This document shows, piece by piece, positions 1 to 51,173 of a DNA stretch of 51,173 nt (within the stretch, counting starts at the first letter, position 1; the number at the start of each line of letters is the position of its first letter). This DNA comes from Candidatus Altimarinota bacterium (GTDB lineage: Bacteria > Patescibacteriota > Gracilibacteria > BD1-5 > UBA2023), in NCBI GenBank assembly GCA_028689065.1, contig JAQTWX010000006.1:1-51173 (forward strand), given 5' to 3'. The notes beneath the pieces were generated by a model. That model did no database searches and was not told where the DNA came from. It was given only the letters and a program-made list of their open reading frames with translations. The position numbers and the translations under genes were made by a program.

Positions 1-548
1 TCGTAATAAGATCCATCTTCTAAAAATATGTGAGCCAATACCCTTCAATATTTATCATTCTTATCTTGTGTATCATCAAATTCAATTCTAACCTTTTTTC
101 AAGTTAAAAGTTTTTTAGCATAATCACTCGCCTCTTCTCCATAACATTCTTTATATCAGGTTCTAGTAGCGAATTTTTCCGGTGTATCTATTCATAGAAT
201 TCGGATAGTCTCTGTTTTTCAATTTATATCAATCTTTATTGTATCCCCATCGACAACACTTATAACATCATAAAGAATTCAAGTTCAAGATTCTTGCTTG
301 TAGCTAATTTTATCAATGACAGCATCTAATATATAAGAAATCCTTTCATTTGTAGAATATTTGGATTTCAGTTTCTCTAATTGGATGATAACCTTGCTTT
401 TATATAATTCGGATTTTCAATCAACCAATTTAACAACCTTAGATCACGCAGTCTCTATAATCTTAACATCATTTTCGTTTGGAGTATAAGCAAGTGCTGT
501 TGTAAAAATAAATATGGATAGAAAAAGAAGTTTCAATAAGGTTTTCAT
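1..548 (-). CDS. Secreted thermonuclease (SNase-like), C-terminus outside window
   Basis: Extracellular endonuclease of the staphylococcal nuclease family, expected to cut DNA or RNA using calcium. Residues 1-20 form a signal peptide (KK, hydrophobic core, ALA). Residues 21-90 are a charged spacer and the nuclease domain starts near 92. All catalytic-core positions are visible: VDGDT (Asp102), Arg116, the GIDTPE motif (Asp121, Glu124) and KYGR (Arg169). The glycines of GIDTPE and KYGR are TGA codons, so the standard code would break the gene inside its active site. The reading frame runs off the window edge after 182 residues. It lies next to the recombinase gene, on the element side of the comM junction, so it is probably element cargo; a role in scavenging nucleotides from host DNA is inference. 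Confidence 0.88.
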
Positions 549-577
549 AATTAATAAGTATTAATATTTAAATTAAT

Positions 578-603
578 CTATAAATTCTTTAAAGAATTTA
601 TAG
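578..603. repeat. Perfect 26-bp palindrome between recombinase and nuclease genes
   Basis: CTATAAATTCTTT is followed directly by its exact reverse complement. It lies 30 bases upstream of the nuclease start and about 50 bases downstream of the recombinase stop. There is no good T-run on the minus-strand exit side, so an operator for the nuclease gene fits better than a terminator. Its ends (CTATA...TATAG) resemble those of the inverted repeat in front of the recombinase gene at 2529-2563. Confidence 0.5.
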
Positions 604-650
604 AAAAAATATTTAATAGCAAAAGATAAGTGCTTTTCAATCTCTTTATT

Positions 651-2525
651 TTAAAAACCTTGTCATAACTTTAAAAGGGTAAGGAGCTCCGCTTTATCTT
701 TTTCCAAGCTCTTCTCAATAGCCTTACTATAATTTCGCGGGTGATAAAAGAATGGATTTTTATGATAGTATTTTAATACAATTTTTTTTGATATATTTTT
801 TGAAAAATTTATATTGATTTCAAGAAATTTTGTTCATAGTTTTTTTATTCCCCCTTCTTTACCGAAGACACTAAAATATATATTTTGAATTAAAGGATCT
901 GTTTTTGATGAATAAAATCAGTCAGCTTTAAGTTCTTTAATTATAGGGTTATATACTTCTGATATGTCCAACCTTTCACTTATATGAATTTCTTTAATGT
1001 AAGTCAATAATTTAACTCTTTGATTTTCAATATCCAGAAGATCAGTTAAAATTTTTCCTTCATTTTCTACAACATAACTAAGTCATTCTTTTAAATTATC
1101 TAGGAATGATAATTCTTTCTGTTTTTCTTTTGCCTCTTTTTTTTCTTCTGATATTAGTGTAAGTCTCTCTATTAAATTCGTTTTTTCCTTATAAAGTTTA
1201 CTTTTACTCTCCATACGACTTTCCATATCAGCCCTTACTTCTCATTTATCTTCCTCGGAAGAATTTAGGATTTCTTCGAGTTCATCAATTTTCCGTATAT
1301 GTCTTTCTCTTTCCTTGTTATTATTTTCTATTTGTTTCAAAATTTTACTCTCCTCATTTTCTAGTATTGTTAAAACATTTTTTTCTTTTAACCCGCTTAA
1401 AATTTTTTCCTTCTCTGTATCAAAGAAATCCGTTTCATTTAGGATAAATAGTAAGCAATATATAATTATATCTTCAAGATAATCCGCATCTATACAGGTG
1501 ATTTGTGTATTCTTTTTTTCAATCAATATTCCTTCCTCTTCCGAGGAATAAATATTTCTTTCAGGGTCTCTATATTGCCTTTTTCCATTTTCAATATTAG
1601 TCTGAAAACGAAGACCTTTTTGATTAAATAAAATACCCTTCAATAAAAACATATTCTTATGTCCCTTTTTTCGATTATAGACAGTCTTATTGAGTATGAG
1701 TTGCTTTTGAACTTTATCAAAAACCTCCTTGTCTACGATTACAGGAACTGGCACAATTATATATCTTCAATCCTCCATTCACTTGTATTTCTTTCCCCAT
1801 TCCCATTCTCAAATATAAGTTCTAGAATGAAGAATTTTTTGTAATGTGCTTTTCCCCCATATCTCTCGTCAATTTATAGTTAAAATATTTTTTTTCTTCA
1901 AATAACTCCTAACATTTGTTAATGTTCTTCCTTCTGCTACTAATTCAAATATTTTTTTTACAACAGTAGCTTCCGTTTCATTTATTGAAAGACTTTGTCT
2001 TTTTATTTCTTTTCCACTTTCTCTTTCTGTAAAGTTAATAGTATATCAGTATATATTTCTTGATAATTGTGTTGCTTTTTTGTTTAAAACATTCCTTTTT
2101 CCTCTTCAAAACCTATCAAGAATAGTTGCTTTTTCAAATTCAGCAATTGTCGAAAGCATATTAAAATGAAGATCGTCCTCCTTACTTCCGCTCCTAAATT
2201 TCCCTTTACCTTTCGTATAAATAGTTATTCCTTTCTGTTTTAATAATCTATATGTGAAATATTGTTCTCCGTTATTCCTTCACATTCTTGAAAGCTCATC
2301 AAAAATAATTGAATTAATATCAGTATTCTTTTCAAGAAACTCCATCATCATAGAAAAACCCAATCTTTCAAGATTGGCAGAGCTTCCAGTTACTTTGTCC
2401 TCGAATATTTGTATTAGATCAAATCCCTCCTTTTCCGCATAAAATCTTATTTCACTTTTTTGACTTTCAAAATCTTGTTTGTTTGTTGATACACGAACAT
2501 ATCACACTACTTTTAGTTTATCCAT
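651..2525 (-). CDS. Large serine recombinase (site-specific integrase)
   Basis: A 624-residue integrase/resolvase of the large serine recombinase family, which cuts and rejoins attP and attB through a 5'-phosphoserine. The N-terminal catalytic domain shows YVRVST (nucleophile Ser13, Arg11), DELSRMGRN (76-84) and AEFEKATILDRFGRGK. A recombinase domain and a Glu/Lys-rich coiled-coil region follow. The first half contains many TGA glycine codons, including those in GYVRVS, RMGRN and RFGRGK, and the second half several more. The Cys4 zinc ribbon typical of the family is not evident. The start is the first ATG after an inverted repeat and has no Shine-Dalgarno sequence. The gene lies 65 bases from truncated comM, the usual place for an integrase beside its own attachment site. 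Confidence 0.9.
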
Positions 2526-2528
2526 AGT

Positions 2529-2563
2529 CTATATAATGAAAGTAATTTAACTTCATTATATAG
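2529..2563. promoter_or_regulatory. 12-bp inverted repeat in front of the recombinase gene
   Basis: CTATATAATGAA (2529-2540) and its exact reverse complement (2552-2563) are separated by 11 bases and end only 3 bases before the recombinase ATG. The arm contains TATAAT on one strand and ATTATA on the other, so it may be a promoter covered by an operator (autorepression) or part of the recombinase arm of the attachment site. A message starting here would be almost leaderless. Confidence 0.55.
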
Positions 2564-2607
2564 AAAATATCAATTTCCCAAAATAATTTTTATGAACATA
2601 ACATTAG
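2530..2607. other. Probable attachment junction between element and comM
   Basis: Reading comM on the minus strand, family conservation holds through GGHNIL (last matching codon 2605-2607) and then fails: four unrelated residues and a TAA follow at 2590. The recombinase gene begins within 85 bases. The crossover point should lie at about 2598-2607. The exact core dinucleotide cannot be fixed without the other junction or an uninterrupted relative. Confidence 0.6.
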
Positions 2608-3267
2608 GATATTATGTCCTCATGCTGCAGCAATAGTAAGTGCTCGCTTGGCGTGCTCTTGCCCGATGATGTGCTCGAATCCAGTGATTTTCGTGCTGGA
2701 TTTATATTTCTCGATAAATACTTTCGGATCTACTGGTGTATGTTCTGGAAGAGATTTAGTCCCCGTAAGTATTTCTACAAGCGATGCGAGATTTTCGATT
2801 CCTATGAGGTGTACTCATGGTATGAGTGATGCTTCTTCGAGGTTTTCCCATGGAAGGAATATATACTTAATTCCTTGTTCTTTGGCGAATATGACTGATG
2901 GGAGGATAGCACTAACACTCCGAAGTTTCCCATCAAGGGCGAGTTCTCCGACAAAGAGTCCATTTTTTATGTAATCTTCGATAAATTCATACTCTTTACA
3001 GAGGATTCCAATGGCAATCGGAAGGTCGAAACTTGGTCCCTTTTTTCTCACATCTGCAGGAGCAAGATTAACGGTGATACGGGTTGATGGGAAAGTAAAA
3101 CCAGAGTTTTTGAGAGCACTTCGTACTCGCTCTTTGCTTTCTTGAATTGCTGCATCGGGAAGTCCGACGATATTGAATGCAGGCATTCCATTGCTTACAT
3201 CAAGTTCAACATCTATCTTATTTCCGGAGAGTCCATTGACTGAAACAGAAAAAACTTTTGAGAACAT
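2590..3267 (-). pseudogene. comM: ComM/YifB AAA+ ATPase, truncated by element insertion
   Basis: The N-terminal 225 residues of the Mg-chelatase-like ComM/YifB protein, a hexameric helicase that promotes branch migration during natural transformation. The start MFSKVFSVSVNGL and the Lon-like fold (GLPDAAIQESKERVRSAL, the NLAPADVRKKG region, GELALDGKLR) are typical. The linker ends in GQEHAKRALTIAAAGGHNIL, where relatives continue directly into the GPPGSGKT Walker A loop. Here it ends in MLCS-stop, so all ATPase motifs are missing and the product cannot be a motor. Two TGA glycines lie in the retained part (PGVHLIG and AAAGGHN). A full-length family member is about 500 residues; the lost 3' half should lie at the far end of the element, outside the window. 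Confidence 0.9.
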
Positions 3268-3350
3268 AGTATATGAGCCGGGTTAGAGGACCTTATTTGG
3301 AAATGATAATTATTTTTCTGTCTTTGTAAAATAGAAAATCCCTTATTATA

Positions 3351-3381
3351 AAAACCCTCATCAAATCGATGAGGGTTTTTT
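3351..3381 (-). terminator. Rho-independent terminator after the lysozyme-like gene
   Basis: AAAACCCTCATC pairs perfectly with GATGAGGGTTTT around a 5-base loop. It directly follows the minus-strand stop at 3384, and its A/T tails allow termination in both directions. Confidence 0.85.
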
Positions 3382-3383
3382 AA

Positions 3384-4991
3384 TTATGCTGCTTTTTGTA
3401 ATTCATTTCCAGAATCAATTCTTGCTTGCTGTGTTATGTTGATAATATCTTTTTTAAGTCCAGATAAGAGCTTTTGAAGGTTCGTTGTATCTAATTTTCT
3501 TTCTTCGAAGTGTCGTATGTTTCCTCTATAGTATTCAATAAAATCAGACGCTTGGGTAAATTTTTCGAATTTACGGGAAATACTGGTAATATTTGGATTA
3601 TTTCTCATATTTTTTAACATCTTTTCTTTATAGATTTTTCCTATGAGTCTATCTTCACGACTTCCTTTTTTCAGTGATACCATCTGTTTTCCATCAAAAA
3701 TGAAATCCGTTGCATACTCATTTTTGTCTTGTTTATCAAAACGTGGTTCGTTCGCGGCTACTATCGTTGGTTTAGGAGTATTGTTTTGAGAAGAAACTTT
3801 TTTTATGGAAGAAATTTTATTGTTTACAACATTGGGAGTATCTACAACATTGCTTGCTACTACTGAAAATTTTGGAGGAAAATCCTTAGAGAATTTATCA
3901 AATGTTTGTGCAATAGCAGTCGCATACTGAGTAGTGGTGGGATGTCATTTCTTATCTGGTCGTCAGCGTCCGTACCAATCTTTTCCTACTTCTTCGACAA
4001 TTGCAGAAACATCTAATCCTTTATTGTAATAGTATTGATAACGATTCGATATTTCGGAGAATGCTACTTTATCTTGATTTTCCGGAGTAGGAGGGAGTTT
4101 TTTACCAAAATAGGCAGTAGACCATTTCTCCCAATTCTTTTCCATTATCTGGTATCTTCCATTGGCACGTGTGCCATAGTGTCTAGAACTCTTACTTGTA
4201 ATGATTTGTCATTTTGCATTATAGTTAGTTCTACTTTCTTGGTGTCCAAGAGTAGCCGTAAGAGCAATAACATTTGGTATCTGTGATTCTGGAATTCTCC
4301 TGCTTCGAGCAATAGAAAAGAAAGTTTCTTCAGAGGCAACAAAAGAACTATGAGTAAAGTTCGGATGTTTTGATGATTTCTTTGTTTTTACAGTTTTTAC
4401 AGATTTCGGTATTTGAGAGGATTTTAAGGTTTCTGGTTTCTTGGAAATGGTTGTTTTTTGTTCTTTAAAAAATGAAGTAAAAGTAATTGCTTCGTCTATA
4501 TTTTGAGCCCATGCATACGTTGCACCTGCTTTGAGATCTTTGTAGGAATTCAAAACTATATCACCCGTTTCAATATTTACTAGTCTTCCTTCCCAACCGT
4601 CTTTTGTTCCAAAATTTTTAAGCATAAAAGATCCAACGGAATCTCATTTTTTTGCTTTTGCAATATGTGGCTTTGGCGATATATTTTCTAATATAGACGA
4701 AATTTTTGTTGTATTTTTTTTGGAAAGAATAGGGGATTTTTTTGGAAGATTTACAACTTTTCAAGGAATATGATTCTTTCGAGAACTTTTTGAAGTAGAG
4801 GCTTCTTGATTATATTGAAGTGAATCAGGCAGGAAAGTGTTTGCAAGTCCTGGATTACTCGCCATAGTGAGACCAAGTACCAAAGATACTCGTCCAGAGA
4901 ATCTCTTTATACAACCTATACAGTCTTTTACAAGAGATCATTTTTTTTCGGAAATATTTTCCGTGTTTCTATGGGAAAGAAGAGAAAGCAT
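3384..4991 (-). CDS. Secreted lysozyme/transglycosylase-like cell-wall protein
   Basis: 535 residues. A weak hydrophobic N-terminal segment (about residues 28-50, VSLVLGLTMASNPGLA) suggests export or anchoring. Residues 50-240 are Ser/Lys/Thr-rich with a small conserved-looking part (KDGWEGRLVNIETGD). The core at about 235-350 resembles the lysozyme/SLT fold: HQESRTNYNAKG with candidate catalytic Glu252, then RHYGTRANGRYQIMEKNW, a PPTPENQDKVA segment and the YYYNKGLDVSAIVEEVGKDW repeat-like helices. A basic C-terminal region (420-535) follows. TGA encodes glycine at several points, including NAKG and YGRG. A peptidoglycan hydrolase for cell-wall turnover or for attacking neighbours is plausible, but the family call rests on motif pattern only. 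Confidence 0.72.
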
Positions 4992-5086
4992 AGCAGGAAA
5001 TTATAGAATATTTTTAGAAATATTCTTGATTATAGAAATATATGACAAGATGTCAAGTATTTGTTTTCCTGTCTAATAAATAATGC

Positions 5087-6244
5087 TTATCGAAATTTTC
5101 CAATGCTTTCTGCGATAACATTTGCTACATTTTTATCAAGAGGATTTGGGATAATCATTTCTTCCGTTGGATTCACTACATAAGCAGCAAGTGCTTCGGC
5201 TGCAGCAAGTTTCATCTCATCGGTAATCGCTCGAATTCTGTATGCCAGAGCTCATTTGAAAATACCAGGGAAAACGAGTACATTATTGAGCTGATTTGGA
5301 AAATCGGATCGTCCGGTTGCGATAATACGAGCTCCTCCTGCACGAGCTTCGTCTGGCATAATTTCAGGAATGGGATTTGCCATAGCAAATATAATAGCAT
5401 CGGTATTCATGCTATGAATATCCTCGCGATTAAGAATATTCGGAGCACTTACCCCGACAAATACATCAGCTCCACGGATAGCATCCTGAAGATTTCCAGA
5501 AATATTTCGCGGATTGGTGATATTTATAAGTTTCTTCTTTTCAGAATTAAGATCTGTCCGAGAATCTGAAAGAATCCCTTTACTGTCACAAGCAATAATA
5601 TCTCGTATTCCATAGAGTTGAAAGAGCTTTAATATAGCGGTTCCAGCAGCACCAATCCCGTTAATAACCACCCGAATCTCTTCTTTCTTTTTTCCAGTAA
5701 TTTTCATACTATTTATAAGTCCAGCAAGTGCGACAATTGCTGTTCCATGCTGATCATCATGCATAACTGGAATATCGAGTTCCGCCTTGAGTCGTTCTTC
5801 TATTTCAAAGCATCGTGGTGCGGAAAAATCTTCGAGATTGATTCCTCCGAAAGTTGGAGCGATATTTTTGATGGTTTGAATAATTTCTTCAGTGTCTTGT
5901 GTTGCGAGAATTATCGGAAAAGCATTTACTCCTGCAAATTCTTTAAATAGAACACATTTTCCTTCCATAACAGGAAGTCCTGCCAGAGCACCGATGTTTC
6001 CAAGTCCGAGAACTGCAGAACCATCGGAGATAACTGCGACAGTATTGGACTTGAGAGTATAGAGATATGCATCTTCTGGGTTTTTTTCAATCGCGAGACA
6101 AGGAGCTGCTACTCATGGGGTATAAGCGAGACTTAAATCTTCACGAGTATTAAGAGGGGTTTTAGAAATAGTCTCAAGTTTTCCATGATGTTTGAGATGA
6201 AAAGCGAGACTTTCTTCGAAGTAATTCTTTGGAGATGGAGACAT
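5087..6244 (-). CDS. NAD(P)-dependent malic enzyme
   Basis: Oxidative decarboxylation of malate to pyruvate, giving NAD(P)H. The 385 residues match short bacterial malic enzymes: YTPGVAAPCLAI near residue 46, SDGSAVLGLGNIGALAGLPV, the catalytic lysine segment GKCVLFKEFAGV, the metal-binding FEIEERL and MHDDQHGTA motifs, a Rossmann fingerprint NGIGAAGTA, and a C-terminal PNPLDKNVANVIAESI. TGA glycines occur in YTPG and FKGALAYR, both at conserved sites. It is a single gene divergent from apbE. Where few central enzymes are kept, this could supply reducing power for the flavin chain next door (inference). Confidence 0.95.
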
Positions 6245-6373
6245 AGAACTTTAAATTAAGTAAATAGAAACAAAGTATAGTCTTTTTTAAATTTTGTAAA
6301 TAGTTTTAAAAAATGAGAAAACTATTATTTGTTTTTGACAAAAAGGCAAATAGTTTATATTGTAATGTTACTA

Positions 6374-6392
6374 TTAAGATTCACTTAAGGTT
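6374..6392 (+). promoter_or_regulatory. Predicted response-regulator box upstream of apbE
   Basis: TTAAGATTCACTTAAGGTT is a direct repeat TTAAGRTT with an 11-bp period, the form bound by OmpR-family regulator dimers (compare the PmrA box). The same arrangement occurs at 7353-7371 in front of the FMN-binding protein gene. An OmpR-family regulator is encoded at 11431. Confidence 0.65.
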
Positions 6393-6433
6393 TTTATATA
6401 CAGTACTTTAAAATATTTTTTTTCTTCATCCTT

Positions 6434-7342
6434 ATGCAGTATTCTGAAACGAGAAAACTTCTCGGTACCTCCATAGAAATAACCGTTGTTTCTGAAGATC
6501 CAAAAACTCCAGAACGCATCGGATATGTATTTGATTATTTTTATTCTATCGAACAAGAATTTTCACGATTTTTGCCAGATTCAAGCCTGAGCCTCCTTAA
6601 TAAATACAAAAAAATGAGTGTCTCAAAACGTTTTTTGGAACTCATGGAAATTTCTAAAAAAATGTACAGAGAAACTAATGGTTTTTTTAATCCCCTCGTA
6701 TCTGTAGCAAAACTCGGGTATCAAAACTCTTTTGAACAGGGAAAATTTGAACCAGTAGAATGAACAGTTGATACAAATTTTGATAAGATTCAGATCGAAG
6801 GAGATGTTATAACTCTCGAACCTGGACAGTCTCTTGATTTCGGAGGTATCGGAAAGTGATGGGCAGTTGATAAAGGATCTTCTCTTCTTCGTCTTTTTGG
6901 ATATGAAAATTTCTTTATTAATGCCTGAGGAGATATTTATGCGAGTGGAAATAGAGAAGTTGGAAAAATCGGATGGGTTATTGGTGTAGAAAATCCCTTT
7001 ACTGAGGATGTTATTGCCTCACTTGTTCTCAAAAATTCTGCAATTGCTACCTCTGGAAGTTATAAAAGAAAATGGGATATAAATGAGAAAAAATATCATC
7101 ATCTCATTAACCCAATAACTTCTGGAAATGAAAATGCTATTGTGAGTGTTACTCTTATAGCTTCTGAATGTGCGAAAACAGATGGATTTACCAAGAGTAT
7201 CTTTAATGCTCCAGTTTCAGATGGACTTCGTCTTATTGAACAGAACGACATGGAAGGTCTTATATTTACATCATCTGGACAGCTTCTTTACAGCAAGGGA
7301 CTTCAGGAAAAATACGAGCTTGATTTCGGAGAAACAAACTAA
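6434..7342 (+). CDS. apbE: ApbE-family FAD:protein FMN transferase
   Basis: Transfers FMN from FAD onto a Thr/Ser of target proteins (covalent flavinylation). The 302 residues contain the N-terminal LLGTSIEITV strand, the acidic SRFLPDSSLSLLN segment, DFGGIGKGWAVD (flavin-binding loop, glycine from TGA), FINAGGDIYASG (glycine from TGA), a GSYKRKW segment and the HHLINP motif. No signal peptide or lipobox precedes the domain, unlike many periplasmic ApbE proteins; the start at 6434 follows an AT-rich leader and no longer in-frame start is seen. The likely substrate is encoded directly downstream at 7419, and both genes share an upstream box. How a protein without an evident export signal would reach a secreted substrate is open. 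Confidence 0.93.
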
Positions 7343-7352
7343 TTATTCATAA

Positions 7353-7371
7353 TTAAGTTTCATTTAAGGTT
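7353..7371 (+). promoter_or_regulatory. Predicted response-regulator box upstream of the FMN-binding protein gene
   Basis: TTAAGTTTCATTTAAGGTT repeats TTAAGNTT with an 11-bp period, matching the box at 6374. It ends 10 bp before a TTGACA -35 element, the placement expected of a class I activator site. Confidence 0.68.
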
Positions 7372-7381
7372 ACTTTTTATA

Positions 7382-7410
7382 TTGACAGTATATAAATATT
7401 TATTTATCTA
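7382..7410 (+). promoter_or_regulatory. Sigma70-type promoter for the FMN-binding protein gene
   Basis: TTGACA (7382-7387), 17-bp spacer, TATCTA (7405-7410). A start about 7 bp downstream lies within a few bases of the ATG at 7419, so the transcript would be nearly leaderless. Confidence 0.65.
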
Positions 7411-7418
7411 ATTTTTTT

Positions 7419-9455
7419 ATGAAAAAAACGCTACAAATCATCACAATAGGAAGTATATTTCTTTTTTGTGGAGCTTCCTTTTTTGGTATTGTATCAGTAA
7501 ATAATGAAAATATTCCTTCAGGATTTTGGAATATTCGTCAGATTATGATTACGCCTACCTATGCAGATGATGACGAGGATGATAATCATCACAGTCGGTC
7601 ACATGAAAGTTCTCATGACGATGAGAAACATTGAGGTGATGATAGAGATAGTCATGATGACGATTACTATCAGCCGACCCCGACACCTGTGACTCCAAAT
7701 CCAACGCCTACTCCTGTTAATCCAACGCCAAGTCCAACAACTTGTACTTATCAGGATGCAAATTATACGGGTACTGCGTCATATTCAGAGTCACGAGTTG
7801 GTGGTATGGCCAACCCTGTTACTGCAGATGTCACAGTAAGTGGCGGAAAGATTTCTGCTATCAATGTAACTACGCAATTTACACATAGCAATCTTACGAG
7901 AGTAAGCAATACTATTGTTGCAAACGTTATCGCTACACAAAAAGTAAGTACTGTTTCTGGAGCATCAGGAACTGCTATAGCAAATGCGATTCAATCAGCA
8001 ATAAGTTCAGCAGGGACTTGTACTACTAACCCTACTCCAACACCTACGCCAACTCCAGTTCCGACAACACCAGCAGCTCCTATGGTAACAGTTAATGATA
8101 CAACAAATACTGTCACAGGAATGGCATCCGGAATGGAATATAATCTTGATAATACTGGATATGTACTTTATAATCCAAACATTTTTAAATCTCTTAATTT
8201 TGCTGGAAATCACACACTTCTCGTACGTATAGCTGCAACAGGAAATACTCCTGCAGGATCCGTAACAAAACTTATCTTCACAACAAACCCAGCACTCAAT
8301 CCTACGCCAGCTCCAACACCTGTTCCAAATCCAGGAACGAATTGTTCTTTGGCAGATGGAATTTATACAGGAAATGGATCATATTCAGAGTCACGACTTG
8401 GTGGTATGGCCAACCCCGTTACTGTAACTACAAAGATTGTAGGTGGAAAAATATCAACCATCTCTGTTTCCACACAATTCACCCATGCAAATCTTACGAA
8501 TGTTGAAGATACTATTGTTGCAAACGTTATTGCTACACAAAAAGTAAGTACTGTTTCTGGAGCATCAGGAACTGCTATAGCAAATGCTATACAGGATTCT
8601 ATTTCTCAGGCAAGTTCTTGTTCTACAAGTACGCCAGCGCCAGTACCAACACCAAATCCTAATCCTACTCCAACACCTACGCCAAAACCAGTAGCTCCAG
8701 CTAGTAATGTTTTCACAGGAGAATGAACTTATTCTTACCCAGGAGGATCATTGACTTCTATAGTGGAACTCACTGTTACTAATGGTAAAATCACAGCAGC
8801 ACAATGGAAACAATTTTTTCCATCAGGAAATGGAAATTATACTCGTGCTATGGCAGATGCAAATCTTCAAAAATTGATTAATAGTTCTATAACTACTGTT
8901 GATACAATAAGTGGAGCAACTTGAACATCTAATGCTGTTCAAGATGCAATCAACAATGCTCTTGCAAAAGCAAGAAATGCTTCCATAGGAACATCATCAA
9001 CACCTATTACTCTAACCCCAACACCAAGTCAGAATAGTACACTTTCAGTAAATAATACTCCAACTAAGTATACTGCTCCAAATGGAAAAACATATAAAAT
9101 TATACACAATACTACTTCGAATGTTTATATGTTCAAACGTGCAGATGGAACTATATCATCTCGAGAATTTCCTACAAAAGATGCCATGATAGCATATATT
9201 CGTGATAATAATCCTATTGCTGTGGCACCTGTGATAGCGCAAATTAAAAGAACTCCAACTCCAATAAAAAGAACTACATCAGTAGTAGCACCAAGAACAT
9301 CTACTGCTTCTTCATCTGCAGCTACTGCTGCTGCAAAAGCCGCAGCTCAAGCACAAGCCGCCGCAGCTGCAAAAGCTGCAGCCGCAGCCGCTGCTGCAAA
9401 AGCCGCAGCCGCTACACCAGCCCCAAAAGTAAATACTACTACGACAGTCAGTTAA
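7419..9455 (+). CDS. Secreted protein with three FMN-binding domains
   Basis: 678 residues. Signal peptide at residues 1-48 (ends near TYA), then an Asp/His-rich stretch (about 49-85) that could bind metal. Pro/Thr linkers separate three FMN-binding domains: domain 1 about 108-202 with SGAS at 180-183, domain 2 about 308-402 with SGAS at 380-383, domain 3 about 430-520 with the canonical SGAT at 498-501. The codon after Thr501 is a TGA glycine. Between domains 1 and 2 lies a DUF4073-like beta domain (about 218-291, NTVTGMASGMEYNLD). Residues 547-600 form a small domain (APNGKTYKII), and the C-terminus is a long Ala/Lys helix. Covalent FMN at Ser183, Ser383 and Thr501 would make a surface electron carrier. 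ApbE is encoded upstream and the membrane reductase downstream. Serine at two sites is less usual, so the number of flavins is uncertain. Confidence 0.9.
7759..8618 (+). repeat. Duplicated FMN-domain DNA, 600-bp period
   Basis: Bases 7759-8018 and 8359-8618 align at a constant offset of 600 with no indel. Long runs are identical or nearly so, for example around 7780-7824 (2 differences) and 7909-7987 (2 differences). Synonymous positions are conserved too, which points to recent duplication or gene conversion rather than selection on protein alone. Confidence 0.85.
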
Positions 9456-9484
9456 GAGACACAGTAATAAAATTGCTTTTCTCA

Positions 9485-9584
9485 AAAAATTCCGTAGGAT
9501 ATATGTAAGAAAAAGATACTCCCTTTTGGGTAATTTCTTTCTCCTCAGTGGATAAACCACACATGTTTCTTTTACGGAATTTTT
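9485..9584 (+). ncRNA. Candidate structured leader RNA (three-way junction)
   Basis: A perfect 12-bp outer helix (AAAAATTCCGTA 9485-9496 with 9573-9584) closes a junction. It holds a second helix 9508-9542 (one mismatch and an internal loop below a CCC/GGG cap with TTTT loop) and a short third hairpin GTGG/CCAC (9548-9560). It lies between the FMN-protein stop and the start of the reductase fusion at 9617. The closing A/T tracts could also make it an unusual terminator. No known riboswitch class was recognised. Confidence 0.4.
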
Positions 9585-9616
9585 CTTGATGATTTCTATT
9601 CCATAAAGTACTCTTC

Positions 9617-10996
9617 ATGCTCCGATATCTTCTTTCCCTCATTCCTGGAGTTATCCTTTTCTTTGTATTTTATGTTATAAAATTAGAAGAAGGAAATTTC
9701 TTGCTCCGGGATTTTGGAAGAATCTCATTCTTGTATCTCACATTCGCTCTCGTTATCACTCCTATTATTACGCTTACGAAAAAAGATTCGATTGCTCCCT
9801 ATAGACGAGTATTTGGCATATTGGCATTTCTTTTTGCAGTTGCTCACTGAATGGTGTATTTTTATATGGAATACATCTACCAGAAAACATTTTTTGTTCC
9901 TGCTCATTTTCGAGAGCTCGATGTTTTCTCTGGAGTTGTAGCTTTTCTTATTATGGCGGTACTTGCCATTACTTCCAATAATTTTGCTGTTCGACTTCTA
10001 AAAGGATCATGGAAAAAACTTCAATCCTTCACCTATCCACTTTTTCTTCTTGCTGTTTTTCATGTAGCATTTGCTTCTCGATTCGATTCATTTTACATGA
10101 TTGCTATAGGGATACTTATATTTCTCCGAACTTTTGCATATCTCCGAGAAAAAAATACATCATCCGGAAGTATTTCCACAAAAGCAACACGTTATCGTTG
10201 TGTGCCTTGTGGGTGGATATATGATGAAAAATACGGCGATCCTGATAGTGGAATAGCTCCAGGAACCCGTTTTGAAGATATCCCTGATAACTGGGTTTGT
10301 CCAGTTTGTGGAGTTGGGAAAAAAGATTTTGTTCCCTGTGAAGAATTGCATGAGAAAGATGATATTCCTGCTCGAGTAGTAGAAAAGAATCTCCTTAATC
10401 CTACTACTTTAGAACTTATTATTGAGACAGCAGAATTATTGGAAGTAATCCCAGGACAATTTGGACGTATAGTATTTAAAGATCGAGATGGTATTTTCTA
10501 TCGTTCATATTCTATAGTGGAATCAAATGAAAAGAGGCTGACTTTTTGTATAAAACTGACATCTGGAAGATGAGGATATGCTCTTAAGAATCTGAAAATA
10601 GGAGAAAATATAGCGTTAGAAGGGATATATGGATCTTTTGTTCTTGAGAAGAATGCAAATCCAAAAGTATTTATAGCAACAGGTACGGGTCTTTCTCCTC
10701 TTATAAATATGATGCGTCAAATTCCCGACGAGGAAAAAACTCTTCTCTTTTGAGTTCAAGATTCTAAGAGTTTATTTTACACTGAACTTCTCAAGAGTAT
10801 TCCAAAACTCACAACACATATATTTCTTTCACGAGAAGAAGTTATAGGATATCACTATGGTCGTGTCGATTGTATGAAATTTGATTTTCCGAAAGGAACA
10901 GAGTTTTATCTATGTGGAAATCCTGAGATGATTGAAAAAACCATTTCTGATTTGAAAATGCAGGGATTTGATAAGATTTATCATGAAATTTTCTAA
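9617..10996 (+). CDS. MsrQ/ferric-reductase-like membrane domain fused to rubredoxin and FNR domains
   Basis: 459 residues in three parts. Residues 1-175: about six membrane helices with the MsrQ/YedZ pattern ([17 protein letters not shown], then [21 protein letters not shown] and LAVFHVAF). Two heme-ligand histidines are kept, but the His of the usual W..LH motif is Gln here. Residues 193-240: a complete rubredoxin with CVPCGW (Cys195, Cys198), [10 protein letters not shown] and CPVCG (Cys228, Cys231). Residues 255-459: an FNR-type reductase with FAD motif RSYSIVES, nucleotide motif ATGTGLSPL and a C-terminal LCGNPEMIE. The likely route is NAD(P)H to FAD, iron centre, heme b and then the flavinylated outer protein. 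The order of transfer is inference. It is followed after 3 bases by 11000. Confidence 0.88.
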
Positions 10997-10999
10997 ATT

Positions 11000-11431
11000 A
11001 TGAAAAAACTCAATATATTTTTATCAGTTTTCATTGTCACAGGACTTTGTTTTTGGGCATTGATTGGAATTTCTAATGATAATCAGTATACTTCTGTACG
11101 GAAATATACAAAATCGAAAGTAGAAACAAAAATTATCCCTCAGAATATACCCGAAGTGGTTGAGTCAATAACAGACATTCCTGCCCCAGAAACCACAGAT
11201 ACTACTCCACCGATGATCGAATTCTTGAATTATAAAGATGGGGATGTTGTTACTCTTCCTCTTGTTAATATTCTCGTAAAAGTAACCGATGATCAATCTT
11301 CTCCAGATAAGATTACTATAGATTGAGCAGGGCGACAAAGATTGGTAAATGGATTTAACCCCATTGTAGTAACCGCGACAGATGAGGCTGGAAATGTTGG
11401 AAGTGCTTATATCGTTATAGAAAAACAATAA
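11000..11431 (+). CDS. Secreted or membrane-anchored Ig-like protein
   Basis: 143 residues. An N-terminal signal anchor (MKKLNIFLSVFIVTGLCFWALIGI), a linker, then a single bacterial Ig/HYR-like beta domain from about residue 68 (DTTPPMIEF, VTLPLVNILVKVTDD, VTATDEAGNVGSAYIVI). One TGA glycine occurs at 11324-11326. Its TAA stop overlaps the regulator ATG by one base, so it is translationally linked to the two-component genes. It might present a ligand or modulate the sensor, or be a spacer subunit of the surface complex; neither is shown by the sequence. Confidence 0.8.
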
Positions 11432-12093
11432 TGAAAGTTCTCCTTATAGAAGACAATCGTGAAATCTCCAAGAATATTAAACGATATTTGGAGCTTGATG
11501 CGTGGACTGTGGATATTGCTTTTGATGGGCAAACAGGTCTGGACATGGGACTTACAGAGAATTATGATATTATTCTCTTGGATGGTATGCTTCCTGTGCT
11601 TGATGGTTTTGAGGTATGTAAGAAAATTCATAATGAGAAAGATACTCCTATTATTATGATAACCGCTCGAGATGAGGTTTCCAATAGGATTACAGGACTG
11701 GAAGGTGGAGCAGATGATTATTTGGTAAAGCCATTCGATTTGAAAGAGCTTGAAACTCGTATGTTTGCAGTGCTTCGTCGGTCAAAAAAAGAAGCATTCA
11801 AGGAAATCATTTATGAAAATATTGTCATCAACCTTCAAAAAAGAAGTGTTTTGAAAGACGGGGAAATAGTTCATATTCCATTAAAAGAATTTCTCATTCT
11901 TGAATATCTTATAACCAACGAAGGAGCAGCTGTTTCTAGAGGAGATATTATTGAATATGTATGGGGAGGAGAATCTCTGTTTGAAAGTGATAAATTGGAT
12001 GTTTATATTTCCAATCTTCGAAAGAAACTCTCCCCTGATATTATTCAAACCATCAAAGGATATGGGTATATTTTTTCTTTATCAAAAATATAA
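11431..12093 (+). CDS. OmpR-family response regulator
   Basis: 220 residues: receiver domain (IEDN acidic pair, phospho-acceptor Asp51 in LLDGMLP, Thr in MITARDE, Lys in VKPFD) and a C-terminal winged helix (LKEFLILEYLITNEGAAVSR, WGGESLFESDKLDVYISNLRKKL, TIKGYGY). No TGA codon is used. It sits between the Ig-like protein and the sensor kinase. The OmpR class binds tandem repeats of about 11 bp, matching the boxes at 6374 and 7353, so the flavin genes are its likely targets. Confidence 0.96.
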   Translation: MKVLLIEDNREISKNIKRYLELDAWTVDIAFDGQTGLDMGLTENYDIILLDGMLPVLDGFEVCKKIHNEKDTPIIMITARDEVSNRITGLEGGADDYLVKPFDLKELETRMFAVLRRSKKEAFKEIIYENIVINLQKRSVLKDGEIVHIPLKEFLILEYLITNEGAAVSRGDIIEYVWGGESLFESDKLDVYISNLRKKLSPDIIQTIKGYGYIFSLSKI

Positions 12094-12096
12094 TTT

Positions 12097-13416
12097 ATGT
12101 TATTTTCTCGACTAAAATCATCTACCGCAACAGCACTTATATTCACTTTTTTTACGAGCGTGCTTTTAGTGCTTTTTGTTGTAATGATTAATGTTTATTA
12201 TTTTTATACGTGGAATTTTGATGAAAAGGGGGAAATTGCCGATAAAACAGAACAAACAGCCATGCGTATCATGAATACTCAAGACGAAAGTGGAATGACT
12301 ATGATGGATAAAACAAATCAATTTTTCAATAAGATTGTAGAACAATGAGGTGTGATTGAAATATATGGAAGTGGGACTCTTTCGTCTCCTCAATGGGATA
12401 AATACAAATCAAATATTCTTTGACTCTATCAGAGTGGTTCGAATTGGTATATGTATTATACATTTTCTTTTCGAGATATAGGTACTATTAAGCTTCCTTA
12501 TAATGTTACGGAGCATATTAACGGACAAGCATCCCTTTTGGGAGTTTCTCTCTTTTTGACTCTCTTTTTTCTTATAACCATAGGACTTATCTCTCTTTTC
12601 TTTGCGAGTTATTCCCTTCGTCCACTCTCCAAGATAGTTCGATATATTCATTCTTTCCGGGTTGATGAACCAATAGCAGATTTTCCTCTTTCTGGTCCAA
12701 AGAATGATGAGTTTATGATTGTTGCAAAAGCACTTTCCGATGCATTTAGAAAGATACAATCTCAAACAGAAACATTGCGACAGTTTAGTATTGACGCAGC
12801 ACATGAATTTAAAACTCCTTTGATGATTATCCACTCAGAAATTGATTGTGCTATCAAGAGTGGTGATTATCAAACAGGAATGGATAATATTAGAAGTCAG
12901 ATATATTTTCTTGATACGATGATCAGTACACTTCTTACTATCGCTCGTCTTGAAAAAGAGGAAATCAAGAAGGAAGAAGTAAATATTTCGGTATTGCTGG
13001 AGGAAATCACATTTGAAACCGCATATATTTTTCGTGAAAAATGACTTCGCGTACTGAAGAATATAGAAAAAGATATAATATTAGAATCAAATCAATCCAT
13101 GCTTCAGATTATTCTTTCAAATCTCTTGAGCAATGCTTTCAATTATACAAATGATGGAGAGATTGAAATTACTCTCGATACTCATGGATTTTCAGTAAGA
13201 GATACTGGAATAGGTATTGTAAAAGAGAATATCGATAAAATATGGGATCGACTATATCGTGTAAATTCTTCTTGGAGTGTTCAAAATGGGCATGGGCTTG
13301 GACTTTTTCTCGTAAAAACAGTAGTAGAGAAACTCGGATATAGTATACGAGTTGAAAGTGAAGCAGGAAAAGGAAGTGTATTTTCTGTAGATTTTGGAAC
13401 AAAGAATAACGAATAG
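12097..13416 (+). CDS. Membrane sensor histidine kinase
   Basis: 439 residues. TM1 about 13-35, an outer sensing region of about 110 residues with TGA glycines, TM2 about 147-170, a HAMP-like linker (LRPLSKIVRYI), the H-box AAHEFKTPL, and a catalytic domain with N-box NLLSNAFNYT, G1 DTGIGI and G2 GHGLGLFLVK. It starts 3 bases after the regulator gene. The outer region has no recognised ligand domain and shows no conserved Cys or His pair, so the signal is unknown; a redox or metal cue would suit the gene context. Intact only under table 25 (three internal TGA codons). Confidence 0.95.
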
Positions 13417-13513
13417 TCTTTTTATTATAAAGTACGGGATAATTTTGATCATAATTTCATTTCTTTATTCTCCCATATTTCTATCACTTGTAAACAGGAA
13501 AAACCTTTCCAGT

Positions 13514-13542
13514 TTGCGTTTTCTAGAGAAATCGGATACTAT
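13514..13542 (+). promoter_or_regulatory. Promoter for the VirD4-like gene
   Basis: TTGCGT, 17-bp spacer, TACTAT, about 42 bases before the ATG at 13585. The leader is AT-rich without a Shine-Dalgarno sequence. Confidence 0.5.
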
Positions 13543-13584
13543 TATACTATAAAGGCAATAGTATTTTTTCTTATTCATCTTTTT

Positions 13585-16494
13585 ATGAATCTTGATTTTT
13601 CTCTCATTCCAACAGTATTTGCAAAAATTGCAATAGGGTCTGTTTCTACGCAAAATCCAGAACCAGTAGCAGCTAGTTCAGGTGCTTCGGGAGGGTTTGG
13701 TATGTTTTTTTCATATATAGGAGATTTTCTTCTCTTTGTTATCGTATTTTTTCTTTTTCTGAAACTTATCCGATTGATATATGAAGTATACGCAGCACGA
13801 AATCTCGTATATATGAGAATAACACTTCCTCGTGCCGATTCTAAGCTTGATAAGGAAAAGGAGACCAAAAAAGATTTCAAAGAAAAGACGGGTATTATGT
13901 CCATCTTTTATAAAGGAATTCATAAAATATCACAGGCAACCTTGAAAGATACTATTCTTGATATGATATTCAATCATGCAAAAATCTCTTTGGAGATCCT
14001 TTATGATAAGGGTCAAGTATCTTTTTACGCGGTAACATACAAGGAATATGTTCCACTTATCTCTCAGCAGATTACCTCCAATTATCCAGATGCAGAAGTA
14101 AAAATAATCTCAAAAGAAGAATATGGTGATATAAAACCAGCAGGATATACACTCAGGACCGCTTCGGTATATAAGGAAAATGATGATATTTATCCGTTTA
14201 AAACCTATAAATATTTCGAAGACGATCCATTATCGAGTATTACTAATAATATTGGTAATCTCAAGAAGACAGATCGTGCAGTTTTTCAAGTAGTTATAAA
14301 GCCACTTGGCTCTTCTTGGAATAAAAGAGCAAAGAAAGCTGCTGGTGAAGTAGCAAAAGGAATGTATAAAAAAGGTTTTAAATGAGGAATGGTTGTTACT
14401 ATTATTCAATCCATTTTTTCACCAATTTATTGGGTTATGCAACGTCTCGTTGTCAATGAACCATCTGGAGGAGAATCAGGAGCACCAGGAGCTTCATCAT
14501 GAGATTCCTATAAGATATTCAATCAAGCAGAACAAGAAGCACAGAAAATGGTCGGAGAATCTGCAGGACAGCCAGGATTCGAGGCATCTATTCGTGTATT
14601 AGTTGCATCAGATACTCCACAAAGTGCAGAATCAGGACTGTATAATCTTCTTTCATCGATGAATATTTTCACCGATGAATATAATAATAAACTCGATAAT
14701 CCACAGGTTATAGAAGATATGTTTCGATTCTTCTTTACACCCATCCGATATATCGCTTTTAAACTCCGACTTGTTGGTTTTCTTCAGGTAAAAAGTATTC
14801 TCTCAACTGATGAACTTTCGACATTGTATCATTTTCCCGATATTAATTACAATAAATCTCCCATTATTAAATGGCTTGATTATAAAATGCTCGCTCCGCC
14901 AAACAATCTCAAAACTCCTACAAAACCGACGATGCTCATGGATTATAAGCGAGACAAAAAAGGAAATGTTTTGACGAACGACGGAAGTTATCTTAAAGTA
15001 GATGGAAACTGGAATCTTATTCGTGATGAGGCACGTAATTTTATGACAACAACTGGCGAAGTTGTCGCAGTTTTTGCAGATGGAGATAATAAAGGAAAAC
15101 CAGTGGACGAAGGAAAAACTCCTATTCAGGAACTTCAACAACGTCATATCGCAGGGTTTCCAGTTTATACAGACGGAGTTCTTATGGGATGGAATGAATA
15201 TCGTAACAATAAACAACCAGTATATTTTACACGAAAAGATCGAGGACGACACCATTATATTATCGGTAAATCGGGATGAGGTAAATCGGTATTTGTTGGA
15301 TATTTGGCACGTCAGGATCTCTGGAATGGAGACGGACTTTGTGTTATTGATCCTCATGGAGATCTGGTGGAAGATATTATTGCGTTTACTCCGAAGGAAC
15401 GAGCAAAAGATGTTATCATATTTAATCCAGCTGACCATGAACGTCCAATGGGGCTTAATATGCTTGAGATTATTGCAACAGATCCAGCACTTCGAGCGAT
15501 TGAGAAAGATCGTGCTGCTCTTGATGCCACTTCAATTTTTATTAAGATATTTAATGAAGAAATCTTTGGACCGCGAATCCAACACTATTTCCGAAATGGA
15601 TGTCTAACTCTTATGGATGATGAAGATGAGGGTGGAACGCTTATCGACGTGCCACGACTCTTTGTTGATGATGCATTTATGAAATACAAAACTTCCAAGG
15701 TTCAGAATCCTGTTGTAAAAGCATTCTGGGATCATGAATATGCCAATACGGGAGATCGTGAAAAACAGGAAATGATTCCATATTTCAGTTCGAAATTTGG
15801 ACCGTTTGTAACAAATACCACTATTCGTAATATTATCGGTCAACCAAAATCCGCTTTCAATCTCCGTCGAGTTATGGATGATCAAAAAGCCCTTATGGTT
15901 AATCTTTCTAAAGGTATGATTGGAGATTTGAATGCACAGCTTCTTGGTCTTATATTCGTTTCAAAGATTAATATGGCGGCCATGAGTCGTGCCGACACTC
16001 CAGAGGATGAACGAAAAGATTTCTTCCTCTATGTTGATGAGTTTCAGAATTTTGCTACCGATACCTTTGGGGAAATCTTGTCAGAAGCTCGTAAGTATCA
16101 TTTAGCACTGATTATGGCGCATCAATTTATTGCCCAGATTGGAGGTTCTAAATCCAAAGATGGAAAACCAACTATTAAGGATGCAGTATTCGGGAATGCA
16201 GGAACTATTATGTCTTTCAAGGTTGGTGCTGAGGATGCCGAGTATCTTGAAAAAGAATATGCTCCACTTCTCTCTCAACAGGATATCATCGGTATTGCCA
16301 ACTTTACAACCTATTGTAAACTCAACATCGACAATGCGACGACCCGTCCGTTCGATATGAAGACTATCTGGGATAATCATTACAAAAATCCAGAAGTTGC
16401 AAAGGTTATCAAGGAGTATTCTCGTAAAATGTACGGACGCAAAAAAGAGTACGTCGACATGGAGATCGAGGCACGACTTGGAATTGTAAAATAG
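13585..16494 (+). CDS. VirD4/TraG-like type IV secretion coupling ATPase
   Basis: 969 residues. A short outer segment, then a TM helix at about 45-70 (FLLFVIVFFLFLKLIRLIY), a long cytoplasmic domain, and an ATPase core from about 555. Walker A is GKSGGGKS, with the second of its three middle glycines encoded by TGA (15277-15279, residue 565). VIDPHGDLVEDI follows; Walker B is FFLYVDEFQNF, and the TraM/TraG-type sensor (LIMAHQF) is present. Two TGA glycines occur near residues 269 and 306. The family hexamerises and feeds DNA or protein to a type IV channel. CPR genomes often keep such ATPases without a relaxase, and none is seen here, so DNA uptake or a pilus-like role is as likely as conjugation. 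Confidence 0.92.
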
Positions 16495-16504
16495 TTAAAA
16501 TTTA

Positions 16505-16539
16505 AAAAATCACCCCCGACTTGATTGGGGGTGATTTTT
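16505..16539 (+). terminator. Strong terminator after the VirD4-like gene
   Basis: AAAAATCACCCCC pairs perfectly with GGGGGTGATTTTT (13 bp, 9-base loop), 10 bases after the stop at 16494. Confidence 0.92.
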
Positions 16540-16548
16540 GTATATACT
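16521..16548 (+). promoter_or_regulatory. Promoter overlapping the preceding terminator
   Basis: TTGATT (in the terminator loop), 16-bp spacer, TATACT (16543-16548), 30 bases before the ATG at 16578. Terminator and promoter share DNA, so the downstream genes restart independently. Confidence 0.5.
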
Positions 16549-16577
16549 AGGGAATAATACTACTTTTTATCAGGATT

Positions 16578-17549
16578 ATGTATAAAAACCTCCGAATTAT
16601 TTTTCTTTCGTTTTTTCTTGGACTCAGTATTATGAGTTTTTTGGGTGTTACTTTTGCTGAATCGACGGCAGTGAATCGGAGTGTACCAACAACGAGGGAT
16701 TTAAATGTGAATTTTGATGCAAGAAACGGTACTGTAAAAGAAGGTTATATAAATGATTTTTCTACAGGATTTGGGACATATTTTTTTGGGGGGGATCTTA
16801 CAGGGGAGAAGGGGGCAAAATATCTTATGATAACTATTGCACGGGATTTAAAGAATGTGGCAACACTCTTGGCAGTGGTCTTTCTTTTCATCTTGGTAAT
16901 TAAGATTATATTTTCCAATGGAAGCGAAGAAGATGTTAAAAAATGGAAACATGGGATTATATTTACCTCAATTGGTATTATTATTATGCAGATAGCATAT
17001 ATTCTGATAGCAACGCTTTATGACAAAAAAGTGGATGGTATAACTGCCTCTGATTTCCTTGATAAAATCATCTATCCATTTATTCGAATGTTGGAACTTC
17101 TTGCTTCATTTGCATTTCTTGCAATGGCATTTTATGCTTTTTATCTCATTATTACTGCATGAGGAACAGAAGATAAAGCAAAAAAGGGAAAACAGACAAT
17201 TATTTTTGCAATTATCGGTTTTCTTCTTATCAAAGTGCCACGAGTACTTGTTGAGAGTATTTATGGAAAAACAGAATGTACCACAGGACTTTTTGGTATA
17301 TGTAAGGTAAGTTCTCCTAATTTGGATGCGACAGTGCAGATTATGACAAAAGCAATTAATTATTTCAATGGATTCATCGGACTTATTGTTGTTATTCTTA
17401 TTATCTACGCAGGGTTTCTGGTTCTTGTTGGCGGGGGTGATGATGAAAAACTCAAGAAGGCAAAATCTATCATAAAATATGCAATTATCGGTATTTTCCT
17501 TTTGGTGGCGAGCTATACACTCTTTAATTTCTTTGTTCTTAAAGGTTAA
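16578..17549 (+). CDS. Membrane protein with three VirB2/TrbC-like modules
   Basis: 323 residues with a signal peptide (cleavage near FAES, about 29), a short outer region, then three repeats of helix, Gly/acid/Lys loop, helix. The loops are SNGSEEDVKKWKHG (about 112), TAGGTEDKAKKGKQ (about 192, first Gly from TGA) and VGGGDDEKLKKAKS (about 284), each flanked by strongly hydrophobic stretches. The third module looks most like the VirB2-type pilins of CPR genomes. Two Cys (ECTTGLFGIC) lie between modules 2 and 3. It could be a multi-module pore or pilus base of the type IV system whose ATPases are encoded on either side. Confidence 0.72.
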
Positions 17550-17554
17550 TTTCT

Positions 17555-18880
17555 ATGTTTCGATGTCGTGAATGTGGAGCTACGAGCCAGAAATGGCAAG
17601 GAAAATGTCCTGCTTGTGGAGAATGGAGTACTCTCGATGAAGAAGTGGCTCTTTCGAAGAGTAAAAAACAGGCAAGTGGAAAAGAACAAGAGGTTTTTCG
17701 GATTCTTCCTTCGCGAGAATCTATTGTAAAAGTACAACTTCGAAGTAATGAGCTGAATACAGTCCTCGGGGATGGGCTTACTCCTGGGAGTCTCATACTA
17801 CTTTCTGGAGAACCAGGCATAGGAAAATCAACCTTAGCACTCCAGATAGTTGATTGGTATGGTAATAAAGAAAATTCTGCAACATATGTTTCTGCCGAGG
17901 AAAATATCCATCAAGTATCCGATCGGGCACATCGTCTTGGTATTGCCAATGAGCATATTCGTATTTTTACTGCACATACACTTGAAGATATTCTCGAAAC
18001 GCTCGAACGTGATACTTCGGGTCTTATTATTATAGATTCTGTGAGTATGATATCATCGCTTGATATTGCTTCACAGTCAGGAAGTATTACCCAGATTCGG
18101 TATGTTACTGAGGTGTTTATGGAGTTTTCAAAACGTACTGGACGTTCGATTATTCTTATAGGACACGTGACGAAAGAGGGAACCATATCGGGACCTAAGA
18201 TTCTCGAGCATTTGGTTGATACAGTCCTCTTTCTCGAGGGAAGTAAATATGAAGATTATCGTATTCTCCGAGCTCTCAAAAATCGTTTTGGTCCGACTGA
18301 TGAGATTGGGCTTTTTCGAATGACAGAAGGGGGACTTGTGGATATTCCGAATCCAGGTTTGGAATTTGTCGATCAGGAAAATGAACATTTATCCGGTTCT
18401 GCGCTCGGAATTACTCTTGAAGGGAATCGTCCAATTGTTATCGAAATAGAAACACTCTCTACTTATACAAAATTCGGTTATCCGAAGCGTTCCGCTCGTG
18501 GTATCCCAAACGGGAAAGTCGATCTTCTTATCGCGGTTCTTTCTAAATGGAGTGATACGAAGCTTGAGAGTTATGATGTCTATGTAAATGTTGCAAGAGG
18601 ACTTTCTATATCTGAGCCTGGAATTGACCTTGCTACCGTTGCAGCGATTATTTCGTCCAAGAAGAATACACCTCTGGGGAGACGGATATTTCTTGGGGAA
18701 ATCTCTCTTACTGGGATTGTTAAGAATATTTTCGGTCTTCAGAAACGTATCGATGAAGCGATTAAGCTCGGATTTTCTGAGATTATCCTTCCAAAGAACT
18801 CAGGAGTAAAGGTAAAGAAAGGAGCTTCTGTACAGCTTATCGAAGTAGGACATATCGGCGAACTTTCCAAGCTTATATAA
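17555..18880 (+). CDS. radA: DNA repair protein RadA/Sms
   Basis: Hexameric DNA-dependent ATPase that extends recombination branches in repair and transformation. The 441 residues include an N-terminal zinc finger (CRECG...CPACG), Walker A GEPGIGKST, Walker B GLIIIDSVSM, the RadA signature KNRFG (KNRFGPTDEIG) and a Lon-like C-terminal domain (LDIASQ... to GEISLTGIVKNI). Length is close to family norm. No TGA is used. It follows the VirB2-like gene after 5 bases and is likely cotranscribed. With comM broken nearby, radA would be the remaining branch-migration factor visible here. Confidence 0.98.
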   Translation: MFRCRECGATSQKWQGKCPACGEWSTLDEEVALSKSKKQASGKEQEVFRILPSRESIVKVQLRSNELNTVLGDGLTPGSLILLSGEPGIGKSTLALQIVDWYGNKENSATYVSAEENIHQVSDRAHRLGIANEHIRIFTAHTLEDILETLERDTSGLIIIDSVSMISSLDIASQSGSITQIRYVTEVFMEFSKRTGRSIILIGHVTKEGTISGPKILEHLVDTVLFLEGSKYEDYRILRALKNRFGPTDEIGLFRMTEGGLVDIPNPGLEFVDQENEHLSGSALGITLEGNRPIVIEIETLSTYTKFGYPKRSARGIPNGKVDLLIAVLSKWSDTKLESYDVYVNVARGLSISEPGIDLATVAAIISSKKNTPLGRRIFLGEISLTGIVKNIFGLQKRIDEAIKLGFSEIILPKNSGVKVKKGASVQLIEVGHIGELSKLI

Positions 18881-18897
18881 AAATCTCTCGGAAAAAG

Positions 18898-18925
18898 TTG
18901 CAAAAAACGAACTTCTCTATATACT
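18898..18925 (+). promoter_or_regulatory. rpmE promoter with GC-rich discriminator
   Basis: TTGCAA, 16-bp spacer, TATACT (18920-18925), then ACCGCG. The CGCG stretch stands out in AT-rich DNA and matches the infA and rpsU promoters. Confidence 0.75.
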
Positions 18926-18964
18926 ACCGCGCAAATACACATTTTACTTATTTTTTTTGTCCCT

Positions 18965-19180
18965 ATGAAAGATATTCACCCAGAATTTTCTACTGAAACA
19001 AAAGTTGCTTGTTCTTGTGGAAATACATTTATTACTGGAAGTACAATTACTACTGAAATTAAAGTAGAGTCATGCAGTAAATGTCATCCATTCTATACTG
19101 GAGAAAAACGTATTCTTAAGACAAGTTCTGTTGATAAGTTCTACGCTCGTCAGAAAAAATCAGAATCTATTGCAAAATAA
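18965..19180 (+). CDS. rpmE: Ribosomal protein bL31
   Basis: 71 residues, zinc-type bL31: IHPEF near the start, CSCGNTF and [10 protein letters not shown] (zinc cysteines Cys17, Cys19 and the second pair), and VDKFYARQK. Single gene with its own promoter (18898-18925) and terminator (19198-19227). No TGA codon. Confidence 0.96.
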
Positions 19181-19197
19181 TCTCTATGAGAGACGTG

Positions 19198-19227
19198 AAA
19201 ACAGGTTGCTGTCAACCTGTTTTTTTG
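19198..19227 (+). terminator. rpmE terminator
   Basis: ACAGGTTG and CAACCTGT form a stem with a CTGT loop and are followed by seven T; flanking A/T pairs lengthen the stem to 11 bp. Confidence 0.9.
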
Positions 19228-19295
19228 TGCTTATTTTTGCTTATTATAAGAATGTATGGTATTCTTCAAGAAGTACTTATATCTATCTTTTTTTT

Positions 19296-20459
19296 ATGAA
19301 TTTCCTTCTCCGTAACATTTTCTTTATTTTTGCAATTCTGTTTCTTTGAATAGATATTTTTTTTGTATTCAGTAATGACTTTCTGACGGAAAAATATATA
19401 CCATATGTTTTTGTTATTGCTATTTTAGAAGTGAGTATACTCTCTAGTCTTGCATACTATAGCTCCATAAAACCTATTCGTAGTCTCAAAAAAGAAATTG
19501 CTCTCTTTCTTACAGGTGCACATCAGTGAGGAAATTTGGCGGTTGAAAATCTGAATCCAGATGTACGATTCGTTACAAATTTTTTCAATAAAAGTTTGGA
19601 GATTCTCAAGAACTTCAAAGAGGAATTTAAAGCGGGACGAATACTGAAGTCTGAGGTGGAATTTGCATCAGAAATTCAACGTCATGTTCTCAAAAAGCGT
19701 ACAGTAGTTATTCCTTCTATTGATATCGTCGCGGATACGAAATCTGCCACAGAAGTAGGAGGAGATAGTTATGATATTATTGAACAAGGAGATAATTATT
19801 ATATCTATATTGGAGATGTAACAGGACATGGAGTGGCTTCAGGATTTGTTATGATGATTGTCAATGCTCTCATCTCAGGGTTCTCAAAAATTATTGAAAG
19901 TTCTGCAGAAATTCTCGCAAAAACGAATGAGATTGTAAAGCCTCGTGTAAAATCTAATATTCTCATGACTCTTCTCATGATTCGTTGGAATGAGAAAGAG
20001 AAGAAAATGTATATGACTGGAGCAGGGCATGAATATTTGATCGTATATAAAGCCTCAAAGAATAAAGCATTCAAGATTAAATCCGGAGGAGTAGCGCTCG
20101 GTATGACAAAGAATATCTCAAAAATTCTTAAAGAAACACAGATTGCAGTAGAAAAAGATGATATCGTTGTTCTTTATACGGATGGTATTACCGAAGCTCG
20201 TAATGGAAAAAATGAAAGTGATATGATGCTTGGAATTGATCGACTCGTAGAAATTATTGAAACCACCCCTATAAAGACGGCACAAGGAATATTCAATAAT
20301 ATTACAATAGAACTCTCGAAATTTATGGGATATGGGCATAAACAATTCGATGATATTACACTTATCTCTATGCATTACAGAGGAGATAAGATTATCGAGA
20401 ATGACGTTTCCCCAGATATCTCTACAGAATTTATAACAGAATGGAATTGGCAAGGGTAA
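19296..20459 (+). CDS. Membrane SpoIIE/RsbU-type PP2C protein phosphatase
   Basis: 387 residues. Two TM helices (about 5-28 and 42-66), a HAMP-like linker (SIKPIRSLKKEI), a helical connector and a PPM/SpoIIE phosphatase domain from about 125: EFASEIQRHV, ATEVGGDSYDI (metal Asp), YIYIGDVTGHGVASG (metal Asp), VVLYTDGITEARN and HKQFDDITLISM. TGA glycines fall in the first TM helix and just before residue 81. The start at 19296 is needed to include TM1; the next ATG-like start would lose it. Such phosphatases act on anti-anti-sigma factors, but no STAS or anti-sigma gene is in the window. Confidence 0.9.
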
Positions 20460-20465
20460 TCCTGC

Positions 20466-20492
20466 TTGTAAAAAATCTTTTTTCTGTATAAT
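20466..20492 (+). promoter_or_regulatory. Promoter for the VirB4-like gene
   Basis: TTGTAA, 15-bp spacer, perfect TATAAT (20487-20492), 30 bases before the ATG at 20522. Confidence 0.6.
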
Positions 20493-20521
20493 GCAATCTA
20501 TTTTTAGAAACATTCTTTTTT

Positions 20522-22474
20522 ATGGCAAATCAAATACTTCTCGATCTTATCGCAAAAAACTACACAGGTGATGCTTCTTGATATGAGCAAGATCTTTTGA
20601 AACAATCAGATACTCCTGTTGTTCAAGAAATAACTTCAGATATTTCTGTGGAGAACGCTTCAGATAAGGCACTTAATGTTTCCAGTGAAACAACTCCTCC
20701 AACACCAGATACTTCTCCCAAAAAACTTACAAAAGAAGAAGCTGATCAGATTCGACAAGGAGAAAAAGAATATAATGAAGCACTCGCTTTTGTAAAAGAT
20801 GCCATTGCTCCTTCTATGATGAAGATTGATGCAACGAAACTCCAGATTGGAGATACGTACATCCGAACTTTTTTTACCTATGCATATCCAGATTTCTTGG
20901 AAGGGAACTGGCTCGGACCACTTATTAATTGGGATGTGAAGTTCGATATGTCTATGTTCATTTATCCAATCGAATCGGCATATATTATGAAGTATCTTCG
21001 TAAACGTCTTACGGAATTACATTCAGAGCGTTCTATTAATGCGGATAAAGGACTTATTAATGATCCCGCACTCGATGCTCAAGTACAAGATGTAGAAGAA
21101 CTCCGTGCAAGCTTGACTCGAGGTCAGGAGCGGTATTTTCACTTCTCTATCTATATTAGTATTTATGCTGATTCAGAAGATCAGATTAAGAAACTTTCCA
21201 ATACACTTGATACACTTCTTTCTGGACGAAATATTTTGACAAAACAAGCTTTTCTTCGTTCAGAACAAGGATTTGTAGCAACTGGACCGTTTGCTCGTGA
21301 TGAAGTAGGAGTATATCGTAATATCTCAACAAAAGGACTTTCCACAACTTTTCCGTTCACCTCTAATTCTCTTTCCCAAGACGATGGAATTCTTTATGGA
21401 ATCAATACTCATAATAATTCCCTCATTATATTTGATCGATTTCGTACAGAAAATGCGAATATGGTAGTATTTGCAAAATCAGGATGAGGAAAATCATTTG
21501 CTGTGAAACTTGAGATTCTCCGTTCGCTCATGCTTGGAACTGATGTTATAGTCCTCGATCCAGAAAATGAATACAAGACACTTGTAGATACAGTCGGTGG
21601 AACATATGTAAATATCAACCTTAACTCTAATGAGCGAATCAATCCGTTTGATCTCCCAAGAGCACTGAAAGATACAGAATCCAAACCAGGAGATCTCCTT
21701 CGAGGTGCAGTTATCAACCTGCTTGGGCTTATGAACCTCATGCTCGGAAAATGTACTCCATCTGAGTCGGCGATTCTCGAGAAAGCTATTATCACCACAT
21801 ATTCTCTGAAAGGGATTACAATGAATGATGATGATGTTACAGGGAAAGAAGTTCCGATTATGAAGGATCTTTACTCAGTACTTGAGACTATGGATGGAGC
21901 AAAAGGAATCTGTGAACGGCTCGAAAAATATGTAACAGGAATTTTCTCTGGAGTATTCTCCGAAGCAACTAATATCAATCTCGGAGAAGGACTTGTAGTC
22001 TTCTCGGTTCGTGATCTTGATGAGATTCTCCGCCCGATTGCCATGTATATGCTCCTCGGATACGTATGGAATATCACACGAAGTTCTCTTCGCAAACGTA
22101 TCCTTGTCGTGGATGAGGCATGGAATATTATGCAACACGAAGATAGTGCGAAATTCCTCTTCGGTCTCGTCAAGCGTGCTCGTAAGTATGGTCTCGGAAT
22201 AACAACCATCACACAGGATGTCGAGGACTTTATGCAGAGTCCTCAAGGAAAAGCTATCGTGACGAACTCGTCCATCCAACTCCTCTTGAAGCAATCTCCC
22301 GCCTCCATTGATGTCCTCCAGAATGTCTTCAAACTCACGGAACAAGAAAAATATATCCTCCTCAACTCCGCCGTCTGACAAGGTCTCTTCTTTGCTGGAA
22401 CCGAGCATGTCGGAATACAGGTTCTTGCAAGTTACTTTGAGGAGCAGGTTATAACTACAAATCCAAATAAATAG
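20522..22474 (+). CDS. VirB4-like type IV secretion ATPase
   Basis: 650 residues. N-terminal VirB4-type domain (FFTYAYPDFLEGNWL, FIYPIESAYIMKYLRKRL) and a RecA-like ATPase core. Walker A is AKSGGGKSF; its middle Gly (residue 322) is TGA at 21485-21487. VLDPENEYKTL follows; Walker B is RKRILVVDEAWNIMQ and the GLGITTITQDVEDFM motif is seen. Further TGA glycines occur near residue 20 and at 22376-22378 in NSAVGQGLFF. VirB4 powers assembly of the channel or pilus. The VirD4 partner is at 13585, separated by radA, rpmE and the phosphatase gene. Confidence 0.93.
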
Positions 22475-22495
22475 ATTTTTAATACAAAAATACAT

Positions 22496-23104
22496 ATGGA
22501 GCCTTTAGAAAAACAAGGAGATATTCTTCCTCAATCGCACCAAGTCTCTTGATGAATAGAAGTTTCCAATGAGCTTGCAAGAGTTGGGAATATGGTTGTT
22601 TCTATTATTAACCATAAAAACTCTGGTCATATAAAACGTCCATTGAGTCCAGATAATGTGATTTCTCGATTAAAAATTATCGTGACTCATCTCACGAAAT
22701 GATTGAAAGAGAAATGAGAATGGATATTATAAAATGATGATTTGAAAGTATTTAGAGCATATTTCAATTGGAGGAAAAATAATCAGGAATCTATTATGGA
22801 TGCTATTAAATGAAAAAATCAGATGCAATTTGATGAAAAGCTAGTGAAACATATTATAACGGTTATAATGTGAGATACACTACCAAATGATGCAAGTCTG
22901 AAGATATATAGAGATGATAAAATACAAAAAGATTCTCCGAAGTGAGTAAATACTTTTCAAGAACATCTTAACAAACTTGGACATGATTTATATGCGGTAA
23001 GTGAAATTGCCGAGGAAATTCATATAAGCCCATCGGAAAGAGATATATTGATTAATGGACTCAATGCTGCAATTAAAACATATATGGAATTACTCAATAA
23101 CTAA
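22496..23104 (+). pseudogene. Unknown gene interrupted by an in-frame TAA
   Basis: A 203-codon frame from ATG to TAA, very rich in TGA (TGA-TGA pair near codon 19, five more later), with one internal TAA at 22730-22732 (codon 79). Sequence on both sides reads as one helical, Lys/Ile-rich soluble protein, and no good start follows the TAA. A single G-to-A change of a TGA glycine codon would create this stop. It lies between the VirB4-like gene and an S4-domain gene. No family was recognised. Two separate genes or a sequencing error remain possible. Confidence 0.6.
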
Positions 23105-23110
23105 CTTTTT

Positions 23111-23317
23111 ATGAAAACCTTCACTCTCACCTCCGAATACATCGAAATGAATAAACTTATGAAGCTTCTGAATCTCACAGAAACTGGAGGACAGGCAAAA
23201 ATTGCTATTTCCCAAGGACTCGTAACCGTGAATGGAGCAATAGAACTCCAGCTCCGTAAGAAGCTCCGAAAAGGAGATAAAGTAGATTTTGATGGAGTTC
23301 TCGTAGAGATTGTTTAA
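23111..23317 (+). CDS. S4-domain RNA-binding protein (YaaA/RlbA-like)
   Basis: 68 residues, nearly all an S4 fold: SEYIEMNKLMKLLNLTETGGQAKIAISQGLVTVNG and KLRKGDKVDF. This compact YaaA-type S4 protein is thought to act on ribosome assembly or RNA. It starts 6 bases after the upstream frame and ends in a shared terminator. No TGA. Confidence 0.88.
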   Translation: MKTFTLTSEYIEMNKLMKLLNLTETGGQAKIAISQGLVTVNGAIELQLRKKLRKGDKVDFDGVLVEIV

Positions 23318-23354
23318 ATAAAAAATCCCCCGAATTTCGGAGGATTTTTTATTT
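23316..23354. terminator. Bidirectional terminator between convergent genes
   Basis: AAATAAAAAATCC...GGATTTTTTATTT stem with a CGAA/TTCG core and one mismatch. It overlaps the ends of the genes at 23317 (plus) and 23353 (minus). Confidence 0.85.
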
Positions 23355-23874
23355 AAACTCGGATTTTTTTAATTACTTCGCCATATTTTAGACATTTACT
23401 CGTGATACATTTTCCAGTAATTCCTGCAAGGAGTGGAAGGATACCGAGGAGAGCGAGCCAGAATCCTACATCTATGGGCTGACTCTGAGTCTTTGAAGTA
23501 GTGATAGCTCCGTAATCAAGTGAACCGCTTTGAGTAGTTATAGTATCTTGTATGACTATAGGAGTTTTTGTATCAACAAGCCAATTCCCTATAGTTATGA
23601 GAGTGAGCCCGAAACAGATCTGGATAATGCGGACATATTTTCGTTTTGCGAGACAGATTCCGGTTGCTCCCATAATCATCGGAACAAGGGCGAAAATAAA
23701 GAGTCCGTAAATAATATATTGTTCATAAGCCTTGAGTGACTCTGGAAGATGAAGTGTAATATTTCCGAGATTGAGTCCAAGGATAATTCCAATAAGGAGT
23801 CCAAAACCGATTCGTCCGAACAGGATAGTTGTATCTTTTGGACGTTTTTGGAAGAATTCTACGAGTTTAAACAT
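23353..23874 (-). CDS. Membrane protein of unknown function
   Basis: 173 residues with four likely TM helices (about 18-40, 53-75, 83-100, 137-155). Between helices 3 and 4 is an outer loop rich in Thr, Ser and Gln. A positively charged N-terminus (FFQKRPKD) and C-terminus suggest both ends face the cytoplasm. Two Cys follow helix 4 (GKCITSKC). The Gly spacing in helix 1 (GRIGFGLLIGIILGLNLG) resembles packed small-residue helices. No TGA and no recognised family. Confidence 0.75.
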   Translation of the reverse strand: MFKLVEFFQKRPKDTTILFGRIGFGLLIGIILGLNLGNITLHLPESLKAYEQYIIYGLFIFALVPMIMGATGICLAKRKYVRIIQICFGLTLITIGNWLVDTKTPIVIQDTITTQSGSLDYGAITTSKTQSQPIDVGFWLALLGILPLLAGITGKCITSKCLKYGEVIKKIRV

Positions 23875-23938
23875 AGGGTTGGTAGGGTAAGAATTAAGTT
23901 GATGGTATAGTATGGAAAATGACTAAAAAGTAAAGACA

Positions 23939-24067
23939 ATGGATGTAACTCGTCGATGAATTCTTATTCCTCGTCCATATAAAGCAGAAGAAAAATTCAC
24001 ACGTATCAAGCTATATGAACTGCGAAATAAGAGCTTCATTAACTCGCTATCGCGGAATATATTATAA
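23939..24067 (+). CDS. Possible 42-residue protein
   Basis: ATG to TAA with one in-frame TGA glycine (MDVTRRGILIPRPYKAEEK). The product is basic and the last 6 bases overlap the end of trpS on the other strand. Only composition and an upstream TATAGT-like element support it; it might be a remnant of a longer gene. Confidence 0.4.
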
Positions 24068-25222
24068 TCCCACCACTTCCTTTACTGCTTGCATCTTTGC
24101 TTCGATGCGAGCGTTCATAATTCGCGCTCCTTCTTGGAGCTTTGCTTCGATGAGTTCAGGATGTTTCTCGAGCATGGCACGAGCATCGTGATAGGGTTGG
24201 AGGTATTCGGTAAGTATTTCCAAAAGTTCGAGTTTGGCGTGTCCATAGCCGTAGCCGATGCCATGTTCGAATTTTTCGCGCATAGATGCGAGACGTTCGG
24301 GAGTAGTAAAAACTTTGGCAATCGCATAGATGTTATTGTCGAGCGGTTTCGGATCATCGAGCTCCTCAGAACCAGTGATGATCGACATAACTTTTTTCTT
24401 GAGAGTCTTTGGGTCGTCGAAGAGTCCGATAAAGTTGTTGTAGGATTTGCTCATCTTGCGACCATCAACTCCAGGAAGCGTCGCGACGTTTGGTTCTATA
24501 TACTCGCTCGGAAGCTTGAAAATATCCGCTTTGTAGGTCTTGTTGAAAGCCTTGGCGATATCGCGGGTCATCTCCAGGTGCTGTTTCTGGTCAGCTCAAA
24601 CTGGAACTACATCCGTGTCGTAGGCGAGAATATCGGCGGCCATGAGGATTGGGTAGTTAAATACTCCCATATTGAGATTATTTTCGTAGTTTTTTACAAA
24701 TGTTTCCAATTCGGATTGTCCATTTTTGATATTAATATTTGCTTCTGCAATTTTTTCATCTAATTTTTCAGAAAAATATTGGTTTGGAATAGTTTTATCA
24801 AATATCTTTTTAATTTCTAAATATGCTTGTATATATCACTTTTTCTGCTCTAATTTAGATAATATTTCATCTCTTTTTTGATTAAAATCCTTAAAACTAT
24901 GTGCTCTCAGCATCAGTGAATACGGAGTCACATTATTCAATATCCAATTGAGTTTCGGGATAAGGGGGATATCGGATTGACGGAAGATATGGACAGGAGT
25001 ATCTATGCCGAATATAGAGAAATACGTGAGCGCCATTTCATGGGTATTCCGCTTCAAATCCGCAGCATTTTTGACACTGGTGAGAGCGTGAAGATCTGCG
25101 ATGAAAATCGCCGCATCGTTCTTCTCTGCGAGCTTTTTAAACGGCAGAACTGCGCCGAGGAGGTTCCCGAGGTGCATCTGGTCGCCGGTCGGTTTGACTC
25201 CGGTGAGGATTCGTTTTGACAT
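24062..25222 (-). CDS. trpS: Tryptophanyl-tRNA synthetase
   Basis: 386 residues, class Ic synthetase charging tRNA-Trp. GVKPTGDQMHLGN carries the HIGH-type motif; then IADLHALT, FRQSDIP, NPYSL-like helices, [24 protein letters not shown] (specific for TrpRS over TyrRS) and the GRKMSKSYNN loop. TGA glycine occurs at VPVG, a conserved site, and after EQKK. Extra helical sequence of about 45 residues lies at 125-175, where family members are shorter. With TGA read as glycine, tryptophan must come from TGG only. Confidence 0.96.
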
Positions 25223-25303
25223 AGTACTTTTTTAAAAAATATTTTGACAAAATTTAAATTGTATAGTCTTATACATAAAATTATTATTTTTCATATCTTA
25301 TCT

Positions 25304-25465
25304 ATGACAAGAGAATTTATCTCTGTGGGTGTTTCTCATTTTCAAAAAATATTCGGTTTTACAGAAGCGGACTATCGTATCAAGGAAAATCGACTCTGAA
25401 CAGTAAACAATGCTGTTCGTCTTGTTGAGAAAGTAGAAGGAAAAATCTCGAAGATACTTCATTAA
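25304..25465 (+). CDS. Small basic protein, 53 residues
   Basis: ATG to TAA with one TGA glycine (ENRLG). The sequence MTREFISVGVSHFQKIFGF, then ADYRIKENRLGTVNNAVRL and KVEGKISKIL, reads like a folded helical protein. It is divergent from trpS and converges on topA 16 bases further on. A TTGACA occurs about 60 bases upstream. No family recognised. Confidence 0.6.
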
Positions 25466-25480
25466 AATATTCCAAGATTC

Positions 25481-27688
25481 TTATTCCTCTCCTGGTTCTT
25501 CTTTCGGAAGGTTCTTTGCATTTTTACATTCAGGATAGGCTGAACAAGCGAGAAATGGTCCACGACGAGAATTCTTGACGTGCATAATTCCAGTTCCACA
25601 TTTGTCGCAGGTTCCTCCTCCGTGTTTCTCTTCAAGTCCAGCAAGTTTCTTGTCTGGTACTTTCCCGATCCATTTTACTTCTGGGTAGAGAGAACTGGCA
25701 AGAAATGGTCCGAATCGTCCAGTTTTTACAACAATAGTTCCTCCAGCGGGACATGGTTTTCCTTCATATTCTGCTCGAAGTTCTGCAAGTTGTTCCTCTT
25801 GTCCAGGAACGACGATATTTTCCAGATATTCACAAGTTGGATAGTTGGAACATCCGATGAATCGACCGCTTTTCGAGAATTTATACACAAGTTCTGCTCC
25901 ACATTTTGGACATTCTTTTCCGACTTTTTCCTGAACCTTTCCTTTTTCTTCCATTGCTGCTATGAGGTAGGTACTAAATTTTTTGTAAAATACATCGAGC
26001 ATATTGGTCCACTCAAGTTCCCCGGTTGCAACCGTATCGAATTCTTCTTCGACTTTTGCGGTGAACTTGTAGTCCATGAGTTCCGGAAATCTCACCTCGA
26101 GGAAGTCATTGACCGTGAAAGCGATATCGGTGGGTGCGAGTTTCTTGTCTATCTTCTCGATATATCCACGTTCTACAATCGTTCCGATAGTCGGAGCATA
26201 GGTAGATGGTCGACCAATTCCTTCGGATTCGAGCTTCTTTACGAGCATAGCTTCGGTATATCGAGAAGGTGGCCGAGAAAATGTCTGAGAACCGAGAAGT
26301 TTTTTTGCCTCTGCAGTCTCTCCGACTTTGAGATCCGGGAGAGTCGATGGTCCGGCACCCTCTTCACTTTCTTCATCGTCATTCCCTTCGACATAGAGCT
26401 TCATAAACCCCGGGAATTTAATAACTTCTCCCTTGGAAATCCATTCTTGGTCAGGTGCAACCGTAGGATTGAATACAAAAGTAGTTGTCTCAATTTTTGC
26501 TTCTTGCATCTGTGACGCAACGGTTCGTTCCCAGATAAGTCGGTAGAGTCGGAGGTCTCCACCCTCAAGTCCGATAGTATCAGGAGTCTTATCTATATAG
26601 GCAGGACGAATCGCTTCATGTGCTTCCTGGGCGTTCGCTTGTTTAGTTTTGTATTTTCGTCCTTCTTTGATGGAATACTCTTTCCCGAACGTTGCATCGA
26701 TATAATTTCGACACGCATCCATGGCGAGTGTCGAAAGATTCACAGAATCCGTTCGCATATAGGTAATAAACCCGTTCTGATAAAGGTTCTGTGCTACGGT
26801 CATAGTCTGAGAAACCGAGAAACCGAGTTTACGAGAAGCTTCCTGTTGGAGGGTAGAAGTGGTGAATGGAGCTCCAGGAAGACGAGTTGTATTCTTTTTA
26901 TCCGCATCCGAAAGAGTAAATTCAATATCAGTTGTAGCTTCATAGAATTTATTTCCTTTCTTGTCAGCTTTTTCTGTAAGAGAATCTACATTGAAACCGA
27001 GAGTTGCAAGCATCTTCTGGATATCTTCAGTATTCTTGAGCTTCTTTACTTTTCCAGAAATCTTGGCGAAATCGATTCCGAATTTTACCCCCTTAGCTTC
27101 TGCTTCGACTCGGAGCTTCCAGCTTTCTTCTGGTTTGAAGTTCTGTATTTCTCGTTCTCTCTCGACGATGAGTTTTACTGCAACAGATTGCACACGTCCA
27201 GCAGAGAGACCAGTACGGATTTTCTGCCAGAGAACTGGAGAAACTTTGAACCCCACAAGTCGATCGAGAATTCGTCGGGCTTGCTGGGCATTGACGAGAT
27301 CCATATCGATGTTTCGAGGACTTGCAATGGCTGCTTCAATCGCTGGTTTAGTAATCTCATGAAAAACGATTCGTGAAACTGTTTTTGAATCGATTCCGAG
27401 TGCTTCACAAAGATGCCATCCAATAGCTTCTCCTTCGCGGTCCTCATCGGTTGCTATCCAGACTTTCTCTGCTTCTTTTACGAGTTTCTTAAGTTCGGTA
27501 ACGGTTTTCTTTTTCTCATCAGAGATAATATATGTCGGAGCGAAGTTATTCTCGATATCGATTCCGAGATCCTTCTTGGCAAGATCACGGATATGTCCAA
27601 AAGAAGCCTTGACCATAAAATCTTTTCCGAGAAATTTTTCAATAGTTTTTCCTTTGGCAGGTGATTCGACGATGACGAGATTTTTCAT
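25481..27688 (-). CDS. topA: DNA topoisomerase I
   Basis: 735 residues, type IA topoisomerase that relaxes negative supercoils. The TOPRIM domain starts MKNLVIVESPAKGKT with DEDREGEAIGWHL (acidic triad), the active-site Tyr lies in GFITYMRTDS, and HEAIRPAYI follows. The C-terminus has two complete Cys4 zinc fingers (CPKCGAEL...CSNYPTCEY and CDKCGTGI...CSAYPEC) and one degenerate repeat between them (PCPAGGT...LYPEVKW). Another ATG lies 20 codons upstream at 27748, but the -35 box covers it, so 27688 is the start. No TGA codon in 735 codons. Confidence 0.98.
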   Translation of the reverse strand: MKNLVIVESPAKGKTIEKFLGKDFMVKASFGHIRDLAKKDLGIDIENNFAPTYIISDEKKKTVTELKKLVKEAEKVWIATDEDREGEAIGWHLCEALGIDSKTVSRIVFHEITKPAIEAAIASPRNIDMDLVNAQQARRILDRLVGFKVSPVLWQKIRTGLSAGRVQSVAVKLIVEREREIQNFKPEESWKLRVEAEAKGVKFGIDFAKISGKVKKLKNTEDIQKMLATLGFNVDSLTEKADKKGNKFYEATTDIEFTLSDADKKNTTRLPGAPFTTSTLQQEASRKLGFSVSQTMTVAQNLYQNGFITYMRTDSVNLSTLAMDACRNYIDATFGKEYSIKEGRKYKTKQANAQEAHEAIRPAYIDKTPDTIGLEGGDLRLYRLIWERTVASQMQEAKIETTTFVFNPTVAPDQEWISKGEVIKFPGFMKLYVEGNDDEESEEGAGPSTLPDLKVGETAEAKKLLGSQTFSRPPSRYTEAMLVKKLESEGIGRPSTYAPTIGTIVERGYIEKIDKKLAPTDIAFTVNDFLEVRFPELMDYKFTAKVEEEFDTVATGELEWTNMLDVFYKKFSTYLIAAMEEKGKVQEKVGKECPKCGAELVYKFSKSGRFIGCSNYPTCEYLENIVVPGQEEQLAELRAEYEGKPCPAGGTIVVKTGRFGPFLASSLYPEVKWIGKVPDKKLAGLEEKHGGGTCDKCGTGIMHVKNSRRGPFLACSAYPECKNAKNLPKEEPGEE

Positions 27689-27720
27689 GAAAGTATGTGA
27701 AATGAGGTAATTTAATGGAC

Positions 27721-27748
27721 AGGATAGATACGAAAAGGTGAAAGTCAA
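27721..27748 (-). promoter_or_regulatory. topA promoter
   Basis: On the minus strand TTGACT (27743-27748), 16-bp spacer, TATCCT (27721-27726). The predicted start near 27714 excludes the in-frame ATG at 27748 as the topA start. Confidence 0.7.
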
Positions 27749-27818
27749 AAGATTTTTTGATTTATAGAAGAAAAGTTCTATACTTGAACTGTATTATATT
27801 TATATAACCTTTTCTTTT

Positions 27819-28151
27819 ATGAAATATATTATTCTTTCCTTTCTTCTTCTCGGACTTGCTTCTTGCTCTGTTCCAAATCCATTGAATGATGATTCTACAA
27901 AAGAAGTTAATATACAGGATGTAGATTTTAAAACTCTGACAGAATCTGGAATAATCACTGGTTCTGGTAATGAAAATGAAGAGAATACTGGAAGCATCTC
28001 TGAAGAAAGTGAATCAGGAACTCTGAATGAAAGTAGAGAAACTCAACATGAAGAAAAAGAAGATGATGATGTAACAAAAGATCCTGAAATAGAAAGTATT
28101 CAGAAAGATATCGATAAAATATTTGAAGATATAGGGGGAGAAATAAAATAA
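27819..28151 (+). CDS. Small acidic lipoprotein
   Basis: 110 residues. A lipoprotein signal (MKYIILSFLLLGLASC, Cys16 as lipidated residue) is followed by an acidic, Ser/Glu-rich disordered region and a short C-terminal helix (IESIQKDIDKIFEDIGGEI). Divergent from topA. No TGA. Likely membrane-tethered on the outer face; function unknown. Confidence 0.82.
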   Translation: MKYIILSFLLLGLASCSVPNPLNDDSTKEVNIQDVDFKTLTESGIITGSGNENEENTGSISEESESGTLNESRETQHEEKEDDDVTKDPEIESIQKDIDKIFEDIGGEIK

Positions 28152-28161
28152 GTTCTTTGCA

Positions 28162-28203
28162 AAAAAATATTGGTTTTTCTTAAAGAAAAACCAATATTTT
28201 TTA
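28162..28203. terminator. Bidirectional terminator between the lipoprotein and murE-like genes
   Basis: AATATTGGTTTTTC pairs perfectly with GAAAAACCAATATT around a 5-base loop, with A and T runs on the two sides. The two genes converge here. Confidence 0.85.
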
Positions 28204-29520
28204 TTATCCCATAACTATCTCATTCTCACCGATTTCTCGAAGAATTTTTCGAGTCACAACACGATCATCCCATTCAATGGAACCTGTGTTGGTGACTTGA
28301 ACGGTTTCAGCTCATTTTCCAGCGATTATTACAACATCATCTCGCTCAGCTATCGAAAGTGCGGTACGAATCGCATCCATCCTAGATGGGACAATCCAAA
28401 ATCCTTCTCCCTCCTTTCGTTTGATTCCCATAGAGACCTCTTTGATAATCTTCAGACTATTTTCTGTGTAGTTATCGTCTTCTGTGAGAATTACGATATC
28501 ACTGAGTGTATCAACAATACGTCCCATTTTTGGACGTTTACTAGTATCCCGATCACCGGTTGCACCAAAAACTGTGATAATTCGTCCGATTCCTTCCATT
28601 TGTTTTACGGTTTCAAGCACATTTCGGAGACTATCTTCCGTATGAGCATAATCGACAAAAATAGTGAGACCACGAGTATTTTCTATCTCTTCTAATCTTC
28701 CAGGAATCACATCTACGGATTCGATAGCACTTACAATGGTTGGAATATCAATTTTTTGAGAGATGAGTACGCTTACTGCTGCAAGGATATTACTCACATT
28801 AAAACTTCCTCGGAGTTTTGTTTTGATAGAAAGAGTATTGGAAGGCATTTTTACTTCGAACTGTGTTCCTTCTCGGAGATATTGTACATTTTGGGATCGA
28901 ATCTGTGCATTTGGAGCCATTCCATAAGTATACATAACATCGGGAGTGGTTTCCTGAAGAAACATGCTTGCATAATCGGAATCGATATTAACAGCAGCTA
29001 TCTTTTTTACTCCTGGTTTTCGACGGTATGAAACAAGATTCTTGAAGAGTTCCAGTTTGGTTGCGGCATAATTCTCCATAGTTCTATGGAGATCGAGGTG
29101 ATCCTGGGAGATATTTGTAAGAACAGCAACATCGTAATCTATTCCATAGTTTCGATTATAGAAGATAGAATGACTGGAGGTTTCGATTACTGCGTATTCA
29201 CATCCTGCTTCTTTTGCTTCTTTCAAAAGTCTCTGGAGAATGAACGGTGATGGGGAAGTCATTTTTATATTATTTTCTGACCATTGCCCATTGATACTAT
29301 AATTTGCTGTTGAAAACATAAAGACTTTTTTTCCAGCATGTTCGAGTCCTCGGGCAATGAGATTTGTGACAGTAGTTTTTCCTTTACTCCCAGTGATACC
29401 GATAACTATCATATCCCGAGCAGGATTATCATACATTCGGAAAGCGATGACTCCCCGAAGGTAGTGGTAAAAAATGCGAATAGGTGAATCAAGAGCGATG
29501 AGTGACCGAAGAAAATTCAT
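28204..29520 (-). CDS. MurE-like Mur ligase lacking domain 1
   Basis: 438 residues. ATP-dependent ligase that would add the third amino acid of the peptidoglycan stem. The central domain has GITGSKGKTTVTNLIARGL, STANYSINGQ, VIETSSHS and NISQDHLDLH; the C-terminal domain has GRLEEIE, VDYAHTEDSL, FGATGDRD, and ends with a TGA glycine (IAGKGAE). The usual N-terminal UDP-binding domain of about 90 residues is missing. At the amino-acid selectivity loop the sequence is TEDDNYTEN, not the DNPR of diaminopimelate enzymes. Its substrate cannot be assigned from sequence. It lies downstream of lysS and the PAS gene in a likely operon. Confidence 0.88.
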
Positions 29521-29555
29521 GAATATATATTAAAAAATAATTAAACAGGAGAGAT

Positions 29556-30641
29556 TTATTTTCTGAAAAAATACTCGAAGATACGAATAAAAATATTCTT
29601 TTTCTGTATTTTTTTAACAAGCAATCCTATACTAAAAGTTCGTTTGTATCCAGGAAATACTTCAAATGGACAACCAGAGCATTGCCAGTATATTTCTGCA
29701 ACAGGACGTTTATTATATTGGTGAAATTTATATATTCCAATAGATGGGGTATTTTGAAACTTTCTTGTTTTAATAACTTGTTCAAAAGCATCTCCATGAG
29801 CGAGAGAAATAATATTTTGAAATTGTTTTTGTTCGTCAAACGAAGATTTAAAAAATTGAGCATACGCCGTATTATATCGCCCACGGATTTTCCCTTCTTC
29901 TTTTAGAGGGATATCTATTGTCTCCATGAAAAATTCACTGTGATTCCAGAGAAAATCAAACATAGAAAGAAATTCTTGTATATTTTCCTTTGAAATAAAA
30001 CCATGAACTCCTACTTGATAGAGATTTCCAATGAGTCTTGTAGAATTCATAGTCTTTCCCCGAAAAAATCTTGCTCGTTCTTTTTTTTGATCATTTTTAT
30101 CATGAAGTTCTCTCCCTGATCGTATTTCAACAGATTCCCCGACTCCTCCATATGAATTCCAACTAATTTTTCGATCAGAGTGTTTCATAATGAGCTCGAG
30201 TTGTTGGTATCATTTTCCTGAACGGAGGAGTCAAATTGAGTTTCGAGCTTGTTCGGCATCCCGTCATTTATATACCTGACTATAGAGAGTTCCTAGATTC
30301 TCATGATGGTGTATCTCTGTTGGAGAAAGTCCACTGAGTTCGCAATATGCTTTGTTTACGAAGATAATCTCTCATGAGACCGATATGACAATGAGTGGTC
30401 ATATGACTGGAATATCATCTTGAGTATGGGATATTCTTTCGTTACAAATTTGTTCAAACATCCAAACATGAGAAAGAATTCTCTTTTCGATTTGCTCAAA
30501 TTCATTGAGGAGTTTTATGTCGGTCAATCCAGATTTTATAGAAGCAAATACTTTCTCTATTGTATGAAGAGAGTCGAGTTTCTGACCGGATTTATCTGGT
30601 AGGAGAGAGATAAAACTCTCGAAGAATTGTTTCTTGTCCAT
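29556..30641 (-). CDS. PAS-domain protein
   Basis: 361 residues. Helical N-terminus (1-75), then a PAS domain at about 80-140 (IVISVSGEIIFVNKAYCELSGLSPTEI) and a second PAS-like region at about 215-335 (MNSTRLIGNLYQV to WQCSGCPFEVFPG). There is no kinase, GGDEF or HTH domain. Six TGA glycines in the PAS region split it under the standard code. It lies 30 bases after lysS and 35 before the murE-like gene. It could bind a small ligand or cofactor and signal by protein contact; the target is unknown. Confidence 0.78.
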
Positions 30642-30671
30642 ATTGAGAGAGGTTAGGGACTTTCGAAATCT

Positions 30672-32240
30672 CTATTCGCTTTTTGGTTTTACAAGAGGAA
30701 AGAGTACAACATCTCGAAGATTTTCCTGCCCCATAATAAGGGTCAAAAAGCGGTCGATTCCAAATCCGAGTCCGGATTGTGGAGGCATAGCATATTCCAT
30801 CGCGAGAACGAAATCATAGTCTGCAGAAGTTGCTTCTTCATCACCAGCAGCTGCAGCTCGAGCTTGCTCTTCAAATCGAGCTCGTTGGTCGATAGGATCC
30901 ACAAGTTCGCTATAGGACTTAATAATCTCCCATCCGTTTACTACCACTTGGAATTGCTCAACGATACTTGGAAATTGGTCAGAAGCACGTGCAAGTGGTT
31001 GCATATACTTTGGATAATTATAGAGAAATGCTGGTCCGACGATTTTTGGTCGAACGAGTTTTTTGTAGAAGTAGTCGATGAGAGTAGTAAGTCCCATAGT
31101 TTCCATTCCTTCGATGATGATATTTTGTTCCTTGAGAATTTTTCGAAAAATTTCTTCATCTCCTGGTCCATATTGAGAAATATCAATTCCAGTCACTTCT
31201 TGAATACGTTTCATATAATCAATCCGTTCCCATGTTGCTCCGAAGTTGACATCTTGTATTACCCCATCTCGATCTTTGATTTTTACTGTTTTTTCGAGTC
31301 CAAGTCGGTCGAAGAGACTATTAATCATCTTTTCGATAAATCGCATATTATCTTCGTAGTTCCAGTAGGCAGCATAGTGCTCGACCATCGTAAACTCCTG
31401 AAGATGAGAAGGGTCAGATCCTTCGTTTCGGAAATCACGAGCAATCTCAAATACCCGCTCAAATCGACCAACTGTCGCTTTCTTGAGGGCGGTCTCTGGG
31501 GAGATTCGGAGAAATACGTCCAAATCGTAGTCGTTGTGATGTGTGATAAATGGAGCAGCAGCCGCTCCAGAAGCGGCATTTCCAAGAATCGGAGTTTCGA
31601 GTTCTATAAATCCTTCTTCTTCATAAAAATCCCGCATAACTTTTATAAATCGAGATCGGAGAAGAAAACGATTATAAGTTTCATCATTAGAGATAAGATC
31701 AAGATATCTTTGTCGGTAGAGTGTTTCTTCATCTTTAATTCCATGGAATTTTTCAGGAAGCGGTCGAATGGCCTTTGAGAGGAAAGTGAAATTAGAAACA
31801 AATATCGTAAGTTCTCCTTTATGAGTGAGAAAAAGTTCTCCTTCTACTCCGATAAAATCTCCCATATCTACGAGTTTTTCCATAAATTTATACGCAGATA
31901 CTTCCTCAGAGAGTTGATTTTTCACTCCATCTTGAGTTACTATAGAACAATTTTCGCGAGAAAACATTATCTGAATTTCTCCTGTTGCATCTTGGATTTT
32001 TGCGAATGAAATCTTTCCGAAGCTTCGATAGAGAGTTACTCGTCCGGCAGTTTTTACATTATTAATTGGCGAAGTTATAATAGTTTCGATTTCTCGAAAA
32101 GCATTTGTTGGAAAGTTTGCGAGAGAACTTATAGAGTTTTTCTTGTCAAAAGAGCTTGCATATGGAACAATGCCAAGAGCTTTCATTCGCTCTGTTTTCG
32201 TTATACGTGTCTGTACTTCATCCGCATGTTGAGGTGTCAT
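30672..32240 (-). CDS. lysS: Lysyl-tRNA synthetase (class II)
   Basis: 522 residues. N-terminal OB-fold anticodon-binding domain (TAGRVTLYRSFGKISFAKIQD) and class II core: motif 1 in the YRQRYLDLISNDE/FYEEEGFIELETP region, motif 2 FRNEGSDPSHLQEFTMVEHY, motif 3 GLGFGIDRFLTLIMG. Compared with common bacterial LysRS there are extra segments near 350-400. No TGA codon. It is preceded by a clear promoter and heads a lysS, PAS, murE-like operon. Confidence 0.96.
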   Translation of the reverse strand: MTPQHADEVQTRITKTERMKALGIVPYASSFDKKNSISSLANFPTNAFREIETIITSPINNVKTAGRVTLYRSFGKISFAKIQDATGEIQIMFSRENCSIVTQDGVKNQLSEEVSAYKFMEKLVDMGDFIGVEGELFLTHKGELTIFVSNFTFLSKAIRPLPEKFHGIKDEETLYRQRYLDLISNDETYNRFLLRSRFIKVMRDFYEEEGFIELETPILGNAASGAAAAPFITHHNDYDLDVFLRISPETALKKATVGRFERVFEIARDFRNEGSDPSHLQEFTMVEHYAAYWNYEDNMRFIEKMINSLFDRLGLEKTVKIKDRDGVIQDVNFGATWERIDYMKRIQEVTGIDISQYGPGDEEIFRKILKEQNIIIEGMETMGLTTLIDYFYKKLVRPKIVGPAFLYNYPKYMQPLARASDQFPSIVEQFQVVVNGWEIIKSYSELVDPIDQRARFEEQARAAAAGDEEATSADYDFVLAMEYAMPPQSGLGFGIDRFLTLIMGQENLRDVVLFPLVKPKSE

Positions 32241-32276
32241 AATTTTGAGTCTAAAAATATGAAATAATCGACGGCT

Positions 32277-32304
32277 ATGCTACAAAAAAAAGGGGAAAAG
32301 TCAA
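32277..32304 (-). promoter_or_regulatory. lysS promoter
   Basis: On the minus strand TTGACT (32299-32304), 16-bp spacer, TAGCAT (32277-32282), then AGCCGTCG. The discriminator is again GC-rich. Confidence 0.68.
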
Positions 32305-32388
32305 AAGAAATCCTGTCCGTTCTTGCATTTTCTATAAAATAAAATATATTCACATAAAATAAAATTAATTAAATTTCCCCAAAGACCT

Positions 32389-32895
32389 ATGCAATTCACC
32401 ATCCAAACTGGTAAAACCAATGAAATTCTTCGAGCAAAAAGCGAAATCGTAACTTCTGCTGAGATGCGGAAATACGTCCGACTCGCGGAAGATATGGTTC
32501 GATATGTAAAAAATCCAGATAATGGCTGAGTGGGGCTTGCAGCCCCGCAGGTAGGAGTAAATAAACGTATTATCGCTGTGAGTCTTATACGCGATAGAGA
32601 CTGTATAGAAGATGAGAACTATCGGACGATTGCTATGATTAATCCGGAAATTAGTGAACATACTGAAGAGATGGAATGTGATAATGAAGGCTGTTTGAGT
32701 ATTCCATGAGAACATGGAGATGTGGATCGCTGGAAAAGAATCAAAGTCTCATATATCGATACTTCTCTTCGTCCTCAATCCATACTTCTCTCAGGTTTTG
32801 CAGCACGTATTGTGCAACATGAAGTTGATCATCTCAATGGAGTACTTTTTACCGATCGAGTGAAGAAGAAAGAAACGATTCTTGACAAAAATTAA
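32389..32895 (+). CDS. def: Peptide deformylase
   Basis: 168 residues. Metal hydrolase that removes the N-formyl group from new proteins. Motif 1 GGVGLAAPQVG (second Gly from TGA), motif 2 EGCLSIPG (Gly from TGA), motif 3 HEVDHLNG with the metal histidines and catalytic Glu. Length matches the family. Start chosen at the ATG in front of the usual N-terminal strand. Upstream of two more small plus-strand genes. Confidence 0.96.
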
Positions 32896-32915
32896 TATTT
32901 TTTATCTTTCTCCTC

Positions 32916-33107
32916 ATGATTGATGTATATGTTTGTAATCCAGAAACAGAGCAGATTATGTGATGTGTGTCATTTTCTCCTTTAGAATTTGATTCCATTG
33001 GAAGAGCTTTTCGTCTTTTATGACAAACGGAGATACATATCAAGAATACAACTGGAGCCGTGGAGTGAATTATTGTATGACCAGAATCTATTAAAATTAT
33101 CCATTAA
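32916..33107 (+). CDS. Small protein, 63 residues, TGA-rich
   Basis: ATG to TAA, with four TGA glycines in 63 codons and only two GGN glycine codons. The pattern MIDVYVCNPETEQIMG, SPLEFDSIGRAFRLLG and NTTGAVEGIIVGPESIKI alternates strands and helix like a folded domain. It fits tightly between def (20 bases) and ung (5 bases). No family recognised; unreadable under the standard code. Confidence 0.68.
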
Positions 33108-33112
33108 AGAGC

Positions 33113-33772
33113 ATGTCTGTTAAAATCCATCATTCCTGGCAAGTTGCTCTTGCTCATGAGTTCGAGAAACCATATTGGAATGAGCTCACATCCTTTGTGA
33201 AAGATGAATATTCTCAAAGTCTTTGTTTCCCGAAAGGGGCAGACATCTTTCGTGCCTTTGATCTTACTCCGTTTGATTCGGTGAAGGTAGTGATTCTCGG
33301 GCAAGATCCCTATCATACGCCGGGAGCTGCTATGGGTATGTGTTTTTCGGTACCAAATGGAAGTAAAACACAACCGAGTCTTCAAAATATTTTTAAAGAA
33401 TTAATAAATGACATAGGAGTTATAAGAACACAAACTGATTTATCTGATTGGGCAGAACAATGAATTCTTTTATTGAACAGTGTTCTTACTGTTCGTGCTC
33501 ATGAGGCAGCATCACATCAATGAAAGGGATGGGAAATATTTACCGATGAGATTATTCGGCTTTTATCGGAAAAACGAGAACATCTTGTATTTATCCTCTG
33601 GGGGAATTATGCAATTTCAAAAAAATCACTCATTGATGAAACAAAACATCATATCATAATATCACCTCATCCATCTCCATTCTCTGCTCATAAAGGGTTT
33701 TTCGGAAGTCGACCATTTTCGAAGACGAATGAATATCTTCAAAAACAGGGAATAAAAGAAATAAAGTGGTAA
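33113..33772 (+). CDS. ung: Uracil-DNA glycosylase (family 1)
   Basis: 219 residues. Removes uracil from DNA to begin base excision repair. [23 protein letters not shown] carries the water-activating Asp; [23 protein letters not shown] (two TGA glycines flank this, one in LNSV-side, one in HQGKGW), [10 protein letters not shown] and the minor-groove motif [13 protein letters not shown]. Full family length. Confidence 0.97.
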
Positions 33773-33844
33773 ATTATTTTTCTTGACTTATATTAGTATT
33801 TTCCTATCCTTCTTCATATATTTATTTAGTCTTCAAATATTCTT

Positions 33845-34627
33845 ATGTCAGAAAAAACTCTTCAGGAATTAAGAGATGAAAATGCTTTACTTAAACGTCA
33901 ACTTGATACCTGTGTTCGTTTTATGCGTCGTGAAGTAGAAGAGTCTGTTCATAAGATATCTAAACGAAAGGTGACACAAATGACCGAAACAGGACGAGAT
34001 GATTTTCTTCGAGAAAATCAAGAGGCTATTATGCTCAAACGTATTCATGATTACTTTGGAGATATTCTTCTGCTTAATGCTCCGAAAGAGACGATTGAAT
34101 ATCTTGTGAGTTCGGAAATAAGTTTCTATAATATTTCTAAGAATCCTTCTCTTGATGGGTTTTCGGTTATCGGTTCATACCATAAGATTCTTGATGTATG
34201 GGTAGAACAGATGATTATAAATCAGTTCCGGAAGTTTGCACAGAAGAAATGAGCAACTGTTTTGCGAGTGAATGATCCTATGGAAAAAGCACTTCATTCG
34301 GTCGTGACGAAGAAATTCATTTTCTCACTTGGTCGTCTCTACGGACTCCTTAAAATGATTCGAAATAATGAGAAGCTTTATGATTTCGGACAGACATTTC
34401 ATGATTATCTCGATAAATATCCTGATATTCGTAATATACTCCTTTCTGACCGATTTTTTCTTCTTTTTGAGCGTATTATAGAAAGTGATGTATTTGGAGG
34501 AAAACGACATCAAGGAAGTATCTCTCTTTCCGATACAAAAAAAACCCGCACTTGGGTGACGGGGGATTTTACTGATAAGAATTGACTCCTCTATCAAGTA
34601 CTTGAATCTCAGGCAATACTCTATTAA
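33845..34627 (+). CDS. Unknown protein with N-terminal coiled coil
   Basis: 260 residues. Residues 5-40 form a leucine/charged coiled coil (LQELRDENALLKRQL), followed by mostly helical sequence with basic patches (HKISKRKVTQM, FRKFAQKKG) and a C-terminal region with SRLYG-like and TWVTGDF segments. Two TGA glycines near 137 and 247. TTGACT-N16-TATCCT lies upstream. It converges on a small minus-strand gene, stop to stop. No family recognised. Confidence 0.75.
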
Positions 34628-34771
34628 TTACAATAATAGTCTGAGCTCATCTATTTCTCCTGGTGTAAAATATGAAAGAAGATGAAGGAAATTATTTTTT
34701 TCTGCTGGTCCGATTTTTTCCGATGTACGTATTTTGGAGACGATGTCCGTTTCTATGAGATTGTAAGTCAT
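34628..34771 (-). CDS. Small protein, 47 residues
   Basis: MTYNLIETDIVSKIRTSEKI followed by GPAEKNNFLHLLSYF and TPGEIDELRLLL. The C-terminal pattern (leucine face, TPGE, Glu/Leu helix) resembles short helical proteins seen in CPR genomes. Tail to tail with the gene ending at 34627, with no gap. A longer upstream frame exists but overlaps the ruvC start region and was not preferred. Confidence 0.55.
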   Translation of the reverse strand: MTYNLIETDIVSKIRTSEKIGPAEKNNFLHLLSYFTPGEIDELRLLL

Positions 34772-34847
34772 TATGAAGATTTTTTTAAATAGTTGAATAA
34801 ATTTCAATTCGCATCTACAAAAACTATTAAAACATAAAATATAAGAT

Positions 34848-35327
34848 ATGTCAATTATTTTAGGTATCGATCCGGGAACAACCACTGTCGGCTTCGCTGT
34901 TATCGAAAAGAGCGGGAGAAACGTATCTATTCTCAATTATGGAGTCATTACCACTCCGCCGAAAATCAGTATAGCACTTAAACTTCAGGATATCACGAAA
35001 GACCTCGAAGATCTTATAAATACCTACCATCCGACTGTTTGTGGGATAGAAAAACTCTTCTTTTTTAATAATCAAAAAACTGGAATTGATGTCGCACAGG
35101 CCCGCGGAGCAATACTTCTTACGCTTCAGAAAAAGGGAATCCAAATTTATGAGTTTACTCCTCTTCAAGTAAAACGGGGGATTTCTGGGAATGGAAGTGC
35201 GAAGAAAGAACAAGTACAAAACGCTTTAAAAATCATTTTTAAACTCGAAACTATCCCTAAACCAGATGATGCTGCTGATGCTATCGCGATTGCTTATCTT
35301 GCGAGCTTGCAAAAAAATAGATTATAG
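34848..35327 (+). CDS. ruvC: Holliday junction endonuclease RuvC
   Basis: 159 residues, dimeric resolvase that cuts four-way junctions. The RNase H-like fold shows GIDPGTTTVGFAV (Asp7), CGIEKLFFFNNQKTG (Glu), ARGAILLTL, YTPLQVK-like YEFTPLQVKRGISGNG, and the C-terminal acidic pair in PDDAADAIAIAYL. Full length. No TGA. Confidence 0.97.
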   Translation: MSIILGIDPGTTTVGFAVIEKSGRNVSILNYGVITTPPKISIALKLQDITKDLEDLINTYHPTVCGIEKLFFFNNQKTGIDVAQARGAILLTLQKKGIQIYEFTPLQVKRGISGNGSAKKEQVQNALKIIFKLETIPKPDDAADAIAIAYLASLQKNRL

Positions 35328-35375
35328 GTATCATCTTTTTCGAAAAGGAATTTATCTCATTACTTCATTTTATAC

Positions 35376-35609
35376 ATGAAGGCACAAATCGAGATTATCC
35401 CCTATGGAAATGACTTTTGCGAGGTATATATTCGCGATGGTATATCAATGGGGTGCGAGCATCTTTCGGGAGATATTGAAAGGATATGAAAGTATGTATT
35501 GCAGCGAATGAAAGCACTCAGGATTCCTGATACCGTTCCAGTTTTTGTGAGAGGACAGGATGTATCAACGACCATGGAAATATATTTAAATGCAACAACT
35601 CGTATATAA
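35376..35609 (+). CDS. Small protein, 77 residues
   Basis: ATG to TAA with one TGA glycine (ERIGKYV). The sequence (AQIEIIPYGNDFCEVYI, MGCEHLSGDIERIGKYV, VPVFVRGQDVSTTMEIYL) alternates strand and helix, like a small alpha/beta protein. It lies between ruvC and alaS on the same strand. No family recognised. Confidence 0.62.
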
Positions 35610-35696
35610 TTTATATATTTCAAGTGGATTTTCTTATTCTTTTCTTTATAATCACGCAGTTTTAATTTTATATCTCGTTCTTTATTTAAATAATTT

Positions 35697-37523
35697 ATGC
35701 ACATTACTTCCACTGAAATCCGCTCTAAATACCTTGAATTTTTCAAATCGAAACAACATGCTGTAATCCCATCCTCTTCCCTTGTTCCAGAGAACGATCC
35801 TTCGGTTCTTTTCAATACTGCTGGTATGCAACCGCTTGTTCCGTATCTTCTTGGTGAGAAGCACCCAAATGGAAAACGTCTCGCAGATGTACAAAAGTGT
35901 GTACGAACCGGAGATATTGATGATGTTGGGGATGATACACATCTGACATTCTTCGAAATGCTCGGAAACTGGTCGCTCGGGGACTATTTCAAAACCGATT
36001 CCATTGCTTGGTCATGGGAGTTTCTGACTGATAAAAAATGGCTTGGACTCGATCCACGGATGATTTCGGTAACCGTATTTGAAGGGGATAAAAATGCTCC
36101 ACTCGATGAAGAAAGTATCGCCATCTGGAAAAACGTATGGAAGAAAAATGGACTCGATTTCGGAGACGAACGAATCGCACGATTACCAGCAGAGGATAAC
36201 TGGTGGGCAGCAGGACCGACCGGACCTTGTGGACCAGATACTGAGATATTCTACTATATGGGGGAAGGACTTCCGCCAGCTGGTTCGAATAAAGGGACCG
36301 ATTCCAAAATGTGGATGGAAATCTGGAATAATGTCTTCATGCAATACAACCGTGTTGATGCGAATACTCTTGTGCCACTTCCCGCTCCGTGCGTGGATAC
36401 CGGAATGGGACTCGAACGATGTACCGTGACGCTCAACCACATGAAATCGGTCTATGAGACAGATCTATTCGCTCCCGTACTTGCTCGTATTCGGGAAATT
36501 GTTGGAACTGAAAATTATACAGAGAAATCTGCTCGAATTATTGCAGATCATATTCGTGCGGCAACTCAGATGATTGCAGATGGAGTTATTCCAAAGAATG
36601 TCGATCAGGGGTATATTCTCCGACGACTCATTCGTCGTGCGATTCGTGAGTTTTATAAAATGGGATATGAGCAACCAATTATTGCCGAGATTGCGAAAAT
36701 GTATATCGTGCAGTTTGAAGGGATTTATGAGAGCGTGCGGGTAAATAAAGAGAAAATTGTAGAGGAACTTATGAGAGAAGAGGAGAGATTTGGAAAGACT
36801 CTCAAAGACGGAATCAAGGAATTCGAAAAATTGGTTCGCGGATTCGCTATTGCCCTTGAACGAAGTGGTCAGAAAATTACAATTATTGCTGGAGAAAAAG
36901 CATTTCGTCTTTACGATACATATGGATTTCCGATTGAGATGACCGAAGAACTTGCTCATGAAGCAGGACTTGAGGTTGATAAGACAGGTTTCAATGAAGC
37001 TTTTGAAAAACACCAAGAACTCTCCCGAACTGCTTCTGAAGGAAAGTTCAAAGGAGGTCTCGCAGATTCCGGAGAAGAAACAACTGCGCTTCATACTGCG
37101 ACACATCTTCTCCTCGCAGGACTCAGGAAAGTCCTCGGAGATCATGTTTTCCAAGCCGGGTCCAATATTACAACCGAGCGTCTCCGGTTCGACTTCACGC
37201 ACGGAGAAAAGATGACTCCCGAGCAACTGAAAGCTGTCGAGGAGTATGTAAATAGTGCTATTGCCACTGGTGCAACCATGATTATGAAAGAGGTTCCGAA
37301 AGAGGAAGCAAAAGCCTCCGGAGTTGTTGGAAGCTTTTGGGAAAAATACCCAGACATCGTAAAAGTATACACCCTCTCCGGACCAGATGGAACCGTATTT
37401 ACTCGAGAGCTCTGTGGAGGTCCACATATTGAAACGACTGCCGGAATGGGGACATTCAAAATCCAAAAGGAAGAAGCATCGAGCGCTGGAGTACGACGTA
37501 TTAAGGCAGTACTTGAGAAATAA
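35697..37523 (+). CDS. alaS: Alanyl-tRNA synthetase, short form
   Basis: 608 residues. Catalytic class II domain (FFKSKQHAVIPSSSL, NTAGMQPLVPYLLG, THLTFFEMLGNWSLGDYF), anticodon-like helical domain, and an editing domain with both zinc motifs (HTATHLL and CGGPH). It ends after the editing domain (GVRRIKAVLEK) and lacks the roughly 250-residue dimerising C-Ala part of common AlaRS; CPR enzymes are often this short. No TGA in 608 codons. Confidence 0.97.
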   Translation: MHITSTEIRSKYLEFFKSKQHAVIPSSSLVPENDPSVLFNTAGMQPLVPYLLGEKHPNGKRLADVQKCVRTGDIDDVGDDTHLTFFEMLGNWSLGDYFKTDSIAWSWEFLTDKKWLGLDPRMISVTVFEGDKNAPLDEESIAIWKNVWKKNGLDFGDERIARLPAEDNWWAAGPTGPCGPDTEIFYYMGEGLPPAGSNKGTDSKMWMEIWNNVFMQYNRVDANTLVPLPAPCVDTGMGLERCTVTLNHMKSVYETDLFAPVLARIREIVGTENYTEKSARIIADHIRAATQMIADGVIPKNVDQGYILRRLIRRAIREFYKMGYEQPIIAEIAKMYIVQFEGIYESVRVNKEKIVEELMREEERFGKTLKDGIKEFEKLVRGFAIALERSGQKITIIAGEKAFRLYDTYGFPIEMTEELAHEAGLEVDKTGFNEAFEKHQELSRTASEGKFKGGLADSGEETTALHTATHLLLAGLRKVLGDHVFQAGSNITTERLRFDFTHGEKMTPEQLKAVEEYVNSAIATGATMIMKEVPKEEAKASGVVGSFWEKYPDIVKVYTLSGPDGTVFTRELCGGPHIETTAGMGTFKIQKEEASSAGVRRIKAVLEK

Positions 37524-37588
37524 TTTGCATTCACTATTATTTTTATTATCATTTGTGAAATTCTTTATTTTATAAGTCCCTTGATCCT

Positions 37589-37999
37589 ATGTCCCTTCTT
37601 GATTCAATAGAATTTTTTAAATCATTGACTGATGATGAAAGGAAAACACTTGCTCTTTATTGTCAGGAAAGATTTATACGTAATGGAGAGATTCTTTTTC
37701 ATGAAGGAGATAGTGCAATAGCTCTTTATATAGTTAAGTCATGAATGCTTGAAGCATATAAACATCGTTCTGATGGGGAAACTATATTGGGAAAGATTAT
37801 GGCCGGTGAACTTGCTGGAGAGATGGCACTCTTTGATTCAAGTGCTCCAAAGATACGTATAGCAAATGTTCGAGCAATAGAAGATTCACTTCTCCTTATT
37901 ATTATGGATTATGCTATTCTTGAACTTTCAAAAAAACATCCAGAGATATATGCGAAAATCGCTCAGATAATAATGAAACGAAAATCTTTAGATTTATAA
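37589..37999 (+). CDS. Cyclic nucleotide-binding domain protein
   Basis: 136 residues forming one cNMP-binding beta-roll (FIRNGEILFHEGDSAIALYIVKSG, LGKIMAGELAGEMALFDSSAPKIR with the phosphate-binding GE and R positions partly kept). One TGA glycine in KSG. There is no DNA-binding helix-turn-helix, so it is not a CRP-type regulator by itself; a stand-alone sensor or a partner subunit is more likely. Precedes the ribosomal cluster but ends before its promoter. Confidence 0.85.
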
Positions 38000-38045
38000 A
38001 AATTATTTTATTAAAGAGGAGTCCAAAAGAAAATTATAAAAAGAT

Positions 38046-38073
38046 TTGCAATAATCACATTTTTTTATACAAT
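38046..38073 (+). promoter_or_regulatory. Promoter of the infA ribosomal cluster with CGCG discriminator
   Basis: TTGCAA (38046-38051), 16-bp spacer, TACAAT (38068-38073), then ACGCGAGC. Same -35, spacing and GC-rich discriminator as rpmE. Confidence 0.78.
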
Positions 38074-38117
38074 ACGCGAGCTCATTTTTTAATTCTCTTC
38101 ATTTTTGACTTATCCCT

Positions 38118-38378
38118 ATGGGAAGTAAAGACCAAGATATCAGGAAACAAAAGGAAGATAAGATAGAAGTCGAGGGAACGATCGTAAAGACCCTACCCGG
38201 CGCTATTTTTGAGGTTAAACTCCCAGATGATTTCGGGGGAGGAGGGATGATTATACGAGCATATATATCTGGTAAGATGCGAAAAAACTTTATTAATCTT
38301 ATAGAGGGCGATACGGTTCTTGTAGAACTTACACCATATGATCTCTCTCGAGGTCGAATCGTTTTCCGTAAGAAATAA
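38118..38378 (+). CDS. infA: Translation initiation factor IF-1
   Basis: 86 residues against a usual 72. The S1-type OB fold is clear ([54 protein letters not shown]). The extra length is a charged N-terminus ([12 protein letters not shown]) and a Gly-rich loop ([10 protein letters not shown]). First gene of the ribosomal cluster. No TGA. Confidence 0.96.
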
Positions 38379-38426
38379 AACTTATCTATATATAAGGAGT
38401 CCTGAATATTTACTATCTTTTTCTCT

Positions 38427-38543
38427 ATGAAAGTTCGTCCATCTGTTAAAAAAATGTGTGATAATTGCAGTGTTATTCGCCGAAAGGGGGTAGTTCGTGT
38501 GATTTGCGAAAATCCAAAACATAAACAACGACAAGGAAATTAG
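38427..38543 (+). CDS. rpmJ: Ribosomal protein bL36
   Basis: 38 residues: [20 protein letters not shown] followed by [16 protein letters not shown]. The zinc ligands Cys11, Cys14, Cys27 and His32 are kept. Ends with TAG. Confidence 0.97.
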
Positions 38544-38584
38544 TCCTTATCTCTATTTTTTAGTTCCAATATTTCTTTTTTATT

Positions 38585-38950
38585 ATGGTTCGAATAGCCG
38601 GAGTTAATCTCCCGAACGGAAAGCATGCTGACATCGCTCTTATGTACATTTATGGAGTAGGACGACCTCTTGCAATTCAAATTCTTGATACTCTTGGTAT
38701 TGAGAAAACTACAAAAATTGACCTTCTTCCAGAAGCGGATCTTGATAGAATTCGTGATGAACTTAAAAAGTATATCATCGAAGGAGATCTTCGTCGAGAA
38801 GTATCGACGAACATTAAACGGTTCCAAGAAATTAACTGTTATCGTGGTCAGCGTCACAAAAAACGACTTCCTGTTCGAGGACAAAGAACAAAGACAAATG
38901 CTCGTACTCGTAAAGGTAAGGCAGTTGCTATCGCAGGAAAGAAGAAATAA
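38585..38950 (+). CDS. rpsM: Ribosomal protein uS13
   Basis: 121 residues: [48 protein letters not shown] and the basic C-terminal [13 protein letters not shown] tail. It contacts 16S rRNA in the small-subunit head and touches P-site tRNA. No TGA. Confidence 0.98.
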
Positions 38951-38975
38951 TAGTCTTCCCATTGAAACATATTAA

Positions 38976-38988
38976 ACAACTAATAACT
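38976..38988 (+). repeat. Recurring ACAACTAATAACT leader upstream of rpsK (copy 1)
   Basis: ACAACTAATAACT is followed by another CTAATAACT and CTATTT before the rpsK ATG. The same 13-mer occurs at 42872-42884 before rpsG, and a related CTAATCAATAACTATTC at 41117-41133 before rplQ. None of these starts has a Shine-Dalgarno sequence. Confidence 0.65.
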
Positions 38989-39001
38989 AATAACTCTATT
39001 T

Positions 39002-39391
39002 ATGGCAAAGGTTTTGAAACGTTCCAAGAAAACCCGTAGAAATATCTCCGAAGGAGTAGTTTCTATTAATGCAAGTCTTAATAATACTCATGTTGTTGTT
39101 TCCGATAAGGATGGACAAGTTCTCTCTTGGGCAACTGGTGGGAGTGCTGGATTTAAGGGTGCTCGTGAAGCAACTCCTTATGCGGCTCAGCTTACTTCTG
39201 AGAATGCAGTTTCTAAAGCAAAAACACTCCATGGTCTTGAAAAAGCTGTTGTGTATGTAAAAGGAATTGGTGCTGGTCGAGAACAGGCTATTCGAGGTAT
39301 TATTAATTCAGGAGTAGATCTCACTGCTATCTACGACATTACTCCGGTTCCACATAACGGATGTCGTAAGAAAAAAGTTCGAAAACTCTAA
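39002..39391 (+). CDS. rpsK: Ribosomal protein uS11
   Basis: 129 residues: SEGVVSINASLNNTHVV, ATGGSAGFKGAREATPYAAQ, GIGAGREQAIRGI and the signature PVPHNGCRKKKVRKL end. Platform protein of the 30S subunit. No TGA in a glycine-rich gene. Confidence 0.98.
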   Translation: MAKVLKRSKKTRRNISEGVVSINASLNNTHVVVSDKDGQVLSWATGGSAGFKGAREATPYAAQLTSENAVSKAKTLHGLEKAVVYVKGIGAGREQAIRGIINSGVDLTAIYDITPVPHNGCRKKKVRKL

Positions 39392-39424
39392 TTATCATCA
39401 CTTCTTTAATCTTATTTTTAAATT

Positions 39425-40051
39425 ATGCGTTTTACTGGTCCTAAGATGAAGCTCTGCCGAAGAGAAGGTATTAACCTCTTTGGTTCTGAAAAATATGATC
39501 TCTCTCAAAATCACCGAAAACTTCTCGGTGGTAAGTTCGGAAAATCTTCCGAGTTCGGAGTGCAGCTTCGTAAGAAACAAGCTGCAAAACGAATGTACGG
39601 AGTAAGTGAAAAACAATTCGCTGCCTACTATGCTCGAGCTCTTAAAGTAAAGGGAGTTACAGGTGAAGCAATGCTTCGATCTCTTGAACTTCGTCTCGAT
39701 AATGTTATTTTCAAATCAAACTTCGCACGAACTATCATGCAGGCTCGACAATTTGTAGGACATGCACACTTCCATGTAAATGGTAAGAAAGTAAATATTC
39801 CTTCTTACAGTGTAAAAGTCGGAGATATTATCTCTCTTCGAGAGAAGATGAAGGAATCTCCTCTCTATAAGACACTTGTGGAAGAGTTTGGAGAATTCGT
39901 GAAGAAAAATTCTGCAGGAACTATTACTACTGCTAAATGGCTTGAAGTTGATGCAAATAAACTTACCATTACTGTAAAAGCACTTCCACAGAAGGAAGAC
40001 TTTGATCAAGTTATCGATATTCAAAAAATTATAGAGTTCTACTCAAAATAA
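39425..40051 (+). CDS. rpsD: Ribosomal protein uS4
   Basis: 208 residues: MRFTGPKMKLCRREGINLFG start, S4 RNA-binding domain (LELRLDNVIFKSNFARTIMQ, HFHVNGKKVNIPSY) and a basic N-terminal arm. N-terminal zinc cysteines are reduced to one Cys. 16S assembly initiator; may regulate the cluster as in other bacteria. Confidence 0.98.
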   Translation: MRFTGPKMKLCRREGINLFGSEKYDLSQNHRKLLGGKFGKSSEFGVQLRKKQAAKRMYGVSEKQFAAYYARALKVKGVTGEAMLRSLELRLDNVIFKSNFARTIMQARQFVGHAHFHVNGKKVNIPSYSVKVGDIISLREKMKESPLYKTLVEEFGEFVKKNSAGTITTAKWLEVDANKLTITVKALPQKEDFDQVIDIQKIIEFYSK

Positions 40052-40112
40052 TTGAATATACTCATCATCCCGTTTCTATTTTTCGCTATTTATATAACCA
40101 AAAGAACGTTAT

Positions 40113-41093
40113 ATGCACATAATTCATCACACTATCGGGGTTCCCAAGATTATAAAAAAGTCACTTGAGACAAATGAAGCACATTTCTCTGTAGGACCAC
40201 TTCCAAGTGGATATGGGGTTACTCTCGGAAATTCTCTTCGTCGTGTCATGCTTTCTTCTATTCCATGAGCTCGCGTTACTGGTATTAAAGTCAAGGGTAT
40301 CACTCATGAATATGCAACACTTCCTGGTATCAAAGATAGTATTCTTGATGTCATGCTTAATCTTAAAAATCTCGTAGTTTCAAAAACAGATTCTGAAATC
40401 GAATGGATTCATTTGGTAAAGTCAAAAGCAGGAGTTGTTACTGCAGGAGATATTAAAACAAGCTCTGGAATTACTATTCTTAATCCTGAACTTGTAATCA
40501 CTGAGATTGATCGAGATGGATTTGAACTTAATATGAGTATCCGTATCGAAAAAGGAGTTGGATATATGGGAATCGAAGAACTTAAGAAACGAGAAGAAGA
40601 TGTTCATGTACTTCTTCTTGATGCAAACTTCTCTCCTGTACAGAGTGTAAAATATGAGGTTTCAAGTATCCGTTTCGGAGAAATGACAAATCTTGATTCT
40701 CTTGATATCACTGTTAAAACAAATGGTGTTATGAATCCAGAAGATGTTCTTCGTTTCTCTGGAGATATGCTTACTTCTTACTTTGGACTCTTCAATGAAG
40801 AAGGTCTTCAAATTGAAGGAGAGTTTATCGGAGATATCAAACAGATTATCGAAAAAGAAAAACAAGAAGTAAAATCAGAACTCGAAAAAGAAACGTATAC
40901 TCCAATCGAGATTATGGGACTTTCTCCTCGAACACTCAATGCACTTGTAAATGGAGATATTCTCTCTATTGAACAACTCACACGATGTACAGAGGCAAAA
41001 CTTTCTTCTATAAAAGGATTCGGAAAGAAGGCTATGACAGAAGTTCGAGATTCTCTTCGAGAAAGAGGATTCAAACTTCTTGGAGATGACTAA
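40113..41093 (+). CDS. rpoA: RNA polymerase alpha subunit
   Basis: 326 residues. Alpha-NTD for polymerase assembly ([28 protein letters not shown], with Gly from TGA at 40267-40269) and alpha-CTD (IEIMGLSPRTLNALVNGDI, LSSIKGFGKKAMTEVRDSL) for UP elements and activators. The start at 40113 is required by the conserved N-terminus. The single TGA is unusual for a highly expressed gene in this cluster. Confidence 0.98.
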
Positions 41094-41139
41094 TAAAACA
41101 AATCCTTAAGAGATTACTAATCAATAACTATTCCCTATT

Positions 41140-41511
41140 ATGCGACACCGCGTTAGAAAAAATCTTCATTTCAAGAAAAAGGACGTTGATCATCGAAATT
41201 CGATGCTTCGAAGTCTTATGACGAGTCTCTTTACTCATAAAGCTCTTATGACAACTGAGAAACGAGCAGAGGCAGTAACTCCTTTTATTGATACACTTAT
41301 CAACGTAGTAAACGCGGTGGAAAGTGAACAAGATAAGATGAATGCTATTCGACGAGCAGGAGAATATCTTTTCACAAAAGAATCTTCTATTGCACTCTTT
41401 GAACAGGTTGCTCCGAAGTATAAAGGAAAAACTTCTGGATTTACTCGAATTACTCCAATCAAGTATCGAACTGGAGATAATGCTAAGCTTGTTAAACTTG
41501 AACTCTTCTAA
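41140..41511 (+). CDS. rplQ: Ribosomal protein bL17
   Basis: 123 residues: RKNLHFKKKDVDHRNSMLRS, LMTSLFTHKALMTTEKRAEA and a GFTRITPIKYRTGDNAKLV end. Located near the peptide exit tunnel. Follows rpoA as in most bacteria. No TGA. Confidence 0.97.
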   Translation: MRHRVRKNLHFKKKDVDHRNSMLRSLMTSLFTHKALMTTEKRAEAVTPFIDTLINVVNAVESEQDKMNAIRRAGEYLFTKESSIALFEQVAPKYKGKTSGFTRITPIKYRTGDNAKLVKLELF

Positions 41512-41536
41512 TTTTACCCATTCGTTTCCCATTTTT

Positions 41537-41968
41537 ATGAAAACTATTACACCTACACAAATTCCTCTTGATGCCCGAAAGTGGTATATAGTGGATGCAA
41601 AAGGTCAGACTCTTGGACGACTTGCTTCAAGACTCGCAACTATTATCTCAGGAAAAGATCGTGTTGATTTTTCTCCACATATGGATAACGGTGACTATGT
41701 TATTGTCCTTAATACTGCAGAAATTGTCGTAACAGGAAATAAAGAAGAAGCAAAACTCTACCGAACTCACTCTGGACATATGGGTCATTTGAAAGAGGTA
41801 AAACTTTCAAAACTTCGTGCAGAGAAACCAAATAAGATTCTTGAGCATGCTATTTCTGGAATGCTTCCAAAAAATCGTCTTCGTTCAGGTATGATGTTTC
41901 GACTAAAACTTGTTGATGGAGCAACTCATGGATATGAATCTCAAAATCCAACCACTATCACTCTTTAA
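41537..41968 (+). CDS. rplM: Ribosomal protein uL13
   Basis: 143 residues: KWYIVDAKGQTLGRLASRLA, DNGDYVIVLNTAEIVVTGNK, RTHSGHMGHLKEV and the AISGMLPKNRLRSGMM motif. Paired with rpsI as usual. No TGA. Confidence 0.97.
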   Translation: MKTITPTQIPLDARKWYIVDAKGQTLGRLASRLATIISGKDRVDFSPHMDNGDYVIVLNTAEIVVTGNKEEAKLYRTHSGHMGHLKEVKLSKLRAEKPNKILEHAISGMLPKNRLRSGMMFRLKLVDGATHGYESQNPTTITL

Positions 41969-41997
41969 TTATATATTTTCCTAATCAGTAGATTTTT

Positions 41998-42393
41998 ATG
42001 GCAGACAAAAAGTACGTTTACGCAATCGGACGTAGAAAAACAGCAACAGCACAAGTTCGTCTTTTTGCAGGTGCTGGAGAATCAGTAATCAACGGAAAAC
42101 CGATGAATGAATACGTTCATCGAAGTGATCTTTTCGCGGTGCTTCTTGCTCCGTTCAAAACTCTTGGAGTTCAGGATAAGTATCATTTCTCAGTAATCGT
42201 TTCTGGTTCAGGGGAACATTCTCAAGCTGAAGCTATTCGTCTTGGTATTGCTCGTGCTCTTGTTCTTGAAAATGCTACTGCGAGAAAATCTCTTAAGGAT
42301 GAAGGATTTCTCAAACGAGATTCTCGAATCGTTGAACGTAAAAAACCAGGTCTTCATAAGGCTCGTAAAGCTTCACAATGGTCTAAACGTTAA
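41998..42393 (+). CDS. rpsI: Ribosomal protein uS9
   Basis: 131 residues: YAIGRRKTATAQVRLFAG, GEHSQAEAIRLGIARAL and the SRIVERKKPGLHKARKASQW tail ending SKR, which reaches P-site tRNA. No TGA. Confidence 0.98.
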   Translation: MADKKYVYAIGRRKTATAQVRLFAGAGESVINGKPMNEYVHRSDLFAVLLAPFKTLGVQDKYHFSVIVSGSGEHSQAEAIRLGIARALVLENATARKSLKDEGFLKRDSRIVERKKPGLHKARKASQWSKR

Positions 42394-42431
42394 AATATTT
42401 TTCATAATTATTCACTATTAAATTTTCTCTC

Positions 42432-42851
42432 ATGCCTACTATTAGCCAATTGGTAAAAAATCCTCGTCGAGACAAAGCTCGTAAGAGTAAATCTCCTGCT
42501 CTTCAAGTAATCAAGAACTCTATTAAGAGAACAGATCTTGATCTTGCTTGTCCTCAGAAACGAGGGGTGTGTACGAAAGTATATACTATGACTCCAAAAA
42601 AACCGAACTCAGCGCTTCGAAAAGTTGCAAAAATTCGTCTCACTAACGGGTATGAGGTAATTTCTTATATCGGAGGAGAAGGACATAATCTTCAAGAACA
42701 CTCCGTAGTTATGATTCGTGGAGGTCGTGCTAAGGATTTGCCAGGGGTACGATATCATATCGTTCGTGGAGTTCTCGATTCCCAAGGAGTTGATAAACGA
42801 GCACAGAGCCGATCTCAATATGGTACAAAGAAACCAAAGACAAAGAAATAA
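42432..42851 (+). CDS. rpsL: Ribosomal protein uS12
   Basis: 139 residues: [14 protein letters not shown], the decoding-centre [39 protein letters not shown] and [13 protein letters not shown] short insertion lengthens the N-terminal arm ([17 protein letters not shown]). No TGA. Confidence 0.98.
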
Positions 42852-42871
42852 AATAATTCCCCCATTCACTA

Positions 42872-42884
42872 ACAACTAATAACT
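42872..42884 (+). repeat. Recurring ACAACTAATAACT leader upstream of rpsG (copy 2)
   Basis: Exact repeat of the 13-mer at 38976, followed by ATTCATT and the rpsG ATG at 42892. Confidence 0.65.
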
Positions 42885-42891
42885 ATTCATT

Positions 42892-43344
42892 ATGAGTACG
42901 AAAGGAACTATCATTGCAGTCAAGAACGAGAGAATTGCAAAATTTGCAAATTATATCATGAAAGCAGGAAAGAAAACTCTTGCTATGAAAATACTCTCCA
43001 ATACCTTTGAGGCCATGAAAGCAAAAGGTCATGAAAATCCAGAAGAGGTTTTCGAAAAGGCATTTGAGAATGTTATGCCACGAATTGAGGTTCGTCCAAA
43101 ACGAGTTGGTGGTTCTATCTATCAAGTTCCTCAAGAAGTAAAACCAAAACGACAGTTTGCTCTCGCAGTTCGTTGGATTCTTGCTTCTGCACGTGCTAAG
43201 AGTGGTGGTGAGTTTTCTAACTTCCTTGCTCAGGAATTGATCGAAGCATCTCAGGAAACTGGAAATGCGGTGAAAAAGAAACTTGAAACATACAAGATGG
43301 CTGAAGCAAATAAGGCATTTGCTCGATTCGCAAACAACCGATAA
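42892..43344 (+). CDS. rpsG: Ribosomal protein uS7
   Basis: 150 residues: KFANYIMKAGKKTLAMKIL, ENVMPRIEVRPKRVGGSIYQVP and LAVRWILASARAK. Head-domain assembly protein. Here rpsL-rpsG is not followed by fusA and tuf as in many bacteria. No TGA. Confidence 0.97.
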   Translation: MSTKGTIIAVKNERIAKFANYIMKAGKKTLAMKILSNTFEAMKAKGHENPEEVFEKAFENVMPRIEVRPKRVGGSIYQVPQEVKPKRQFALAVRWILASARAKSGGEFSNFLAQELIEASQETGNAVKKKLETYKMAEANKAFARFANNR

Positions 43345-43396
43345 TTCTTTAAAAGAATATAGGTAACTAAAAAAACTATCATTAATTTTTTCTATT

Positions 43397-43669
43397 ATGG
43401 CTCATAAAAAAGCAATGGGTTCGACCGCCAATGGTCGAGATTCGGTCGCAAAACGACTTGGAGTAAAAGTGTTTGGTGAACAACCAGTGCTTGCCGGAGG
43501 TATTATTATTCGACAGAAAGGAAATAAATTTTGGCCTGGTGAGAATGTTCAACAAGGTCATGATTTTACTCTCTTCGCTACAAAGGCTGGAATGGTTTCT
43601 TTTCAAGAGAAACGAAAAACTGGTTTTGATGGACGAGTATATCGAGATATCTTCGTTTCAGTTAAATAA
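43397..43669 (+). CDS. rpmA: Ribosomal protein bL27
   Basis: 90 residues: [58 protein letters not shown]. The mature N-terminus starts directly at AHKKA with no Firmicutes-type propeptide. Last gene of the cluster, followed by a terminator. No TGA. Confidence 0.97.
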
Positions 43670-43673
43670 TTTA

Positions 43674-43702
43674 AAAAACCCTCCGAGAAACGGAGGGTTT
43701 TT
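43674..43702 (+). terminator. Terminator of the ribosomal cluster
   Basis: AAAAACCCTCCG and CGGAGGGTTTTT, 12-bp perfect stem, 5-base loop, 5 bases after the rpmA stop. Confidence 0.93.
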
Positions 43703-43718
43703 CATAATATATTTCTTT

Positions 43719-44174
43719 ATGATTTCCATTGTTACTGTTTCGGATTCTTACACCCACTTCCGAGAACCGATTGAGGAGTATATTCGTCGTTTAAAAGGAG
43801 TAGTTGAAGTAAAAGTTATTAAACCTGAAAAATCTGAAAATCCTGCACTTATTCGTCAGAAAGAAAGCCAGCGAATCTTAGAACTTCTTGGAAAGCAGAA
43901 AGGACTTATCGTCTACTGTGATATAGGATCTGTGATTTTCTCGACTGAATCACTTGCTGAGATGGTTGAGAAATCTAAAATAACCCATCCAAATATTGTT
44001 TTTATTATCGGAGGAGCGTATGGTATAGATGAAAACATTCTCGCACCATTTATCCATAAAAGAATCTCTTTTTCTCCGATGACCTTTCCTCATTCTCTCG
44101 CTTTCTTGATTATATTAGAACAACTTTATCGAGTAGAACAGATTCGCAAGAATACAGGATATCATCACGGATAA
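43719..44174 (+). CDS. rlmH: 23S rRNA (pseudouridine1915-N3)-methyltransferase RlmH
   Basis: 151 residues, SPOUT-class enzyme acting on helix 69 of 23S rRNA. ISIVTVSDSYTHFREPIEEY start, FIIGGAYGIDENI (SAM-binding knot) and the MTFPHSLAFLIILEQLYR, NTGYHHG end typical of the family. An in-frame ATG at 43473 would overlap rpmA and the terminator, so 43719 is the start. Confidence 0.93.
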   Translation: MISIVTVSDSYTHFREPIEEYIRRLKGVVEVKVIKPEKSENPALIRQKESQRILELLGKQKGLIVYCDIGSVIFSTESLAEMVEKSKITHPNIVFIIGGAYGIDENILAPFIHKRISFSPMTFPHSLAFLIILEQLYRVEQIRKNTGYHHG

Positions 44175-44195
44175 ATTTATTTTCCATTATTTCCA

Positions 44196-44879
44196 ATGAA
44201 ACAAGTCCTTTCTTATTCTATTACTCATATTCCTGGTACTGATTTGCTTGAAAATCAGTATCTCTTTCAGATTGCGACTGATATCTCATCACCTATGATT
44301 ATTGATCTTTCCGAACTTCTCAAAGAGTTTCGAAATAATCGGGTGGAGTTCAAGAAAGACTACAAGCTCTGGAACGACGTATATCCGGGAGAAAAAGAAT
44401 TGGAGTTATTTCAGAAAATAGTTGAAAAAGCTCTTACAGAGAAAAGAAAAATCCATATTATCAATTGTACACTTCGGGAGGAAGTTCAGATTATTCGAGA
44501 ACTCTATGAAGAGCTTGGATATTTCGATATAAAGGAGAATCGATTCATAGTTCCATTTGCAACTACCCCTATTACTATTGGAGTAAATATTCGGAATCTT
44601 CTATATTCGACCAAAGATTATAAGTCCAAACGTGAGCAGATTTGTTTTATACCACCACCACGTGAGTCAGGACATGTAAAAACACTTTTTGCAGCAATAA
44701 ATTCTGGAGTAATATCGACCGTGAATATTAATAATATTACAAAAGAAGAAGTATCTCTAAAGACCTTATTAGATATAGAAAAAATAAATCTTACGACATT
44801 TGCGCAAGTAATCTATGGAAATTTTCTAGAAATAGGATGCAAGATAGGATGTGTTGAGGAATGGAGAGTAGAATTATAG
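44196..44879 (+). CDS. Unknown protein, 227 residues
   Basis: Soluble alpha/beta protein: MIIDLSELLKEFRNNRVEF, IHIINCTLREEVQIIRELYEELGYF, FIPPPRESGHVKTLFAAINSG, and a C-terminal IGCKIGCVEEW. The PPPRESGHVKTL segment looks like a functional loop. No TM helices and no TGA. It lies 21 bases after rlmH, probably in one transcript. No family recognised. Confidence 0.72.
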   Translation: MKQVLSYSITHIPGTDLLENQYLFQIATDISSPMIIDLSELLKEFRNNRVEFKKDYKLWNDVYPGEKELELFQKIVEKALTEKRKIHIINCTLREEVQIIRELYEELGYFDIKENRFIVPFATTPITIGVNIRNLLYSTKDYKSKREQICFIPPPRESGHVKTLFAAINSGVISTVNINNITKEEVSLKTLLDIEKINLTTFAQVIYGNFLEIGCKIGCVEEWRVEL

Positions 44880-44906
44880 CGATATAATAAGAACTATATA
44901 TTAAAT

Positions 44907-44934
44907 TTGTATTTCATTTTCTTTTTGTTATACT
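44907..44934 (+). promoter_or_regulatory. Promoter of the pseudopilin fusion gene
   Basis: TTGTAT, 16-bp spacer, TATACT (44929-44934), 31 bases before the ATG at 44966. Confidence 0.6.
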
Positions 44935-44965
44935 TATTTTAAATAAAATTGCTAACATTTACTAT

Positions 44966-46993
44966 ATGGGAAATTCACGTAAGTATATAAATATACAAAG
45001 CGGTGATGTTTTAAAAAATCCTATTCTTATTAAAAATCAAGAATCTAGAATTAAAAACTTCAGGGGTTTCACCCTTGTTGAACTTATTGTTGTTATTACT
45101 ATTCTTGTTATTCTCTGAACTATTGCTTTTACTTCTCTTGCTGGATTTCAAAGTTCTGCGAGAGATAGTGATAGAATTACGACCCTTGAAAATATAGATT
45201 CTTGACTTTCCATTTTTCAAATACAATCAGGATACTATCCTTTTCCAGAAGCAAATGGTTCAAATCCTATTCTGACAGGAAGTATTAACGGAGTTATTTA
45301 TTCATATCTCGGAGTCATCGGAGACAGTACATCTCGTATTGTTAAGATGAACAAATTTCCTTTAGATCCTCTCTCTGGCACTGCGTATATTTATGCTGTA
45401 TCTTCTAATAAAAGATATTATCAAACAGCAACGACTTTAGAGAACACCCTTTCATATAATATTCCTTTCCTTGTTCCTGTTGTTTATGCTGATACTTTCT
45501 ATCAAGCAAAGGTCAATGGAAATTATCCTGGATACATCAAATTTAGCAGTGGTTCAGAGACATGGATTGCAAATGCCCCGAGTCTTATTTGGAATAATAC
45601 TGGTTCTATCGACCTTCTGTCCGCAGGAACCTATTTTGTCGTAAATAAACAATCTAATCTTCCCTATCAATTTGATTCTACAATAACGATACAGAATAAG
45701 AATGGACAGGAGATGATACAAACAATCACGGGAACCGGAGTGGCAACACTTACAGGAGTGAATATATCAAATATTACGACTACTTCGGGAGTGTCAAATA
45801 TATTTACAGGAACACTTCTTGCAAGTTTTGGTGGGAATATGTCTGTAATAGAAAAAGCAGTTCTAGGAAATATTTCAATTGCTTCTATTCCTGAAGTACC
45901 ATCAGTAAATATACCGTCTGCTCCAGCAGTAAGTGCTGCAAGTAGTATTACTCAAACAAGTATTACATGGAATTGGCAATCATCGGTTAATGCTACAAGC
46001 TATCAGTTTAGTGCAGACAATTCCACATGGATTGATAAAGGAAATATTACCAGTTTCAATGAAACTGGACTTACTTGTGCCACGAGTTATACACGATATA
46101 TAAAAGCCTGTAATGCAGGAGGATGTAGTAATGCGACAACCCTCAGTAGTACGAGCACAAGTGTATGTCCTTTTCTTGCAACAGGAGGAACAATTACATA
46201 TACAGATTCTAATGGTCTTAATCCACGATCTTCACCAGCATATTTGGGTGGATATACAGTGCATACATTTACAATAGTAGGAACAAGTACATTTACTGTT
46301 ACTTCAGGAAGTAAATTAGTAGATTATTTGGTGGTTGGTGGAGGAGGAGGGGCTTCTTGTTGAGGATGAGGTGGTGGTGGGTATTTGGAGGGTACTGGAT
46401 TTCTGGTAGAAATGAATAGTTACTCTATAACGATAGGTTCAGGAGGTACTGCTGCAGGAAATGCTACTACTGCAAGTACCAATGGTGGAGCTTCAGTATT
46501 CTCGACTATAGTTGCAGCTGGTGGTGGAGCGGGTGGAAATGGTGTTGATAAAAATTGATCAGCAGGATGAAGTGGTGGTTGAGAATGTTGGGGACAAGGT
46601 TCTATTGGTGAAGGAACTCCTGCTCAATGAAATAATGGAGGAACATGAGGAAACGGAGGAGGAGATAGTTTTGCTTCTGCTGGAGGAGGAGGTGCAGGTT
46701 CCGCAGGTGCTGTAGTATCTGGTTCTACAGGTGGTGCTGGTGGGATAGGACGTACTTCTTCTATTAGTGGGATATTAACCTATTATGCAGGTGGAGGAGG
46801 AGGTAATGGGGCTTTATCAGTAGGTATTGGAGGCTTGGGAGGTGGTGGGAATTGAGGTCTTGCAAGAGCCACCCCTGGTAGTGCAGGTGCTCCTAATACG
46901 GGTGGTGGAGGAGGAGGGGATAATTATAATAATATAATAAGCGGTGCTCCAGGTGGTTCCGGAATCGTTATTATCCGATACCTTACAAACTAA
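44966..46993 (+). CDS. Pseudopilin fused to Fn3-like and glycine-rich surface domains
   Basis: 675 residues. A long prepilin leader (34 residues) ends at the peptidase site FRG/FTLVELIVV, with Glu at +5 of the mature form; the pilin-like head follows to about 125 (YYPFPEANGSN, PLDPLSG). A beta-rich middle and an Fn3-like domain (about 317-402; two Cys pairs) lead to a Gly-rich C-terminus from about 455 (YLVVGGGGGASCG to GSGIVIIRYLTN). That last part resembles bacterial and phage glycine-rich adhesin domains. At least nine TGA codons occur in the Gly-rich part. Export and anchoring through a type IV pilus or T2SS-like machine is expected, with the C-terminal domain as adhesin; no pilus assembly gene is in the window. 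Confidence 0.85.
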
Positions 46994-47035
46994 AAAGTTT
47001 GGTGTACGTTTTTTAGTTTATCAATATTGAACAAT

Positions 47036-47069
47036 AAAAAAGTAAATCCAATTTTGGATTTACTTTTTT
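47036..47069. terminator. Bidirectional terminator between convergent genes
   Basis: AAAAAGTAAATCCA pairs with TGGATTTACTTTTT around a short loop. The pseudopilin gene ends at 46993 and the membrane-protein gene ends at 47071 from the other side. Confidence 0.88.
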
Positions 47070-47070
47070 A

Positions 47071-47403
47071 TTATACCCCCTTTCCTTGAAGAGTGATATT
47101 GAGAAGTGATTGTTCAATCTCCTTTTCAAGCTCTCCTTGTATTTCCTTCATGAGGATGAGGTCTTTGATAATATTGCGTTTTGCATCTTTTTCCTGTTTT
47201 TGTGCTCGAGCTACTATAAAACTATAGATATGAGGGGCAAGAAAATAGATACATCCATACACAAGAAGCGTTCATAAAACAATCATGGGTACTGTGAGAT
47301 TATCCATAGTAAATATATAGGAGAATTCTTGGAGATTCTCTGGATTATATTGAAAGGTGTATGGTATGAAAAACATATAAGTATAGTTATAAATTAATGT
47401 CAT
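47071..47403 (-). CDS. Small membrane protein with coiled-coil tail
   Basis: 110 residues. An N-terminal outer or membrane-edge region, one TM helix (about 40-65, PMIVLGTLLVYGCIYFLAPHIY, Gly from TGA) and a charged helical tail (ARAQKQEKDAKRNIIKDLIL, EIQGELEKEIEQSLL) that may form a coiled coil. It is 24 bases after the sortase gene. Possible partner of the sortase system; function unknown. Confidence 0.7.
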
Positions 47404-47427
47404 TATCTCCTTTGAGAGACTGATTTT

Positions 47428-48435
47428 TTATTTCCCTTCTTGAAGTTCTGCAAATACAATAAGTCGATTGAGAGTTGTTCCAATTGGCCAACAAGTCATA
47501 AGAGAGAGTTCTTTCTTTCCTTCGTCACGATCCAATATTTTTACATTTCCCGGTTTTATTACTTTTTTCTCGCGAATGATATAAGTAAACTTTTTTTGGT
47601 TGTAATAGACGATAATTTCATCTCCGAAAGAGAGTTCATCAAGAAGAGCAAAAATACTATTATACTCTCCTTTAACCCAAGGATAATTGGAGCTATGCCC
47701 AAATATAAAGGTATTTCCTAGTTCTCCTGGTTTTGCAGTTCCTGGATATCGAACAACTCCTTTTTCAAGTTCCTGCATAAAGATATTTTCAATATGATCG
47801 AAATCAAATCCTGTATTGAGTCGTACATCTACAAGAGGGACATTTTTTCCGATTTTTGGAATAATAATACGATTGTCATATGGAGTAATATCAAGATTGA
47901 TATTTAACTGAGCTTCTTTTGAAATAAGGAGTTTTGGAGAGAGTCTATCTTCTCGAACGGTCGTATTGTTTTCTTCTAGTTTTTTCTTGATATCTTCTTG
48001 TTCTTCTTCTTTCTCACCTTCATTATCGATAGTGTTATCTGCATACACTATCACACGTGATTTATCGAGCACAGAGATGATATCATTCTTAGAATCAGTA
48101 AGTGCTTGAGGATTGAGATAAGCAGAAAGAACTGTTGAGTAGGAATTCCAATTGGCCGTTGTGAGAAGAATGGTAAATACGATTGTTGAAATACTCAAAT
48201 AATAGAATAAAAACTGTATTTTTGGAACACTCGCTCGACGAAAACGAGTAAGCAGAGATTCTCGATGAATTTCCTGAGATTGAACATTTGCAGACATTTC
48301 CATAGAAAGATTCTCTATCGAGAGAAGAGGATCTTTTAGTTCTAGAGACATTTTGCTATCTACAATTACTTCTTCTTGATCAAGAAGTGCAAGAATATCA
48401 AAATTGGTTGCTTCGGGTATTTTTTGTGAATCCAT
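47428..48435 (-). CDS. Sortase (transpeptidase)
   Basis: 335 residues. A cytoplasmic N-terminus of about 105 residues, one TM helix (about 107-127, FYYLSISTIVFTILLTTANW), a charged linker and a C-terminal sortase barrel with IFGHSSNYPW (catalytic His), ELSLMTCWPIG (catalytic Cys) and TTLNRLIVFAEL (catalytic Arg). Sortases link surface proteins to cell-wall or pilin amines. No LPXTG-type signal is visible in the surface proteins of this window, so its substrates lie elsewhere or use another motif. The start at 48435 was chosen over an ATG at 48510 that lies at the -35 element. No TGA. Confidence 0.92.
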   Translation of the reverse strand: MDSQKIPEATNFDILALLDQEEVIVDSKMSLELKDPLLSIENLSMEMSANVQSQEIHRESLLTRFRRASVPKIQFLFYYLSISTIVFTILLTTANWNSYSTVLSAYLNPQALTDSKNDIISVLDKSRVIVYADNTIDNEGEKEEEQEDIKKKLEENNTTVREDRLSPKLLISKEAQLNINLDITPYDNRIIIPKIGKNVPLVDVRLNTGFDFDHIENIFMQELEKGVVRYPGTAKPGELGNTFIFGHSSNYPWVKGEYNSIFALLDELSFGDEIIVYYNQKKFTYIIREKKVIKPGNVKILDRDEGKKELSLMTCWPIGTTLNRLIVFAELQEGK

Positions 48436-48440
48436 GGTAT

Positions 48441-48505
48441 GTATTTTTGTATGAGATATGACGTATATTGATAACTTAGATATCTTACCGTATTTTTGTA
48501 TGAGA
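48441..48505. repeat. 16-bp direct repeat flanking the sortase promoter
   Basis: GTATTTTTGTATGAGA occurs exactly at 48441-48456 and 48490-48505, 49 bp apart. One copy overlaps the promoter spacer, the other lies in the leader. Candidate regulator-binding sites. Confidence 0.7.
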
Positions 48506-48510
48506 GTCAA
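48482..48510 (-). promoter_or_regulatory. Sortase gene promoter
   Basis: On the minus strand TTGACT (48505-48510), 17-bp spacer, TAAGAT (48482-48487). The spacer lies inside the second copy of the direct repeat. Confidence 0.6.
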
Positions 48511-48536
48511 AAAAGCGAATTGACAAAGAACATATA

Positions 48537-49718
48537 TTATTCCATCTTAAAACTTACGGTTGTATCTTGCTTTTGTATAGTTTGAATTCGTTTGGTATTT
48601 TTGAGAAGTCCAAAAGTGAGAGTATTAATAATGGCATATATTTCATATAAGAGGGGTATTCGAACAAAAACATTCGTTTCTATGGAAGCAATTCCATAGA
48701 ATATAGGAAAAAGTAGAAAGAGTTCGAGAGGAGATGTAAAAGAGAATAACAATCCAATAATAATAGCAAGAAGAGTAATAACAAGACCTTGTCATATAGC
48801 AAGAACATATTGTGTTGTTCGGCAAGTAAAAAGTTTCGGAAGGAAAATGAGGTTGAAAAATGGAATAAAAATCCAAAAAGATTGAAACAAAAGTGTTTTG
48901 TCCGTAAAATATTCCTGAAGAGATTCTTGCAAGATTGTATCTTTATTTTTTACATTTTTTATATTATCTACAAAAGAAAGAGTGGTATTCTTTCCAAATA
49001 TCATACTGCTCACTTCTTTGATATAAGAAGGAATAGAACGGATAATTCTATATATAGAATCTATATCTGGTATATAATTAAAAAAATTCGGTATAATATA
49101 GGTATTGCTCATAAAAAATCGAGCAGCAAGAAAAACAAAAGATAGTATACCAATAAAAAGAAGAATCATAGAAAGTGAATCGAATCCATTATTAACAAAA
49201 GAAACAAGATATATAAATCAAAAAATAGAAGATACTCTTGCTCCAGTAGTTGTTACAATATTTGGATACTTCTTTGTAATAATCATTCCAAGAAATGGGA
49301 TATAAGAAACAAGAAATATAACTCTTTCTGCCTCAGTTGCTCCAGAGAATTGAAAAGTATGTCCATTCAAAAAGAATGATAGAGGAGTGTTTGTTGTATT
49401 TTCGAGAGGATTATCATCCTTGTATCCTCTATATACTCCTCAAATAATAAAAAGTATAAGTGCCGCAAAAAAGAGAATATCTATAACGTGAGTTAAGGTT
49501 ATTTGAATTACTGGGATGGAATAGGAAAAGAAATTTCCAAAAAAATAAGAATATAAAGAATAGGAAACAAGGAAGATAATATGTCCTTGGGTGGCAATTT
49601 TTGCATGTTTTTTAATAAATGGATCTGTAAAGTTGGGATTATTTTTTGCGAGCAAAAAAATCCATCCGAGAAAAAAGTAGGATATGAGAGCATTGATTCG
49701 TATTTTTCGCGAAATCAT
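48537..49718 (-). CDS. Polytopic membrane protein
   Basis: 393 residues, with about nine hydrophobic segments and short loops. Under the standard code it falls into three open frames; with TGA as glycine (III G at 49439, SIFG near 49217, LAIG near 48790) it is continuous. The sequence starts MISRKIRINALISYFFLGWI and includes a loop with an NGHTFQFSGATEAER segment. No transporter or enzyme signature was recognised. It lies upstream of the sortase gene on the same strand, but the sortase has its own promoter. A role in surface polymer or envelope biology is a guess. Confidence 0.78.
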
Positions 49719-49790
49719 AGAGAGAAAGTTATCATTTTAGAAAAAGTTTCTTATTTCGTTTTCATTGTATCATATACTTTTTATTTTTAC

Positions 49791-49830
49791 AAAAAAATCC
49801 CACCCATTCTCGAAAAAATGGGTGGGATTT
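49791..49830 (-). terminator. rpsU terminator
   Basis: AAATCCCACCCATT pairs perfectly with AATGGGTGGGATTT (14 bp, 8-base loop), with seven T on the minus-strand exit side, 16 bases after the rpsU stop. Confidence 0.93.
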
Positions 49831-49845
49831 AAAAAACTTGAACTA

Positions 49846-50049
49846 TTACGCTCGTGCTTTTTCATTGATGTCACGGTACACCTGACGAATGATCGCTTTC
49901 TCACGAATTTTTCGTGAAGAGAGAGCTCGTGTTGCATAGCGTCCATTTCGGAGCTTATTTGCTACACGAGTCTGGAAGAACATTTTCTTATATCGAAGAA
50001 TGAGCTTCTCATTTGACTCGGATTCGTTCTTGATAGTGTATACAATCAT
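49846..50049 (-). CDS. rpsU: Ribosomal protein bS21
   Basis: 67 residues: YTIKNESESNEKLILRYKKM, GRYATRALSSRKIREKAI and a basic C-terminus. Start at 50049 chosen because of AGGAG 8 bases upstream, one of few clear Shine-Dalgarno sites here; the open frame extends further upstream but crosses the promoter. bS21 in many bacteria senses or influences anti-SD access. Single gene with its own promoter and terminator. Confidence 0.9.
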   Translation of the reverse strand: MIVYTIKNESESNEKLILRYKKMFFQTRVANKLRNGRYATRALSSRKIREKAIIRQVYRDINEKARA

Positions 50050-50083
50050 GATAGATCTCCTGTATAAATAATAAAGTGCGCCC

Positions 50084-50111
50084 ATTCTATGGAAAAGAGC
50101 TGGTTTGTCAA
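50084..50111 (-). promoter_or_regulatory. rpsU promoter with GC-rich discriminator
   Basis: On the minus strand TTGACA (50106-50111), 16-bp spacer, TAGAAT (50084-50089), then GGGCGCAC. Third ribosomal promoter here with a GC-rich discriminator. Confidence 0.78.
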
Positions 50112-50152
50112 AGAAATATTCATTTTCCTTTTTTGGGAAATTCTTCGAAAAA

Positions 50153-50968
50153 CTATTCTGCATGAATAGTTTTAATAATAGTTTGAACCAATTCGCTTTG
50201 TTCATTATCGGATTCTATAGCAACAGAATTTTTATTATTTAAGAGAAGATATACAGTATGACTTACTGGATCTGTAAATTGTCCATTTTCTCTTCCAGAA
50301 AGTTCATTTATAATTTTATTTGCATAAAAGTATACACGTACATCATTTCCAGAAAGAGAGTCAATTGCTTTTCCAGTGGTAATACCAACAGTATGAGTTG
50401 CTCCGTTTTGTGCACCAAATGCTTGATAATAGCTATTTTTTGGCATACTGAAGCCATAATGATAGTTATTATTGAAATACACAAACCATGTTGGATCATC
50501 TTGACTGATAGGAGCGGAAATCGTACTCGTTTCTACGAGTGATGTTGAATCAGTATTCTGAGCAGGTGTTTCTATAGAATGAGCATCTGTTCTATCTGTC
50601 ATAAATTTTGGTACTGATTCAAGATTTTGAATACCACTATCTACTACATTTTCTGGTTCAATAGATGTTGTCGGTTTTTTTATTTCTGTAATGTCTTCTC
50701 GACATTCTCCGACATAAGCGACATGCACATTTGCTATTTTTTCAGCAGTACAGCTATTTGTATAGGTTTTTCCATCTTTTCAGCAAACAGGGAAATTATC
50801 CGAGGAACAAACAAATGTCTGTTTTCATTCCTCTGTATTTTTTTGAGAAGTATTTTTTCAGGAAAATACAAAAAATAAGGCAATAATAACAAGAACTACA
50901 ATAATGGGCGTAAAAAAATTATTTGAAGAAGGCTTCTTTTTTAGAGGTGTTGATTTTTTATGTTTCAT
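50153..50968 (-). CDS. Membrane-anchored protein with Kazal-like domain
   Basis: 271 residues. Short basic cytoplasmic N-terminus, one TM helix (about 19-36, TPIIVVLVIIALFFVF), then a Kazal/follistatin-like module at 52-89: FVCSSDNFPVCGKDGKTYTN with Cys54, Cys62, Cys73 and Cys89. Four of the usual six Kazal cysteines are present. A Ser/Thr/Glu-rich linker and a C-terminal beta-rich domain (about 155-271, WFVYFNNNYHYGFSMPKNSY) follow. TGA encodes Gly at FSG, EEG and the conserved VCGKDG. Kazal modules inhibit serine proteases; protection of the cell surface from host or prey proteases is plausible but unproven. Confidence 0.82.
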
Positions 50969-51005
50969 AAAAAAATAGTTAGGAATATAATTAGGGGGTA
51001 AGTGT

Positions 51006-51089
51006 ATGGAAAATAAAAAAAATGTAAAGTCTCAAGTATCTTTAATTTGTTTCAAAGAAATTAAAGATATAACAAGAATAACATTCTAA
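51006..51089 (+). CDS. Possible 27-residue peptide gene
   Basis: ATG to TAA behind an AGGGGG Shine-Dalgarno-like site (spacing about 9). The codons run through a strong hairpin (51037-51069), and a terminator follows at 51101. Could be a small peptide or leader; supported only by this layout. Confidence 0.35.
   Translation: MENKKNVKSQVSLICFKEIKDITRITF
51037..51069 (+). repeat. 12-bp inverted repeat
   Basis: ATCTTTAATTT and AAATTAAAGAT, exact arms extended by one T/A pair, with a 9-base loop. It lies inside the possible small ORF. Confidence 0.55.
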
Positions 51090-51100
51090 TATATAAAAAT

Positions 51101-51132
51101 AAAATTCCCCCGTTTTCACGAGGGAATTTTTT
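51101..51132. terminator. Terminator near the right edge
   Basis: AAAATTCCC and GGGAATTTT arms with CG pairs and a TTTT-containing loop, flanked by T and A runs. Bases 51133-51173 show no feature. Confidence 0.7.
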
Positions 51133-51173
51133 ATTTTTCTGGCAGCCCTAATTATAGCAGTGTTGAACTCTTT

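Follow-up and report, generated by a model that had tools for sequence, protein, structure and literature searches.

Of predicted site-specific large serine recombinases (LSRs), 12.4% target genes of the Mg-chelatase (ComM/YifB) family, and competence genes are enriched among LSR targets (Durrant et al. 2022, PMC10083194). In Wolbachia, sr1WO of phage WO splits the magnesium chelatase gene (PMC9203015). Other mobile elements interrupt comM in several Proteobacteria, in a report that also mentions insertions in comK (PMC4774983), and in A. baumannii an AbaR island in comM lowers transformation, which is restored when AbaR is removed and the gene repaired (PMC7508600).

The window analysed here is the entire contig C5 (51,173 bp) of a 1.04-Mb genome assembled in 24 contigs. 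We consider it highly probable that it carries one end of an integrative element which, using its own LSR, has recently inserted site-specifically in comM at the I-L-M codons before the Walker A motif, splitting ComM. As in the elements of PMC10083194, an LSR-bearing element lies in the coding sequence of a gene of the Mg-chelatase/ATP-dependent protease family; unlike them, the host is of Gracilibacteria type with genetic code 25, and no close relative of the LSR turned up in 353 genomes of the class or in the scanned collections. As with phage WO, the serine recombinase lies at the element edge and broken Mg-chelatase halves lie on both flanks, but phage WO is a tailed prophage, whereas no tail, capsid or terminase gene was recognised in the assembled part of this element. 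The disruption of comM by a mobile element is shared with the AbaR islands and other elements of Acinetobacter, Aggregatibacter, Mannheimia, Francisella and Pseudomonas (PMC7508600, PMC4774983), although those use other recombination enzymes, the elements differ by the papers' descriptions, and an effect on transformation is here one that we only infer.

Since comM/Mg-chelatase is already known as a target of LSRs and other mobile elements, the insertion is a familiar kind of event, and it is the unusual host group, not the type of event, that is new; we found no report of a comM insertion in this group in the open literature. The insertion hotspot is thereby extended to bacteria of the Candidate Phyla Radiation (CPR), including a lineage in which TGA encodes glycine. 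The genes of the region are open only with TGA read as glycine (code 25), both the comM and the LSR reading frames being interrupted by TGA under table 11, and the comM frames of relatives from the same order hold 2 to 35 TGA codons. These reading frames, in the host and in its relatives, point to a Gracilibacteria-type lineage, and the organism is predicted to be an epibiont.

The split comM gene and its attachment core

On C5, the truncated comM reading frame (2590-3267, minus strand, code 25; ChlI, 1e-46) ends ...AAAGGHNILM-LCS-stop. Host codons 1-221, which contain the ChlI domain and end ...AAAGGHNIL, occupy 2605..3267 (minus strand) and are 86-90% identical to those of four congeners. 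The frame follows comM to residue M222, breaks at GGHNILM just before Walker A, and closes with an element-derived tail, L-C-S-stop (2590..2601, minus strand), that is absent from all congeners; the TIGR00368 profile is covered at positions 1-217 only. The initial annotation, which was made from the sequence of this stretch, had placed the end of a 5′ piece of 221 or so codons at GGHNIL, before Walker A, with an LSR gene adjoining the break, and its coordinates were accurate.

The 3′ half of comM was found elsewhere in the genome, on contig C8 (C8:13755-14618), with a TIGR00368 match (13722-14609) to profile positions 205-499 that complements the match on C5. It is an intact, stop-free frame of 287 codons, starting MEGPPGSGKT at the ATG of the core described below, with both Walker A and Walker B present. 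Searches of the genome with TIGR00368, Mg_chelatase and Mg_chelatase_C gave no second comM, and only the split gene is assembled.

The C5 junction reads GGACATAATATCCTAATG|TTATGTTC and the C8 junction AACACTTTGTCCTCATG|GAAGGGCC, with the common core TCCT[A/C]ATG. On the comM strand the attL core (2602..2609, minus strand) is TCCTAATG, and its counterpart at the C8 junction is TCCTCATG, so that the wobble base of the L codon is A in attL and C in attR. In all six same-genus genomes the comM site is uninterrupted (..CT[C/T]ATGGAA), with ATGGAA following CTC (n = 4) or CTT (n = 2) and in none of the six CTA. As no congener has CTA, the crossover, which lies somewhere within TCCTNATG, probably took place within TCCT, left of the wobble base. 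Joining the C5 and C8 halves in silico gives a frame of 508 codons, and comM is exactly as long in each of the six congeners. What the contigs and the congeners present is a split gene with complementary halves, a shared core, empty sites and an unshifted frame. The initial annotation had proposed a serine-recombinase element inserted in comM, to be checked by a 3′ half elsewhere in the genome, an attL/attR core and an empty site in close relatives; each of these was found, together with the restored frame.

In the mechanism that we propose, the LSR would recombine an attP of the element with a chromosomal attB in comM to give attL and attR inside the gene, with no comM codon lost or gained. 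Host codons 1-221 would then flank the element on one side, and on the other would lie the 3′ half, whose 287 codons restart at the core ATG. The LSR on C5 is the presumed enzyme of the insertion.

The two halves lie on two contigs, and at least C11 among the contigs of the bin is a likely contaminant, as might be expected if the halves came from different genomes or a contig were chimeric. An artefact of assembly or binning is nevertheless scarcely credible, as both junctions are contig-internal (2.6 kb and 13.75 kb from the ends of C5 and C8, respectively), the complementary halves both share 86-92% identity with the same congeners, the 3′ half on C8 is followed downstream by the same gene as comM in congener G001 (90.6% identity), and the element genes are rich in in-frame TGA, which matches the code-25 host. 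An overlap between the ends of C5 and C8 was sought and none was found, so the contigs are not physically joined, and we infer their linkage across the inserted element. Contig C11 itself (8182 bp, L042), which has the only other full resolvase domain in the genome, was rejected as a piece of the element; it is standard-code-like, reads well without TGA as glycine and is probably a contaminant of the bin. Its genes include a second resolvase and one resembling a tyrosine integrase.

The recombinase and the gene content of the element

The LSR gene (651..2525, minus strand) encodes the element integrase, a protein of 624 aa with 13 TGA-glycine codons, and matches the phrog_95 integrase (5.5e-56), Resolvase PF00239 (3e-25) and Recombinase PF07508 (5e-21). 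The protein thus has the N-terminal resolvase catalytic domain, the PF07508 domain and the long C-terminal region of an LSR. The recombinase zinc ribbon PF13408 gave no Pfam match at 0.01, while the LSR of a second CPR genome (G517, below) scores 2e-4; PF13408 scores are weak in many LSRs. No relative at an E-value of 1e-20 was found outside the host genome among the 353 class genomes, nor was any found in the viral_contigs or genome_contigs scans; the distant matches (about 25%) include the phage WO LSR. The enzyme could serve as a candidate LSR, with its attB and attP, for a lineage in which genetic tools are scarce.

The distance from the LSR frame is 64 bp to the stop of truncated comM and 76 bp to the core ATG. 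The stretch between it and the core (2526..2601, minus strand) comprises the left end of the element, with the phage-side arm of attL and the LSR upstream region. Directly upstream of the LSR start, it contains an 18-nt inverted repeat (2528-2545 / 2547-2564; 89%, 1-nt spacer) with TATAAT-like boxes, a possible operator.

The element spans at least 16.4 kb, 2.6 kb on C5 and 13.75 kb on C8, a length that is a minimum because the contigs end without overlap and the middle is missing. On C5, the contig end cuts a gene for a secreted thermonuclease-like protein (3..548, minus strand; SNase, 1.5e-11). On C8, a GmrSD_N-type gene is likewise cut by the contig end, and the assembled part also encodes a 1083-aa protein, whose C-terminal part is TOPRIM-like by eye and for which a PDB sequence search gave only chance-level matches, a secreted-looking 698-aa protein, a 174-aa zinc-finger/membrane protein, a 509-aa primase-like protein (phrog_2478, 4e-6), a 111-aa protein, a 782-aa HerA-like ATPase with no PDB sequence match, a Replic_Relax-like protein and a 193-aa protein. 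Relaxase, type IV secretion and coupling functions are represented in the assembled part only by below-cut-off matches, to HerA/DUF87-like (0.0084) and Replic_Relax (1e-4). No terminase, portal, capsid or tail gene was recognised among the assembled element genes, unlike in two comM prophages described below (G378 and G527), and a tailed prophage like WO is unsupported by this gene content. The combination of primase-like protein, HerA-like ATPase and Replic_Relax-like protein suggests instead an integrated plasmid or a mobilisable or conjugative-type element with defence-like cargo.

A second element of the same family is present in the host genome, at about 13342-18956 of C19 (L077), with the primase, the 111-aa protein, the ATPase and the Replic_Relax-like protein in the same order. 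Its ATPase is 65-68% identical to that on C8 and its primase nearly identical by eye. Relatives of the element ATPase occur in only four of the 353 class genomes, the host genome included. At the end of C12, an LSR-like C-terminal fragment (7068-8135, L079) stops within a tRNA-Met gene (7068-7143), which suggests another serine-recombinase element, in a tRNA gene.

Age of the insertion and fate of ComM

Neither comM half contains a stop or a frameshift. Compared with the six congeners, each half has pN/pS values (0.065-0.149) that fall within the range among the congeners themselves (0.074-0.149 apart from the two lowest values); with synonymous sites near saturation this is a weak test of decay, and shows only a lack of visible decay. 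Since neither half has decayed, the insertion looks recent, which is the simplest reading of the sequences.

The disruption of ComM, which had been claimed from the 5′ half, follows from the anatomy of the split gene, and the split AAA+ helicase is most likely inactive. ComM acts in branch migration of incoming DNA. As ComEC (on C21) and DprA (on C7) are retained, the cell may still take up DNA but be impaired in branch migration of the incoming DNA, whose recombination would be reduced.

It is unlikely that ComM is held hostage reversibly, with the LSR excising during competence or host contact, or that split ComM is functional through restart of the 3′ AAA+ half at the core ATG. The Listeria comK prophage, a regulatory switch, is likewise a serine-recombinase element that splits a competence gene, and the initial annotation had drawn this parallel. 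A regulated switch, in which precise excision under some condition would restore comM, would fit junctions that give back the exact 508-codon frame, halves free of decay and a genome that keeps ComEC and DprA. However, every LSR insertion should allow precise restoration, and the retention of comEC and dprA says nothing about switching. Unlike for the Listeria prophage, the assembly, which holds split comM only, gives no sign of excision, regulation or restoration. LSR excision as a rule requires a directionality factor, with the help of which excision of this element may be possible, but none was recognised here. We therefore regard a switch of the comK kind as unsupported and very unlikely; as many non-regulatory comM insertions are described in the literature, simple targeting of a hotspot is the default.

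It is more doubtful still that both halves, the 5′ one with ChlI and the 3′ one with AAA+, are translated and come together again as a working protein. The 3′ frame does have an in-frame ATG exactly at the core, 287 aa without stops and complete Walker A and B motifs, and shows no sign of decay; but the core ATG is no more than the Met codon of the host gene, nothing like a ribosome-binding sequence is evident ahead of it, and a recent insertion explains the undecayed state equally well.

Other insertions in comM

To see how comM fares elsewhere, TIGR00368 was searched in 99 close relatives and 380 genomes across the phylum (about 465 distinct), of which 32 were inspected more closely. Among the matches listed, with only low-scoring genomes re-examined, comM is clearly broken by an element in at least four genomes, the host genome and G517, G378 and G527. 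In G517, another CPR genome, a 15.8-kb LSR element (C2:13041-29580, L163) interrupts comM at GGHN-L|M, within 1-2 bp of the site used here. The two LSRs share 26% identity over 253 residues and, relative to comM, occupy opposite element ends, which suggests that they target the gene independently. No relative of the G517 LSR was found in the viral_contigs scan. Past attR, the C-terminus of this LSR continues into comM in a different frame; a C-5 cytosine methylase and an OLD/AriA-like ATPase are also encoded on the element.

The CPR genomes G378 (C1:462179-504240) and G527 (C1:312100-351059) hold related tailed prophages of about 37-41 kb with tyrosine-type integrases (L165-L170), both inserted in comM at GVLFLDE, the Walker B motif. 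Two distantly related LSRs thus act at the same codon pair before Walker A and two tyrosine-integrase prophages at Walker B, so that conserved nucleotide-binding motifs of ComM appear as attachment sites for different classes of enzyme. Both prophages contain an SNase-like gene, as does the element on C5.

Five genomes with partial comM only at contig ends (G380, G365, G686, G681 and G631) were not counted as insertions, nor were G457 and G086, in which the breaks look like frame breaks. In G365 a contig (C131:1) begins at comM profile position 211, the same place as the C5/C8 insertion, which could mean that the assembly broke at a site of variable occupancy. In the phage collection, comM is broken near profile positions 280-305 in Acinetobacter and Evtepia phage records.
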